Positions 1-53,967 of a DNA stretch of 53,967 nt are shown in pieces (the first letter of the stretch is position 1; each line of letters opens with the position of its first letter). A model generated the notes under the pieces. It was not told the origin of the DNA. It made no database searches and saw only the letters and a list, made by a program, of their open reading frames with translations. Source of the stretch: an uncultured Bacteroidota bacterium. GTDB lineage: Bacteria > Bacteroidota > Bacteroidia > Flavobacteriales_D > Crocinitomicaceae. Both the position numbers and the translations under genes were made by a program. Location of the stretch: NCBI GenBank assembly GCA_937899625.1, contig CALCCB010000055.1:1-53967 (forward strand), written 5' to 3'.

Positions 1-119
1 CATTCAATCGTATGAATAAACATGAGCTAGTGTCGCTCTCAAAATTGGAAATCCTTTTAAAAGATTGATCCAAACTTATTTGGCTTTCATAGAGTAACTT
101 GAATTAGTGCTAAAACGAT

Positions 120-150
120 TTTGTTGCTTTGCCTTCAAACCATATCTTTG
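120..150 (+). promoter_or_regulatory. Bacteroidetes-type promoter for the PNGase F-like gene
   Basis: A TTTG box at 120-123 is followed after 19 bases by TATCTTTG at 143-150, an exact match to the Bacteroidetes -7 consensus TAnnTTTG. The start codon at 165 lies 14 nt downstream, so the predicted leader is very short. The spacing fits the known -33/-7 arrangement of the phylum. Confidence 0.6.
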
Positions 151-164
151 GGGAAAATGACTCA

Positions 165-3100
165 ATGAAACAATCTTATTCACTTTTACTTTTTGGACTA
201 ATCTTTACATTTCAGTCCATTGCTCAGGATACAACCTGGGTTCAAACCTTCACCTTTGATTCAATTACAGCAAGACGTGGAAACTTTGAATTTCCTGCTG
301 AATTAAATGACAAACGATTTGAGAAAGTCTTGATGTACTATAAGCTAAAGTGTAGTCCTTTGACAACCTGGGATTCTTACAATTGTGGAGAATGGGATTA
401 CCTGACTTACACCAGAGTTTTTGATCATACAGGTCAGATGGATTCTGTAAGGAGAGACAGTGTCAAGTATCTTGCGAATTATTCCTCTCCTGCGGTGTAT
501 GAATTCAATCCTTCAGGCTATACCAACAGTGATACTTACACCTCAATGCAGTCGAAAATGTCTGGGCTTTCTGCCACTTATTCGAGCATATCAGGGACAA
601 TGAATGGAGTTAGTGATGCTCCTTTTGCTACATCTAATAAAGGCTCCAGAATGCAGTTTGTTATTTCCGCGACTGAATTATTGGCAGGTGGCATAACTCC
701 TGGAGAGTTGAAGTCTTTAACGTTGGATATAGCGACAATAGTTGGAAACGGAGAGATCATTAATCCAATGATCAATATAAAATCTACTACCTTAACCGAT
801 CTTTTTTCTTTTGAAGCAACAGGATTCACCAACGTATACAATTGGAACAGAAGTGCTCTGAATACTAATGCTTTGATTGCAGGTACGAACGAATTTATTT
901 TTCATCAGCCATTCAATTGGAACGGAACAGATAATTTGATCATTGAGTTAACGTTTGATCGACCGAATGAAAATGGAACTCAGATTGGTTTCAATATGGT
1001 CGATGCCTCTGGAAATGGTTTGTCGTATCCTTCAAAAAACGGTTCGATGAAGTTTGATGGAACGGATCAGGCATTACTTCAGCTTTCTGATTTTGATCTT
1101 GGAGACGAATTCACGATCTGTATGTGGGTAAAAGGTAATGGAAGTACTTCTACAAATACTTCAATTCTCGAGGCATATGATACCTTAAATAGACGAGTGA
1201 TCAACGTTCACTTGCCATGGAGCAATAACCGAATGTACTTCGATGCTGGCGAAGGTTCGGGTTATGATCGAATTGATATTGATATGAACGCTGGTGATAT
1301 TGATAATAACTGGGTTCACTGGGCATTTGTGAAGGATGCCGTGAATGGTGAAATGTTCATTTACAGGAATGGAGTTCAGTTTCATTATGGGAATGGTAAA
1401 AATTTGTCCGTTGGATATATCCATCGAATGGTTCTTGGACAAAACTGGAATGGAGCATACAAATGGAAAGGAAATATTGATGATTTCCAACTTTTTGACG
1501 TTGCTTTGGATGCGACAGCAATTGCAAACAATTACATGACTAAGGGAGATATTAATCACCCATTTTATTCGAATCTGCTTGTAAGTTATGATTTTGATGA
1601 CGATGAATATGCACAAGATCGATCCGCGAATAATTACATGTTGATGCCATCTGATTATGGGATGTTTGATTTTTCTCAATATCCTCAGGCTGGAATTCAG
1701 AATGTTGCGGTTAGACCACTTGTAGAATTTGGTCAGTCACTTTCACCAGCAACTTTTGAGGGGGTATTTGCAACGGAATATGCTAAACTGAAAGAGCCTC
1801 AGGTTGTATTTGAATTTGCGCAGGTTGCGAATCACTTTGAGATCGTCAATGCTTTCCTTGGGTTACCATCCGGAAATGAAGTGGTATATGATGAAAACAT
1901 GAACGTTGTGAGTTCAACACCATTCACTGGGGCATGGACAATTAACAACGAACAGGTGACGTATTATGAGGCGCCATTTGAGATCATCCATGATGTTGAG
2001 ATTGCCAGATATATAACGCCTTATGGAATTCAATTTGATCTTGGGCCACAAGGGTTTGCTTGGATCTATGATGTAACAGATTATCAGCACTATCTGAAGA
2101 ATACAGTAGATCTTGCCGCTCATAATACACAGGAATTGATCGATCTAAAGTTTGCATTCATTGAGGGTATTCCCCCAAGAGATGTGCATAAAAGAGAACC
2201 TGTATGGGCTGATTTCAGAAGTTACAACTTCGCGAATCTGGCGAATGACGTGGATCTTCAAAGTACTTCTGTTGAATTGTCCGACACTTCTGATATGTTC
2301 AAGATCAAAACAAGATTATCCGGACACGGACAAGTTGGAAATGGAGCTTGTTGCGAATGGGTACCAAATAATCATCAGATCAAATTGGATGGGGTTTCGA
2401 GATTTAACTGGAACATTTGGCAGACAACAGAATGTGGTGATAACCCGAATATTAGTCAGGGAGGAACATGGCCATATGCCAGAGAAGGTTGGTGTCCGGG
2501 AGACATGGTCAGAGAGAATGATTTTGACATGACACCTTATGTGAATCCTGGAACTACAGTTGATATTGATTATGCGATCAATCAGGTACCTGTTAGTGAC
2601 CCGGGTCAGGCAGGAGGAAATTATATCATGGCTTTTGACCTTATTTCCTATGGGGCTCCGAATCACCAGAATGATGCAGCCATCATTGATGTTTTGAACC
2701 CAAACAATTATGAGTACTTCAGTAAGTGGAATCCTACATGTTCCAATCCAAGAATTGTACTTCAGAACGCAGGAGAACAACCACTTACAAGCTGTATCAT
2801 TCGTTGTTGGATCACTTATGGAGACTGGATCGAATACCAATGGACAGGTAACCTTGGTTTCCTTGAAAAAGAGATCGTTGAGATTCCGGTAGATGATATC
2901 ACCTGGTGGCAGGACTATGAAGGGTTGATGACTTTTACCGCTCAAGTATATGCTGTAGAAGGTACTCAGGACCTTGACGAGTATCCAAACAATAATGTTA
3001 AATCTGTTAAGTTTTCTGCTCCTGAAGTGATCAATGGGCCTTTCTTTGTTTGGTTTACCACGAATAACAGGGCTAATGAAAACCAATGGAGATTGCAGGA

Positions 3101-3638
3101 TTCAGATGGTAATGTAATCTTCGAAAGAACTTCTTTGTTGAACAGTACTCAGTACAAAGACACGTTCGATCTGGTACCTGGATGTTACAGTATCATTATA
3201 GAAGATTCTGACCATGATGGAATATCGTTCTGGGCATCTGCTCAATATGAAGGAGAAACAGGTGGATCGTTCAGAGTTCGATTGGTTGGTGGATCGTATG
3301 CTGAGATCTTCCCAGGAGATTTTGGACATTATCACCGTTATGATTTCTCTGTAGGTTTTGGGGTTGGACTTGATGAAGAAGATCTTGATCATAAGATCGC
3401 AGTTATTCCAAATCCAAATAACGGACAATGTACAATTGAACTAAGTGGAAGCGTGAGTAATGACGCTCAATTGGAGATTCTCGATCTGTCAGGAAGAAAG
3501 ATCTACGGAGAAAAAATGATCTCGACAAGTAACTTCGCAGAGTCACACCTTGATCTTAGCTGGATTCCTTCTGGAAATTATATCGTTAAGATCATTACTG
3601 GAGAGAGGGTATATACTGAAAAGATGATCAAACAATAA
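165..3638 (+). CDS. Secreted PNGase F-like glycosidase with LamG domain and T9SS type A tail
   Basis: This protein of about 1157 residues is probably exported and surface-attached or released by T9SS. An N-terminal signal peptide ends near IAQD. A PNGase F-like N-terminal segment follows (residues about 40-95, with CGEWDYLTY), then a LamG/concanavalin-like domain (about 290-480, FTICMWVKG). The PNGase F C-terminal domain is near 695-800, with GHGQVGNGACCEW and a GGTW...GWCPGD block, and a type A sorting domain starts near IPNPNNG and ends in EKMIKQ. PNGase F family enzymes cleave N-glycans from glycoproteins; that role here is inferred from the fold. An in-frame TTG at 129 lies upstream of the promoter -7 box, so ATG 165 is preferred. 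A terminator follows directly. Confidence 0.85.
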   Translation: MKQSYSLLLFGLIFTFQSIAQDTTWVQTFTFDSITARRGNFEFPAELNDKRFEKVLMYYKLKCSPLTTWDSYNCGEWDYLTYTRVFDHTGQMDSVRRDSVKYLANYSSPAVYEFNPSGYTNSDTYTSMQSKMSGLSATYSSISGTMNGVSDAPFATSNKGSRMQFVISATELLAGGITPGELKSLTLDIATIVGNGEIINPMINIKSTTLTDLFSFEATGFTNVYNWNRSALNTNALIAGTNEFIFHQPFNWNGTDNLIIELTFDRPNENGTQIGFNMVDASGNGLSYPSKNGSMKFDGTDQALLQLSDFDLGDEFTICMWVKGNGSTSTNTSILEAYDTLNRRVINVHLPWSNNRMYFDAGEGSGYDRIDIDMNAGDIDNNWVHWAFVKDAVNGEMFIYRNGVQFHYGNGKNLSVGYIHRMVLGQNWNGAYKWKGNIDDFQLFDVALDATAIANNYMTKGDINHPFYSNLLVSYDFDDDEYAQDRSANNYMLMPSDYGMFDFSQYPQAGIQNVAVRPLVEFGQSLSPATFEGVFATEYAKLKEPQVVFEFAQVANHFEIVNAFLGLPSGNEVVYDENMNVVSSTPFTGAWTINNEQVTYYEAPFEIIHDVEIARYITPYGIQFDLGPQGFAWIYDVTDYQHYLKNTVDLAAHNTQELIDLKFAFIEGIPPRDVHKREPVWADFRSYNFANLANDVDLQSTSVELSDTSDMFKIKTRLSGHGQVGNGACCEWVPNNHQIKLDGVSRFNWNIWQTTECGDNPNISQGGTWPYAREGWCPGDMVRENDFDMTPYVNPGTTVDIDYAINQVPVSDPGQAGGNYIMAFDLISYGAPNHQNDAAIIDVLNPNNYEYFSKWNPTCSNPRIVLQNAGEQPLTSCIIRCWITYGDWIEYQWTGNLGFLEKEIVEIPVDDITWWQDYEGLMTFTAQVYAVEGTQDLDEYPNNNVKSVKFSAPEVINGPFFVWFTTNNRANENQWRLQDSDGNVIFERTSLLNSTQYKDTFDLVPGCYSIIIEDSDHDGISFWASAQYEGETGGSFRVRLVGGSYAEIFPGDFGHYHRYDFSVGFGVGLDEEDLDHKIAVIPNPNNGQCTIELSGSVSNDAQLEILDLSGRKIYGEKMISTSNFAESHLDLSWIPSGNYIVKIITGERVYTEKMIKQ

Positions 3639-3657
3639 TTGGTCTATAAATAGCACT

Positions 3658-3685
3658 AAGGGCGTCAGAATGGCGCCCTTTTTTG
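3658..3685 (+). terminator. Rho-independent terminator after the PNGase F-like gene
   Basis: AAGGGCG pairs with CGCCCTT around a short loop and is followed by a run of six Ts. It sits 20 nt after the stop codon at 3638. Confidence 0.85.
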
Positions 3686-3764
3686 TTAAACAAATGTTAT
3701 GAATTTCAAATATTATTCTCAGTAATAGGATAATGTTTATCTTGATTGGTAATCAAATTATTTT

Positions 3765-5288
3765 ATGTCACAACCCATACAAAACATCCAATTGGATTAC
3801 CTCACAATGGAGGATTACAAAGAATTAAAACAAGTAATGATCAGTGCTTACCAGTCCATGCCTGATGCCTATTGGAAAGAACATCATGTTCAGGCATTGA
3901 TCGATAAGTTTCCGGAAGGTCAGGTTGTGATTAAAATTGATGGTAAGATCGCTGGTTCTGCGTTGACGATCATAGTGAAAGATGAAGATGTTGAGGATCA
4001 GCATACCTACAAGGAAATAACAGGGAATTACTCGTTTAGTACCCACTCGAATAAAGGAGATCTTTTATATGGGGTTGATGTTTTCATCAAACCCGAATTC
4101 AGAGGATTACGATTAGGAAGAAGACTCTACGATTACCGTAAGGACTTGTGTGAAAAACTGAATTTGAAGGGGATTATTTTTGGAGGTAGAATTCCCAATT
4201 ACCACAAGTATGCTGCTGAGCTTTCTCCAAAACAATATCTGGACAAAGTGAAATCAAAGGAGATTCACGATCCCGTTCTTGATTTCCAGTTATCGAATGA
4301 TTTTCACCCGGTAAGAATCCTCAAAGGATATTTAGAAGGAGACGATGCGAGTAATGAATTTGCAGTAATGCTTCGATGGGATAATATTTTCTATGAAATA
4401 CCGGATGACAAGGCCAGGGTGTTGAAAAGAGTTGTTCGTATAGGTGCTGTCCAGTGGCAGATGAGACCGTATAATGATCTTGAAAGTATGTTGCTTCAGA
4501 TCGAGTATTTCGTAGATGCCTTGAGTGGTTATCGTTGTGATTTTGCTTTGTTTCCTGAGTTCTTCAACGCTCCTTTGATGGCTGAATTCAACCATTTGAA
4601 AGAAGTCGATGCAATTCGTAAGCTTGCGGAGTACACCCCTAAGATCGTGAATGCGATGGCTAAACTTTCAATATCATATAACATCAATATTATTGGAGGC
4701 AGTATGCCTGAAGTAATTGATGGCGATCTTTATAATGTAGGTTATCTCTTTAAAAGAGATGGAGGAGTCGACCGCTACGAAAAAATTCATGTTACTCCGG
4801 ATGAAGCCAAAGTATGGGCTTTAAAGGGAGGTAGCACAATAAGAACGTTCGATACCGATTGTGGTAAAATTGGAATTTTGATCTGTTACGATGTGGAATT
4901 CCCAGAATTATCACGTCTATTGGCAGATGATGGTATGGATATACTTTTTGTTCCTTTCTTGACGGATACTCAAAATGGATACTCCCGCGTGAGACACTGT
5001 GCACAAGCACGAGCAATCGAAAATGAATGTTATGTTGCAATAGCCGGAAGTGTAGGGAATTTACCTAATGTGCATAATATGGACATGCAATACGCTCAAT
5101 CGGTTGTATTTACACCTTGTGATTTCCAGTTCCCATCAAATGGGGTAAAGGCTGAGGCAACACCTAATACAGAAATGATCTTGGTTGCGGATGTAGACAT
5201 CGATTTGCTGCGAGAACTACATAGCTTGGGGAGTGTAAGAAATCTAAAAGACAGAAGGCTAGATGTTTTTTCGCTCACCAAAAAATGA
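3765..5288 (+). CDS. GNAT acetyltransferase / carbon-nitrogen hydrolase fusion protein
   Basis: This 507-residue two-domain protein is probably cytoplasmic. Residues 1 to about 190 look like a GNAT N-acetyltransferase domain, with the acetyl-CoA pyrophosphate loop around RGLRLGRRLYDYR. Residues about 225-507 form a nitrilase-superfamily amidohydrolase with the complete catalytic triad E265 (FPEFF), K340 (YEKIH) and C374 (ICYDVEFPE). Such fusions are known in Bacteroidota and other bacteria, but the substrate is not established; an amidase acting on an acylated or acylable amine is a reasonable guess. Its stop codon abuts that of the convergent acyltransferase gene, with no intergenic base. 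Confidence 0.9.
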   Translation: MSQPIQNIQLDYLTMEDYKELKQVMISAYQSMPDAYWKEHHVQALIDKFPEGQVVIKIDGKIAGSALTIIVKDEDVEDQHTYKEITGNYSFSTHSNKGDLLYGVDVFIKPEFRGLRLGRRLYDYRKDLCEKLNLKGIIFGGRIPNYHKYAAELSPKQYLDKVKSKEIHDPVLDFQLSNDFHPVRILKGYLEGDDASNEFAVMLRWDNIFYEIPDDKARVLKRVVRIGAVQWQMRPYNDLESMLLQIEYFVDALSGYRCDFALFPEFFNAPLMAEFNHLKEVDAIRKLAEYTPKIVNAMAKLSISYNINIIGGSMPEVIDGDLYNVGYLFKRDGGVDRYEKIHVTPDEAKVWALKGGSTIRTFDTDCGKIGILICYDVEFPELSRLLADDGMDILFVPFLTDTQNGYSRVRHCAQARAIENECYVAIAGSVGNLPNVHNMDMQYAQSVVFTPCDFQFPSNGVKAEATPNTEMILVADVDIDLLRELHSLGSVRNLKDRRLDVFSLTKK

Positions 5289-6404
5289 TCAGCGAAAATA
5301 TCGTTTTAATCGTAGTATAGGTCCTTCAAAGTAGTTCATACTTAGCGAAGCAATGATCCACGTGCTAGTGATCACAATTATCGCATGAATTATAAACTGA
5401 TAAATGCTTCCTGTCCCATCTGAAATATTTAACCATTGAAGACTATAATGGATGAAAATGCAATGGAACATATAAATGCCGTATGTTATTTTTCCACCTT
5501 TAGAGAAATAAGGAATATGATCTGCTTTGAAGAAGGATCTTTCTGAGTAGACCTGTTCAAGGACAATGAACAAAAAGAAAGATCCGGTTAGCAGTTTTTC
5601 TATAGATCTTAACTCGCTGGTAAATAATCTGGAGGATCCTAGAATTATTAAAATTCCCAAAAGATATATGAGGATGATGACCGATCTGGGGATCTTTTGA
5701 ATGAATTCCTTAAGTTGGAGATGTATGACAGCCCAGGCACCAAGCCCTCCAATACAGAGGTCTGAGATATTTGCCAAGCTGTGATAATACATGACTCTCT
5801 CGTCCTCAGCGTTGAAAAATCGGAAAATTACTGAGGAAAGAATTAGAACAAGGAAGATAAAAGGCCATCCATTGGCTTTTCTCAATGGTTTAAGTAAAAC
5901 CATCAGCAAGATCATGGAGATGTAAAATTGCTCCTCGATACTCACGGACCATGTGATTGTAAGAAAATTTAAAGGATCATTTATTCCGTTCCAGATCTCG
6001 TCAAGATTGGAAAGAAAGAAACTGTAGTTTAAAATGGAATGGTCCGTAGCAATACCACCAGGAAGCATTGGGAAAATTATAAAGCCGAAAATGACGATTA
6101 AACAATAAAGCGGCCAGATCCTGAGTATCCTTCGTAGCAAGAAATTCAGAGGTTTGATTTCTCCAGTTCTCTGGTGTTCAGTGAACAAAAGATAAAAGAT
6201 CAGAAATCCACTGAGCACAAAGAATAATCCTACACCATGATGTCCTTTGGATCCAAGAAAATAGATCGCTTTAAACGCATTATTCTCTGTAAATGCACTC
6301 CAAGACTCTTTACCTAAAGTGAAAATATGAAAGATCAGTACCCCAAGCGCTCCTATAAATCGAAGTCCATCAAGATTGGGGAGATGTATTTCTTTTGAGT
6401 TCAT
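5289..6404 (-). CDS. Acyltransferase family 3 (OafA/YrhL-like) membrane protein
   Basis: This 371-residue polytopic membrane protein has about ten hydrophobic segments. The family motifs are a conserved early histidine (H26, in LIFHIFTLG), GVGLFFVLSGFLI, and TWSVSIEEQFY in the middle. Acyltransferase-3 proteins O-acylate extracytoplasmic carbohydrates such as O-antigen, peptidoglycan or exopolysaccharide; which substrate this one uses cannot be read from the sequence. No glycan locus surrounds it. Its stop codon TGA (5289-5291, read on the minus strand) touches the stop of the convergent plus-strand gene. Start ATG 6404 gives the normal N-terminus, with the LDGLRFIGAL motif. Confidence 0.9.
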   Translation of the reverse strand: MNSKEIHLPNLDGLRFIGALGVLIFHIFTLGKESWSAFTENNAFKAIYFLGSKGHHGVGLFFVLSGFLIFYLLFTEHQRTGEIKPLNFLLRRILRIWPLYCLIVIFGFIIFPMLPGGIATDHSILNYSFFLSNLDEIWNGINDPLNFLTITWSVSIEEQFYISMILLMVLLKPLRKANGWPFIFLVLILSSVIFRFFNAEDERVMYYHSLANISDLCIGGLGAWAVIHLQLKEFIQKIPRSVIILIYLLGILIILGSSRLFTSELRSIEKLLTGSFFLFIVLEQVYSERSFFKADHIPYFSKGGKITYGIYMFHCIFIHYSLQWLNISDGTGSIYQFIIHAIIVITSTWIIASLSMNYFEGPILRLKRYFR

Positions 6405-6468
6405 TTTTGACTTGGATAAAACTAAGAAAACATTAAAGATTGTCAGACGTTGATTCCTTTTTCATGAC

Positions 6469-6476
6469 TACATTTG
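6469..6476 (+). promoter_or_regulatory. -7 promoter element upstream of lhgO
   Basis: TACATTTG matches the TAnnTTTG consensus exactly and ends 16 nt before the lhgO start codon. A TTG lies 16 nt upstream at 6450-6452 as a possible -33 box. Confidence 0.5.
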
Positions 6477-6492
6477 TCAAAAATTCAGAACT

Positions 6493-7704
6493 ATGACTTT
6501 TGATATAGCTATTGTTGGTGGTGGGATCGTAGGTGCAGCTACGTTCTATAAGCTTCAAAAAAGAAATCCAGATAAGAAGATCATTCTGATCGAAAAGATG
6601 GATAAACTGGCTGATCATCAAACAGGTCATAACTCTGGTGTGATCCACTCAGGTCTTTATTATAAGCCTGGATCGTTAAAAGCAAAAAATTGTATTCAGG
6701 GTAGACACGAACTGGTTGCATTTGCGGAAGAATACGGGGTCGATCACGATGTGTGCGGTAAAGTTGTTGTAGCAACAGATCAAAAGGAGCTGCCTTATTT
6801 GGAAAAGATTTTCAATACCGGTTTGGAGAATAAGATAGAAGGAATTGAGAAGATCTCTGCTGATCAGGTTAAGGAACATGAACCATACGTAGAGTCCATA
6901 GGAGGTATCTGGGTTCCATGCACTGGAATAATTGACTTCAGAGGAGCTACAGAGAAAATGGCTGAACTAGCATTGGCAGCTCAATCGGAAAGTCAAATGA
7001 AACTTGGTCATGAAGTGCTGGATATTGAAAGAGGTGAAGAATATTCGACGATCAAAACGAATAAAGGAGATTTCAAAGCGAAGTATCTCGTTTTCTGTGG
7101 TGGATTACAAGCTGACCGTCTTGCCAAAAAGGATGGAGTAGGATTGAAAGAGAAAGTAGTTGGATTCAGAGGTGATTACTATGAGTTGACAGATCAGGCG
7201 AAACATAAGGTAAAGAATTTGATCTATCCGGTTCCAAATCCAGATTTTCCGTTCTTAGGTGTGCACTTCACGCGTATGACAGACGGAGAGATCGAATGCG
7301 GTCCGAATGCTGTATTTACTTTCAAAAGAGAAGGGTATGGCAAAACAGATTTTTCTTGCAAAGACACATTTGATGCATTAACATATGGAGGGACTTGGAA
7401 ATTGTTCTTCAACAATATGACTTTTGGGATCAATGAATATCGAAGAGCGTTCTCAAAGCGTTTGTTCTTGAAAACACTTCAACGAATGATACCTTCCTTG
7501 ACAATGGATGATATTCATCCGGGAAGATCTGGTGTAAGAGCCCTATTGCTATCAAGAGACGGAGATACGCGCGATGATTTCAGAATCGAATATCACGGTC
7601 GATCGATCCACGTTTTAAATGCTCCGTCACCTGCGGCAACGGCTTCGCTTGCAATTGGTGGTTACATTGCTGACGAGGCTGAGAAACATTTTGGATTGAA
7701 ATAA
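6493..7704 (+). CDS. lhgO: L-2-hydroxyglutarate oxidase
   Basis: This 403-residue FAD-dependent enzyme belongs to the DAO/LhgO family. It oxidises L-2-hydroxyglutarate to 2-oxoglutarate, linked to lysine catabolism and metabolite repair. An N-terminal dinucleotide-binding motif GGGIVG lies at residues 9-14. The family-typical stretch HQTGHNSGVIHSGLYY follows, and the C-terminal block has HPGRSGVRA and the flavin-contact segment APSPAATASLAIG. Length agrees with the family. It is transcribed alone from its own promoter and converges with the gene ending at 7756. No lysine-degradation genes are nearby. Confidence 0.92.
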   Translation: MTFDIAIVGGGIVGAATFYKLQKRNPDKKIILIEKMDKLADHQTGHNSGVIHSGLYYKPGSLKAKNCIQGRHELVAFAEEYGVDHDVCGKVVVATDQKELPYLEKIFNTGLENKIEGIEKISADQVKEHEPYVESIGGIWVPCTGIIDFRGATEKMAELALAAQSESQMKLGHEVLDIERGEEYSTIKTNKGDFKAKYLVFCGGLQADRLAKKDGVGLKEKVVGFRGDYYELTDQAKHKVKNLIYPVPNPDFPFLGVHFTRMTDGEIECGPNAVFTFKREGYGKTDFSCKDTFDALTYGGTWKLFFNNMTFGINEYRRAFSKRLFLKTLQRMIPSLTMDDIHPGRSGVRALLLSRDGDTRDDFRIEYHGRSIHVLNAPSPAATASLAIGGYIADEAEKHFGLK

Positions 7705-7755
7705 TATTTCAGAGACGATTTACTCAGAATTTATTGTCTGTTCGATACAGAAATC

Positions 7756-10398
7756 TTATTCTAAAATCATTTTTAAAGAATAAACCACCCCGTCTTCACC
7801 AAGCACTTTTGCGAAGTAAATTCCTGGAGTGTTTTGTTTTAAAGAAATATCATTCCCTAGTCTGTCAAATGAAATAAGTTTACCGTCCACACTTAGAATA
7901 TCAATTGATTTAATTTTAATTCCTTCAATTGTAAATACACCATTATTCGGGTTTGGAAATAATTTTAATGGCGAAGTTTCAATTGAATTCAATTCTGCAG
8001 TTGGATCAATCAGCAGAGGTGTTCCTCTAAAGGATCTTCCTGTGGTTGATTTCAGTGAAAATAGTACGTTGAATGAACTGTTAAAAGGGTTGTACATTAC
8101 CAATGTGCCATTGCCATAGGCTCCACCAGCTCTTGATGTTGAATATAATCTTTCATTGTATGCAGTCCATCGGGCATTGAAATCCACTCCATCTGTTTCA
8201 ATGTTGAAGTTATGCTCAGTAGTAAATACTCCACTATTCAAATCGAATGAAAATAAAAATCCATGATTATTAGCCCCTAGGAAGTTAGTAGATCCATATA
8301 ATTTCCCATTTAATTCGGTTAATCCGCCATTCGTGCTCCGAATGAGGCTATCAAACATATATTCCACGGTAAATTCGAATGTATTTGGGTCCAAAGAATA
8401 AATAACCCCCAAATTTGTTTCAGGGCCATCGCCAAGAGTGCTTGGAGTCGTCATTCCATAAATCCTGCCATTGCTCGCCACGATTTGGTTGTTGTTCATG
8501 TGACCAAATTTTCCAACATTATGAGTATTGGAATGTATATTGATCAAATTAGAATTGACGAAATCATATTCATAAATAATGTTATCAATTGACATGATGA
8601 ATCGACCACCCGAAATCTCAACGATACCTGGTGTACTAATTAATCCATTGTTATCATATGAGATTATCGAAATGGCTGCAGAATTTAAATCTGATTCCAT
8701 TATGTCATAGGATACTGAATTTTCTGTTGCAGAATATTTTGTGTAGTATAATTTTCCATTTGATGCAACGAGTGAGTTATTCATCCACTGCGTTTGAACC
8801 TCAGGAAATCCCGTTCCAAATGTTCCAAATGGATTGTCAATATAGTCGATTTGACCAGATTTTAGGTTGAACATAGCTAGTGCCCCATTTTCACAATATT
8901 CGCTTGTGTCCGAAGCAATCGTTGGACCTCCTTTTCCTATATATCCAATAACTATGGAATCGTTATATCTAACGAGCTCTCCTATTATAAATCTACCTGA
9001 GCGCGAACCGCAGTCCATAAGAATATTATTTTGCCCATTGCTAATGTCGACTTCAAAAATTGATCCTGCACCATGTGAAGATTCAGCTTTTGTTTTTCCT
9101 ATGATCTTGCCATTATCGTGTAGTATTCCGTATTCAATTTTATTTCCTGGATGATTGGGATTGGAAGTATTTCCATTGATCATGGAAGTGTATGTATTCG
9201 AGCCGATATCGAAAGACCAAATCAAGGTTCCATTGATCGAATACTTACATGTTCCATATATTTTCGAATCAATGTTGATCATCCCCATACCTGAGATGCC
9301 TGCAAATCCCGCAGGGAAGTCTAAAACCTTCACATAAGTCCCAGCAGAGGGAGAGTACTTAATTATAGTGCCAGTTCCATTTGCACCTCCATTTCTCGTA
9401 GTTACATAGATAAATCCGTCATTGGCATGAACAATTCCAGTTGTATTATTACCCAAAGTTACCAACTGAGAATTATCAATAGACCAAACGGTATTTTGGG
9501 TTGAATTACTCAGATTGTAACTCCATACACCACCTCCCCAATTATTTAAATTATCAAATTGATCTTTTGTCCCATAAATTATATTCGATAAACTGTCATA
9601 GGTCAACTGACCAATAGGATCCTCTAAGAACAACCCACTTGATTGTATATCACTCACAATTTCCAATTGATCAGTTTGAGTATTCACTTTGTATAAAATA
9701 CCTGCACTGTTCGCACCTTCCATATCCTTGTTGAGACCATATATGTGATTTGTATCCCCTTTTATTAATGCTGTGACCGGGTTAAATCCAACATTATTTC
9801 CTGAATTATTAAAACTTCCGATTACTGAATAAATTCCTGTGTTTAAATCGTATTTCCAAATCCCACCTTTTCCACTGACACCCCCTTCTTTGGCAATACC
9901 GTAAAATACACCTGGAGAATATTCTAAAACGCTATAAATTGGCACAGATACATCATTTTTATAACAAGATGACTGTAAATAATTGTCTGAGCTCCATTCC
10001 TGATTTCCAACAAATGAATGCAAGATTTCAATTGTTAGGTCCTGTGGGTTATAACGGTAAAAGAATCCCCTTCCTCCGAATTCCGAAATGCCAGATGGCT
10101 GAGAGTTTAACCTACTTCCAGTACCAAACATGTTTATTCCATAGTAATTCCCGTCTGTACCTTTAATTAAACCTGCTGATAAATGTTGATTGCCACCACT
10201 TAGGTCAAAAACAGGGTTATCTGCATACAAAGGATTACCTTCGAGAGTAACAGTAGTAGAAATTTCAGATAAACCAAAATCATATGAAATTATTGCTCCG
10301 TTTGAATGTTGTCCACCAAATTCTGATGTCCAATATAATTTTTGTGAGAAACAGGTTGATGAAACTAAAATGATAGCAGCAAAAAAGAGCGTTTTCAT
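7756..10398 (-). CDS. Exported GloVer-repeat protein with T9SS type A sorting domain
   Basis: The protein has 880 residues, with a signal peptide (MKTLFFAAIILVSSTCFS) and a long array of blade-like repeats. These repeats carry motifs of the kind DGNYYGINMFGTG and GGxxGxGGIWKYDLNTG, typical of the 'choice-of-anchor tandem repeat GloVer' family, which is predicted to form a beta-propeller-like fold. The C-terminal 75 residues begin FPNPNNGVF and are a type A T9SS sorting domain, so the protein should reach the cell surface or medium. No catalytic motif was recognised; the molecular function is unknown. A weak -7-like element (TATCTTTT, minus strand, 10422-10429) lies upstream of the start. No clear terminator was found. 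Confidence 0.8.
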   Translation of the reverse strand: MKTLFFAAIILVSSTCFSQKLYWTSEFGGQHSNGAIISYDFGLSEISTTVTLEGNPLYADNPVFDLSGGNQHLSAGLIKGTDGNYYGINMFGTGSRLNSQPSGISEFGGRGFFYRYNPQDLTIEILHSFVGNQEWSSDNYLQSSCYKNDVSVPIYSVLEYSPGVFYGIAKEGGVSGKGGIWKYDLNTGIYSVIGSFNNSGNNVGFNPVTALIKGDTNHIYGLNKDMEGANSAGILYKVNTQTDQLEIVSDIQSSGLFLEDPIGQLTYDSLSNIIYGTKDQFDNLNNWGGGVWSYNLSNSTQNTVWSIDNSQLVTLGNNTTGIVHANDGFIYVTTRNGGANGTGTIIKYSPSAGTYVKVLDFPAGFAGISGMGMINIDSKIYGTCKYSINGTLIWSFDIGSNTYTSMINGNTSNPNHPGNKIEYGILHDNGKIIGKTKAESSHGAGSIFEVDISNGQNNILMDCGSRSGRFIIGELVRYNDSIVIGYIGKGGPTIASDTSEYCENGALAMFNLKSGQIDYIDNPFGTFGTGFPEVQTQWMNNSLVASNGKLYYTKYSATENSVSYDIMESDLNSAAISIISYDNNGLISTPGIVEISGGRFIMSIDNIIYEYDFVNSNLINIHSNTHNVGKFGHMNNNQIVASNGRIYGMTTPSTLGDGPETNLGVIYSLDPNTFEFTVEYMFDSLIRSTNGGLTELNGKLYGSTNFLGANNHGFLFSFDLNSGVFTTEHNFNIETDGVDFNARWTAYNERLYSTSRAGGAYGNGTLVMYNPFNSSFNVLFSLKSTTGRSFRGTPLLIDPTAELNSIETSPLKLFPNPNNGVFTIEGIKIKSIDILSVDGKLISFDRLGNDISLKQNTPGIYFAKVLGEDGVVYSLKMILE

Positions 10399-10562
10399 AT
10401 GTAATTTTTTTTAAATGTACCAAAAGATAAGCCACAGACTGATCATCTTAATAAAAATCAATAGATCAGCTAGTTATAAGGTCATGATATTGTTAGGATG
10501 TATAAATAATAATAATTAGCATCCAAAAATGGGAAAAATAATTCTTGATTTGTTCAATATAT

Positions 10563-11018
10563 TTATCCTGCCAATTCGATCTGGAATAATTTCCATTCAC
10601 CTTCAAACTTTTTGAAATAGAGGATCATCATGGATTCCATTACTTCACCGGAGCCTTCCATTTGAGTGGTTGTAATGACCTGTACAATGAAATTCAATTC
10701 TCCGTTTTCATCTGTATGATGAACAAGATCGTTATAGGTCTTATTGCGTAATGCAACTCGAACCTCTTCAGTGAAGATCTCCTTTAGATTATGTGTAAAA
10801 TCTTCATCAGTTGTCGATTCTGGGTCTTCAAGATTTAAAATATATCCCCAGCTTCCTTCTACTGGAAAATATGTGTGCTTTTCAATCCCTTCCTGATCCA
10901 AAATTATTATTTCATAAATATTTGCATCCCAGAAAGTTTTAACGGTATTAAGGTCGGCTTTTTGGGAAAAGATGAAGCCGTTCAAAAATAGGAATGAGGT
11001 TATTAGCAGGGTCTTCAT
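10563..11018 (-). CDS. Small exported protein of unknown function, possibly NTF2-like
   Basis: The 151-residue product has a clear signal peptide (MKTLLITSFLFLNGFIFS followed by Q). The mature part is acidic, and its alternating helix/strand pattern, ending in a YFKKFEGEWKLFQIEL strand, recalls SnoaL/NTF2-like folds; this is only a fold impression. No family is recognised with certainty. It lies downstream of the AI-2E permease gene on the same strand with about 72 nt between, so co-transcription is possible. The 164-nt gap after its stop (10399-10562) is AT-rich and holds no convincing terminator or gene. Confidence 0.65.
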   Translation of the reverse strand: MKTLLITSFLFLNGFIFSQKADLNTVKTFWDANIYEIIILDQEGIEKHTYFPVEGSWGYILNLEDPESTTDEDFTHNLKEIFTEEVRVALRNKTYNDLVHHTDENGELNFIVQVITTTQMEGSGEVMESMMILYFKKFEGEWKLFQIELAG

Positions 11019-11090
11019 AGTAGTAATTTTGTATTGAATGTATGAAATTCTGAAGCAGAATTCACAACAATCGTTCCCAAATAAATGGTT

Positions 11091-12116
11091 TCAGACTTTC
11101 CCGTTATTAGAAAGTAATATTGCAATGGGTTTCGTCTTCGAAAACTTAGCCAAAATGATGATCAGGATTACTGTTATAGGCACACTAACTACCATTCCGA
11201 TGATACCCCAAATGGTTCCCCAGACCGCCAAAGCAAGCACTGCTACCAGTGGACTAATATTCAAAGAATCACCCATGATCTTTGGTTCAATGAAATTAGA
11301 AATGAGGGTCTGAAGACCTCCCATGCTAAGCATCATGATTAATGGGTATTTGAATTCTCCGTACTGCATAACAGCAAAGAAGACAGGCAAGATCACACCT
11401 AAAAGAGGACCTATGATCGGAATAAAATTCATGATAAAAACAAGGAAGGCCCAAAATAAAGGAGATTGAACACCAAATCCTAGAAGGATCAGATAACATC
11501 CAAATGCAGATATAAAGCTAACCAGTGATTTTAGTCCCAAATACTGGGTAATGGAGTGTTCTATACTGTCAAGAAGCCCTTCTATTTCATTGAATTTCTC
11601 ACCCTTGAAGATTGTTCTCAATTTTAGATTGAAGCTCGATTCTTCAATGAATAAAAAGATAATATAGAATAACACCAGCATCAGGTTTCCGAGAAAACTA
11701 CTGATAAGGTTTAGTGCATTGTTGAAGGCTAGTGCAAGATCAAAAGACTTAATGCCTTCCATTCCCATTTTAAGAACATCTATCCCCGTATTTTTAACCA
11801 GGTCGTCCAACACCGAATGCAGATTCTGTTCATAGTTAGGTAACGAAGCGATCAGATTTTGACTATTTAAAAACATGATCTTGAAAAGAAAGCCGATGAT
11901 GGAATAGATCACAATTCCGGAGATTACATTTTTAAGCCACGAAGGGATATGTTCTCTGATGATTTTATTGCGATCTATAAACCTCCTAACGGCTCTGATC
12001 AAAAAGTAGAACAATAGGGCCAACATAAAAGGGACCATGATCATTTTTCCATAGATCAAAATGATTACTGCTGCGAAAAGTAAAATGATCAGGTTTGAAA
12101 GTGAGCTGGTCTTCAT
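11091..12116 (-). CDS. AI-2E family transporter (TerC/YdiK-type permease)
   Basis: This 341-residue integral membrane protein of the AI-2E/UPF0118 family has hydrophobic segments throughout and the family block FIPIIGPLLGVILPV. The C-terminal segment SNFIEPKIMGDSLNISPLVAVLALAVWG is also typical. Members export autoinducer-2 or act as Na+/H+ antiporters; the substrate here is unknown. The reading frame stays open upstream to 12329, but that extension has no family features and runs into the divergent gene, so ATG 12116 (MKTSSLSNLIILLF) is chosen. It is divergent from the gene at 12232. Confidence 0.88.
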   Translation of the reverse strand: MKTSSLSNLIILLFAAVIILIYGKMIMVPFMLALLFYFLIRAVRRFIDRNKIIREHIPSWLKNVISGIVIYSIIGFLFKIMFLNSQNLIASLPNYEQNLHSVLDDLVKNTGIDVLKMGMEGIKSFDLALAFNNALNLISSFLGNLMLVLFYIIFLFIEESSFNLKLRTIFKGEKFNEIEGLLDSIEHSITQYLGLKSLVSFISAFGCYLILLGFGVQSPLFWAFLVFIMNFIPIIGPLLGVILPVFFAVMQYGEFKYPLIMMLSMGGLQTLISNFIEPKIMGDSLNISPLVAVLALAVWGTIWGIIGMVVSVPITVILIIILAKFSKTKPIAILLSNNGKV

Positions 12117-12231
12117 ATTGGAAAAATAAGAATATTCATTCAAATTTCGGGTTTTGATGTCATTTGAATTTAAAGGCTCGAATTTGTATTTTGGTCTGGA
12201 AATTGCAAAAGGCAGGACCAAATTAAAGATC

Positions 12232-13446
12232 ATGAAACAAAAAATACTATTCACACTAAGTCTACTATTCACTTCTACGCTGGTTTTCAGCCAGAATGTC
12301 GAAGACAATAAAATATCATTCAAGTACATCAGGCTACCATATCAACGAATTGATGCGGCTTTTAAGACGTACGAAGTTCGTTTTGAACATTCTTATAAGA
12401 TGGCAAATGAAGACAGTTTGAAAATGTTCGAGGTTCGAAAGGAACTGGCTCAAAAACAATATGCTGATCAATACAAATTGTGGTCAGATCAAAAGTTTCT
12501 GATTGATAAAAATTATCTCACACAGTTAGCTCAATATGAGAAAACTGTGAATGCGGGAGGAACGGCAACAGCTCCGAAACCACCACTTTATCCAACAGCG
12601 CCTCAATTTATCCCTGTTCAAGCTCCACAGATGCACTCTGAAATTACGGACGATGCCGTTTACAGTGCCAACGTGAAATTGGATGGTTTTGAAAAAGGAT
12701 TGGGTGGATCGATGCTTACGATAGATATAATGCCTATTCGTTCGTATAAAATTGTGGAAACCAAGAAAGGAACTGGAGCCTCTACTAAGTATGAGTACTA
12801 TTGCCAGTATGTTATGCCCGTAGGAGTTAAAATGGAAACTCCAACTCAGGGAGCACTTATGAATAAAACAATACTTGAGGGTGTAAGAACCTACCAAATG
12901 AAATCATTCTCGAGTAAATATGAATACCAGTTATGGTATATGGAGAATTCAGCTAAGTTCTTCCTGGAACTGGAAGCTGAAGCCAGAAGGTCTGCAATGG
13001 CTGAATTGAACGCGTTGATCAACAATGAATTTGGCTACACGATGTTGAATCATACAGCTGAAATGTACGCGATGAATCGCTATAAGGATTATGATTATTC
13101 CGATGTGACAACCGCATATACATACACAACACAGGCGTTAATGCTTGTGGAGAGAGATAGAGATAGATCCTCAGCCAAAGAAAAATTGGATCAAGCGATC
13201 AATGCATGGAAAGCAATTTTGACTGAAAGTAATCTATCCGACGATAAGGCAAGAATCAATGATAAAGTGACGGCCATGATCCAGTGTAATTTGGCAGAAT
13301 TATACAGTTGGAGAGGAGATTATGATCAGGCTGAGTTGCATAAAAACCTTGCTCTGAACAGTGGGGTAAACAAATTCAGAAACCATGCTGAAAGAGTGCA
13401 GGGGTTCTATGCCGATCAAAAGAAAAGATGGTCTGTCCATTTTTAA
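12232..13446 (+). CDS. Exported protein of unknown function with C-terminal TPR-like helices
   Basis: This 404-residue protein starts with a signal peptide (MKQKILFTLSLLFTSTLVFSQ). A central proline-rich linker (TATAPKPPLYPTAPQF) precedes a mixed region. The last 120 residues are helical with tetratricopeptide-like spacing (LAELYSWRGDYDQAELHKNLAL). I do not recognise a named family. ATG 12232 is preferred over the upstream in-frame ATG at 12154 because it places the signal peptide at the N-terminus. The 115 nt between it and the divergent permease start must hold promoters for both, but only imperfect -7 boxes (for example TATTTTGG near 12187) are visible. A strong hairpin terminator follows. 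Confidence 0.75.
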   Translation: MKQKILFTLSLLFTSTLVFSQNVEDNKISFKYIRLPYQRIDAAFKTYEVRFEHSYKMANEDSLKMFEVRKELAQKQYADQYKLWSDQKFLIDKNYLTQLAQYEKTVNAGGTATAPKPPLYPTAPQFIPVQAPQMHSEITDDAVYSANVKLDGFEKGLGGSMLTIDIMPIRSYKIVETKKGTGASTKYEYYCQYVMPVGVKMETPTQGALMNKTILEGVRTYQMKSFSSKYEYQLWYMENSAKFFLELEAEARRSAMAELNALINNEFGYTMLNHTAEMYAMNRYKDYDYSDVTTAYTYTTQALMLVERDRDRSSAKEKLDQAINAWKAILTESNLSDDKARINDKVTAMIQCNLAELYSWRGDYDQAELHKNLALNSGVNKFRNHAERVQGFYADQKKRWSVHF

Positions 13447-13470
13447 AATGTTAAAGTTTTGATAATTATG

Positions 13471-13504
13471 AAGGGTTGTGTGATTTTGTTGCACAACCCT
13501 TTTA
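13471..13504 (+). terminator. Rho-independent terminator overlapping the next promoter
   Basis: A perfect 10-bp stem (AAGGGTTGTG with CACAACCCTT) encloses an 11-nt loop and ends in a short T tract. The T tract runs directly into the -7 element TATATTTG of the next gene. Confidence 0.85.
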
Positions 13505-13510
13505 TATTTG
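13503..13510 (+). promoter_or_regulatory. -7 promoter element of the small gene at 13515
   Basis: TATATTTG is an exact TAnnTTTG match that begins inside the T tract of the preceding terminator. It ends 4 nt before the GTG at 13515, predicting an essentially leaderless transcript. Confidence 0.55.
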
Positions 13511-13514
13511 TACT

Positions 13515-13895
13515 GTGCTAAAGGCATTTTGTCAACGGTTGATCTTGATCATTACACCAATTGTAATGTTGACAAATGTATCTTTGAGTTTCATCGACTC
13601 TCTCAATTCACTTACTTCGAATGTAAAGACAGAGGCTATTTTTTCGAAATCTTCCTCGTCAACAGTTCTTGATCTTCCAATGGAGGTATCTACGCTTGAG
13701 TTAGAAGAAGCTGAAGAAAGCTTTGAAGAGTTAAAAGAAACTGACAATGGATTTGACTCCTTCGTTCAAAGCTTCTATAGTGCTTCAGGAGCGAACATTC
13801 ACGATAATCTTTCACGATTAAAAGAATGTCAGTGTTCGCTGTCATTCAAATACAATCAACCTGCCTATCTGGTAAACGAAAATTTCAGACTATAA
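13515..13895 (+). CDS. Small exported or membrane-tethered protein of unknown function
   Basis: A 126-residue product begins at GTG 13515, giving a hydrophobic N-terminus (LILIITPIVMLTNVSLSF) like a signal peptide. A serine-rich stretch, an acidic helix (LELEEAEESFEELKE) and a C-terminal segment with two cysteines (ECQCS) follow. No family is recognised. The GTG is chosen because it lies 4 nt after a perfect -7 element, as seen at other genes here; an alternative ATG at 13566 would drop the hydrophobic segment. Its own promoter and terminator on either side support a real single-gene unit rather than a chance frame. Confidence 0.6.
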   Translation: MLKAFCQRLILIITPIVMLTNVSLSFIDSLNSLTSNVKTEAIFSKSSSSTVLDLPMEVSTLELEEAEESFEELKETDNGFDSFVQSFYSASGANIHDNLSRLKECQCSLSFKYNQPAYLVNENFRL

Positions 13896-13902
13896 CCAAT
13901 TG

Positions 13903-13935
13903 CCTTGTAATGAGTTCATTGCAAGGATTTTTTTT
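13903..13935 (+). terminator. Rho-independent terminator before dabA
   Basis: CCTTGTAAT pairs with ATTGCAAGG (one G-T pair) around a 6-nt loop and is followed by eight or more Ts. It isolates the small gene from the dab operon. Confidence 0.85.
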
Positions 13936-13959
13936 GGTGTAATTTGAAATGTTATCAAC

Positions 13960-16476
13960 ATGAAAATTTCTGAGTACTCGCATGGCGATGAGTACAAAAT
14001 AATTGAAGAACTAAAACATTTTCTTCCAAGTCAAGCCCCGTTAAAAGACTTTATTCATCACAATACTTTACATGCTTTTCAGCATGATGAGTTTGAAAAA
14101 GCCTTGTTTAATGCTGCGCAGACCTTTGGGTATCGTGTCTACCTATCACTTGATCAATTCAGGATGAAATTCCGTGAAGGTGAAATTGAGGAGTCAATTC
14201 TCGATGAGGAGATAAGAATTAGAAAGGGCAACGATTCCGAAAGCTGGAAAAGGAAAATGTTAGAAGGTGCCTTCAACGAGGATCTTGAACCTGAAATCGG
14301 AAGATTAAGGCATCATTGGAAATCAAGGTACAGAATCGACATGGATTCAATGGTTTATCCTTTATTGTTCCGGATACTGAGTAGTTATCTGGATCAAGGG
14401 ATTGCAATATGGGGATTCCCTGTTTCTGATAAAGGTTTTTTAGCTTCCCTGGCTGATTTGGAAAGGAATTCAAAAACTTCCTTTTTCAAAACGGATCGAG
14501 CAAGAAAATTACTGATCGATGGGAGATCAAATCTTTCTGATCTGCTTAAACTAATTGTTGGGAATAAGGAGTTATATGAAAGATATCTTTTTGATCAGCA
14601 ATTTGCTCATCCGGGTTGGTCCGGAATGGTCGCAGTCATTGAAGGGAATAATGGGCATCTCCTTGATAAGAGGAAGATAACACTGGAAGAGTTCATCTGT
14701 TTTGAGTTACTATTGGAAATTGATGTGCTGGATGATCATTTCGGTGGTGTTTGGTCTCCGATCGGAGTGAACAACCCTGATCATTTTGAAGATTTGTTTA
14801 CACACAAAAAGGTGAATGAATACTTTGAAGTACTTCATATTTTTCAAGTATCCTATGAATGGACATATTACCAAAGTGTTCTGAGAGGGATTGGTCAGTC
14901 GAAGAATGAGCAAAAGGAAGAGCTTCAAACCTTTGATGCTTTGTTTTGCATTGATGATAGAGAATGTTCAATTAGAAGGCATTTAGAATCACAGAACCCT
15001 GGGATCAAAACATACGGGACAGCTGGTTTCTTTAATGTAGAGTTCTTTTATCAGCCTGAACAAAGTAAATTTTATACAAAGGTTTGCCCGGCTCCTTTAA
15101 CTCCTAACTATTTGATCAAGGAGGAAAGTTCATCTTTAAAAAAGAAAAAGGATTTCCACTTCGGACATCATTCTCATGGCCTTTTCTTAGGATGGATATT
15201 CACTCACACCTTAGGATTTTGGTCTGCTCTGAGACTCTTTTTAACTGTCTTTAAACCTCAGGAGTCAGCCTCTATGGTGACATCTTTTGGACATATGGAT
15301 CCTCAGTCAAAACTCACTGTTGAAAATAAAAATGGCGAGAAAACTGAGGATGGTTTACAGATTGGATTTACAATTCATGAAATGGCTGATCGTCTGGAAG
15401 GTTTACTGAGAAGCATTGGATTGATCGCGAATTTCGGTAAAGTGATTTATGCAATTGGTCATGGATCTAGTAGTGTAAATAATACGCATTATGCAGGCTA
15501 CGATTGTGGCGCTTGTTCCGGAAGACCTGGATCAGTAAATGCAAGAGTAATCGCTCATATTGGAAATCACCAACAGGTTCGATTAATACTCAGAGAAAAG
15601 GGGATCGATATTCCGGACGAAACAGTCTTTGTGGGGGCATTGCATGACACTTCTAGGGATGAGATTATGTACTATGATCTTGATGTTTTAAGTCCTGCAC
15701 AAAGTAAATACCATCAAGCTTTCACTGTTTCAATGAGCAATGCGCTTGATTTTAATGCAAAGGAACGTTCGCGCAGATTTGTTCTTACACCTTCACATGG
15801 AGATCCAAAAAAGGTTCATGAAAAGGTAAAGCTGAGAACGATCTCCCTTTTTGAACCAAGACCTGAATTGAATCATGCAACGAATACCCTGTGTATTGTA
15901 GGTAGGAGAGAATTGACAAAGAACCTATTTCTCGATCGAAGAGCATTTTTGAATTCGTACGACTATAGTATTGATCCAGAAGGAAAATATCTTACTGGTA
16001 TTCTAAATGCTGTAGCGCCAGTTTGTGGTGGGATTAATCTAGAATATTTCTTTTCTAGAGTCGATAATCAAAAACTTGGAGCCGGAACAAAACTACCTCA
16101 CAATGTGATGGGATTGATTGGAGTGGCCAATGGAATTGATGGAGACTTGCGAACAGGTTTACCGAGTCAGATGATCGAAGTACATGATCCATTAAGGTTA
16201 TTGGTGATAGTCGAACATGATCCTGAAGTGGTTTTAAATGTGTTGATGAACAATCCAAAAACGTACGAATGGTTTCTGAAAGGATGGGTGAATTTGTGTG
16301 TACTGAATCCAATGACCTCCATTGTTTACAGGTTCTTGAATGGTGAATTAATTCCTTCAGATCGGAACGTACCCCTCAATTTTACAATTGCAGATCTAAT
16401 GAAGACTGTAGAAGCTAGTTCTGAAAATCTACCTGTTAGTCATTTAATACCTGAAGAATATGGAACAGCTCGTTAA
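13960..16476 (+). CDS. dabA: Inorganic carbon uptake complex subunit DabA
   Basis: The 838-residue product belongs to the DabA/UPF0753 (DUF2309) family, the carbonic-anhydrase-like cytoplasmic subunit of the energy-coupled DAB carbon pump. The N-terminal family signature FIHHNTLHAFQHDEFEKAL is present. The four zinc-site residues known from the Halothiobacillus protein are all visible: C330 and D332 (CIDDRE), H501 (IGHGSS) and C516 (GYDCGAC). The 2-residue and 15-residue spacings match those of the characterised enzyme. It is expected to hydrate CO2 to bicarbonate vectorially when paired with DabB. It overlaps dabB by 17 nt, implying translational coupling. Only a weak -7-like TAATTTGA precedes the start. 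Confidence 0.95.
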   Translation: MKISEYSHGDEYKIIEELKHFLPSQAPLKDFIHHNTLHAFQHDEFEKALFNAAQTFGYRVYLSLDQFRMKFREGEIEESILDEEIRIRKGNDSESWKRKMLEGAFNEDLEPEIGRLRHHWKSRYRIDMDSMVYPLLFRILSSYLDQGIAIWGFPVSDKGFLASLADLERNSKTSFFKTDRARKLLIDGRSNLSDLLKLIVGNKELYERYLFDQQFAHPGWSGMVAVIEGNNGHLLDKRKITLEEFICFELLLEIDVLDDHFGGVWSPIGVNNPDHFEDLFTHKKVNEYFEVLHIFQVSYEWTYYQSVLRGIGQSKNEQKEELQTFDALFCIDDRECSIRRHLESQNPGIKTYGTAGFFNVEFFYQPEQSKFYTKVCPAPLTPNYLIKEESSSLKKKKDFHFGHHSHGLFLGWIFTHTLGFWSALRLFLTVFKPQESASMVTSFGHMDPQSKLTVENKNGEKTEDGLQIGFTIHEMADRLEGLLRSIGLIANFGKVIYAIGHGSSSVNNTHYAGYDCGACSGRPGSVNARVIAHIGNHQQVRLILREKGIDIPDETVFVGALHDTSRDEIMYYDLDVLSPAQSKYHQAFTVSMSNALDFNAKERSRRFVLTPSHGDPKKVHEKVKLRTISLFEPRPELNHATNTLCIVGRRELTKNLFLDRRAFLNSYDYSIDPEGKYLTGILNAVAPVCGGINLEYFFSRVDNQKLGAGTKLPHNVMGLIGVANGIDGDLRTGLPSQMIEVHDPLRLLVIVEHDPEVVLNVLMNNPKTYEWFLKGWVNLCVLNPMTSIVYRFLNGELIPSDRNVPLNFTIADLMKTVEASSENLPVSHLIPEEYGTAR

Positions 16477-18328
16477 TTTATTTGTGTTGATCCCATTGTT
16501 GGGTTTTATAATAGGATTAGTCATCCCTTCTCAAAAGGAGGGTGCCCTTTCAAAGATTACTTATTTAACGATCGGTATACAGCTTATTGTGTCTTTAGTC
16601 TTCATTGGGTGGTGGATTTGGAACGGATCGAATGTTATAAATCTTAAGGAATTTTCAATTTTCAAAACAGTTCATTATGACTTTTACATTGACCTGTACT
16701 TTGATAAGATCTCAGCGACATACATTCTGATTGGGGCGGTTCTTACTTTCCTTATAACTGTATATAGTAGATACTATTTGCATCGTGAAGAAGGGTATAA
16801 GAGATTCTTTAATACGATCATGTTCTTCTATTTGGGTTACTCGATCGTTACCGTCTCAGGAAACCTTGAAACTCTTTTCATAGGTTGGGAAGTTTTAGGG
16901 GTGTCATCCTTTCTGTTGATCGCATTTTATCGCGACCGATATTTGCCAGTGAAGAATGCGGTGAAGGTCTTCTCGATCTATCGCATCGGGGATGTTGGTG
17001 TTATCCTGGCAATGTGGCTAAGTCATCACATGTGGAATGAAAACATTTCATTTTACAAGTTGAACAATTATGAACTGGTGCATGATCACATAGTTGAACA
17101 TAGCTTGGTAGGACTGTTCGTTGCCATCGTAATCTTTATTTCTGCTGCGGCCAAATCAGCTCAGCTTCCATTTTCAAGTTGGTTGCCAAGAGCTATGGAA
17201 GGTCCAACTCCGTCGAGTGCAATTTTTTACGGATCGCTGAGCGTTCATATGGGGGCATTCCTTTTAATGAGGACATATCCATTTTGGGAACAACAGATCT
17301 CATTCAGGATATTCGTCATTTTAATGGGGATTGCGACCAGTGTAATGGCGACATTGACCGCACGGGTTCAATCGTCAATTAAAAGCCAGATCGCATATTC
17401 TTCTGTTGCTCAGATAGGATTGATCTTTGTTGAAATAGCCTTGGGCTGGGAAACTTTCGCGTTGATCCATGTTGCAGGTAATGCATTCCTAAGAACATAT
17501 CAATTATTGGTTTCTCCGTCGATTGTAAGCTATAAGATCAGAGAGCAGCAATATCATTTCGTGCCGAAACAAAGGACGCTTGAAGACAGTTGGCCGAAGC
17601 GAATTGAATATACACTCTATATGTTGAGCTTGAAAGAATGGAATCTTGATTCTATCATGTATAAATACATGTGGAATCCCTTAAAAAAGATAGGTTCCAG
17701 ATGGTCTTTCTTAACCTTTAAGAATGTTTACGTCTTTTTTGCCGGAGCATTTATTTTAGGGATGATTCTGTCGTTTAATCAAGACTGGATTTCTCCATGG
17801 TGGAGATTTTGCCTTCCATTGATCTATGCCTTTATTGGATTATTAATGGTGATCAAAGCGTTCACGGAGCGTGCAAGTGTGCGATTAAGCTGGAGCTTGA
17901 TCATAACAAATCACTTTGGTATTGCTCTGGCAATTTCATTCAATGAACATTTTGATGCCCTGCATCATTTTTGGTATCTGGGTGGAGTTATTGTTTCTGG
18001 ATTGTTAGGCTATGCTTGTATCCAAAGACTAAGATCACTTGAAAGCTGGGTAAGTTTGGATCAATTCTATGGTCACGTCTATGAACATCCCAAAATTGGA
18101 TTCATGTTTTTACTTGCTTGTTTGGGTGTTTCAGGTTTTCCTATCACTCCTACATTCGTTGGAGAGGACTTGATCTTTAGCCACATAAAAGAGGATCAAT
18201 TGCTGTTGGCATTCTTGATCTCAATGAGTTTGATCATCAATGGTCTGGCGGCAATCAGAATCTATGCAAGAATATTTTTAGGACCTCATGTTAAAACCTA
18301 TCACGGATCAGCAAAGAGGTCATCTTAA
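16460..18328 (+). CDS. dabB: DabB, NuoL/Mrp-like proton-conducting membrane subunit
   Basis: The 622-residue membrane protein is of the NADH dehydrogenase subunit 5/NuoL type and is the membrane partner of DabA, presumably coupling cation influx to carbon hydration. The glutamate motif GWEVLGVSSFLLIAFYRDR and the lysine motif AAKSAQLPFSSWLPRAMEG are conserved. Other channel positions differ from NuoL: the histidine of the SALIHA motif is Tyr (SAIFYG), with a His six residues later. The HAFFKALLFL motif reads NAFLRTYQLL, so its Lys is Arg. The gene overlaps dabA by 17 nt and is followed after 29 nt by sulP. No other complex I genes are near, which rules out a nuo operon. Confidence 0.93.
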   Translation: MEQLVNLFVLIPLLGFIIGLVIPSQKEGALSKITYLTIGIQLIVSLVFIGWWIWNGSNVINLKEFSIFKTVHYDFYIDLYFDKISATYILIGAVLTFLITVYSRYYLHREEGYKRFFNTIMFFYLGYSIVTVSGNLETLFIGWEVLGVSSFLLIAFYRDRYLPVKNAVKVFSIYRIGDVGVILAMWLSHHMWNENISFYKLNNYELVHDHIVEHSLVGLFVAIVIFISAAAKSAQLPFSSWLPRAMEGPTPSSAIFYGSLSVHMGAFLLMRTYPFWEQQISFRIFVILMGIATSVMATLTARVQSSIKSQIAYSSVAQIGLIFVEIALGWETFALIHVAGNAFLRTYQLLVSPSIVSYKIREQQYHFVPKQRTLEDSWPKRIEYTLYMLSLKEWNLDSIMYKYMWNPLKKIGSRWSFLTFKNVYVFFAGAFILGMILSFNQDWISPWWRFCLPLIYAFIGLLMVIKAFTERASVRLSWSLIITNHFGIALAISFNEHFDALHHFWYLGGVIVSGLLGYACIQRLRSLESWVSLDQFYGHVYEHPKIGFMFLLACLGVSGFPITPTFVGEDLIFSHIKEDQLLLAFLISMSLIINGLAAIRIYARIFLGPHVKTYHGSAKRSS

Positions 18329-18357
18329 TTGAATTAATAACATTAAATAGAAATAAG

Positions 18358-19947
18358 ATGTTACAAGAAAAAATAAAGGTTCCACAAGATGGAATCAAAG
18401 GTTTGAAAGAAAATTTTGGAGTAGATTTTCTTTCCGGGTTTATGGTTTTTTTATTGGCATTACCACTCAGTTTGGGTATTGCTAAAGCCAGTGAGTTTCC
18501 TCCGGCGATGGGTGTGCTAACAGCAATGATTGGAGGTCTCTTCGTGTCATTGTTTATGGGTGCAAGAATGACGATAAAAGGTCCTGCTGCAGGTTTAATT
18601 ACTGTTTGCGCAGGAGCAGTAATTGAAATGGGAGGTGGTGTTGCTGGTTGGCAAATGACAGCTGCAGCTATTGTGGTGACAGGTGTGATCCAGTATATTC
18701 TGGGATGGCTCAAAGTAGGGAAATTGAATGATTTTTTCCCTCATTCTGCTGTACATGGAATGCTGGCTGCGATCGGGATACTTATTTTTGCTAAGCAATT
18801 CCCAATTCTTTTAGGAGTAGATCCTGCTTTAACGAAAGGACTTTCTCCAATAGAATTGTATACCCACATTCCACTTTTCATCTCAAAAGCTAACCCAACA
18901 ATCGCCTTGATAGGAATTATTGGTTTGGCGAACCTTTTCGGATTACCGCTCCTTGGGAAATCCTTTAAAAAAGTTCCAGGTCCTCTTGTTGTTTTATTGA
19001 TTGCGGTTCCTATTGCAATTGGAATGGATTTCAAAACGTTACAGCCAGAATATTCATTAGTGAAAATTGGAGATTTCTGGAGTACAGTGAAGATCAACGC
19101 CGACTTCTCTCTTGTCGGAACTTTTGTTTTCTGGAAATATGTTTTCATGTTCTTATTCGTAAATAGTTTAGAGTCATTATTGACGGTTAAAGCTATAGAT
19201 GGTCAGGATCCATACAAAAGAAAATCTGATTATGATAAAGATCTAAGGGCACTTGGTATGGGTAATTCCTTGTCAGGTTTATTAGGAGGGCTACCAATGA
19301 TCTCTGAAGTTGCCCGTAGTGCGGCAAACGTCAATTTTGGTGGAAGAACGAGATGGGCTAATTTCTTTCATGGGTTCTTCTTATTGGTCGCCATGTTGCT
19401 AATGATTCCTGTGATCGAACTTATTCCTAATTCGGCATTGGCAGCAATGTTGATCTTTGTAGCCTACCGTTTGGCTTCTCCAAAAGAGTTCATAGGGGTT
19501 TATAAAGTTGGTCCGGAACAATTGGTGATCTTTTGTACTACGATCTTGGTAACTGTATTAGAAGACCTGTTATTGGGAATAGCTGCAGGTATCCTGGTGA
19601 AGTTTATCTTCCATTTAGCGAATGGTGCTAAATTCTCTTCCTTGTTCAAAGCAAAGTATTCGATCAAAGTTATTGGTGATCAACATTACTTAGATCTTGA
19701 AGGTTCAGCAGTATTCTCTAATTTGATTGCATTAAAGCATGTTTTTGAAGAAATCCCTCCAAGAAAATTAATCATCATCGATTTTTCGAAGGTGAGATTT
19801 GTTGATCATTCATTTATGGACTTTTTAGAGCGATTTGAAGAAGATTATCAATATGAGGGTGGAACAGTGACAATAGTTGGATTCGAGAAGTTCAAAAACC
19901 TCTCCAAGCATCATTTATGTGCAAGAAAAAGTTTACATAATGCGTAG
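18358..19947 (+). CDS. SulP family anion transporter with STAS domain (bicarbonate or sulfate)
   Basis: The 529-residue inner-membrane protein has the SulP core. This includes FLLALPLSLGIAKASEFPP, GPAAGLITVCAG, the MISEVARSAANVNFGGRTRW segment, and a C-terminal STAS domain from about residue 440 (KLIIIDFSKVRFVDHSFMDF). SulP proteins carry sulfate, bicarbonate or other anions, often with Na+. The position directly behind dabAB points to bicarbonate (BicA-like) as the likely substrate, an inference from context. The 3' end overlaps the next gene by 8 nt. Confidence 0.9.
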   Translation: MLQEKIKVPQDGIKGLKENFGVDFLSGFMVFLLALPLSLGIAKASEFPPAMGVLTAMIGGLFVSLFMGARMTIKGPAAGLITVCAGAVIEMGGGVAGWQMTAAAIVVTGVIQYILGWLKVGKLNDFFPHSAVHGMLAAIGILIFAKQFPILLGVDPALTKGLSPIELYTHIPLFISKANPTIALIGIIGLANLFGLPLLGKSFKKVPGPLVVLLIAVPIAIGMDFKTLQPEYSLVKIGDFWSTVKINADFSLVGTFVFWKYVFMFLFVNSLESLLTVKAIDGQDPYKRKSDYDKDLRALGMGNSLSGLLGGLPMISEVARSAANVNFGGRTRWANFFHGFFLLVAMLLMIPVIELIPNSALAAMLIFVAYRLASPKEFIGVYKVGPEQLVIFCTTILVTVLEDLLLGIAAGILVKFIFHLANGAKFSSLFKAKYSIKVIGDQHYLDLEGSAVFSNLIALKHVFEEIPPRKLIIIDFSKVRFVDHSFMDFLERFEEDYQYEGGTVTIVGFEKFKNLSKHHLCARKSLHNA

Positions 19948-21292
19948 TGTAATCATAAAGTCTTTTAGTTTGGTTTTTTTGGGGATTTTGACGTTTTCAA
20001 ATCAGTTAATGGCCCAGAAGAATGATCTGAAGTTTTGGCTTGACGAAAACAAAGGAACTTACTTTCAAGTCATTTTCTTAAATCAGACATGGTTGAGGTT
20101 CAATGAAAGTAATTCAGGAACGAAAGTGAATGGAGTTCCAGAATCAAGCACATTTGACATTGGGCTAAGAAGGACTAGGATACAGATGTTTGGGCAGATA
20201 GCTCCTAAGGCGTTCATGTATTTTCAATTCGGGGAAAATAATTTCAATGCTGTGTATAGCAACAATGGTAATCGAAAGATTGCCCCGTTTTTTCATGATG
20301 CGCTTTGTGAATATAAACTGTCAAATGGCAATCAATTAAAAATTGGAGGAGGCTTGACTATAGCAAATGGATTGTCCAGATTTTCGCAACCATCGATTGG
20401 TACAATAATGACCATGGATGTGCCTGTTTTTGCTCAGGCAACCGTTGAGAAGATCGATCAATTTGCAAGAAAGTTGAGTCTGTATGCAAGAGGTCAAGTG
20501 TCAAAGTTGGATTATAGATTTGTTGTCTCAGATCCATTTCCAGTCAGCACCTTAGGGGGATCGGCTGAACCTATTTCTGACAATTCTTCTTTTTCGGCAC
20601 AAAAGCGAAATAAGCAGTTTCAGACCTATTTAAGTTGGCAGTTTTTTGAAAAAGAGGGGCATACCACTCCATACATGACTGGTACCTATTTGGGGAAGAA
20701 AAAAGTGTTGAATGTAGCTGCCGGTATGATCTTTCAAAAAGATGCAATGTGGAGGACAGTGAATTCGGCTGATACATTGTTTGAGAATCTTAATCTTTTC
20801 TGTGTAGAATCCTTTCTTGATCTGCCTTTGAACAAAGAGAAAAAGAATGCAATAATGGCATATGCAGGGTATTTTATAACGGATTATGGAAAGAATTATC
20901 TGCGCTATAATGGGTTAATGAATCCTGCTGATGGTTCCAATGCACAAAATGTGATTACTGGAGCTGGCCCTGCTTACGGTAATTCATATCCAATGTTTGG
21001 TACGGGAAAAGTTATTTATTCTCAATTCGGTTACTTGTTTCGAAACAATTTGCTAGGAGAAGATTTAGGTACACTTCAACCATACGCTTCTGTTACTGTA
21101 GGAAACTATGAAAGGCTGCAAGGAAACATTTCTGATGTTTACAATGTTGGTGTGAATTGGTTGTTGAACGGACATAATGCTAAGATTTCATTCGATTTTC
21201 AGTCACGGCCTTCTTTCCTTTTAGAAAACAATGATGTAATTAAAGGAGGAAGAAAGAGTTGTTTTATCGTTCAGTTTCAGGCTTCGATTTAA
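19940..21292 (+). CDS. Outer-membrane porin-like beta-barrel protein of the dab operon
   Basis: The 450-residue protein has a signal peptide (IKSFSLVFLGILTFSNQLMAQ). The mature part consists of alternating amphipathic strands with many aromatic and glycine residues and a final strand (SCFIVQFQASI), as expected for an outer-membrane barrel. It resembles phosphate-selective or OprO/P-like porins in general layout; exact family membership is not certain. The frame extends upstream to 19877, but ATG 19940 gives the signal peptide and an 8-nt overlap with the SulP stop. Translational coupling to sulP suggests it supplies an outer-membrane route for the same anion. A strong terminator follows. Confidence 0.8.
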   Translation: MRSVIIKSFSLVFLGILTFSNQLMAQKNDLKFWLDENKGTYFQVIFLNQTWLRFNESNSGTKVNGVPESSTFDIGLRRTRIQMFGQIAPKAFMYFQFGENNFNAVYSNNGNRKIAPFFHDALCEYKLSNGNQLKIGGGLTIANGLSRFSQPSIGTIMTMDVPVFAQATVEKIDQFARKLSLYARGQVSKLDYRFVVSDPFPVSTLGGSAEPISDNSSFSAQKRNKQFQTYLSWQFFEKEGHTTPYMTGTYLGKKKVLNVAAGMIFQKDAMWRTVNSADTLFENLNLFCVESFLDLPLNKEKKNAIMAYAGYFITDYGKNYLRYNGLMNPADGSNAQNVITGAGPAYGNSYPMFGTGKVIYSQFGYLFRNNLLGEDLGTLQPYASVTVGNYERLQGNISDVYNVGVNWLLNGHNAKISFDFQSRPSFLLENNDVIKGGRKSCFIVQFQASI

Positions 21293-21323
21293 GCAATCAG
21301 AAATGATGAATTTTAAAGATTTT

Positions 21324-21362
21324 GAGAAGTCGGTCAGCTGAAGATCGACTTCTCTTTTTTTT
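21324..21362 (+). terminator. Rho-independent terminator of the dab operon
   Basis: GAGAAGTCG pairs with CGACTTCTC across a 13-nt loop, followed by eight Ts. It closes the dabA-dabB-sulP-porin unit. Confidence 0.88.
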
Positions 21363-21389
21363 GGACTACTTTTACCAAAATTTTTTTGA

Positions 21390-21989
21390 ATGACAGAAGA
21401 TATTAAAGCATTAAGCTATTGCGTAGGAATGAGTATCGCAGGAAGCTTGATCGATCAGCAATTAGCTGGAATTGATACTGCGACTCTTGCGGAAGCAATA
21501 GATGACGCATTTACTGGAAAAGAACCGAAATATTCACCAGATGAAGCGAATGCGATCATACAGCGATTCATGCAACTTCAAATGGAAAAGCAATTTGAAC
21601 AAGACAAAATTGAAGGTGAAGAATTTCTCAAGCAAAATGCGCTGAATGAAGGAGTGAAGACAACGGCTTCAGGACTTCAATACGAAGTATTGGTAGAAGG
21701 GAATGGTGCAGCACCGGATGCAAATAGCACGGTTACTGTGCATTACCACGGAACATTGGTAGATGGAACTGTGTTTGATAGTTCGGTGACAAGAAATCAA
21801 CCGGCTACATTTGGAGTTCGTCAGGTGATTCCAGGTTGGACTGAAGCACTACAATTGATGAACCAGGGAGCGAAATACAGATTGTATATTCCGCAGGAAT
21901 TGGCTTATGGCGCAAATCCTCATCCTGGAGGGCCGATCAAGCCTTACAGTACTTTAATTTTTGATGTTGAACTTTTAGAAATAGCGTAA
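21390..21989 (+). CDS. FKBP-type peptidyl-prolyl cis-trans isomerase, cytoplasmic (FklB-like)
   Basis: The 199-residue protein has an FKBP N-terminal dimerisation domain (residues about 1-90) and a C-terminal FKBP catalytic domain (about 95-199). Active-site motifs VTVHYHGTLVDGTVFDSS, the VIPGW segment and YRLYIPQELAYG are intact. It has no signal peptide, so it should assist folding in the cytoplasm. The layout matches FklB/FkpA proteins. A near-consensus -7 box (TACTTTTA, 21367-21374) precedes it. The stop codon shares one base with the next gene's start, so the two isomerase genes form an operon. Confidence 0.93.
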   Translation: MTEDIKALSYCVGMSIAGSLIDQQLAGIDTATLAEAIDDAFTGKEPKYSPDEANAIIQRFMQLQMEKQFEQDKIEGEEFLKQNALNEGVKTTASGLQYEVLVEGNGAAPDANSTVTVHYHGTLVDGTVFDSSVTRNQPATFGVRQVIPGWTEALQLMNQGAKYRLYIPQELAYGANPHPGGPIKPYSTLIFDVELLEIA

Positions 21990-22933
21990 TGAAGAAGTTT
22001 TTGTTGTTTTTCGTCGCTGCCATTGCGTTATCGGCTTGTGGAGGTGATAAAGAAGAGGTACAGGAAGAGGTTGTCGAATTGAAGGATTTTAAAGATCGTC
22101 TTTCGTATGTGCTTGGTTCTGTAAATGCTAAATCGATTGTTGGTCAGGAGGATCCAAATGTAGCAAGACTGGATATGAATCTTGTTGCAAAAGGTTTTGA
22201 GTCCAATTTGAATGATAATATGCCAGATGGTTGTGAAGAAACGCTGATGAAGTTGTTTGGACCCTATTATCAGGATTTTGATTCTACATATGCTGCTGAA
22301 GGAGCGGAATGTCTGGGTAAGTTAACAGCTTATGCCTTTTACCGCGATATGAAAAGCCTTGGTGGATTGGAAAAGATCGATCTCAAAATGGTCGTGAGTG
22401 GATTCAGACATGGATTAATGAAAAAGGACACGCTGGTTGCTGATGCTGAAAAGCAGAGCATACTTCAAAATTTCATCATGGATCTGAACGTTACGAATGG
22501 AAAGAAGATGATGGCTGAAGCAAAAAAGAAGCCTGGTGTTCAGGTTTTTGAGAACGGTATCATCATGGAAGTAATTCAGGAAGGAAAAGGTGGTAATCCA
22601 GGAGCAACTGACGATGTGAAGGTTGAATATATCCTTACATCAGCTACAGGAGATACGATCCAGAGCTCTTATGACATGAAAAAGACAAATGGTTCTACTG
22701 AAACGGTTGCTTTGAAATTGAACGGTGGTGTGATCCCCGGTTGGAGTTATGCCCTACCTAAAATGAAAAAAGGTGGTAAATATAGATTATGGGTTCCATG
22801 GGAGCTCGCCTATGGTGAACAAATGGGTAAAGAGTCTCTCTGTTTCTTTATTGAGCTAGTAGATTACGCTAAGGAAGGAACTTTTGTGAAGCCTGAGCCA
22901 ATGGCTGATCCAGGAGCAGCCGCTGGTTTTTAA
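21989..22933 (+). CDS. FKBP-type peptidyl-prolyl isomerase lipoprotein
   Basis: The 314-residue protein has a lipoprotein signal (MKKFLLFFVAAIALSAC; lipobox LSAC) and an FKBP N-type helical domain. A C-terminal FKBP domain from about residue 190 contains VKVEYILTSATGDTIQSS, VIPGWSYALPKMKKGGKYR and WELAYGEQ. It should act in the periplasm or at the outer membrane as a folding catalyst or chaperone. Several active-site aromatics of typical FKBPs are changed (HYHG is VEYIL; FDSS is IQSS), so chaperone activity may outweigh isomerase activity. It follows the cytoplasmic paralogue with a one-base TAATG overlap. Confidence 0.9.
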   Translation: MKKFLLFFVAAIALSACGGDKEEVQEEVVELKDFKDRLSYVLGSVNAKSIVGQEDPNVARLDMNLVAKGFESNLNDNMPDGCEETLMKLFGPYYQDFDSTYAAEGAECLGKLTAYAFYRDMKSLGGLEKIDLKMVVSGFRHGLMKKDTLVADAEKQSILQNFIMDLNVTNGKKMMAEAKKKPGVQVFENGIIMEVIQEGKGGNPGATDDVKVEYILTSATGDTIQSSYDMKKTNGSTETVALKLNGGVIPGWSYALPKMKKGGKYRLWVPWELAYGEQMGKESLCFFIELVDYAKEGTFVKPEPMADPGAAAGF

Positions 22934-22952
22934 TCTAAGGACTTATTTGAAT

Positions 22953-22984
22953 AAAAAAAGGAGGTGAATTCACCTCCTTTTTTT
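22953..22984. terminator. Bidirectional terminator (perfect 32-bp palindrome)
   Basis: Seven As, GGAGGTGAATTCACCTCC and seven Ts make an exact inverted repeat. It provides a hairpin plus T tract on both strands, between convergent genes ending at 22933 (+) and 22983 (-). The minus-strand stop codon lies inside its edge. Confidence 0.92.
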
Positions 22985-23606
22985 ATTCCTCTATGTATTC
23001 GTCGTATTCTTCTTCTTCAGGATTTTCTTTCTCCTTTCGGCTTAATGGGAAGAAAAAACTAATCCGGTAGATAATGGGAACATATTTCACGACTTGTCCT
23101 GTTTGGGCATCTTTGACTTTTACAAAATACCCTTGTCTGAATGGACTGTTTTCATGATTGATCACATCGTAATATACACCAAGATTCAATCGTACCATTT
23201 CATTGAATTCCTTTGAGAAGCCCCCTCCAACAAATAAGGTAGGAACCCATCGCTTATTTGCATTCAAAACAGTATATGAGATTGGGCTGTGTAACATTTC
23301 GAATTCAACGGCTCCGTAAACTATATTTTGGTAGCGGGCATGAAGAAACAATCCACCTCCGGTAATATTATAGGCGAATTTGTTTCCAAACCAATTTGAC
23401 CAGGATCTCTGAAAACGAAATGAGGGGCCCGCAATGATATTTTCACCAAAATTTAGTCCGTATTTCATTCCAATTCCAAAGGATCCGCCTAGGTTTGTGA
23501 CACTTGCAAAGCCATCAAAACCAATTTCTGATCCTGTGATCTCCTGAGCATTCGATCTGTGCTGAAAGGAGCAAAACAGAATGTAAACAATTAGAATTCT
23601 TTGCAT
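22983..23606 (-). CDS. Outer-membrane beta-barrel-like protein of unknown function
   Basis: The 207-residue protein has a signal peptide (MQRILIVYILFCSFQHRSNAQ). The mature region has alternating strands rich in Gly, Phe and Tyr (for example LGGSFGIGMKYGLNFG, GGGLFLHARYQNIVYGAVEF), suggesting an eight-stranded outer-membrane barrel. It ends in a highly acidic tail (ENPEEEEYDEYIEE) that would be exposed. No specific family is recognised. The stop codon lies inside the palindromic terminator shared with the FKBP operon. It is divergent from folD. Confidence 0.7.
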   Translation of the reverse strand: MQRILIVYILFCSFQHRSNAQEITGSEIGFDGFASVTNLGGSFGIGMKYGLNFGENIIAGPSFRFQRSWSNWFGNKFAYNITGGGLFLHARYQNIVYGAVEFEMLHSPISYTVLNANKRWVPTLFVGGGFSKEFNEMVRLNLGVYYDVINHENSPFRQGYFVKVKDAQTGQVVKYVPIIYRISFFFPLSRKEKENPEEEEYDEYIEE

Positions 23607-23672
23607 AATTTTTCCTTTGTGGTAAAATTAACATTTGTTAGCTAAAATATGTTGATGATTAGATTTTTGAAG

Positions 23673-23704
23673 TTTAGTTAATCCTTTTAGTCATATTATC
23701 TTTG
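23673..23704 (+). promoter_or_regulatory. Promoter of folD
   Basis: TATCTTTG at 23697-23704 is an exact -7 consensus. TTTAG at 23673-23677 is a plausible -33 box. The start codon is 19 nt downstream of the -7 element. Confidence 0.55.
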
Positions 23705-23723
23705 AGGCAAATTTTTCAATCAC

Positions 23724-24602
23724 ATGAAGATTCTAGACGGGAGAGCCACATCAGAAAAGATCCGAAAAGAACTTTCTGAAGCAGTACAGGAACGAAAAAA
23801 GAATGGGAAGAAGATTCCACATCTTGCAGCTGTTCTTGTAGGAAATGATGGTGGATCAATGACTTATGTCGGCGCCAAGGTGAAAGCATGTGATCAGATC
23901 GGATTCGAATCGACTTTGATCCGGTACGATGAATCAGTGCCCGAAGAGATCCTTTTGGCAAAGATCCATGCGCTGAATGAAGATAAGAGTATCGATGGAT
24001 TTATTGTGCAGTTGCCATTACCTCAACATATCGATGAAATGAAGATAACTCAGGCGATCGATCCAAAGAAAGATGTTGACGGATTTCATCCGGTGAATCT
24101 TGGGAATATGATCTTGAATTTACCTGGATTTCTTCCTGCAACTCCAGCGGGGATCGTTGAGCTGTTGAAGAGAAATAATATTGAGACGGAAGGAAAGAAC
24201 TGTGTGATCATCGGTCGAAGTAACATCGTTGGGACACCCTTAAGCCTTCTTCTTGCTAGAAACAGTAACCCAGGGAATTGTACCGTGACTTTAGCGCACA
24301 GCAAGACAAAAAATCTTAAAGAACTGTGTCTTAGCGCGGATATTCTTGTCGCGGCATTGGGAAAACCTGAATTTGTCACTGCAGATATGGTAAAGGAAGG
24401 AGCCGTAGTGATCGATGTGGGAACAACTAGAGTTGAAGATGCAACAAGAGCGAGAGGATGGAGATTGAAAGGGGATGTGAAATTTGATGAGGTTGCCGAA
24501 AAATGTTCGTATATCACTCCTGTGCCGGGCGGTGTAGGACCAATGACAATTGCATCATTGATGATCAATACGTTGAAGGCAATGGAATTAAAAGGTAAAT
24601 AA
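23724..24602 (+). CDS. folD: Methylenetetrahydrofolate dehydrogenase / cyclohydrolase
   Basis: The 292-residue bifunctional enzyme of one-carbon metabolism interconverts 5,10-methylene-, methenyl- and 10-formyl-tetrahydrofolate in the cytoplasm. The catalytic YVGAK motif (Y48, K52) aligns with Y50 and K54 of the E. coli enzyme. Further signatures are [15 protein letters not shown], the nucleotide-binding GRSNIVGTP and the C-terminal [11 protein letters not shown]. Length is normal. It has its own promoter, and the lipoprotein gene follows 22 nt after its stop, probably co-transcribed. Confidence 0.97.
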
Positions 24603-24624
24603 TAAATACTAAATAACGATTGAA

Positions 24625-25260
24625 ATGAGAAAGTTGATGCTTCTTATGGCAGGTTTTGCAGGGATTCTTTTCCTTGATTCTTGCGCTTCATCCAACGAGG
24701 TTGTTGGAGGAGGGATGTTCCAGAAAAGAAAATACACAGGTGGTGTGTATTGGGATAGAACGGAAAAGGTAAAAAAGAACAAGGATCATGAAGAGTATGA
24801 TATCCATAGACTAGAAGAAGAAAGTCAGAAGAAATATGTTTCTACTACTTCAATTTATGGTGAGAATGAAATGTTCACTGAAGAGGAAGAATCAACTGCA
24901 ATCATTTCTTCATCTGACAACATTGAAACAATAGAATCTGAAAAGGAAACTGTTAAGGAGCCAGCTTTCAAAATGAATTTGAATTCGAATTTGAGGTCTG
25001 GACAAGTGCTGAGTTCAATGAAACAAAATGTTCAGAAGTTATCTTCAGAAACGAAACTAACAATCAGAAAGAAGGTGGTTCCACCGGCGAGCGACAGCAG
25101 TCTTGGGAACATCTTAATGATTATCCTTTTGATCATACTCATCATTTTGGTGTTCTCCTTACTTGACAGTTTACTAGGAGGTGCACTATCCTGGATATTG
25201 AGCATTTTACTATTGATTCTATTGATCTATTTCATTCTAAGATTACTAGGTGTAGTCTAG
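24625..25260 (+). CDS. Lipoprotein with C-terminal double membrane segment, unknown function
   Basis: The 211-residue product starts with a lipoprotein signal (LFLDSCASS; predicted lipidated Cys20). An acidic, lysine-rich, low-complexity middle follows. Residues about 160-211 form two strongly hydrophobic segments (ILMIILLIILIILVFSLLDS and ILSILLLILLIYFILRLLG) separated by a glycine-containing turn. A lipid anchor at one end and a membrane hairpin at the other could bridge two membranes or curve back into one. No known family is recognised. It probably shares the folD promoter and ends at a bidirectional terminator. Confidence 0.75.
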   Translation: MRKLMLLMAGFAGILFLDSCASSNEVVGGGMFQKRKYTGGVYWDRTEKVKKNKDHEEYDIHRLEEESQKKYVSTTSIYGENEMFTEEEESTAIISSSDNIETIESEKETVKEPAFKMNLNSNLRSGQVLSSMKQNVQKLSSETKLTIRKKVVPPASDSSLGNILMIILLIILIILVFSLLDSLLGGALSWILSILLLILLIYFILRLLGVV

Positions 25261-25280
25261 CGAAGTAGAAAGAAATTTAT

Positions 25281-25314
25281 AAAAAAAAGGAGACCAAACT
25301 GGTCTCCTTTTTTT
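25281..25314. terminator. Bidirectional terminator between convergent genes
   Basis: Eight As, GGAGACC, loop AAACT, GGTCTCC and seven Ts form a strong hairpin with T tracts on both strands. It serves the lipoprotein gene (+) and the flavoprotein gene (-). Confidence 0.9.
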
Positions 25315-25332
25315 ATGTATCAATGAAAATAA

Positions 25333-26823
25333 TTAAAGTCTTTCTAAAGGTGTTTTAATTCCGTTAACTAGTGAGTAGCAGGCAAGTTTATCCTTGAATA
25401 CGGATGATTTGAAAATTGACCTGTTCAACAACATTCGCACGCATTCCTGTATTCCTTCAACGATGGATGGGTGAGGGTGGATCAATTCCGATAGCACTTC
25501 GATCGGCATGTGTAATTTCACTAATAAGCCTACCGCCTGAATAGCCGTAGAAGCATGTTCTCCAACTACTCGCATACCAAGGATTCTCATCTGATCGTCA
25601 TTTGTAACAATGATCTTGAAGAAGCCTTGAGTTTTACGCATTGCGATTGCTCTTGTAATTAGTGAATAGTCCACTTTTACGACTTTCACTGGTATGTTTT
25701 GTTGCAAGCATTGCTGTTCGTTCATTCCTACGCTCGCTACTTCTGGATTCAAGAACATGATTGTACAGATATTTTCATAAGAAAGTCTTTCGGGTTTATT
25801 TCCAAAAGCTTTTTCAACCGCATGTCTTGCTTCGATCTCTCCCATATTTACGAGCGCAATTCTCCCTGAGACGTCCCCAACGGCATAGATGTTTGGTACA
25901 TTCGTTCGTGTATCATCATCTCCGATGTGTACCCCTCTTTTCGACATTTGCACTCCTGCTCTCTCCAGTCCCAGTCCTTCAACGTTTGGTGATCTTCCGA
26001 TCGACAATAGAGCTTTTTCAACTTGAATGATTTCTTTTCGCCCATCTTCGTATGACAGTTCATACTCTACCTGTCCATTCACGATTTCCATTCTTTCCAA
26101 ATGTGCTTTCGAATGGATCGTTACTCCTTTGGAGGTTAGATTAGCGGCTATCAATTTCGAAATGTCCTCATCTTCGAAAGGCAAGATCCTTTCCTGACGA
26201 TCGATGATGTATACCTTTGTTTTACCAAAATTTGAAAAGATCGTTGCGTATTCACAACCGATAACACCGGCACCGACGATCACCAGGCTTTTCGGGTATT
26301 CCTCGAGCTGATCGATCCCGTCACTGGTCATAATGATCTTTTCATCTACTGGAATGTTTGGGACCTTTCTTGGGTGACTTCCGGTTGCCAAAATGATATT
26401 GTCGCCCCAGATCACTTTTTCAGTGCCCTCATGATAGATGGTCACTTCATTTGCGTTGTTCAGAACACCTTTTCCTCTTTCGTAAGTGAGGAGTTTGTTC
26501 ATGGTTTCCGTTTGAAGTAATTTAATGTGACATGAATATTGAAATTTGCGCTCAAAAATCGCTTCCGCAAGTGTTCTCTTGATCTCGTTCCAGGAAACTT
26601 CATACGGCGCTCTTCCTTCAGAAACGATCGTGTCATTAATGTTTGCAACCTTATTTGAAATTTCCCAAAGTGTTTTTGATGAGAGAGCTCCATTGTAAAC
26701 ACCCGCACCACCAACTTTATCTTTTTCGATCAGGCAAACCTTTTTTCCAAAGTCAATTCCTCTCATGGCTGCAGCATAACCTGCAGGCCCTCCTCCAATA
26801 ACGATTAGATCAAATTTCTCCAT
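25333..26823 (-). CDS. Dihydrolipoamide dehydrogenase-like flavoprotein lacking the redox disulfide
   Basis: This 496-residue member of the class I pyridine nucleotide-disulfide oxidoreductase fold has an FAD motif GGGPAGY (residues 10-16), an NAD(P) motif GAGVIGCEYA and the second FAD motif AVGDVSG. The C-terminal catalytic-base segment HPHPSIVEGIQE is intact. The redox-active CxxxxC of lipoamide dehydrogenase is missing: the aligned stretch reads GGAGVYNGALSSK, with Gly41 and Ala46 in place of both cysteines. It therefore cannot reduce a disulfide by the usual route and is more likely a soluble transhydrogenase-like or NAD(P)H-dependent flavoenzyme. It stands alone, away from any 2-oxo-acid dehydrogenase genes. 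Confidence 0.85.
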   Translation of the reverse strand: MEKFDLIVIGGGPAGYAAAMRGIDFGKKVCLIEKDKVGGAGVYNGALSSKTLWEISNKVANINDTIVSEGRAPYEVSWNEIKRTLAEAIFERKFQYSCHIKLLQTETMNKLLTYERGKGVLNNANEVTIYHEGTEKVIWGDNIILATGSHPRKVPNIPVDEKIIMTSDGIDQLEEYPKSLVIVGAGVIGCEYATIFSNFGKTKVYIIDRQERILPFEDEDISKLIAANLTSKGVTIHSKAHLERMEIVNGQVEYELSYEDGRKEIIQVEKALLSIGRSPNVEGLGLERAGVQMSKRGVHIGDDDTRTNVPNIYAVGDVSGRIALVNMGEIEARHAVEKAFGNKPERLSYENICTIMFLNPEVASVGMNEQQCLQQNIPVKVVKVDYSLITRAIAMRKTQGFFKIIVTNDDQMRILGMRVVGEHASTAIQAVGLLVKLHMPIEVLSELIHPHPSIVEGIQECVRMLLNRSIFKSSVFKDKLACYSLVNGIKTPLERL

Positions 26824-26894
26824 GTTTTCTATCTTCGCCTATAAATATATTAAAGCTTGGCAGAGCCTGAACAATTTTCAGAAGAATAAATCGC

Positions 26895-27386
26895 ATGAAG
26901 GAGAGTTACCGGGAGTTATTGGTTACGGACAAAGGAAAAAAAGAAGAGATCAAAAAGCTTTTTAAAAATCTAAAGTCAAAGAAACCGAAAGATCTGGATC
27001 AAAAGATCCACACTCTGCACAATGAAGCATTTAAAAAGATCGATTGTCTGGAATGCGCAAATTGTTGTAAAACGACAAGTCCAATTTTCAGAGATGCCGA
27101 CATACGCCGGATTTCAAAACACTTGAAAATAAAAGAGGCAAAGCTCATTAGTGATTACCTGAAAATGGATGAAGAGAATGATTACGTTCTGAAGAGTTCT
27201 CCTTGTGTCTTTTTAGGAGAGGATAATTATTGTTCCATTTATGAAGTAAGACCCCTTGCATGTAGGGAATATCCGCATACGGACAGGAAACAGATGGTTC
27301 AGATTTTAGACATAACAGCAAAAAACACGGAGGTATGTCCGGCAGTGGGACTCATTGTGTCTCAATTCCTTAGTAAAAATTCGTAA
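26895..27386 (+). CDS. YkgJ family cysteine cluster protein
   Basis: The 163-residue protein has the zinc- or iron-chelating YkgJ/UPF0153 pattern. CLECANCC occurs near residue 55, then SSPCVFLGEDNYCSIYEVRP and LACREYPH. A basic, helical N-terminus precedes the cluster. The biochemical role of the family is unresolved; metal binding is inferred from the spaced cysteines. It is divergent from the flavoprotein gene, with 71 nt between the two starts, where a near-consensus minus-strand -7 box (26842-26849) serves the flavoprotein. Confidence 0.9.
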   Translation: MKESYRELLVTDKGKKEEIKKLFKNLKSKKPKDLDQKIHTLHNEAFKKIDCLECANCCKTTSPIFRDADIRRISKHLKIKEAKLISDYLKMDEENDYVLKSSPCVFLGEDNYCSIYEVRPLACREYPHTDRKQMVQILDITAKNTEVCPAVGLIVSQFLSKNS

Positions 27387-27439
27387 GCCAACTATTTTTT
27401 AGCTATTTTCGTCTAGAACTGTGAAACTAATGCTAAACT

Positions 27440-30400
27440 ATGAGATTATTCGTTAAATACATAGCCTTGAGCTGTGTGTTTTTATCCTCGTTGATATCCT
27501 TTTCACAACGTGGAAAAGAAGGGAATTATACGGTTTCAGCCTCGAATACTGTAGTCAATTCCTATACAAACATGACAGCTAATGCAAGTGCTGGAGCAAC
27601 ATTTATTACTGTTGCCTCTAATACTATGTCAGGTGTTGCTTTTAGTGGAAACCTGGCTCCCGGTGATCTCATTTTGATCATTCAGATGCAAGGTGCGTCT
27701 ATTGACGTGAATACCATTCCTACCGCAGTTTGGGGTGGGAATTATACTGTAATGGTTTCGGAATGGATCGAGTGGTGGCTTTATGCGGAGCTATGGGGAG
27801 CAGTTTTAAATTACAATAATGCCGGAAAGTTTGAGCAAGTTGAAGTAAAGAGTGTTTCCGGTTCAAATACGATCAATTTGCAGTGCGGACTTCAAAATAA
27901 TTATACATCGACAGGTAAGGTTCAGGTGATCAGAGTACCGAGATTCAATAACCTTACGCTCAACTCAAATACTTCCATTATTCCTACTTTGTGGAACGGA
28001 ACTTCAGGTGGTGTTGTCGCAGTAGAGGTTAACGGAAACCTCACTTTAAATGCCAATTCGAGAATATCAGCTTCGGGATATGGTTTTAGAGGTGCAGTTG
28101 CGAATAATGTTGGAACTACTTTGAGTGGTGGGCCAACTTGCGGATACGGACAAGGATATGGATGTACATTTTTAGGTTCAAATCTTTCTTCTAACGGAGC
28201 CCGCAAAGGAGAGGGGATAGCAGGATACGAAACTGAATATGCTGTATTGTATTCTGAATTTGGAAGAGCAGCGCCAGCAAACGGAGGTGGTGGAGGAGGA
28301 TATACCAACTCTGGTGGTGGTGGAGGATCCAACGTTGGCGTTGGAACGTATACCGGAAAAGGGGTTCCGAATCCAACTTACAATACTGCATGGAATTTGG
28401 AACTTCCTGGCCTAGGAGGTTCGAGTAGCCCTGGAGGAGGAAGAGGTGGATATACTGTTAGTTCTTCGGATCAGAATGCGCTTACGCTTGGGCCAAATCA
28501 GGCTGCCTGGAGTGGTGCAGGTCGTCAGATCAATGGTGGTTTAGGTGGTCATTCTCTTACTTACGATGCTACTCGCTTATTTATGGGCGGAGGCGGCGGT
28601 GCCGGTGATCAGGACAACGGACAAGGTGGCGGTGGAGGCCGAGGTGGAGGTATTGTGCATATGACTGTTTACGGCAGTGTCTCAGGCACAGGAATTATTG
28701 AATCCGATGGTGCTGTTGGTCAGAATTCAAATCCTAATAACCAGGCACCAGTAATTTCACCAACATCTGCTCAGCGTAAGGGTAATGATGGTGCCGGAGG
28801 AGGAGGTGCAGGTGGAGCTGTTTTCATAAAAAATGCTAGTTCGATTCCTGCTGGAGTTCAAGTATATGCAAGAGGAGGAAACGGCGGGAATCAGGTTTTG
28901 AGCTCTTATTTTGCAGGAACCTCGTTTGAGGCAGGAGGACCTGGAGGTGCTGGTGCCGGTGGTCAGATAGCTTTTACAAGTGGAACTCCAACGACTTCAG
29001 TAGCCGGAGGAAATTCTGGAACTACGAATTCAGGTCAAATGAATGAATTTCCACCAAATGGTGCAACGAATGGTGCCTCTGGAATAGGAGGTTTGGCAAC
29101 TACGATCTTTAATATGACAGCAAATAATGCGACTGTTTGTGGTAGCGGATCGGCAACATTATCAGTGAACGTTACAGGAACAGCGCCAGGAACAATTACC
29201 TGGTATACGACTCCTTTTGGAAATGTGAGCGTTGCAACCGGAACAAGTTACACTCCAACGCCTACTCCAGCGACTACAACAACTTATTATGTAGGTGTGT
29301 GTCCTGGAACATTCAGGGTGCCGGTGACGATAACGATCAATTCTGCACCAACGATCAGTGGTACGCCTGTTTTGACAAATCCAAGTTGTTCAACGCCAGG
29401 AAGTATAACGGGTTTAACAGCCTCTGGTGGTACAGGAGCTTTGACGTACGACTGGAACTCAGTTGTAACGGCCGGGCCAAACCTAACAAATGCATCGGCA
29501 GGATCATACACGCTGACTGTTACGGATGCGTTAGGTTGTACAGCAACTTCAGGACCGCACACCTTAACTGGAATTTCAGGTCCATCAATCGATAATTCAG
29601 CGGTGGTTGTCTCAAGTGAGACTTGTAATGGTACATTGGGAAGTGTGACCGGATTGATCGCAACTGGTAATGGTCTTACCTATGCCTGGAATAATGGTGG
29701 AGGATCCTCCTTGGATGCAACGAATTTGGTTTCTGGCTCATACACCTTGACAGTTACAGATAACCTGGGTTGTACGGCTGCCTCAGGGCCATATGCAGTC
29801 GGTTTTGTGGCTGGGCCAAGTATCGACGACTCCGGAATTTCCATCGTAAATGAAACATGTACTGCTTCGAATGGTTCGATCTCAGGAATTACATCGAGTG
29901 GTTCAGGATTATCCTATTCGTGGTCCAATGGTGGTGGCTCTAGTCTTGATGCATCGAATCTATCAGCTGGGAGCTATTCATTGACAGTTACAGATGGAAA
30001 CGGATGTTCAGATGTCTCTGGTCCATATAGTTTAACAGATTCGCCTTCTCCAGTGATTGACATTTCGTCTATAGTTTTGAATGATGAGAATTGTGGAAAT
30101 TCCGATGGATCCATTACAGGGATAACAGTAAGCGGTGGATCTCCGGCTTATATAATCTCTTGGACTAATACTTCACAAACAACATTGGATCTTTCTGGAC
30201 TAGGCGCCGGAACATATTCTTTGACCGTGAACGATCAGTTAGGATGTTCGGCTACGGCTGGCCCATTCTCGATTGCGAATCTGACAGGTACTACGATTGA
30301 TAATTCGAATGTCGTAGTACAGGATGAGATCTGTAACGGTACGTTAGGTTCAATTACAGGAATAGTAGTTAGTGGTGGTCAGGCTCCTTTGATATATTCA

Positions 30401-32677
30401 TGGAATGCTGCGCCTTCTGCAGGTCCGGATCTTTCTGGTGCTTCGGCAGGTTCATACACTTTAAGTGTGATTGATGGAAATGGTTGTTTGGCACAGTCTG
30501 GACCTTACACGATCAATTATGTTGCTGGACCAACTTTAAACGAATCACTGGCTTCTGTAACTGATGAGTCATGCAATGGTACTTTGGGTTCTATAACCGG
30601 AATCTCTGCTACAGGCACAAGCCTCACCTATGCATGGAGCAATGGGGGTGGAAATGCGTTGGATGCGACAAGTTTGAATGCAGGAAATTACTCTTTGACC
30701 ATAACAGATATAAATGGATGTTTAGCTTCTACTGGAGTCTATAATGTTGCGTTCATTGTTGGTCCGTCCATTGATAATAGTGATCTTATCGTTTCTCCAG
30801 AAAACTGTAATAATGCCGATGGGTCTATTTCAGGCCTTTCAGCAAGTGGAACTTCTATTTCTTATTCATGGAGTAACGGAGGAGGTTCTGCAATAGATGT
30901 AAGTAATGCAGCTGCCGGATCGTACACATTGACTGTAACAGACATCAACGGTTGCACTAATACTGAAGGTCCGATCGTAATTTCTAATCAAGGTGGACCT
31001 TCAATAGATGATTCGGGTATTTCGATCATGGATGAGCATTGTTCTCAAAATGATGGAAGTATATCAGGTATAACAGTTTCAGGAGGTTCTCCGGCCTATA
31101 CCATCACTTGGTCAAATACAACACAGACTACGTTGGATCTGACATCTCTTGCGGCAGGTTCTTATCAGTTGACAGTATCAGATCAGAATGGTTGTTCGAT
31201 AAGTAGCGGCCCTTATACTGTTAATGCGGTTGCTGGTCCTTCAATTGACGTTTCTTCCGCAGTGGTTCAAGATGAACTATGTGATGGCACTCAAGGATCC
31301 ATTACAGGAATTACTGCTTCTGGAACAGGCTTAACTTATGCATGGTCGAATGGAGGTGGAACTTCTCTCAACGCAACAGGATTGGTACCTGGGACTTACG
31401 GTCTTACAGTAACAGATGTATTCGGATGTACGGCTAACGCTGGCCCATACACTGTCGCTGCTCCAGCTGGGGTAAGTTTGGATCTGTCAAATATGATCGT
31501 AAATGAAACAGCTTGTACTTCTAGCACCGGATCAATATCAGGAATTACAATTGTAGGAGGTAATAATCCTTCTCCATTATGGTCAAACTCAGAAACGACT
31601 CTTGACATTAGCAATTTGGGAGCTGGTAGTTATACCTTAACTGTGACTGATGATGATGGATGTGCAGATCAGACCTCTGTTGATATTACGATGATCAATG
31701 CTCCATCAATTACTTCTGCAATACCGTCTGATGTAAGTTGTTTTGGCTTGTCGGATGGTAGTATTGAAGTTACCGTAGCCGGAGGAACAACTCCTTATAC
31801 CTTCGCATGGACTCCTAATGTTGGAACCACTGAGGATGTAACAGCGCTAGTAGCGGGTGATTATACTGTGGTAGTTACAGATGATGCCGGATGTTCGGAT
31901 TCAGAAACGATCACAGTAACTGAACCGCAAGAATTGTTGGTTACTTTAACTATAACGGATATCAATTGTGCAACCGGAGCATTAGGAGGGATGATCTCAA
32001 ATGTAACGGGAGGAGATGGTAATTACACGTATGTGTGGGGTAATGGTGAAACAACATCTTCACTATCAAATCAAAATGCAGGGTTGTATGGTGTAACCGC
32101 TACAGATGGAAATGGATGTAATGCAAATACGTCAGGAACCATTGGTACTACCGGTTCAATTCCTGTAAGTGTTGCCCCAGCTTATTCAGAAATAGATCTT
32201 GGCTCTTCTGTTCAGCTGAGTTTAACAGGTACGGGTACTATAGTTTGGACTCCATCTACAACATTGGATTGTATGAGTTGCGCGGATCCTGTGGCTTCTC
32301 CGTCTAATTCGACGACTTATGTTGCGATAGTGACAGACGCAAATGGTTGTTCGGGATCTGACTCTGCAATAGTGGTCATTAAAATGGTTTGCGGAGAATT
32401 ATATGTTCCGACTATCTTTTCACCAAATGGAACTGGTCCGGCAGACAATAATGTGTTCAAAGCATTCGGTAATCCATCATGTTTGACTGAATTTAAACTT
32501 CAGGTTTTCAATAGATGGGGTGAAATGGTATTTGACACCGAAACCATCACGGAAGGCTGGGATGGTCAATATAAATCTCAGGATGCAAATACTGGAATCT
32601 ATGTTTACCGAATATTCGCTATGCTTGTTGATGGAACAGTGGTGGATACATCGGGTAATGTTACCTTAGTGAGATAG
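27440..32677 (+). CDS. Giant T9SS type B adhesin-like protein with SprB repeats
   Basis: The 1745-residue protein has a signal peptide (ALSCVFLSSLISFSQ). A glycine-rich N-terminal domain (about 280-530) with many GGGGG runs is followed by an Ig-like domain near 565-630 (TITWYTTPFGN...TTTYYV). Next come about twelve SprB-type repeats (about 646-1570). The C-terminal gliding-motility-associated domain (CGELYVPTIFSPNG... to the end, about residue 1651 on) is the type B T9SS sorting signal. Such proteins are exported across the outer membrane and attached to the surface; SprB itself is the mobile gliding adhesin of Flavobacterium. Adhesion or motility is therefore likely but not shown. Three small genes follow with gaps of 3 to 7 nt. 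Confidence 0.9.
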   Translation: MRLFVKYIALSCVFLSSLISFSQRGKEGNYTVSASNTVVNSYTNMTANASAGATFITVASNTMSGVAFSGNLAPGDLILIIQMQGASIDVNTIPTAVWGGNYTVMVSEWIEWWLYAELWGAVLNYNNAGKFEQVEVKSVSGSNTINLQCGLQNNYTSTGKVQVIRVPRFNNLTLNSNTSIIPTLWNGTSGGVVAVEVNGNLTLNANSRISASGYGFRGAVANNVGTTLSGGPTCGYGQGYGCTFLGSNLSSNGARKGEGIAGYETEYAVLYSEFGRAAPANGGGGGGYTNSGGGGGSNVGVGTYTGKGVPNPTYNTAWNLELPGLGGSSSPGGGRGGYTVSSSDQNALTLGPNQAAWSGAGRQINGGLGGHSLTYDATRLFMGGGGGAGDQDNGQGGGGGRGGGIVHMTVYGSVSGTGIIESDGAVGQNSNPNNQAPVISPTSAQRKGNDGAGGGGAGGAVFIKNASSIPAGVQVYARGGNGGNQVLSSYFAGTSFEAGGPGGAGAGGQIAFTSGTPTTSVAGGNSGTTNSGQMNEFPPNGATNGASGIGGLATTIFNMTANNATVCGSGSATLSVNVTGTAPGTITWYTTPFGNVSVATGTSYTPTPTPATTTTYYVGVCPGTFRVPVTITINSAPTISGTPVLTNPSCSTPGSITGLTASGGTGALTYDWNSVVTAGPNLTNASAGSYTLTVTDALGCTATSGPHTLTGISGPSIDNSAVVVSSETCNGTLGSVTGLIATGNGLTYAWNNGGGSSLDATNLVSGSYTLTVTDNLGCTAASGPYAVGFVAGPSIDDSGISIVNETCTASNGSISGITSSGSGLSYSWSNGGGSSLDASNLSAGSYSLTVTDGNGCSDVSGPYSLTDSPSPVIDISSIVLNDENCGNSDGSITGITVSGGSPAYIISWTNTSQTTLDLSGLGAGTYSLTVNDQLGCSATAGPFSIANLTGTTIDNSNVVVQDEICNGTLGSITGIVVSGGQAPLIYSWNAAPSAGPDLSGASAGSYTLSVIDGNGCLAQSGPYTINYVAGPTLNESLASVTDESCNGTLGSITGISATGTSLTYAWSNGGGNALDATSLNAGNYSLTITDINGCLASTGVYNVAFIVGPSIDNSDLIVSPENCNNADGSISGLSASGTSISYSWSNGGGSAIDVSNAAAGSYTLTVTDINGCTNTEGPIVISNQGGPSIDDSGISIMDEHCSQNDGSISGITVSGGSPAYTITWSNTTQTTLDLTSLAAGSYQLTVSDQNGCSISSGPYTVNAVAGPSIDVSSAVVQDELCDGTQGSITGITASGTGLTYAWSNGGGTSLNATGLVPGTYGLTVTDVFGCTANAGPYTVAAPAGVSLDLSNMIVNETACTSSTGSISGITIVGGNNPSPLWSNSETTLDISNLGAGSYTLTVTDDDGCADQTSVDITMINAPSITSAIPSDVSCFGLSDGSIEVTVAGGTTPYTFAWTPNVGTTEDVTALVAGDYTVVVTDDAGCSDSETITVTEPQELLVTLTITDINCATGALGGMISNVTGGDGNYTYVWGNGETTSSLSNQNAGLYGVTATDGNGCNANTSGTIGTTGSIPVSVAPAYSEIDLGSSVQLSLTGTGTIVWTPSTTLDCMSCADPVASPSNSTTYVAIVTDANGCSGSDSAIVVIKMVCGELYVPTIFSPNGTGPADNNVFKAFGNPSCLTEFKLQVFNRWGEMVFDTETITEGWDGQYKSQDANTGIYVYRIFAMLVDGTVVDTSGNVTLVR
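29376..32150 (+). repeat. Twelve tandem SprB-type coding repeats with a four-unit super-repeat
   Basis: Each unit of about 75-82 residues carries a Cys near the start (pattern C-x-x-x-x-G-S-I-x-G-I), a W-S-N core, and a closing G-S-Y-x-L-T-V-T-D-x-x-G-C. Units 2-5 (about 29578-30526) match units 6-9 (about 30527-31468) in order. LTYAW units pair with LTYAW, SYSW with SYSW, GGSPAY with GGSPAY, and VVQDE with VVQDE. This indicates a block duplication of about 945 bp followed by divergence. Confidence 0.85.
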
Positions 32678-32680
32678 AAA

Positions 32681-33259
32681 ATGATCGAGATTCTAAACGG
32701 CACAACTGGTATTGAATTAAGAGGCGTTTATCTAAAAAGCCTTGAAGAGTATAGTTTGATCGATGGAGGTACGGTGATCGTTCATCATTTTAGTGAATTT
32801 ACGCAGGATTTCATTTCAGGTATTACAGAAACTATTGAGGAGATCCTTGTTTCCAATGGAGACGATCAAAAGGTCATTCGAAGAATATATACTATTCTCG
32901 TCGAAGGCTTACAGAACATTCGAGCCCATGCTGAAAAGGATGAAGGAGGGTATAGGGCTGCCTTTCTTTTTATGGTGAAGACCAAATATTCTTACATAAT
33001 TAAAATGGGAAATCTCATTCAAAAAAATGATGAGGATTTGATCCATGAATACATTGGAGATATCAATAATATGGTTGAGGGTAATCTTCGTAAACTTTAT
33101 GTTGAGATCCTCAATAGCAGTGTGTTTACAAGAAAGGGTGGTGCAGGTCTGGGTTTCCTGATTATGCGAATGAAAAGTGGTCAACCTTTAAATTACAATA
33201 TTATTGAGCTATCCAACGGCCAGAGCTTTTTCAGTGTCGAAGTAAGAATAGAACGGTAA
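32681..33259 (+). CDS. SiaB family protein kinase-like protein (DUF6272)
   Basis: The 192-residue cytoplasmic protein has a GHKL-ATPase-like layout: an N-box-like VEGLQNIRAHAE around residue 76 and a G-box-like GGAGLGFLIMRM near 152. These features match the SiaB/DUF6272 family. In Pseudomonas, SiaB phosphorylates SiaC to control a diguanylate cyclase and biofilm formation; no siaC- or siaD-like gene is visible in this window. It begins 3 nt after the giant surface protein gene, so the two are almost certainly co-transcribed, suggesting regulation of a surface-attachment trait. Confidence 0.75.
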   Translation: MIEILNGTTGIELRGVYLKSLEEYSLIDGGTVIVHHFSEFTQDFISGITETIEEILVSNGDDQKVIRRIYTILVEGLQNIRAHAEKDEGGYRAAFLFMVKTKYSYIIKMGNLIQKNDEDLIHEYIGDINNMVEGNLRKLYVEILNSSVFTRKGGAGLGFLIMRMKSGQPLNYNIIELSNGQSFFSVEVRIER

Positions 33260-33263
33260 CGCT

Positions 33264-33731
33264 ATGGAAATGCGCTTGAGCATCTTATTTGTGTTGTTTG
33301 TTAGTTTGAGTTTTGGTCAAACCAAGATCTATAAGGGAAGCAGTACTTTTATGTCTGATCAACTTTATGAGATCAGTGATGTAAAGATCTACAGAGTTCA
33401 AAACCCGGCAAACAAAATCGATTTCTTGTATATCGACCAGGGAAAGATGTATCTTAAGGAAAGGAAATTCTTTTCAGATGTGCTCTATACGATTCAAAAT
33501 GATAAGATCTATAAAGGGAATTCTACATCTGTTTTTGATCTTATTTATACCATAAAGGACGGTAAGGTATTAATAGGTGATGGAAACTTTTCGTCAATTT
33601 GTCTGTTTACGATTCTTGAAGGTAAGATCTTTAAAGGGGATAGTACCAGTTCGTTTGATCAGATCATGAGCTATGAATTAGATGATGATCATTCGATAAC
33701 AATGATAGCTGCTTTAATAGTACCGTATTAA
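33264..33731 (+). CDS. Exported protein built of six 20-residue repeats
   Basis: The 155-residue product has a signal peptide (SILFVLFVSLSFGQ). From residue 21 the mature chain consists of six consecutive units of about 20 residues with the pattern K-I-Y-K-G-x-S-T-x-x-x-D-x-I-Y-T-I-x-D-G. The regular hydrophobic/polar alternation suggests a small beta-solenoid or hairpin stack. No family name is recognised. It follows the SiaB-like gene by 4 nt and precedes the deacetylase-family gene by 7 nt, so it belongs to the same transcription unit. Confidence 0.75.
   Translation: MEMRLSILFVLFVSLSFGQTKIYKGSSTFMSDQLYEISDVKIYRVQNPANKIDFLYIDQGKMYLKERKFFSDVLYTIQNDKIYKGNSTSVFDLIYTIKDGKVLIGDGNFSSICLFTILEGKIFKGDSTSSFDQIMSYELDDDHSITMIAALIVPY
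33324..33686 (+). repeat. Six tandem 60-bp coding repeats
   Basis: Repeats start with KIYKGSSTF, KIYRVQNPA, KMYLKERKF, KIYKGNSTS, KVLIGDGNF and KIFKGDSTS. All are 20 residues long except the last (21). They are diverged at DNA level but in perfect register. Confidence 0.8.
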
Positions 33732-33738
33732 TAATGGA

Positions 33739-34638
33739 ATGAAAGTCGCTTTTCACGAAGAGTATGTGCATCCGTTACCGGAAAATCATCGCTTTCCTAT
33801 GGAGAAATATGACCTTCTTCCCAAACAACTCATTTATGAAGGTACTTGTTTAAAAGAAGATTTTATTACACCTGAATTGATTGAAGATCGACGCCTCCTT
33901 TCTGTTCATTCGGCACATTATTTACGAGATCTGGAAGAATTAAAAATTAGCCCAAAAGCTCAGAGAGTATCGGGATTTGTACATTCCGACCTTTTGATCA
34001 AGAGAGAAAAGAGGATCATGGAAGGAACTCGTCTTTGTGCTGAATACGCATTGCATGAAAAAGTAGCATTCAATATTGCCGGAGGTACACATCATGCATA
34101 TGCAGATAGAGGAGAGGGTTTTTGTTTGCTAAATGATCAGGCCATCGCCTCAAAATGGCTGATGCATGAAAAAGAGGTAAACAAAATTCTCATAATTGAT
34201 CTGGATGTCCATCAAGGGAACGGGACAGCAAAGATATTTGAAAACGACCCGAACGTCTTTACCTTTAGTATGCATGGAAAAAATAATTATCCACTGAAAA
34301 AAGAGCTGTCAGACCTGGACATTGAATTGGAAGATGGAACAGGGGATAGAGACTATTTGTATTTACTTGAAAGTTCGCTTCATTCTATTTTAAAGGACTT
34401 TGATCCCGATTTTGTCTTTTACCAATGTGGCGTCGACATCATTGATACGGATAAACTTGGAAAACTTAAGGTCTCAAAAGAAGGGGCTCGAAAACGTGAT
34501 ATATTGGTTTTTGACACTGTTAAACAATTGGATGTTCCGGTCGTTTGTTCAATGGGAGGAGGGTATAGTCCGAAGATCGCAGATATTGTTGATGCGCATG
34601 CCAATACCTTCAGGATGGCTCAGACTATTTTGTGTTAA
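33739..34638 (+). CDS. Histone deacetylase / AcuC family zinc amidohydrolase
   Basis: The 299-residue enzyme of the HDAC superfamily has its active site fully conserved. The His dyad H118-H119 (GGTHHAY) and the zinc ligands D156 and H158 (IDLDVHQGNG) and D233 (CGVDIID) are all present, with a late GGGYS. Bacterial members deacetylate acetyl-lysine proteins, polyamines or other acetylated amines; the substrate is unknown. It has no signal peptide. It is the last gene of the string starting with the giant T9SS protein, with 7 nt before its start, which is unusual company for this enzyme. Confidence 0.9.
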   Translation: MKVAFHEEYVHPLPENHRFPMEKYDLLPKQLIYEGTCLKEDFITPELIEDRRLLSVHSAHYLRDLEELKISPKAQRVSGFVHSDLLIKREKRIMEGTRLCAEYALHEKVAFNIAGGTHHAYADRGEGFCLLNDQAIASKWLMHEKEVNKILIIDLDVHQGNGTAKIFENDPNVFTFSMHGKNNYPLKKELSDLDIELEDGTGDRDYLYLLESSLHSILKDFDPDFVFYQCGVDIIDTDKLGKLKVSKEGARKRDILVFDTVKQLDVPVVCSMGGGYSPKIADIVDAHANTFRMAQTILC

Positions 34639-34676
34639 TTTTTTGCACAAATGTCATCTTATTTCGTAGAGGTTTT

Positions 34677-34684
34677 TATTTTTG
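34677..34684 (+). promoter_or_regulatory. -7 element upstream of the small Cys-rich gene
   Basis: TATTTTTG matches TAnnTTTG and lies 22 nt before the GTG start at 34706. No clear -33 box at normal spacing was seen. Confidence 0.4.
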
Positions 34685-34705
34685 TTTGGAATTATTCTAA
34701 ATAAG

Positions 34706-34840
34706 GTGAAGCAACAGTTTCCATTTCAAAATTCAACTGCGTCCGAATTGTGTTCGAATTGTGATTGTGGCAAGAAAAAAAGCTGTTGTAAAAAATACAA
34801 GAAGAAAGGTGTGCATTGCAAGAAATGTCCGAAATTGTGA
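34706..34840 (+). CDS. 44-residue cysteine-rich basic protein
   Basis: The frame starts at GTG 34706 and ends TGA 34838-34840. The product begins KQQFPFQNSTASEL after the initiator. It then carries eight cysteines in about 28 residues (CSNCDCGKKKSCC and later HCKKCPKL) interspersed with Lys and Tyr. The spacing CxxCxC...CC...CxxC suggests metal binding, for instance zinc or an Fe-S cluster. Very similar short proteins with a CCKKYKKKG core are, from memory, found in other Bacteroidota, which supports a real gene. A -7 element precedes it, and the next gene starts 16 nt after its stop. Function unknown. Confidence 0.6.
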   Translation: MKQQFPFQNSTASELCSNCDCGKKKSCCKKYKKKGVHCKKCPKL

Positions 34841-34856
34841 CAAGATTTGAATTGTC

Positions 34857-35363
34857 ATGAAATTCCTTTTTTCATTCTTTTTATTTGTTTCTAATCTTGT
34901 TGTAGCTCAGGAAAATCAAATGGGAACATCTGTTTCGGTGAGATCAGGATGGAGTCCTTATGATATTTTTATCGGTTTCGAGTATCAAAAGCAGATTCAT
35001 CAGCATTTATTCTTTTCGGCTGTTGAACTCGGCGCAAGAAGGTCGTTTTATCAATCGGAGATGTATCCAAGAATCTCATTGGGTTGGAATTATTTTTTAT
35101 TGAAACGAGATAAGTTTCAATTGGGACCTGGGTTTCAATACATGTATTCGAATCTTAACGTGGGGAGTGAAAATGAATCACTTCATCAATGGCACGAGTT
35201 TGATCTTGATCTTAGGTTTCAGACCAATGGAAGAATAAAATTCTATGTTTTCCCATATGTGGGATGGAGTTCAGAAAACTATCGAGATGCCATTACTGAG
35301 ACTAAGGTAAGTCAAGGAACTATTGGCTATGGATGTATAATTGGGGTTGGGTATGGGTTTTAA
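34857..35363 (+). CDS. Small outer-membrane barrel-like protein of unknown function
   Basis: The 168-residue protein has a signal peptide (LFSFFLFVSNLVVAQ). The mature part shows alternating strands with aromatic girdles (RISLGWNYFLLKRDKFQLG, FYVFPYVGWSS) and ends in a Gly/Tyr-rich strand closing with Phe (GCIIGVGYGF), the typical outer-membrane barrel signature. No family is recognised. The following GDPD-like lipoprotein gene starts inside its last codons, so translation is coupled. Confidence 0.7.
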   Translation: MKFLFSFFLFVSNLVVAQENQMGTSVSVRSGWSPYDIFIGFEYQKQIHQHLFFSAVELGARRSFYQSEMYPRISLGWNYFLLKRDKFQLGPGFQYMYSNLNVGSENESLHQWHEFDLDLRFQTNGRIKFYVFPYVGWSSENYRDAITETKVSQGTIGYGCIIGVGYGF

Positions 35364-36147
35364 AAGATGTTCGTTTATCGTCCTTTTGATGCTGGTATCC
35401 TGTAAGAAAAAGAGTTACCCGGATGTATCGGTTGTGGGTCACGGGTGTATGGGCCTGGAAATTCTGAATAGTGTCTATCATGATAATACGGAGGAAGCAT
35501 TTGATCTCGCGACGGGGATGGCAGGTTTAGATGGGGTGGAAATTGATGTTCAATTATCGTTAGATGGCAGTATTTGGTTGTTTCACGATGATGAAATTTC
35601 GCTTGAAACAAATGGCAGTGGTTGTCTTGGGACAAAAAGTGATCAGGAAATAAAGACGCTCAGCTACAAATCCTTGTATAAGGAGAATCTTGTTAAGTTA
35701 TCTGAATTGGATCTGACCAGAATAAAGAAAAAAAAACTTTTCATCGACCTACGTCACTACAATAAATGTGAAGGTGCATTTTATGATCCTGTCGAATGGA
35801 TAGCAGCGATCAATTCGATCGAGTTTCCTGCCGACATAGAATTGTATATTGTTTTATCTATTCCTGAATGGAGTCAGGATTTTATCGATCAGGGTTACAA
35901 GGTGCTACTCTCAGCTTTTGAGGAAGAAGAGTTAAGTGATCTATTGTCTCAAGGTTTTATGGCGGATGGATTCATGGTGAAAAATGCCATAATTAATGAG
36001 ACTGATGTACAGGCAATACGTGCTTTAGGGAAAAAAGTATTTATTTTTGAAATGAGAGCACCGAAATCAATCAGGAAGGCTTTGCAAAAAGGACCTGATG
36101 GGGTTGTGTCAGATGATCTCAGGGCTGCATTAATAGAAAGGAACTAA
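35353..36147 (+). CDS. Glycerophosphodiester phosphodiesterase-like lipoprotein
   Basis: The 264-residue protein has a lipoprotein signal (FIVLLMLVSC) and a GDPD-type TIM-barrel. The ExD motif (GVEIDVQLSLDG) and HDD are present. The first catalytic motif is altered: the usual HRG...ENT reads HGCMGLEIL...DNT, with the Arg replaced by Gly and the Glu by Asp. It may hydrolyse a different phosphodiester or have reduced activity. ATG 35353 is chosen over the upstream TTG because it fits a normal lipoprotein signal. It overlaps the barrel gene by 11 nt and the SUI1 gene by one base. Confidence 0.82.
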   Translation: MGFKRCSFIVLLMLVSCKKKSYPDVSVVGHGCMGLEILNSVYHDNTEEAFDLATGMAGLDGVEIDVQLSLDGSIWLFHDDEISLETNGSGCLGTKSDQEIKTLSYKSLYKENLVKLSELDLTRIKKKKLFIDLRHYNKCEGAFYDPVEWIAAINSIEFPADIELYIVLSIPEWSQDFIDQGYKVLLSAFEEEELSDLLSQGFMADGFMVKNAIINETDVQAIRALGKKVFIFEMRAPKSIRKALQKGPDGVVSDDLRAALIERN

Positions 36148-36491
36148 TGGCGAAACAGAAGAAAGAAAAGATCAACATTGTCTATTCGACTAATCCGAAT
36201 TACAATTACGAATATGACGAGGAAGAAGAAGTTGAAACTTTGTCTCCCAATCAACAGAAATTATATGTTTCAATCGATAAAAAGCAGCGAGCGGGTAAGG
36301 AGGTTACACTGATTGAAGGGTTCGTCGGTGTAGAAGAAGATCTGAAAGAGCTTGGAAAACTCCTCAAAAGCAAATGTGGAGTCGGTGGTACAGTTAAAGA
36401 TGGAGAGATATTGATCCAGGGGAATTTCAGAGATAAGATAATGTTGATCCTGGAGAAAGAAGGTTATCAGGTGAAAAGAAAAGGGGGATAA
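36147..36491 (+). CDS. SUI1/YciH family translation initiation factor-like protein
   Basis: The 114-residue protein has an eIF1/SUI1 domain over its C-terminal 75 residues (AGKEVTLIEGFVG, CGVGGTVKDGEILIQGN, GYQVKRKGG). YciH-type bacterial homologues can affect start-site fidelity in translation initiation; the in vivo role is unsettled. An acidic stretch (YEYDEEEEVE) precedes the domain. It starts in a one-base overlap with the GDPD-like gene. Confidence 0.9.
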   Translation: MAKQKKEKINIVYSTNPNYNYEYDEEEEVETLSPNQQKLYVSIDKKQRAGKEVTLIEGFVGVEEDLKELGKLLKSKCGVGGTVKDGEILIQGNFRDKIMLILEKEGYQVKRKGG

Positions 36492-36501
36492 AACAGAACG
36501 A

Positions 36502-36535
36502 CCTTGCTGTACGCGATCATAAAACTACAGCAAGG
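36502..36535. other. Ten-base-pair hairpin without T tract in intergenic region 36492-36768
   Basis: CCTTGCTGTA pairs perfectly with TACAGCAAGG across a 14-nt loop, 10 nt after the SUI1 stop codon. No T run follows, so it is not a standard intrinsic terminator. It may stabilise the 3' end of the mRNA or belong to a small RNA. The rest of this 277-nt gap is AT-rich and otherwise holds only the pyrR promoter. Confidence 0.5.
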
Positions 36536-36755
36536 CCGAACTAACTAAACCAAAAACAAACAAGAAACGATGATAAACTAAAAACGTTTATTTCTCTATT
36601 TCTAAATTACGCACTTTACCTATTGCGTTTCTTGAAAATACCTGAATGGATACTTCAATTGATTAAACGGAGTCCTTCGAGATGTGAATTGAAAGTATGT
36701 TGAAAAAAGATCATACTTTTTAATAAAGTTGAGATGCAGACCACGGTTTTCATTA

Positions 36756-36763
36756 TATATTTG
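36756..36763 (+). promoter_or_regulatory. -7 element immediately upstream of pyrR
   Basis: TATATTTG is an exact consensus match ending 5 nt before ATG 36769. Transcription is predicted to begin at or next to the start codon, leaving no room for a leader attenuator. Confidence 0.55.
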
Positions 36764-36768
36764 TCTTG

Positions 36769-37317
36769 ATGGAAAAACAAGTCATTCTGAATTCAAGACA
36801 TTTTGAACTGACAATCAAAAGACTTTGCCATCAACTCATAGAATCTCACAACGATTTTTCTGAATCTGTCCTAATTGGTCTACAACCGAGAGGGGTGAAT
36901 GTTGTTTCCAGATTAAAAAAAGAACTTGAACAAGTGCTCGGTCACGAAGTGATCTGTGGAAACCTGGACATTACTTTTTATCGCGACGACTTCAGAAGAA
37001 GAGAGAAGCCTTTGATTCCAAGTGCAACGAACATTGATTTTGTGATTGAAGGTAAAAAGGTGATCCTTGTTGACGATGTTCTGTATACAGGAAGAACGAT
37101 CAGATCAGGTTTGGATGCTTTGCTTGCTTTCGGTCGACCGCAGAAAGTAGAGTTATTGACGCTGATCGACAGAAGATTCAGGAGAGATCTGCCAATCCAA
37201 GCAGACTACGTTGGAAAGAGCGTTGATACATTGATCTCAGAAAGGGTTCTTGTTGAATGGAATGAGATCGACGGAGAAGACAAAGTGGTACTTTATACAC
37301 CTGACACCAATGAATAA
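36769..37317 (+). CDS. pyrR: PyrR uracil phosphoribosyltransferase / pyrimidine regulator
   Basis: The 182-residue phosphoribosyltransferase has the PRPP-binding loop VILVDDVLYTGRT (residues 98-110) and a YRDDF segment typical of PyrR. It converts uracil and PRPP to UMP; in Gram-positive bacteria PyrR also attenuates pyr mRNA. Here the promoter lies directly against the start codon, so an upstream attenuator is unlikely and only the enzymatic role is supported. ATG 36769 is used rather than the TTG one codon upstream. It overlaps pyrB by 8 nt. Confidence 0.93.
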   Translation: MEKQVILNSRHFELTIKRLCHQLIESHNDFSESVLIGLQPRGVNVVSRLKKELEQVLGHEVICGNLDITFYRDDFRRREKPLIPSATNIDFVIEGKKVILVDDVLYTGRTIRSGLDALLAFGRPQKVELLTLIDRRFRRDLPIQADYVGKSVDTLISERVLVEWNEIDGEDKVVLYTPDTNE

Positions 37318-38242
37318 CCTAAGTGTTGAACACCTAACCGGGATCAAGGATCTCACACGTGAGGATATAGAGCTGATCTTCAAAACAGCAGATAGCTTTA
37401 AAGAGGTCATCAACAGACCCATCAAAAAGGTTCCTTCACTTAGGGATATTACTATTGCCAATTTATTTTTTGAGAACTCTACAAGAACCAGACTTTCTTT
37501 CGAATTGGCAGAGAAACGACTTTCGGCTGATGTAGTAAACTTCAGTGCAGCAAGCAGTTCGGTAAAAAAGGGTGAAACGCTGATTGATACGGTAAACAAT
37601 ATTTTGTCGATGAAAGTGGACATGGTTGTCATGAGGCATCCTAACCCTGGAGCTGCAAAGTTTTTATCGGAAAGGATCAACGCTAAGGTGGTGAATGCCG
37701 GAGACGGTACTCACGAACATCCGACTCAAGCTTTGCTTGATGCATATTCGATCAGAGAACGTCTTGGTTCGGTTGAAGGTAAAAAGGTTGTGATTGTAGG
37801 TGATATTCTTCACTCAAGAGTAGCATTGTCCAACATTTATTGTCTTCAGAAACTGGGGGCAGAAGTGATGGTTTGCGGACCTTCCACCTTGATTCCAAAA
37901 TACATTGAAGAATTAGGGGTTAAAGTTGAGAATAATCTGATCAGAGCACTTGAATGGTGTGATGTGGCAAATATGCTGCGTATCCAGTTAGAACGTCAGG
38001 ATATCAAGTATTTCCCGTCACTTAGAGAGTATTCCATGCAGTTCGGTTTGAACAAAGAAATCCTGGATTCTTTACCAAAGGAAATTATTGTCATGCATCC
38101 TGGTCCAATAAATCGTGGTGTTGAGATCACAAGTGACGTTGCAGACTCTAAACAGTCGATCATTCTTCAACAGGTTGAGAATGGAGTGGCCGTTAGAATG
38201 GCTGTAATTTATTTACTTGCAGCGAAAATAGAACGTCAATAA
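37310..38242 (+). CDS. pyrB: Aspartate carbamoyltransferase catalytic subunit
   Basis: The 310-residue enzyme makes N-carbamoyl-aspartate from carbamoyl phosphate and aspartate, the committed step of pyrimidine synthesis. The carbamoyl-phosphate site FFENSTRTRLSFELA and the motifs HPTQALLDAY and MHPGPINRG are all present. No pyrI regulatory gene is next to it. The frame is open upstream to 37250, but ATG 37310 gives the normal N-terminus and an 8-nt overlap with pyrR. The pyrR-pyrB pair is an operon. Confidence 0.96.
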   Translation: MNNLSVEHLTGIKDLTREDIELIFKTADSFKEVINRPIKKVPSLRDITIANLFFENSTRTRLSFELAEKRLSADVVNFSAASSSVKKGETLIDTVNNILSMKVDMVVMRHPNPGAAKFLSERINAKVVNAGDGTHEHPTQALLDAYSIRERLGSVEGKKVVIVGDILHSRVALSNIYCLQKLGAEVMVCGPSTLIPKYIEELGVKVENNLIRALEWCDVANMLRIQLERQDIKYFPSLREYSMQFGLNKEILDSLPKEIIVMHPGPINRGVEITSDVADSKQSIILQQVENGVAVRMAVIYLLAAKIERQ

Positions 38243-38250
38243 AAAATTAT

Positions 38251-38258
38251 TACATTTG
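38251..38258 (+). promoter_or_regulatory. -7 element for the STAS-rnz unit
   Basis: TACATTTG matches the consensus exactly, 8 nt after the pyrB stop and 15 nt before ATG 38274. Confidence 0.5.
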
Positions 38259-38273
38259 GACAAACACGACACA

Positions 38274-38615
38274 ATGAACTTTGAGACTTCCAAGACACAA
38301 AATGAGGCTGTAGTCAGAACAAATGTAGAAAAGCTTGATGCTTCGAATGCTCCTGAATTAAAAGCTGAATTGGTTCTGTTAAATAAAGGCGGAGTAAACA
38401 ATATTGTGATCGACCTTTCCAAAACTAAATATTGTGATTCTTCTGGTCTCAGCGCTGTGTTAACAGCGAACAGGTTATGTAAGGACACAAGTGGCAACTT
38501 CGTGTTGTGTGGTCTTCAGGAAAGCGTTAAAAAGTTGATTGAGATCGCTCAATTGGATAAAGTTTTAGTTATCACCGAAAATGAAGCGGCTGCTCTAAAT
38601 GAGTTGCGTAAGTGA
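38274..38615 (+). CDS. STAS domain protein (anti-sigma factor antagonist-like)
   Basis: The 113-residue single-domain protein of the SpoIIAA/STAS type has the conserved switch motif CDSSGLSAVL, where S57 aligns with the phosphorylated serine of SpoIIAA. Such proteins act in partner-switching with a serine kinase. The only kinase-like candidate in the window is the SiaB-like protein 5 kb away, and no link can be shown. The ATG is used rather than an upstream TTG at 38256, which lies inside the promoter. The stop codon overlaps the GTG start of rnz (GTGA). Confidence 0.88.
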   Translation: MNFETSKTQNEAVVRTNVEKLDASNAPELKAELVLLNKGGVNNIVIDLSKTKYCDSSGLSAVLTANRLCKDTSGNFVLCGLQESVKKLIEIAQLDKVLVITENEAAALNELRK

Positions 38616-39523
38616 GCTTTGAGATAACGATCCTGGGCAGCGGTGCTGCAATTCCTACTTCAAGAAGAAATCCTACTTCACAATATATTGTTTGTAATGA
38701 GCGTCATATCCTAATTGATTGCGGTGAAGGTACTCAAATGCAAATCCGAAAGTATGGAGTGCGTTTCCAGCGGATCAATCATATTTTAATTTCACATCTT
38801 CATGGAGATCATTTCTTTGGATTAGTTGGATTGATCAGTACAATGCGATTAATGGGGAGAGATAAAAATCTGGTTATCTACGGACCCGTTGGTTTGGAAA
38901 TGATTGTTAGGACTCAATTGGAAATTGGTGATGCAAAACTTGATTTCGAAATAGAGTTTGTAGAGCTGGATGGAAAAACGTCCAGAATGATCTACGAAGA
39001 TAATCTCATCGAAATCCATACTTTTCCTTTAAAACACAGGATTCCTACTAACGGCTTTTTGATCAAAGAAAAGATCAAGGAACGTAAGTTGAACAGCTCC
39101 AAGGTCAAAGGGTCAGGATTGTTATTTGAGCATTTACACCGATTGAAATCGGGTGAAGATATTATTACAGATGATGGGAAGGTATTTAAAAACGAAGATT
39201 ATACCTTGCCACCAAATCCATCCAGGTCATATGCTTATTGTTCTGATACAGCATATTATGAGGATTTGTTGCCCCACGTTCAAGGAGTCGATCTTTTGTA
39301 TCACGAGGCTACATTTATTGAAAAAGAAAAATCAAGGGCAAAAGCTACCTTTCATTCTACTGCGAAACAGGCGGCAACAATTGCACTAAAATCAGGTGTT
39401 AAAAAGCTTTTACTTGGTCATATCAGTGCGCGTTATTCTAATGATCTTGATCATCTGAATGAGGCTGCAGAGATCTTTGAAAATGTTCTGGTGGCCGAGG
39501 ACGGTTCTCATTACATTTTGTAA
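38612..39523 (+). CDS. rnz: Ribonuclease Z
   Basis: The 303-residue zinc-dependent metallo-beta-lactamase-fold endonuclease matures tRNA 3' ends. The metal motif HLHGDH spans H62-H67; further ligands appear in the PLKHRIPTNGF segment, CSDTAYYE and the LGHISARY stretch. Length is normal for the short form. Translation starts at GTG 38612, overlapping the STAS gene stop by 4 nt, so the two genes are translationally coupled. The coupling of an RNA-processing enzyme to a STAS switch protein recurs, to my knowledge, in other Bacteroidota. Confidence 0.95.
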   Translation: MSFEITILGSGAAIPTSRRNPTSQYIVCNERHILIDCGEGTQMQIRKYGVRFQRINHILISHLHGDHFFGLVGLISTMRLMGRDKNLVIYGPVGLEMIVRTQLEIGDAKLDFEIEFVELDGKTSRMIYEDNLIEIHTFPLKHRIPTNGFLIKEKIKERKLNSSKVKGSGLLFEHLHRLKSGEDIITDDGKVFKNEDYTLPPNPSRSYAYCSDTAYYEDLLPHVQGVDLLYHEATFIEKEKSRAKATFHSTAKQAATIALKSGVKKLLLGHISARYSNDLDHLNEAAEIFENVLVAEDGSHYIL

Positions 39524-39591
39524 CCGGGTTATCAACGTGATTTCGTTTAAAAGTCCTCGTAAAATCAAGTAAAACAGGGGCTTGCTCTTAT

Positions 39592-39599
39592 TATATTTG
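39592..39599 (+). promoter_or_regulatory. -7 element upstream of parE
   Basis: TATATTTG, exact consensus, 26 nt before the ATG at 39626. Confidence 0.5.
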
Positions 39600-39625
39600 T
39601 TAGTTACCCGAATAAGCATTTTAAA

Positions 39626-41509
39626 ATGGCAGAAAATCAATATACAGAGGAGAATATCAGGTCACTAGACTGGAAAGAGCATATTCGCCTTAGACCAGGT
39701 ATGTACATTGGTAAACTTGGTGATGGTTCAGCTGCAGATGACGGGATATATATCCTTGTCAAGGAAGTGGTGGATAATTGCATCGACGAGTTTGTCATGG
39801 GCAATGGGAAGAAGGTAGAGATCAAGATCAAGGACGGGATGGTTTCTGTAAGAGATTATGGTCGTGGTATTCCTTTAGGGAAAGTTATTGATTGTGTTTC
39901 TCAGATCAATACTGGTGGTAAATATGACTCTAAGGCATTTAAAAAATCAGTTGGGTTAAATGGTGTTGGTACTAAAGCGGTAAATGCGCTTTCTTCTCAT
40001 TTCATGGTTTATTCTGTTAGGGATGGTGAGAAAAAGCAAGCTGAATTCGTAAAAGGGGAGCTTGTTCAGGATCATAAACTTTCAAAAACCGATGAGCCAA
40101 ACGGAACCTATGTAGAATTCTCGCCTGATGATACGATCTTCAAGAAATATGCTTTTAAAACTGCCTATCTCGAGAAGATGATCTGGAATTATTGTTATCT
40201 CAACAGAGGATTATCAATTCATTTCAATGGAGAGCGTTTTCAGTCAAAGGATGGATTAAAGGATCTGTTGGAAAACAATATGGATGGGGATCCATTGTAT
40301 CCGATTATCCATTTGGAGGGCGAAGATATCGAAGTGGCATTCACGCACGGAAAAACGTACGGTGAAGATTATTATTCTTTTGTCAATGGTCAGCATACAA
40401 CTCAGGGTGGTACTCATCAAAGTGCATTTAGAGAGTCTGTAGCGAAAGTGATCCGCGATTTTTACAACAAGAATTACGAAGCATCAGATATCCGTCAGTC
40501 GATCGTTGCTGCGATCTCAGTGAAGGTTATAGAACCTGTTTTTGAATCACAGACCAAAACAAAACTTGGATCTCAGGAAATTGAACCGGGTGGAAAGTCG
40601 ATCAGAGCATTCGTAAATGACTTCCTTAAAGAAAAGTTGGATAATTATCTGCACAGAAATCAAGATGTCGCAGATATCATCGAACGAAAGATCAAGCAGT
40701 CAGAGCGCGAAAGAAAAGAATTGTCCGGTATTCGAAAGTTGGCAAGAGAGAGAGCGAAGAAATCAAGTTTGCACAATAAGAAGCTTAGGGATTGTAAAGT
40801 TCATCTTGTCGATCTTAAAGATGATCGTAGAGAAAATTCGACACTCTTCATTACCGAGGGGGACTCTGCGAGTGGTTCGATCACTAAATCAAGAGACGTC
40901 GCAACTCAAGCGGTATTCTCTTTGCGCGGTAAGCCTTTGAATTGCTATGGACTCACAAAGAAAGTTGTGTATGAAAACGAGGAGTTCAATTTGATCCAGG
41001 CTGCACTCGATATCGAGGAGGATATGGACAACCTTCGTTACAACAAGATCGTAATTGCGACCGATGCCGATGTAGATGGTATGCATATCCGAATGTTATT
41101 ATTGACGTTCTTTTTACAGTTCTTTCCTGATCTGGTAAAAAGAAATCACGTATATGTTCTTCAGACCCCGTTGTTCAGGGTTAGAAATAAAAAGAAAACG
41201 ATCTATTGTTATTCTGAGGAAGAGCGCAGATCTGCTATCGAAGAGTTAGGAAAAAATCCTGAGATCACTCGATTCAAGGGATTAGGTGAGATCTCTCCGG
41301 ATGAGTTTAAGAATTTTATTGGGGAAGACATAAGACTTGAGCCTGTTGTTCTTACAAAAGACGCTTCTATCGAGACGATCCTTTCTTATTTTATGGGAAA
41401 GAATACGCAGGAAAGACAAGATTTTATCATTGATAATCTTAGGGTAGAAAAGGATCTTGCAGAAGAGCTTGCTGCTGAAGGATCTGAAGGACTTGAAATT
41501 GCATCATAA
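39626..41509 (+). CDS. parE: DNA topoisomerase IV subunit B
   Basis: The 627-residue ATPase subunit of a type IIA topoisomerase has the GHKL ATPase motifs ([35 protein letters not shown]). It also has a TOPRIM domain with EGDSASGS and DADVDGMHI. Topo IV decatenates daughter chromosomes. It is assigned to ParE rather than GyrB because a ParC-type gene follows 2 nt downstream; in Bacteroidota the gyrase genes are normally apart. The length is also shorter than many GyrB proteins. GyrB cannot be fully excluded without a tree. Confidence 0.88.
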
Positions 41510-41511
41510 TC

Positions 41512-44208
41512 ATGGCGGAAGAAGAAAACGAAGAACTGGACGGAATTCAGGGGGAACATTCAAAACCTCAGGATACAGCAGGAAGTGATTCGATCATTCC
41601 TGTAGGAGGATTATATGAGAACTGGTTTCTGGATTATGCAAGTTATGTGATCCTGGAAAGAGCTGTTCCTTCATTATATGATGGTTTAAAGCCTGTTCAG
41701 AGAAGGATCCTTCATTCCATGAAAGAAATGGAAGATGGTCGTTACAATAAGGTTGCGAACATCATCGGTAATACAATGAAATATCACCCACATGGTGATG
41801 CTTCAATTGGAGACGCATTGGTTCAGCTGGGGCAAAAAGACCTTTTAATTGATTGCCAGGGAAACTGGGGGAATACCCTTACAGGAGACGGAGCTGCGGC
41901 ACCCCGATATATTGAAGCAAGATTATCAAAGTTTGCATTACACGTTGTTTTCAATCCGAAAACTACAGACTGGTTGTCGAGTTATGATGGAAGAAATAAA
42001 GAGCCTGAACAACTACCAGTGAAATTCCCATTGTTGCTTGCGCAAGGAGCAGAAGGGATCGCTGTCGGTATGGCTTGTAAATTCCTACCTCATAACTTCA
42101 TCGAACTTATTGATCAGTCCATTAACCACCTTAGGGGCAAAAAGGTAGAGATCCTTCCCGATTTTCCGAATGGGGGAATGGCCGACTTCAGCAATTACAA
42201 TGACGGATTAAGAGGTGGTAAGGTAAGGGTAAGGGCTAAGATCAAGAAGTTTGACAATAAAACGCTAGTGATCAATGAAGTCCCTTATGGAACCACAACC
42301 GGATCCTTAATTGATTCTGTGATCAAAGCCAATGACAAGGGAAAGATCAAGATCAAGAAGATTGAAGACAATACAGCTTCTGAGGCAGAGATCATCATTC
42401 ACCTTGCTCCGGGAGTTTCTCCTGATAAAACCATTGATGCGCTCTATGCATTCACGGATTGTGAAGTATCGATCTCTCCAAACTCTTCGATTATAGACAA
42501 AGATCGCCCACGTTTCATGGGGGTCAGCGAGATCCTCAAAGTGAATACCGATAATACGGTTCGACTTCTGAAAAAGGAACTTGAGATTCGTCTGGACGAA
42601 CTGGAAAGACAATGGCATTTCTCGACTTTGGAGAAGATCTTCATCAATGAAGAAATGTACATTGATTTCAAATTGTACGACAACAGAGAGTCATTGTATG
42701 AATACTTGTACAAGCGATTCGCTAAGTTCAAGAAACAGTTGATCCGTGAGATTGTAGATGAGGATCTACAAAAACTTACACAGATTCCAATGATCCGTAT
42801 TACAAGATTTGATGCGTCAAAAGCGGATGAGGCGTTGCTAAAGATCGAGGAAGAAATGGTTCAGGTCAAGAATCATCTTGCAAATCTAATCGAATACGCG
42901 ATCGATTATTACAAAGATCTTAAGAAACGCTTTGGTGAAGGACGAGAAAGAAAGACGGAGATCAAAGTCTTTGATAACATTTCTGCAACGAAGGTAATCA
43001 TTGCGAATCGCAAACTATATGTTGACACAGAGGAAGGATTTATTGGGTATGGTCTGAAAAAGAATGACCCTGTAAATGACTGTTCAGAGATAGATGACGT
43101 GATCATTTTCTTCAATACGGGGAAAATGATGGTGACAAAGGTAGCAGACAAGAAATTCGTCGGTAAAGGAATTATTCATGCGGATGTCTGGAAGAAAGGA
43201 GATAAGAGAACGATCTATCATTTGATCTATCAGGATGGCTCTTCGGGAGCTGCCATGATGAAAAGATTCTATGTCAATTCGATTACGAGAGACACAGAAT
43301 ACGATCTTACACGAGGTGCCAAAGGCTCTAAAGTACTTTACTTCTCAGTTCATCCGAACGGTGAAAGAGAAGTGGTGAGTGTATTGTTGAGACCACGTCC
43401 GCATTTGAAGCGATTGAGGTTCGATGTAGATATGGGAATTCTTCTGATTAAAGGACGTCAATCCGCAGGGAACAGAGTTACAAAGGAGATCGTTCAAAAG
43501 ATCGTCCAGAAAGAAGTGGGTGGATCAACACTGGCTGCGAGAAAGATCTGGTTTGATACGGTTGTTGGTCGACTAAATGATGAAGGAAGAGGAAAATTCC
43601 TAGGTTCTTTCAAAGGGGAGGACAAGCTACTTACACTATATAAAACCGGGGAATATCGACTTAGTAATTTTGATCTTTCCAATCACTTTGATGAGGATAT
43701 GGTTCACATTGAAAAGTGGCATCCTGATCGACCTGTATCTGCTGTATATTACGATCCGGAGAAAGACTTGCACTTTGTGAAGCGATTCCTTTGTGAGGTT
43801 ACATCAGATAAAAAAGTAAGCTTTATCAGTGAAGTCGAAGGAGCGCATCTTGATGTCGTTTCTACTGCCTATCGACCTGTGATAAAGATCGTATACAATA
43901 AGCTTCTCAAGGAAACTAAGAATCTACCTGATAATGAGATTCAGGTTGCAGACTTTATTGATGTTAAAGGATTAAAGGCTCAAGGAAATCAGTTGACAAA
44001 ACTGAAAGTGAAGGAGATCGTTCTTACCCATAGTATCGAAGGGGATGAGCCATGGCCGGATGATCAAGTTTCTGAAGATCCAGAAATCGATGAAGTAGAA
44101 GAAGGAGAGGCTGACTCTGATTCTGATGGAGAATCTTCCGAAGGTGATTCCACAATGGAATGGGATTTCACCAAGAAGGATGAGGACGATCAAATGACCT
44201 TGTTTTAG
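41512..44208 (+). CDS. parC: DNA topoisomerase IV subunit A
   Basis: The 898-residue breakage-reunion subunit has its active-site tyrosine at Y133 (AAPRYIEARL), following the DNA-binding segment YHPHGDASIGDALV. The C-terminal half has ParC-like divergent blades rather than the canonical GyrA box. The last 55 residues are strongly acidic and end in DDQMTLF; QMTLF resembles the sliding-clamp binding pentapeptide (QLxLF type). It lies 2 nt after parE, with which it forms the A2B2 enzyme. No convincing terminator was found in the 183 nt after it. Confidence 0.9.
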   Translation: MAEEENEELDGIQGEHSKPQDTAGSDSIIPVGGLYENWFLDYASYVILERAVPSLYDGLKPVQRRILHSMKEMEDGRYNKVANIIGNTMKYHPHGDASIGDALVQLGQKDLLIDCQGNWGNTLTGDGAAAPRYIEARLSKFALHVVFNPKTTDWLSSYDGRNKEPEQLPVKFPLLLAQGAEGIAVGMACKFLPHNFIELIDQSINHLRGKKVEILPDFPNGGMADFSNYNDGLRGGKVRVRAKIKKFDNKTLVINEVPYGTTTGSLIDSVIKANDKGKIKIKKIEDNTASEAEIIIHLAPGVSPDKTIDALYAFTDCEVSISPNSSIIDKDRPRFMGVSEILKVNTDNTVRLLKKELEIRLDELERQWHFSTLEKIFINEEMYIDFKLYDNRESLYEYLYKRFAKFKKQLIREIVDEDLQKLTQIPMIRITRFDASKADEALLKIEEEMVQVKNHLANLIEYAIDYYKDLKKRFGEGRERKTEIKVFDNISATKVIIANRKLYVDTEEGFIGYGLKKNDPVNDCSEIDDVIIFFNTGKMMVTKVADKKFVGKGIIHADVWKKGDKRTIYHLIYQDGSSGAAMMKRFYVNSITRDTEYDLTRGAKGSKVLYFSVHPNGEREVVSVLLRPRPHLKRLRFDVDMGILLIKGRQSAGNRVTKEIVQKIVQKEVGGSTLAARKIWFDTVVGRLNDEGRGKFLGSFKGEDKLLTLYKTGEYRLSNFDLSNHFDEDMVHIEKWHPDRPVSAVYYDPEKDLHFVKRFLCEVTSDKKVSFISEVEGAHLDVVSTAYRPVIKIVYNKLLKETKNLPDNEIQVADFIDVKGLKAQGNQLTKLKVKEIVLTHSIEGDEPWPDDQVSEDPEIDEVEEGEADSDSDGESSEGDSTMEWDFTKKDEDDQMTLF

Positions 44209-44298
44209 AACACTTTCGTTTCGACTTTTCAAGCTGAGATTTTCGCGAGTTCAACGTCATGTATCTACAGGTCGGTTTTTTTTCTGAAGATCATTAAT

Positions 44299-44306
44299 TA
44301 TCTTTG
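44299..44306 (+). promoter_or_regulatory. -7 element upstream of rocD
   Basis: TATCTTTG, exact consensus, with a run of Ts about 15 nt upstream. It lies 85 nt before the start codon, giving the longest leader among the promoters recognised here. Confidence 0.5.
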
Positions 44307-44391
44307 CAAAAGGATGATTTCTCTCCTGGTTCAATGAGGAAAGGATGGTTGCTCTCCGTGACGAGTGACTTTGAATTCAAACTCTTTTAAT

Positions 44392-45672
44392 ATGCAAGAA
44401 ACAATGGAAAAATTGACGTCAGCAGAATTGATGCAGATGGAAGACAAGTATGGAGCTCATAATTATCATCCGCTTCCTGTTGTCCTTTCGAAAGGCGATG
44501 GTGTTTATGTGTGGGACGTTGAAGGGAAAAGATATTTCGATTTCCTGTCTGCTTATTCTGCAGTAAACCAGGGACATTGTCATCCAAAGATCATCAATGC
44601 CTTAACTGAGCAGGCGAGAAATCTAACACTGACATCCAGAGCATTTTACAATGATTCGCTGGGTGTATATGAGAAGTTCATTACATCCTATTTTGGATTT
44701 GATAAAGTCTTGCCAATGAACACTGGTGCTGAGGCGGTTGAAACTGCCATCAAGCTATGTAGGAAATGGGCATATGAGAAGAAGGGTATTCATGAAAATG
44801 ATGCGAAGATCATCGTTTGTGAAGGTAACTTTCACGGAAGGACAACAACCATTATCTCCTTCTCAAATGATCCGGATGCGAATAAGAATTTTGGACCTTA
44901 TACTCCGGGTTTTGTGCGCATTCCCTATAATGACTTAGGGGCGCTAGAAACTGCAATGAAAGATGAGAATATTGCTGGATTTCTGGTTGAACCAATTCAA
45001 GGTGAGGCAGGTGTTTATGTTCCTGATGAGGATTACTTGACTAAAGCACATGCTTTGTGCAAAAAGAATGGAGTTTTATTTATCGCAGACGAAGTGCAAA
45101 CAGGAATTGCTCGCACAGGAAGTATTTTGGCCATGTGTGGAAATTGCCATTGTGAGAATAAATGCGAAAAACAAGAGAGCTACAAACAACCAGATATATT
45201 AATTCTTGGTAAGGCGCTTTCTGGAGGTGTATATCCTGTTTCTGCTGTGCTGGCGAATGATGATGTCATGATGGTAATCAAACCAGGTCAGCACGGTTCA
45301 ACTTTTGGAGGAAATCCACTTGCTTCAAAAGTTGCCATTGCAGCATTGACCGTCGTAGAAGAGGAAAGACTTATGCAGAATGCACGAAGGCTGGGTCAAA
45401 TTTTTAGAGCAGAGATGCAACGAATTATTGACAATTCCGATCTTGTTTTGAAGGTTCGAGGTAAAGGGCTTTTAAATGCGATCATTGTCAATGATACCCC
45501 GGATAGCTCTACAGCATGGGATCTGTGTATGCAATTAAAAGAAAATGGATTGTTGGCTAAACCTACACATGGTAACATTATACGCTTTGCTCCGCCTCTT
45601 GTGATGACTGAAGCGCAATTGATGGAATGTGTTTCGATCATTGAAAAAACGATCAATTCATTTAAAAAATAA
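44392..45672 (+). CDS. rocD: Ornithine-oxo-acid aminotransferase
   Basis: The 426-residue class III PLP aminotransferase transfers the delta-amino group of ornithine to 2-oxoglutarate, giving glutamate semialdehyde. Motifs are [10 protein letters not shown] near the N-terminus, [13 protein letters not shown], the [12 protein letters not shown] segment and the PLP lysine K274 in ILGKALSGG. Just after the PLP-site Asp segment a cysteine cluster [10 protein letters not shown] (C249, C252, C254, C258) is inserted, which is not in classical RocD but I believe is shared by Bacteroidota homologues. ATG 44392 is chosen over a TTG at 44365. Confidence 0.93.
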
Positions 45673-45686
45673 GCTGCTCTGGTTTT

Positions 45687-45720
45687 TTTGAAAAACGATA
45701 TCCTTTTTCCGTTATCTTAG
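45687..45720 (+). promoter_or_regulatory. Promoter of the V4R histidine kinase gene
   Basis: TTTG at 45687-45690 and TATCTTAG at 45713-45720 are 22 nt apart, close to the Bacteroidetes -33/-7 layout. The TTG start codon begins 4 nt after the -7 box, directly behind an in-frame TAG. Confidence 0.5.
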
Positions 45721-45724
45721 TTAG

Positions 45725-47149
45725 TTGGAAACCTCTGAAGAAGAACGGATTGCTCAACTTGAGGAAGAAATCAATTCATTGAAAAGTGAATTGAGCAGAC
45801 TTAAAGCAAGTAGACAAGTAAAGCCCGGAGCAACATTTTCGGCTCCAGAGGAGGTAATGCCTTTGTTTTTGCAGGCAGAAAAAAATGTATCAAGCTATTT
45901 CGCTGAGATTGACATTTCGCCAGAAAACGGAGAGATCTTGATTAATGGAGAACGATATCTGCTTTTACGTTCTGCTTCTCTATCGTATGAATTCTTGGAT
46001 ATTATGGCTGAATTCTACGCCAATCTTGGAGTTGAGGAAGCGAAAAGAGTGGGCTATAATTTCTTGTTTGATATTGGACACGTTATTGGCAAAAAGGATG
46101 CAAAGGCTTTTCACCAAAAGATGAAGCTAAATGATCCCATCAGTAAACTATCTGCAGGGCCAATTCATTTTGCATTTACAGGATGGGCCAACGTTGAGAT
46201 CTTACCGGAAAGCAATCCTACACCCGATGAAAATTTCTTTTTGAAATTTTATCACCACAATTCTTTTGAAGCAAGATCATGGTTGAAAGCAAAGCGTAAG
46301 TCAGATACTCCAGTTTGCATAATGAACTGTGGGTATTCGTCTGGTTGGTGTGAAGAAAGTTTCAATATCCCATTAACGACAGTGGAGATCACTTGTGAGG
46401 CTAAGGGAGATGATAAATGTACGTTCATCATGGCTCCTCCAGATCGGATCAATAATTATTTGGGTAAAGCTCAAGGAAATTCAGATAAAGAACATCAAAT
46501 TCCAGTTTTCTTTCAGAGAAAGTTCGTTGAAGATAAGTTGAGGACTTCATTGGAACAAAAGGAAACACTGTTAAAAGAGGTGCATCACCGTGTTAAGAAT
46601 AACATGCAGATCATTTCCTCGCTCTTGCATCTCCAAATGAATGAGATCGAAGATGAACAGTTTCTAGAAATCTTCAGAACAGGATTGAATCGTGTAAATA
46701 CCATGGCAAGTATTCGCGAATTGATCTATAGTGATCCAAACTTGTTATCGATCAATATTGAAAGTTATTTTAGACAGGTGATCATGAGTTTGATGCAGCT
46801 GTATGAAAAGCCGGGTCAACGCATTGACACTCGATTTGATTTTGACATTAAGGAAGGACGTTTCAATCCTGAAAAAGCAATTCCACTCGGTTTGATCTTA
46901 AACGAAATAGCATCAAATGCATTTAAACATGCATTCAAGGAAAATGGAATACTTGAACTTCATTTGGTTGAAACTAACGATCAGTATATTCTGAAGATCA
47001 AAGATAATGGGCCGGGAATGAAAGTTCAGAAAGGGAAAAATTCTTTAGGCTTATCCTTGATCGATCTGTTATGTGATCAGATAGATGCCGAAATGGTGCG
47101 TTCCTCTGATTCCACAGGGGTAGGATATAAGATCTCCTTCGATAAATAA
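45725..47149 (+). CDS. V4R-domain sensor histidine kinase (HisKA_2 type)
   Basis: The 474-residue cytoplasmic sensor kinase begins with a short coiled coil (residues 5-30). XylR_N and V4R ligand-binding domains (about 60-245) follow, the latter with the signature CEAKGDDKCTFIMAPPDRI. Next is a HisKA_2 dimerisation domain with the phospho-acceptor motif HHRVKNNMQ (H288 likely), then an ATPase domain with NEIASNAFKHAF, DNGPGM and SLGLSLI. V4R domains bind small, often aromatic or lipid-like ligands in transcription regulators such as XylR; here it drives a kinase. Start is TTG 45725, the only start downstream of the in-frame stop before M45. No response regulator is adjacent. Confidence 0.88.
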   Translation: METSEEERIAQLEEEINSLKSELSRLKASRQVKPGATFSAPEEVMPLFLQAEKNVSSYFAEIDISPENGEILINGERYLLLRSASLSYEFLDIMAEFYANLGVEEAKRVGYNFLFDIGHVIGKKDAKAFHQKMKLNDPISKLSAGPIHFAFTGWANVEILPESNPTPDENFFLKFYHHNSFEARSWLKAKRKSDTPVCIMNCGYSSGWCEESFNIPLTTVEITCEAKGDDKCTFIMAPPDRINNYLGKAQGNSDKEHQIPVFFQRKFVEDKLRTSLEQKETLLKEVHHRVKNNMQIISSLLHLQMNEIEDEQFLEIFRTGLNRVNTMASIRELIYSDPNLLSINIESYFRQVIMSLMQLYEKPGQRIDTRFDFDIKEGRFNPEKAIPLGLILNEIASNAFKHAFKENGILELHLVETNDQYILKIKDNGPGMKVQKGKNSLGLSLIDLLCDQIDAEMVRSSDSTGVGYKISFDK

Positions 47150-47198
47150 TCTTAATAAATCATTTATACTCAGGTTACCTAAAAATGGGTTGTTTCAG

Positions 47199-47206
47199 TA
47201 TATTTG
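47199..47206 (+). promoter_or_regulatory. -7 element upstream of the phosphohexomutase gene
   Basis: TATATTTG, exact consensus, 20 nt before the TTG start at 47227. Confidence 0.5.
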
Positions 47207-47226
47207 TCTCCTAAAAATAAATTAGT

Positions 47227-48636
47227 TTGGCAACAAAGATCAAATTTGGAACGGATGGCTGGAGAGCCATTATAGCGGAAGATTTCACAGTAGATAATGT
47301 CGCAAGAGTAACTTATGCTACAGCATTATGGTTGAAAAGCAATTACGATAAACCAAGTGTGGTTTTGGGACATGATTGTCGTTTTGCAGGTGAACTATTT
47401 ATGGAAACAGCCGCTAGAATATTTGTATCTCAGGGAATTCATGTTCGTATGTCTCGCGGTTTCGTTTCAACACCAATGATCTCATTGGCTGCCAATCAAT
47501 TCAATTGTGAAATAGGAGTGATCCTAACAGCAAGTCATAATCCCCCGAGCTACAATGGATTTAAGCTAAAGGCCTATTTTGGTGGGCCACTGGCACCTTG
47601 GCATGTTCAGGAAGTGGAAGACCTGATACCAGATAATTGTCCGATCGATTTTAAAGGGATCGATATTGATGGAGCAATTGCTGCAGGTCAAATTGAAATC
47701 GTTGACTTTGAAACAAGATATGTTGATCATGTGAAAGCGAATTTCGACATTGAGGCGATTAAATCTTCAGGGCTGAAATTAACGTATGATGCGATGTATG
47801 GTGCAGGACAAAATGTTTTAAAAAGAATACTTCCTGAGACTTCATTTTTACATTGTGATTATAATCCATCATTTAATGGTCAGGCACCTGAACCAATTGC
47901 TAAAAACTTACAGGAGCTTGAGCAGTTTCTAAAGAAGAATGGTTCGATGGATTGTGCCTTAGCAACGGATGGTGATGCCGACCGCATCGGTTTATACAAT
48001 GGAAAGGGAGAATTCATAGATTCACACCATATCATTCTTTTACTGATCCATTATATGGTAAAGTACAAAAAGATGACTGGGAAAGTCGTGATTGCATTTT
48101 CGGTTACTCCCCGCGTTGAAAAAATGTGTGCGCATTATGGTTTAGAGATCCAAACCACAAAGATCGGTTTCAAGGAAATCGCTTCCATAATGGTTGAAGA
48201 TGACGTACTTCTTGGAGGAGAAGAGTCAGGAGGAATTGCTGTTAAAGGACACATTCCGGAAAGAGATGGAATTTGGATGGGAATGATCATCTGGGAATTC
48301 ATGGCGAAGTCTGGAAAGACGCTGGATGAGTTGATCGAAGAGGTCTATGAGATCGTCGGTGAATTCAAGTTCGAAAGAAATGACCTTCATATTACCGAAG
48401 AATTGAAACAGAAGATCATCGCGAATTGTAAAGAAGACAATTATAAATCTTTTGGAGATTACAACGTGAGAGAAGTGAAGACCATTGATGGTTTTAAATA
48501 CTTTTTTGATGATGAAAGATGGGTAATGATCAGACCTTCTGGAACTGAACCTGTCTTGAGAACTTATGCTGAAGCACCTACATTGGAAGAGGTTCGGAAA
48601 ATTCTAAAACAAACAGAATTAACGATCTGTCAATAA
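47227..48636 (+). CDS. Phosphoglucomutase / phosphomannomutase family protein
   Basis: The 469-residue alpha-D-phosphohexomutase has its phospho-serine site at S103 (LTASHNPPSYNG), the metal-binding loop ATDGDADRIGLYN and the sugar-binding GGEESGGI. The C-terminal phosphate site is MIRPSGTEPVLRTYAEA. It interconverts hexose 1- and 6-phosphates for glycan or glycogen metabolism; preference for glucose or mannose cannot be decided by eye. The start is TTG 47227: an in-frame stop lies three codons upstream (48-nt distance to the promoter fits), and no ATG occurs near the conserved N-terminus KFGTDGWRAII. Confidence 0.92.
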   Translation: MATKIKFGTDGWRAIIAEDFTVDNVARVTYATALWLKSNYDKPSVVLGHDCRFAGELFMETAARIFVSQGIHVRMSRGFVSTPMISLAANQFNCEIGVILTASHNPPSYNGFKLKAYFGGPLAPWHVQEVEDLIPDNCPIDFKGIDIDGAIAAGQIEIVDFETRYVDHVKANFDIEAIKSSGLKLTYDAMYGAGQNVLKRILPETSFLHCDYNPSFNGQAPEPIAKNLQELEQFLKKNGSMDCALATDGDADRIGLYNGKGEFIDSHHIILLLIHYMVKYKKMTGKVVIAFSVTPRVEKMCAHYGLEIQTTKIGFKEIASIMVEDDVLLGGEESGGIAVKGHIPERDGIWMGMIIWEFMAKSGKTLDELIEEVYEIVGEFKFERNDLHITEELKQKIIANCKEDNYKSFGDYNVREVKTIDGFKYFFDDERWVMIRPSGTEPVLRTYAEAPTLEEVRKILKQTELTICQ

Positions 48637-48641
48637 GTAAG

Positions 48642-48663
48642 TCCCTCCTCGGAGGGATTTTTA
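48642..48663 (+). terminator. Rho-independent terminator after the phosphohexomutase gene
   Basis: TCCCTC pairs with GAGGGA around a CTCG tetraloop and is followed by five Ts. Confidence 0.85.
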
Positions 48664-48683
48664 TTATATTTCAAATAAAAACC

Positions 48684-49193
48684 ATGAAAAAGGCATTTGT
48701 GTATTTCCTTGTTGGAGGATTAAGTTTTTCCATTGGTTCATGCGGAGGTAAAGAAGAAAGTGAAAAAGAAACAAAATTAGAGGAATCAGTCGTAGAGGTT
48801 GAAGAAATAGATGAGGAAGAAGTAGCTACTATTTTTGGAACGTATGATATGACCGATATGGTTCCTGATGCTGGGGACAAGAAATTGACAGCTCAGGATG
48901 AGAAATACATCAAGGAATCTAAAGAAAGAACTATTGGTAAAACAACTTTGATCCTGAATGAAGACGGGACTTTTTCCAGAGAATTCCCACATCCATCAGG
49001 AGATGGTAGTATGTCAAAATGGACAGGAACATTTGAACTTGATGAGGCTGCCAGTGCATTGGTATTGAATGCTGAAATGAATGGGAAGAAAATGCCAATG
49101 AATTTTACAATTGAAGAAAATACAAGTGAAAAACTGAGTATAAAGACTGATTTTGGTCAGATCTTTATGGTTTATGTGTACACTAAAAAATAA
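48684..49193 (+). CDS. Lipoprotein with lipocalin-like domain, unknown function
   Basis: The 169-residue protein has a lipoprotein signal (FSIGSCGG) and an acidic linker (ESVVEVEEIDEEE). The C-terminal 110 residues are strand-rich (GTYDMTDM, TTLILNEDGTFSREF, KWTGTFELDEAASALVL, FMVYVYTKK), resembling lipocalin-like domains common in Bacteroidota lipoproteins. No ligand can be inferred. A near-consensus -7 (TATATTTC, 48666-48673) lies just upstream, and a terminator follows, so it is a single-gene unit. Confidence 0.78.
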   Translation: MKKAFVYFLVGGLSFSIGSCGGKEESEKETKLEESVVEVEEIDEEEVATIFGTYDMTDMVPDAGDKKLTAQDEKYIKESKERTIGKTTLILNEDGTFSREFPHPSGDGSMSKWTGTFELDEAASALVLNAEMNGKKMPMNFTIEENTSEKLSIKTDFGQIFMVYVYTKK

Positions 49194-49210
49194 TAATTCG
49201 ATCTGTAGGG

Positions 49211-49240
49211 AAAGGGGAAGAGTGGTCTTCCCCTTTTTTT
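49211..49240 (+). terminator. Rho-independent terminator after the lipocalin-like lipoprotein gene
   Basis: AAAGGGGAAG pairs with CTTCCCCTTT around a 6-nt loop, with seven Ts overlapping and following the stem. Confidence 0.88.
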
Positions 49241-49274
49241 ATTTCAGATCAAAGGCGGGGTAATATTTAGTCAG

Positions 49275-49282
49275 TATCTTTG
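49275..49282 (+). promoter_or_regulatory. -7 element immediately upstream of aroC
   Basis: TATCTTTG, exact consensus, ends 4 nt before the ATG at 49287, so the aroC mRNA is predicted to be leaderless. Confidence 0.55.
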
Positions 49283-49286
49283 TGAT

Positions 49287-50354
49287 ATGGCAGGATCTTC
49301 ATTTGGTTCAATATTTCGATTGACTTCATTTGGTGAATCTCATGGCTTGGCCATTGGAGGTGTTGTTGATGGAGTTCCCGCAGGTATCAGAATTGATCTT
49401 GAAAAGATTCAGATCGATCTTGATAAGAGAAAGCCAGGACAATCGAGACTCGTTACTCAGCGAAAAGAATCTGATACGGTTCAACTTTTATCAGGTTTAC
49501 TGGATGGAGTAACCACTGGAACACCCATAGGATTTATCATCAAAAATGAAGATCAGCATTCATCTGATTATGATCATTTGAAAGATGCCTATAGGCCATC
49601 CCATGCCGATTATACGTATCAGCAGAAATATGGGATCAGAGATCATAGAGGTGGAGGAAGGTCGAGCGCCAGAGAAACAGCATGTAGAGTTGTAGCCGGT
49701 TCAATCGCAAAACAGATCCTTGAAAGTTTAGGAATTGAGTTTTCGACGTATGTAGATCAGATCGGTTCGGTTAAACTGGAAGATAATTCTTTTTTTTTAT
49801 CGGATGCTATTGAGTCGAATGAAGTTCGCTGTCCGGATAATCGCATTGCTGAGAAAATGATCGAACTTGTTGAGCAGATTCGGGCTGAAGGAGATACGAT
49901 TGGTGGTTGTGTGAAATGTATGATCGTAAATGTTCCGGTTGGATTAGGAGAACCTGTGTTTGATAAATTGCACGCTGATCTGGGCAAAGCAATGTTTTCG
50001 ATCAACGCAGTGAAAGGAGTTGAATTTGGAAGTGGATTTTCTTCGGTATCAAAAAAGGGTTCTGAGAATAATGATCAATTTCTGCCAAATGGTGAAACCT
50101 CGACCAACAACAGTGGTGGAATTCAAGGAGGAATCTCAAATGGAATGCCTATTGAATTCCGTGTAGCTTTCAAGCCCGTAGCGACCATAATGAAAGATCA
50201 AAATTCGATCAATGATCAGGGAGAAGAGATCTTGATCAGAGGAAAAGGAAGACATGATCCTTGTGTCGTTCCGCGCGCCGTGGCAATAGTTGAAGCAATG
50301 GCTGCAATGGTAATTCTCGACCATTATTTAAGAAATAAAGCAACGAAAATATGA
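49287..50354 (+). CDS. aroC: Chorismate synthase
   Basis: The 355-residue FMN-dependent enzyme makes chorismate from EPSP, the last shikimate-pathway step. All signatures are visible: [19 protein letters not shown] near the start, [19 protein letters not shown] in the middle, and [20 protein letters not shown] near the end. Length is normal. Its stop overlaps the next gene's start by 4 nt (ATGA), making an operon with the DUF4293 protein and the ABC-F protein. No other aro genes are present in the window. Confidence 0.97.
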
Positions 50355-50824
50355 TACAAAGAATTCAGACCGTTTATCTTTTACTGGCGATGATCTTATT
50401 AGGGGTGGTAAGTTTTGGTATGACCTTTATTTCATTCGTTCAAGATGAATTGAGCCATGATCTGACAGCCTTTGGTATTCTTACGCGCGACCAATCAGGA
50501 AGGATCGTCGAAAAAGTAGCATATCCTTTTTATATCTCAAGTTTTATGCTGATTATTCTATGTTTCGTTGGGATCATGGCATATAAAAACCTGAAAAGAC
50601 AGCTCCGTATCGTTCGTTTAACGTTTTACATCTATCTTCTATTATTGATTGGCCTTTTTATCTACTCTGTGATGGGAGATTCTATCCTGGAGTTGAGTTC
50701 TGCAAAGCGTGAGCTGGGATTGGCTTATTTTCTATTTGTTTGTGGATTGCCACTGGTTTTTTTAGCTAATCTGGGAGTTAAAAGAGACAAAAACCTTCTT
50801 GATTCACTCAATCGATTAAGATAA
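50351..50824 (+). CDS. DUF4293 family membrane protein
   Basis: The 157-residue protein has four predicted membrane segments and the family-typical N-terminus [16 protein letters not shown]4293 is confined largely to Bacteroidota and has no known function. The C-terminus is basic and cytoplasmic by the positive-inside rule ([14 protein letters not shown]). It overlaps aroC by 4 nt, and its stop codon directly abuts the ABC-F start, so all three are co-translated. Confidence 0.85.
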
Positions 50825-52690
50825 ATGAATTACCTATCTGTTGAAGGTTTAACCAAAACCTACGGTGAACGCGTTATTTTCAGGGATCTGACATTTGGTA
50901 TAGATCAAGGACAAAAAGTAGCGATAGTCGCCAAAAATGGTACTGGTAAAACAACACTGCTAAAGTGTTTGATGGATCTTGAACCGTATGATGAAGGACG
51001 AGTTGTCTATCGAAATGATGTTTCTCTTGCTTTCATGGAACAGACGGAAAATCTCGATGATAATCACACGATACTTGAAGAAGTATTCTCACATGATCTT
51101 CCTGAATTAAGAGTCGTGAAAGCCTATAATCAGGCTATGAAGTCCGGTAATCAACAAAAAGTTGAAGCGATCTTCCAGGAGCTTACAGAGTTAAATGCAT
51201 GGGATTTCGAAGTGCGGGTTAATCAGATCCTTTCGGTGCTTAAGCTGGATGACAGCGACAAGAAAATAGGTTTACTTTCAGGAGGAGAAAAGAAAAGAGT
51301 GGCTCTTGCTAAAGTCCTTATCTCAAATGCTGATTTTTTAATTCTGGATGAGCCTACGAATCACCTTGATCTGGATATGATCGAATGGCTGGAAGAATAT
51401 TTGTCTAAATCCAAATCAACCTTGTTGATGGTAACTCATGACAGGTATTTTCTTGAGGTCGTTTGTGATACGATCTTGGAAATGGATGATGAAACCATCT
51501 ACAAGTACAAAGGAAATTTCTCCTATTATCTGGAGAAAAAAGCTGAGCGTCAGGAGCAACTTCAATCGACAGTTGAAAAAGCAAAAAACCTTTTTAAGAA
51601 AGAACTGGATTGGGTGAGAAGACAACCCAAAGCTCGTGGAACAAAACAGAAGGCCAGACTTGACTCATTTCAGGAAATTAAAAAGGTTGCCAGTCAGCGA
51701 TTGGACGAAGATGAAATGGAGCTTCCTGTTAAAATGGAACGCTTAGGGACTAAGATCGTTGAACTCCATCACATTTCAAAAAGCTATGTAGACAAAGTCA
51801 TTCTAAATGATCTGACATACAATTTCCAAAGGAAAGAGCGATTGGGAGTTGTTGGAAATAATGGAACAGGTAAGTCTACGTTTTTGAATATCATTCAAGG
51901 TCTCCTTCCTGCCGATAAAGGGAAAGTAGTTGTTGGTGATACTGTTCGGTTTGGTTATTACAATCAGGAGCTGATCAGGGTTGATGAAGATAAAAAGGTG
52001 ATTGATGTAATTCGTGACATTGCCGAATTCATTCCTTTGGAAAAGGGAAGACAATTGTCTGCCGCACAATTTCTGGAGCGATTTCTTTTTCCGCGCAGCA
52101 TGCATTATAATTTCGTCCACAAGCTAAGTGGGGGAGAACGACGTCGACTGAAGTTGATGACAGTATTGATGTCCAATCCAAATTTCCTGATCCTCGATGA
52201 GCCAACGAACGATCTTGATATTTTCGTAATGTCAGTTCTCGAGGAATACCTAAGGTCTTTTGAAGGATGTCTGATTGTAGTTTCTCACGACAGATATTTC
52301 ATGGATAAAATGGTAGATCATCTGTTCGTTTTTGAGGGCCAAGGTAAGGTCGTTGACATTTTAGGTAACTATACCGAATACAGGAAACTGAAGTCTGAAA
52401 AGAAGAAAGAAGCAAAGCCGATTCAAGAAGAAAAACAAGTGGCTGAAGCTCCAAAGGTTGAAGATAATAAACCCAAAAAGAAGCTAAGTTTTAAAGAACG
52501 TTCCGAATTTGACCAGATCGAAAAAGAAATGGAGCAATTGGAAATAGAAAAAGAAGAACTTACCAATCAATTGTCTGATGGTAGTTTATCAGGAGACGAA
52601 ATCATGAATGTAGGTAATCGTCTGGCAGAAGTAGTGTCATTGATCGAGTCTAAGACTGATCGATGGTTAGAGCTTTCAGAGTATATATAG
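50825..52690 (+). CDS. ABC-F family ATPase, Uup-like
   Basis: The 621-residue soluble protein has two ABC domains and no membrane segments. Walker A motifs are KNGTGKTT (about residue 38) and NNGTGKST (about 344); signatures are LSGGEKKRVALAKVL and LSGGERRRLKLMTVL; Walker B motifs are LILDEPTNHLDLD and LILDEPTNDLDIF. An inter-domain linker carries WVRRQPKARGTKQKAR. The C-terminal 85 residues form a lysine/glutamate-rich coiled coil, as in Uup. ABC-F proteins act on ribosomes; Uup also affects DNA transposon excision and branched intermediates. Subfamily assignment rests on the coiled-coil tail and linker motif. Confidence 0.9.
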   Translation: MNYLSVEGLTKTYGERVIFRDLTFGIDQGQKVAIVAKNGTGKTTLLKCLMDLEPYDEGRVVYRNDVSLAFMEQTENLDDNHTILEEVFSHDLPELRVVKAYNQAMKSGNQQKVEAIFQELTELNAWDFEVRVNQILSVLKLDDSDKKIGLLSGGEKKRVALAKVLISNADFLILDEPTNHLDLDMIEWLEEYLSKSKSTLLMVTHDRYFLEVVCDTILEMDDETIYKYKGNFSYYLEKKAERQEQLQSTVEKAKNLFKKELDWVRRQPKARGTKQKARLDSFQEIKKVASQRLDEDEMELPVKMERLGTKIVELHHISKSYVDKVILNDLTYNFQRKERLGVVGNNGTGKSTFLNIIQGLLPADKGKVVVGDTVRFGYYNQELIRVDEDKKVIDVIRDIAEFIPLEKGRQLSAAQFLERFLFPRSMHYNFVHKLSGGERRRLKLMTVLMSNPNFLILDEPTNDLDIFVMSVLEEYLRSFEGCLIVVSHDRYFMDKMVDHLFVFEGQGKVVDILGNYTEYRKLKSEKKKEAKPIQEEKQVAEAPKVEDNKPKKKLSFKERSEFDQIEKEMEQLEIEKEELTNQLSDGSLSGDEIMNVGNRLAEVVSLIESKTDRWLELSEYI

Positions 52691-52713
52691 TGAAGAGCTA
52701 CAGTTCTTAATAT

Positions 52714-53967
52714 TTACAGCAAATTTCCAATTTTAAGATCTCCATTGAAAGGGTTGAGTTTCAATGTAAATCTGATTTTTTCGCTATACCTGGAGTTTCC
52801 AAATGAATCACTAAGTTCTTTACTCATCCATACGGGTAAATACAGACCGAATACTTTCCCGAAACGAACACCAATTCCAGTGTTGACAGCAGAGTTCACA
52901 CTAACTCCATTGCTGAATACCCCAAAGTCACAAAATACACCAAATACTCCAATTTTTGGAATAGGGAGTTGGCAATAAATATTGGATGTTGCCATCCAGT
53001 CAGCTGTGCTACCATACCAGGCTGTACTTTTGAATCCGCCCATATTTTCAGCACGCTGCTGAGACCAAATTCCACTTAATACACCTCTTCCAAAATAATA
53101 GTCCTCATAGAAAAGGTCTTGTGCCCCATCGGTGCCACTTAATGACATCGCATAAGGATAAGTTGCCGTTCCAGGTGAAGCAAAAACATCTGAGAAACCA
53201 AAGAAACCGCGGATTTCCACCCATCTTTTCATTGAATTTTTCAAGTATCTGAATTTGTAGGTAGCTTCCGAAGTAAATCGAACCATGTTGGCTGTCGGGC
53301 CATCGATATAATCCTCTCTTAATTGATAATTGAATTGATGATCAGGGAAATTCAAATCTCCTGAATATTTAACGAATCCGCCGCTGTAGTCCATCTCCAA
53401 TCCGTTATTCACATTGTATTTTAGTATTCCCTGAACTCGAATGCTATGAGAAAAGGGACCTACTTTTTTTCGTTGTCCAAGTTTTGCTGTCCAATATGGA
53501 CTCAATACTGCATATGCACCGTTGAACTTATCAGCATATCCATCGCTGTCTTTGAAAGACTTCACAGAAAGTCCAAATTGAGACGTTTTGAATGTCGTTT
53601 TAGGTAATGTAGTGTAAGACAATTCAGCAATTCCCGAGGCCATGCCTCTACCAAACGAATACATTGGTGCTATAAGATACTGGAAGCGGTTAAAAGGAAT
53701 TCCATTGTTATGGAAAACTGCGCCGATCATGAATTTGTCGTAGTAATTGGCCGCAATGATCGGAGACCAGAACAAATTGGTTTTTTCAGGTTCGTTATCA
53801 CCGATCAGAAACTCCATTTTGATTGGTTCTATCTTTCCAAAAAGTCCTTTTTTGTGCCACCCGTTGTTATTTCTATACATTTCCGGGATATCTTTTGAGG
53901 CGTCAATTCTCGCTGCATCGGGATCTGAAGTCGAAAATTCAAGTGTTCTTTTATTTTTCCCTGGTTC
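52714..53967 (-). CDS. Partial gene: beta-barrel-like C-terminal region, 5' end outside the window
   Basis: The frame is open from 53967 through the stop at 52714, so the apparent ATG at 53880 is internal and at least 29 more residues lie upstream. The visible 417 residues consist of alternating aromatic and glycine-rich strands (NLFWSPIIAANYYDKFMIG, FNRFQYLIAPMYSFGRG, RFGKVFGLYLPVWMSK), an outer-membrane barrel-like pattern. From memory, such regions occur as C-terminal parts of large Bacteroidota M1-like metallopeptidases; no HExxH motif is visible here because the N-terminal part is missing. Convergent with the ABC-F gene, 23 nt apart. Confidence 0.65.
   Translation of the reverse strand, partial: EPGKNKRTLEFSTSDPDAARIDASKDIPEMYRNNNGWHKKGLFGKIEPIKMEFLIGDNEPEKTNLFWSPIIAANYYDKFMIGAVFHNNGIPFNRFQYLIAPMYSFGRGMASGIAELSYTTLPKTTFKTSQFGLSVKSFKDSDGYADKFNGAYAVLSPYWTAKLGQRKKVGPFSHSIRVQGILKYNVNNGLEMDYSGGFVKYSGDLNFPDHQFNYQLREDYIDGPTANMVRFTSEATYKFRYLKNSMKRWVEIRGFFGFSDVFASPGTATYPYAMSLSGTDGAQDLFYEDYYFGRGVLSGIWSQQRAENMGGFKSTAWYGSTADWMATSNIYCQLPIPKIGVFGVFCDFGVFSNGVSVNSAVNTGIGVRFGKVFGLYLPVWMSKELSDSFGNSRYSEKIRFTLKLNPFNGDLKIGNLL

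Follow-up and report, generated by a model that had tools for sequence, protein, structure and literature searches.

Gene content and layout of the locus

The window (the whole stretch of 53,967 nt that was analysed) comes from the genome of a freshwater bacterium (94.6% complete) and contains the following genes and features:

13470–13502, + strand: terminator-like hairpin that follows the previous gene, immediately ahead of the −7 box of X
13503–13510, + strand: −7 promoter box TATATTTG of the Bacteroidota type TAnnTTTG, 4 nt upstream of the X start codon GTG
13515–13895, + strand: X, putative leader ORF of 126 aa, from GTG at 13515 to TAA at 13895, C-terminus ...NQPAYLVNENFRL-stop
13903–13926 (to 13935 with the ATTTTTTTT that follows), + strand: terminator-like hairpin of 10 pairs between X and dabA, candidate attenuator
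13960–16476, + strand: dabA, 838 aa, PF10070 (712.7 bits), vectorial carbonic-anhydrase-like subunit
16460–18328, + strand: dabB, 622 aa, PF00361/PF00662, NuoL/Mrp-like membrane subunit
18358–19947, + strand: sulP, 529 aa, PF00916, SulP/SLC26 anion transporter, HCO3− being a candidate substrate
19940–21292, + strand: outer-membrane porin-type barrel, 450 aa from ATG at 19940, OprO/OprP-like predicted fold
21324–21354 (with T-run to 21362), + strand: intrinsic operon terminator, a stem of 12 pairs with 8 T behind it

A preliminary description of this DNA had recognised a four-gene unit, dabA-dabB-sulP-barrel, and its positions, overlaps and closing terminator were confirmed: dabA and dabB overlap by 17 nt, a 29-nt gap separates dabB from sulP, and sulP overlaps the barrel gene by 8 nt. 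The start of the operon at dabA could not be upheld, as the unit opens earlier with X, which had been missed. The order X-dabA-dabB-sulP-porin is directly observed, and the five genes presumably share one common transcript.

The motif TAnnTTTG, which we take to be the Bacteroidota −7 promoter consensus, was located 4–5 nt before an in-frame X start in 27 relatives (hand count over 78 rows, comprising 77 loci and the window). Only this −7 box was common; a full −33/−7 promoter upstream of X occurred at 14 of 78 loci against 2.5 expected, and was ruled out as a common feature of X.

The DAB pair and its host genome

DAB pumps have been studied best within the carbon-concentrating machinery of autotrophs. 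Alignment to DabA2 of Halothiobacillus neapolitanus bore out the earlier claim that DabA retains all four zinc-site residues, placing them at C330, D332, H501 and C516, with the partner Arg at R334 (C351, D353, H524, C539 and R355 in the reference), and all five columns were invariant in 74/74 type I DabA sequences aligned to the window. The two features by which we recognised a DAB pair (PF10070 plus PF00361), namely retained zinc-site residues and an adjacent dabB gene, were thus both present. The window pair resembles DabA2/DabB2 of H. neapolitanus in these residues, in its NuoL/Mrp-family DabB and in the adjacency of the two genes; unlike that system, the unit has X at its head, includes SulP and an outer-membrane barrel, and resides in a host without a RuBisCO match.

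Searches of the 94.6% complete host genome returned no match to RuBisCO. Nor did they yield PEP carboxylase, the enzyme looked for in connection with the earlier suggestion that imported carbon could feed anaplerotic carboxylases. The genome carries a beta-carbonic anhydrase (beta-CA) beside a second SulP gene (L282). A role of DAB as stand-in for a missing carbonic anhydrase was rejected as a general rule: with the search covering the beta class and genomes with an unfetched dab locus counted as type I, beta-CA was matched in 54/69 type I genomes and 112/131 others (without match in 15 and 19, respectively, p = 0.24), and the window genome itself has the enzyme. Similarly, no association was seen between type I DAB and rhodopsin (16/69 versus 42/131, p = 0.25), of which the window genome displayed only a partial match, a 142-aa frame on contig C97, and the idea of a rhodopsin-driven DAB was set aside.

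Conservation of the operon across Bacteroidota

Loci were sampled in three rounds. Out of 92 match rows in the first, the window's own was left out, 79 were taken in 77 regions and 12, mostly partial or at contig ends, were not taken (G142 was added later as L218). The second round took 26 of 31 non-window rows (leaving out G393, G533, G251, G548 and G536), and G600, G623, G645 and G647 were left out of the third. Of 85 type I loci, 22 lay too close to contig ends and were dropped, leaving 63 evaluable.

Among the 63 evaluable type I loci, 60 had a SulP gene adjoining dabAB, immediately downstream in 55, upstream on the same strand in three and divergent in two; within the window's own family it was 43/43. 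An outer-membrane barrel was present within three genes of dabAB in 47/63 loci (34 DUF2490 and 13 porin; 38/43 within the family and 9/20 outside it), and both partners were found in 46/63. In most relatives SulP is followed by a gene that was considered as a possible carbonic anhydrase but was assigned by Pfam to DUF2490. Type II DAB loci of the same phylum served as an internal control: neither SulP nor a barrel was detected in any of the 31 stretches read, and their layout, with dabB before dabA and often a LysR and/or DUF6671 gene, is not that of the window. Conservation of both partners next to dabAB in relatives, one of the points on which the preliminary description had staked its proposal, holds across families. 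SulP and the barrel are not peculiar to this locus; they belong to the type I operon as it is usually built in Bacteroidota.

SulP carrier and outer-membrane barrel

SulP matched PF00916 above the cut-off (191 bits) and scored 101.8 bits against the NCBIfam BicA equivalog NF050096, far below its cut-off of 880. Judged by this profile, it is not a BicA orthologue; its earlier designation as a bicarbonate-type carrier is a putative role. At the ESLLT site its residue is Glu, whereas the BicA structure 6ki1 has Asp, a residue of the sodium site. What it shares with BicA/SulP bicarbonate transporters is the PF00916 domain and the genomic company of carbonic-anhydrase-type genes.

The best matches of the predicted porin fold (moderate model confidence, pLDDT 68) in PDB were OprO, OprP and Omp32, in the first place OprO (E = 4e-13, TM 0.54), with OmpF-type general porins close behind. 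Nine arginines were invariant across 18 sequences and may correspond to the arginine ladder in the pore of OprO and OprP, which are phosphate-type porins. Unlike these, the window barrel has no PF07396 match, and identity to them is 10–12%; its relative at L205 scored 19.3 bits against PF07396, just below the cut-off of 20.9.

These similarities bear on an alternative in which the anion handled by SulP and the barrel is a different one (sulfate, phosphate or dicarboxylate), and their company with dabAB serves to balance pH or ions: DabAB would make HCO3− and H+, and SulP would export HCO3− in exchange for a nutrient anion admitted by the porin. The best solved-structure relatives of SulP do bear the name of sulfate transporters, which together with the BicA score and the phosphate-type porin matches speaks for this alternative. 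However, SbtA and beta-CA, likewise inorganic-carbon genes, repeatedly have SulP or a barrel as partner, and no sulfate or phosphate gene was recognised among the ORFs at 11–25 kb of the window (eight of them Pfam-scanned); on balance we regard it as unlikely.

Inorganic carbon uptake through both membranes, by a five-gene Bacteroidota operon X-dabA-dabB-sulP-porin, is the reading that we consider probable, and the history of the barrel gene bears on its outer-membrane part. The barrel slot is held by two unrelated families, the window-type porin or DUF2490, and comparison of their profiles gave a probability of 7%, the signal peptide alone being aligned. Across 59 rows having either type, 11 changes of barrel type were needed on the DabA tree, a quick tree without bootstrap, and at least eight of them were forced by branches with SH-aLRT of 95 or more. 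Such repeated swapping at the same slot supports an outer-membrane step that is needed, and is hard to explain if only dabAB-sulP were the inorganic-carbon unit and the barrel a general porin retained by operon inertia. The latter reading draws on the 16/63 type I loci without a recognised barrel within three genes (11 of them among the 20 outside the family; L124 and L127 may have barrels of other kinds), on the OmpF-type porins trailing OprO/OprP in the fold list, and on the possibility that small dissolved inorganic carbon species could pass any porin. Against it also stand an X-sulP-porin cluster without dabAB at L205 and the arrangement CA-DUF2490-SulP at L250, L251 and L255, and we hold it to be quite improbable.

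DUF2490 barrels have no established function according to one review (PMC4827864). In 7 of the 30 DUF2490 loci read, among them L265 (identical to the dab locus L129), beta-CA and/or SulP directly adjoined DUF2490, the direct neighbours being other genes in the remaining 23. An X-sbtA-107 aa-DUF2490 cluster, also without dabAB, was found at L204, but DUF2490 lay beside SbtA in only 1/37 SbtA loci (30 with short flanks and seven read longer), ruling out SbtA as its regular partner.

The small ORF X and the RNA structure behind it

X consists of a hydrophobic N-terminal segment, an acidic middle and a conserved C-terminus directly before the stop codon. The set of X sequences was reduced from 78 to 77 by removal of L147 on account of its small ORF, which looks like a CBS-type protein; the weak match at L172 has a stop codon inside. 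By hydropathy, the N-terminus was hydrophobic in 77/77 sequences. Selection at the protein level was evident from dN/dS values of 0.28 for the whole length, 0.23 for the N-terminal 30 codons and 0.10 for the last 14. No NCBIfam family matched more than one of 33 X members (best E = 0.006), and neither of the two members scanned with Pfam fell into a family. ORFs resembling X stand at the head of RND efflux, SbtA, SulP, Band 7 and CitMHS genes as well.

RNA structure begins just behind the X stop codon, with a folding z of −3.74 for positions 13880–13970. A strict detector was positive in 10/78 spacers between X and dabA, although one of these hits fell within dabA itself. The hairpin of the window escaped it because an A sits between stem and T-run; we therefore claim structure in general and not a conserved intrinsic terminator. 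Across 12 clusters, a consensus picked from the same sequences as were scored comprised 173 pairs, of which 141 were invariant, 22 one-sided, 10 compensatory and none broken, while three clusters gave no consensus at all. In a control with shifted 3′ partners most pairs broke, yet six compensatory pairs also arose, so that covariation lends the structure weak backing.

Compared with Sec-type regulatory arrest peptides (SecM-type), X is alike in being a small ORF with an N-terminal export-type segment, a spacer of more than 30 aa and a conserved C-terminus before the stop, and in having RNA structure on the way to the next gene. SecM-type leaders head sec/yidC, whereas X heads the dab carbon-transport operon (elsewhere RND, Band 7, SbtA and SulP genes); its C-terminal motif differs, and arrest by X is a predicted property. 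We tentatively suggest, as a possibility just short of even, that X belongs to a class of nascent-chain leader peptides, widespread in Bacteroidota and as yet without a name, that would gate downstream transporter operons. Members would combine an export signal, an acidic spacer and an arrest-like C-terminus, P-x-[WFY]-[LI]-x4-[ILF]-[RI]-[IL]-stop. A ribosome pausing over the final codons or at the stop would open the RNA structure starting there and release the transporter operon; a decoy protein, by being translated and exported, could in this way gate carbon uptake (dabAB-sulP-porin, sbtA, sulP-CA) as well as RND efflux and Band 7 genes.

Alternatively, X may be no leader peptide but a small exported protein that works together with the transporters, which we find conceivable but somewhat doubtful. 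Constraint over the whole length and the N-terminal 30 codons and the universal hydrophobic N-terminus would suit such a protein, as would the third small subunit known for DAB1 of H. neapolitanus (PMC13144422). The strongest constraint, in the last 14 codons, counts against it, as do the variety of genes that X-like ORFs head and the start of RNA structure just past the stop codon.

A proposed model for inorganic carbon uptake

In the uptake model, the anion-type porin would admit HCO3− and other small anions to the periplasm, and CO2 would cross the inner membrane unaided. DabAB, powered by proton motive force, would hydrate CO2 to HCO3− in the cytoplasm, in line with the energy-coupled one-way hydration proposed for DAB2 (PMC13144422). 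SulP may move HCO3− across the inner membrane, or exchange it for another anion, and X, as first gene, would set expression. Predicted in this model are which way transport runs, that SulP and the porin carry HCO3−, and that X exerts control. Several observations weigh against it: the low BicA score of SulP, its Glu at the ESLLT site and its relatives named sulfate transporters; the DUF2490 loci with other neighbours and the rarity of DUF2490 beside SbtA; the type I loci without a recognised barrel; the beta-CA that the genome already has beside a second SulP, and the similar frequency of genomes lacking a beta-CA match with and without type I DAB; and the moderate porin model with OmpF-type porins close in the fold list, along with the quick nature of the tree.

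Here, in a genome lacking a RuBisCO match, the DAB genes share a conserved operon with genes for a SulP carrier and an outer-membrane channel. This makes an outer-membrane bicarbonate step testable, and the operon context offers a candidate role for some DUF2490 barrels. If X works as proposed, nascent-chain control would be extended to carbon uptake, and a class of regulatory small genes would exist in Bacteroidota outside known sequence families.

The operon and its host genome

ORF reading, Pfam and a hairpin check confirmed the four genes, overlaps and closing terminator reported in the preliminary description, and added a first gene absent from it, a 126-aa candidate leader ORF designated X (GTG 13515, TAA 13895). 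The features of the unit are:

before the X box, +, terminator-like hairpin 3' of the gene preceding X (RNA fold search)
directly upstream of X, +, promoter-type box, TATATTTG
13515-13895, +, X
13960-16476, +, dabA
16460-18328, +, dabB
18358-19947, +, sulP
19940-21292, +, porin-type barrel
21324-21362, +, terminator

The DabA zinc site, previously claimed to be intact, has indeed kept its ligands: together with the Asp-Arg pair they map to C330, D332, R334, H501 and C516, and none of these columns varied when 74 type I DabA sequences were aligned with that of the window. Exchange of the Asp-Arg pair impaired growth under CO2 limitation, according to excerpts of the DAB2 cryo-EM paper (PMC13144422). 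The closest named records (DabA 96% identical) were one Bacteroidetes MAG and one Crocinitomicaceae MAG. Two FKBP-type isomerase genes lie 3' of the operon terminator (21390-22933), and a relative (L036) has a pair resembling them behind its operon.

The genome itself (2.93 Mb, 94.6% complete) gave no match to RuBisCO large subunit, PEP carboxylase or SbtA, and a single β-carbonic anhydrase (CA) match, adjoining a second SulP. This second inorganic-carbon locus (L282, contig C120) consists of a 98-aa acidic leader (tail PPECKV), SulP and the β-CA.

Conservation of DAB loci and their partners

DabA was present in 80/200 genomes of the family, 81/245 of the order and 30/392 of the phylum (the genome draws overlap). 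A total of 117 stretches around DAB genes were read, with gene labels assigned by jackhmmer from single-sequence seeds and Pfam checks on representatives. Two layouts were seen: type I, that of the window (X, dabA, dabB, usually sulP and often an outer-membrane barrel), and type II, in which dabB precedes dabA, frequently accompanied by LysR and DUF6671. The type I dabAB loci numbered 85, of which 63 were evaluable, having > 3.5 kb behind dabB and > 1.5 kb before dabA.

The neighbourhood survey proposed earlier found both partners conserved beside dabAB in type I loci: SulP adjoined in 60/63, a barrel lay within three genes in 47/63 (34 DUF2490, 13 porin) and both occurred together in 46/63; in one more locus (L129), DUF2490 lies behind a divergent SulP. 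Within the window's family the figures were 43/43 for SulP and 38/43 for the barrel, and outside it 17/20 and 9/20. Linkage of dabAB to SulP persists despite changes in gene order, SulP being upstream of dabA in L132, L142 and L148 and divergent in L128 and L129; three type I loci had no adjoining SulP (L124, L134, L144). Neither SulP nor either barrel was found in any of 31 type II loci, within stretches of 5.7 to 16 kb. Type I DAB showed no association with β-CA loss (p = 0.24) or rhodopsin (p = 0.25).

Several loci had individual peculiarities. L058 and L064 each carry two full dabA genes with intact zinc motifs, one 5' and one 3' of X, and a single dabB, while in L140, a MAG locus, dabB is broken into two reading frames. 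Small Pro_CA-like proteins beside the DAB genes of L063, L076, L080 and L082 may be degenerate carbonic anhydrases; Pfam scores were weak in the two scanned (38 bits in L076, 32 bits in L080).

Exchange of outer-membrane barrels and identity of SulP

The best indication that the operon calls for an outer-membrane step is that unrelated barrels have replaced one another repeatedly in the same slot. The only similarity between the porin and DUF2490 profiles is in the signal peptide. On a quick DabA tree with SH-aLRT support only (74 loci: the 63 evaluable ones plus others that had shorter flanks), the 59 rows carrying one or other barrel imply 11 switches of barrel type, of which branches with support ≥ 95 force at least 8. 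Sister loci with unlike barrels included L073 (DUF2490) and L077 (porin), and likewise L041 and L095.

The predicted structure of the window porin (pLDDT 68, pTM 0.71) matched OprO, OprP and Omp32 best; because general porins followed closely, anion selectivity is graded only as likely. Nine arginines were invariant across 18 porin sequences, and six across 30 DUF2490 sequences. A DUF2490 model (L036; pLDDT 93, 11 strands listed) bore a weak likeness to NanC and autotransporter barrels (best E = 1.4e-3).

The window SulP matched PF00916 over its cut-off, scored 101.8 bits against the NCBIfam BicA model, far below the cut-off of 880, and was also far below the NCBIfam cut-offs for DauA and TIGR00815. 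Its nearest solved relatives were named sulfate transporters; 6ki1, which we take to be BicA, ranked fifth, and the window protein has Glu at the position of an Asp in 6ki1. It is only from its gene company that HCO3- is taken as the putative substrate.

A conserved candidate leader peptide

The unexpected part of the locus is leader X, together with a wider X-like class. Titles and abstracts searched held neither a dabAB-sulP-barrel operon nor X, although the DAB survey of Desmarais 2019 may mention them. X was scored as an unlabelled ORF of 86-189 aa on the same strand, first or second upstream of dabA (or of a leading sulP), and was present in 78/85 type I loci (74 as first, 4 as second ORF). 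Four of the seven others were cut by contig ends (L077, L078, L139, L141); L132 has a small ORF farther upstream, before sulP, L127 a longer ORF before the operon with a like tail, and L124 no X-like small ORF upstream.

After removal of L147, all 77 X sequences had a hydrophobic N-terminal stretch (two had a later one) and 73 an acidic cluster; the two features coincided in 73/77 X compared with 15/174 other small ORFs of the same stretches. Counted back from the C-terminus, residue 11 was proline in 52/77, and proline was the majority state there in 25/47 clusters; tails from distant loci were still related (e.g. IPLYILFHSWQHYI). Within the 117 stretches, a strict tail pattern picked out 39 dabA leaders. 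Across all 4526 long reading frames of these, the window and five further loci, it otherwise matched only the window X, three named-record repeats of leaders already known, and L171, a locus chosen for its X match. In 15 pairwise comparisons, which included one identical pair and used one locus twice, dN/dS came to 0.28 for whole X; by region it was 0.23 (first 30 codons), 0.31 (middle) and 0.10 (last 14 codons). These values make translation of X very likely and place the tightest constraint at its end.

Spacers between X and dabA had more stable folds (median z -2.2, n = 72) than spacers of a comparable kind (-1.1, n = 163). Mean downstream pairing probability of the first 12 nt past the X stop was 0.60 (0.365 when shuffled), compared with 0.41 in 175 control spacers (0.37 shuffled, a slight excess there too), and the excess was positive in 36/42 clusters. 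In the window, 13880-13970 gave z = -3.74, with a terminator-like hairpin 7 nt past the X stop. A ribosome stalled on the final codons of X would extend as far as this structure.

Arrest peptides related to Sec/YidC are described, in parts of two papers (PMC10987492, PMC7897499), as small uORFs before sec/yidC whose N-terminus holds an export or TM segment and whose C-terminus is conserved, with a spacer > 30 aa. Of these features X shares the segment, C-terminus and spacer, but it does not lie upstream of sec/yidC. Excerpts of one of these papers report Bacteroidota peptides that stall while the A-site holds the stop codon, and mention, as possible non-Sec cases, uORFs that precede a TonB-dependent transporter and a multicopper oxidase. 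In the SecM motif, quoted in an excerpt of PMC10192921 as FSTPVWISQAQGIRAGP, the run PVWI...GIR recalls PIWL...IRI of some X tails, as a likeness only.

X-like candidate leaders and DAB partners elsewhere

Alignment searches followed by reading of L171 and L200-L219 located X-like ORFs away from dabA.

Genes preceded by X-like ORFs. Pfam was run on one RND, one Band 7, SbtA, CitMHS, two SulP and one CA; others were named from protein ends.
RND efflux operons: L171, L200, L202, L203, L212
Band 7 (SPFH) lipoprotein-like genes: L201, L206-L209, L211
sbtA: L204
sulP-porin: L205
sulP, with or without β-CA: L210, L213, L217
CitMHS-family carrier: L214
No gene class given: L215, L216
dabA leader: L218
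False match: L219

Leaders of sulP-CA units have a different tail, PP-x-C-[KR]-V, and the 98-aa ORF ahead of the window genome's own sulP-CA shares it. In L133, a 135-aa ORF upstream of a 746-aa gene has HYC, CC and C-terminal PP motifs, presumably the HYC_CC_PP family, and its tail PPFYKLYCQLVFYA resembles X tails.

Two X-headed loci lack dabAB and keep its partners: L204 (X-sbtA-107 aa-DUF2490) and L205 (X-sulP-porin). DUF2490 occurred in 1/37 SbtA loci (L221, a second reading of the L204 site). Among 30 loci from the best-scoring DUF2490 matches, β-CA and/or SulP directly adjoined DUF2490 in seven (L250, L251, L253, L255, L257, L276 and L265, the last being dab locus L129 met twice), and neither did so in 23, within the 1.5 kb flanks. 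The DUF6671 family adjoins SbtA and also type II DAB (L227-L229, L231, L239, L241, L245-L248, L283, L285-L288; L080-L083, L085-L089, L091-L093, L123, L131); its company suggests a role in inorganic carbon use.

The window operon is real and conserved, and is plausible, with a putative SulP substrate and putative porin selectivity, as an envelope-spanning carbon import unit.
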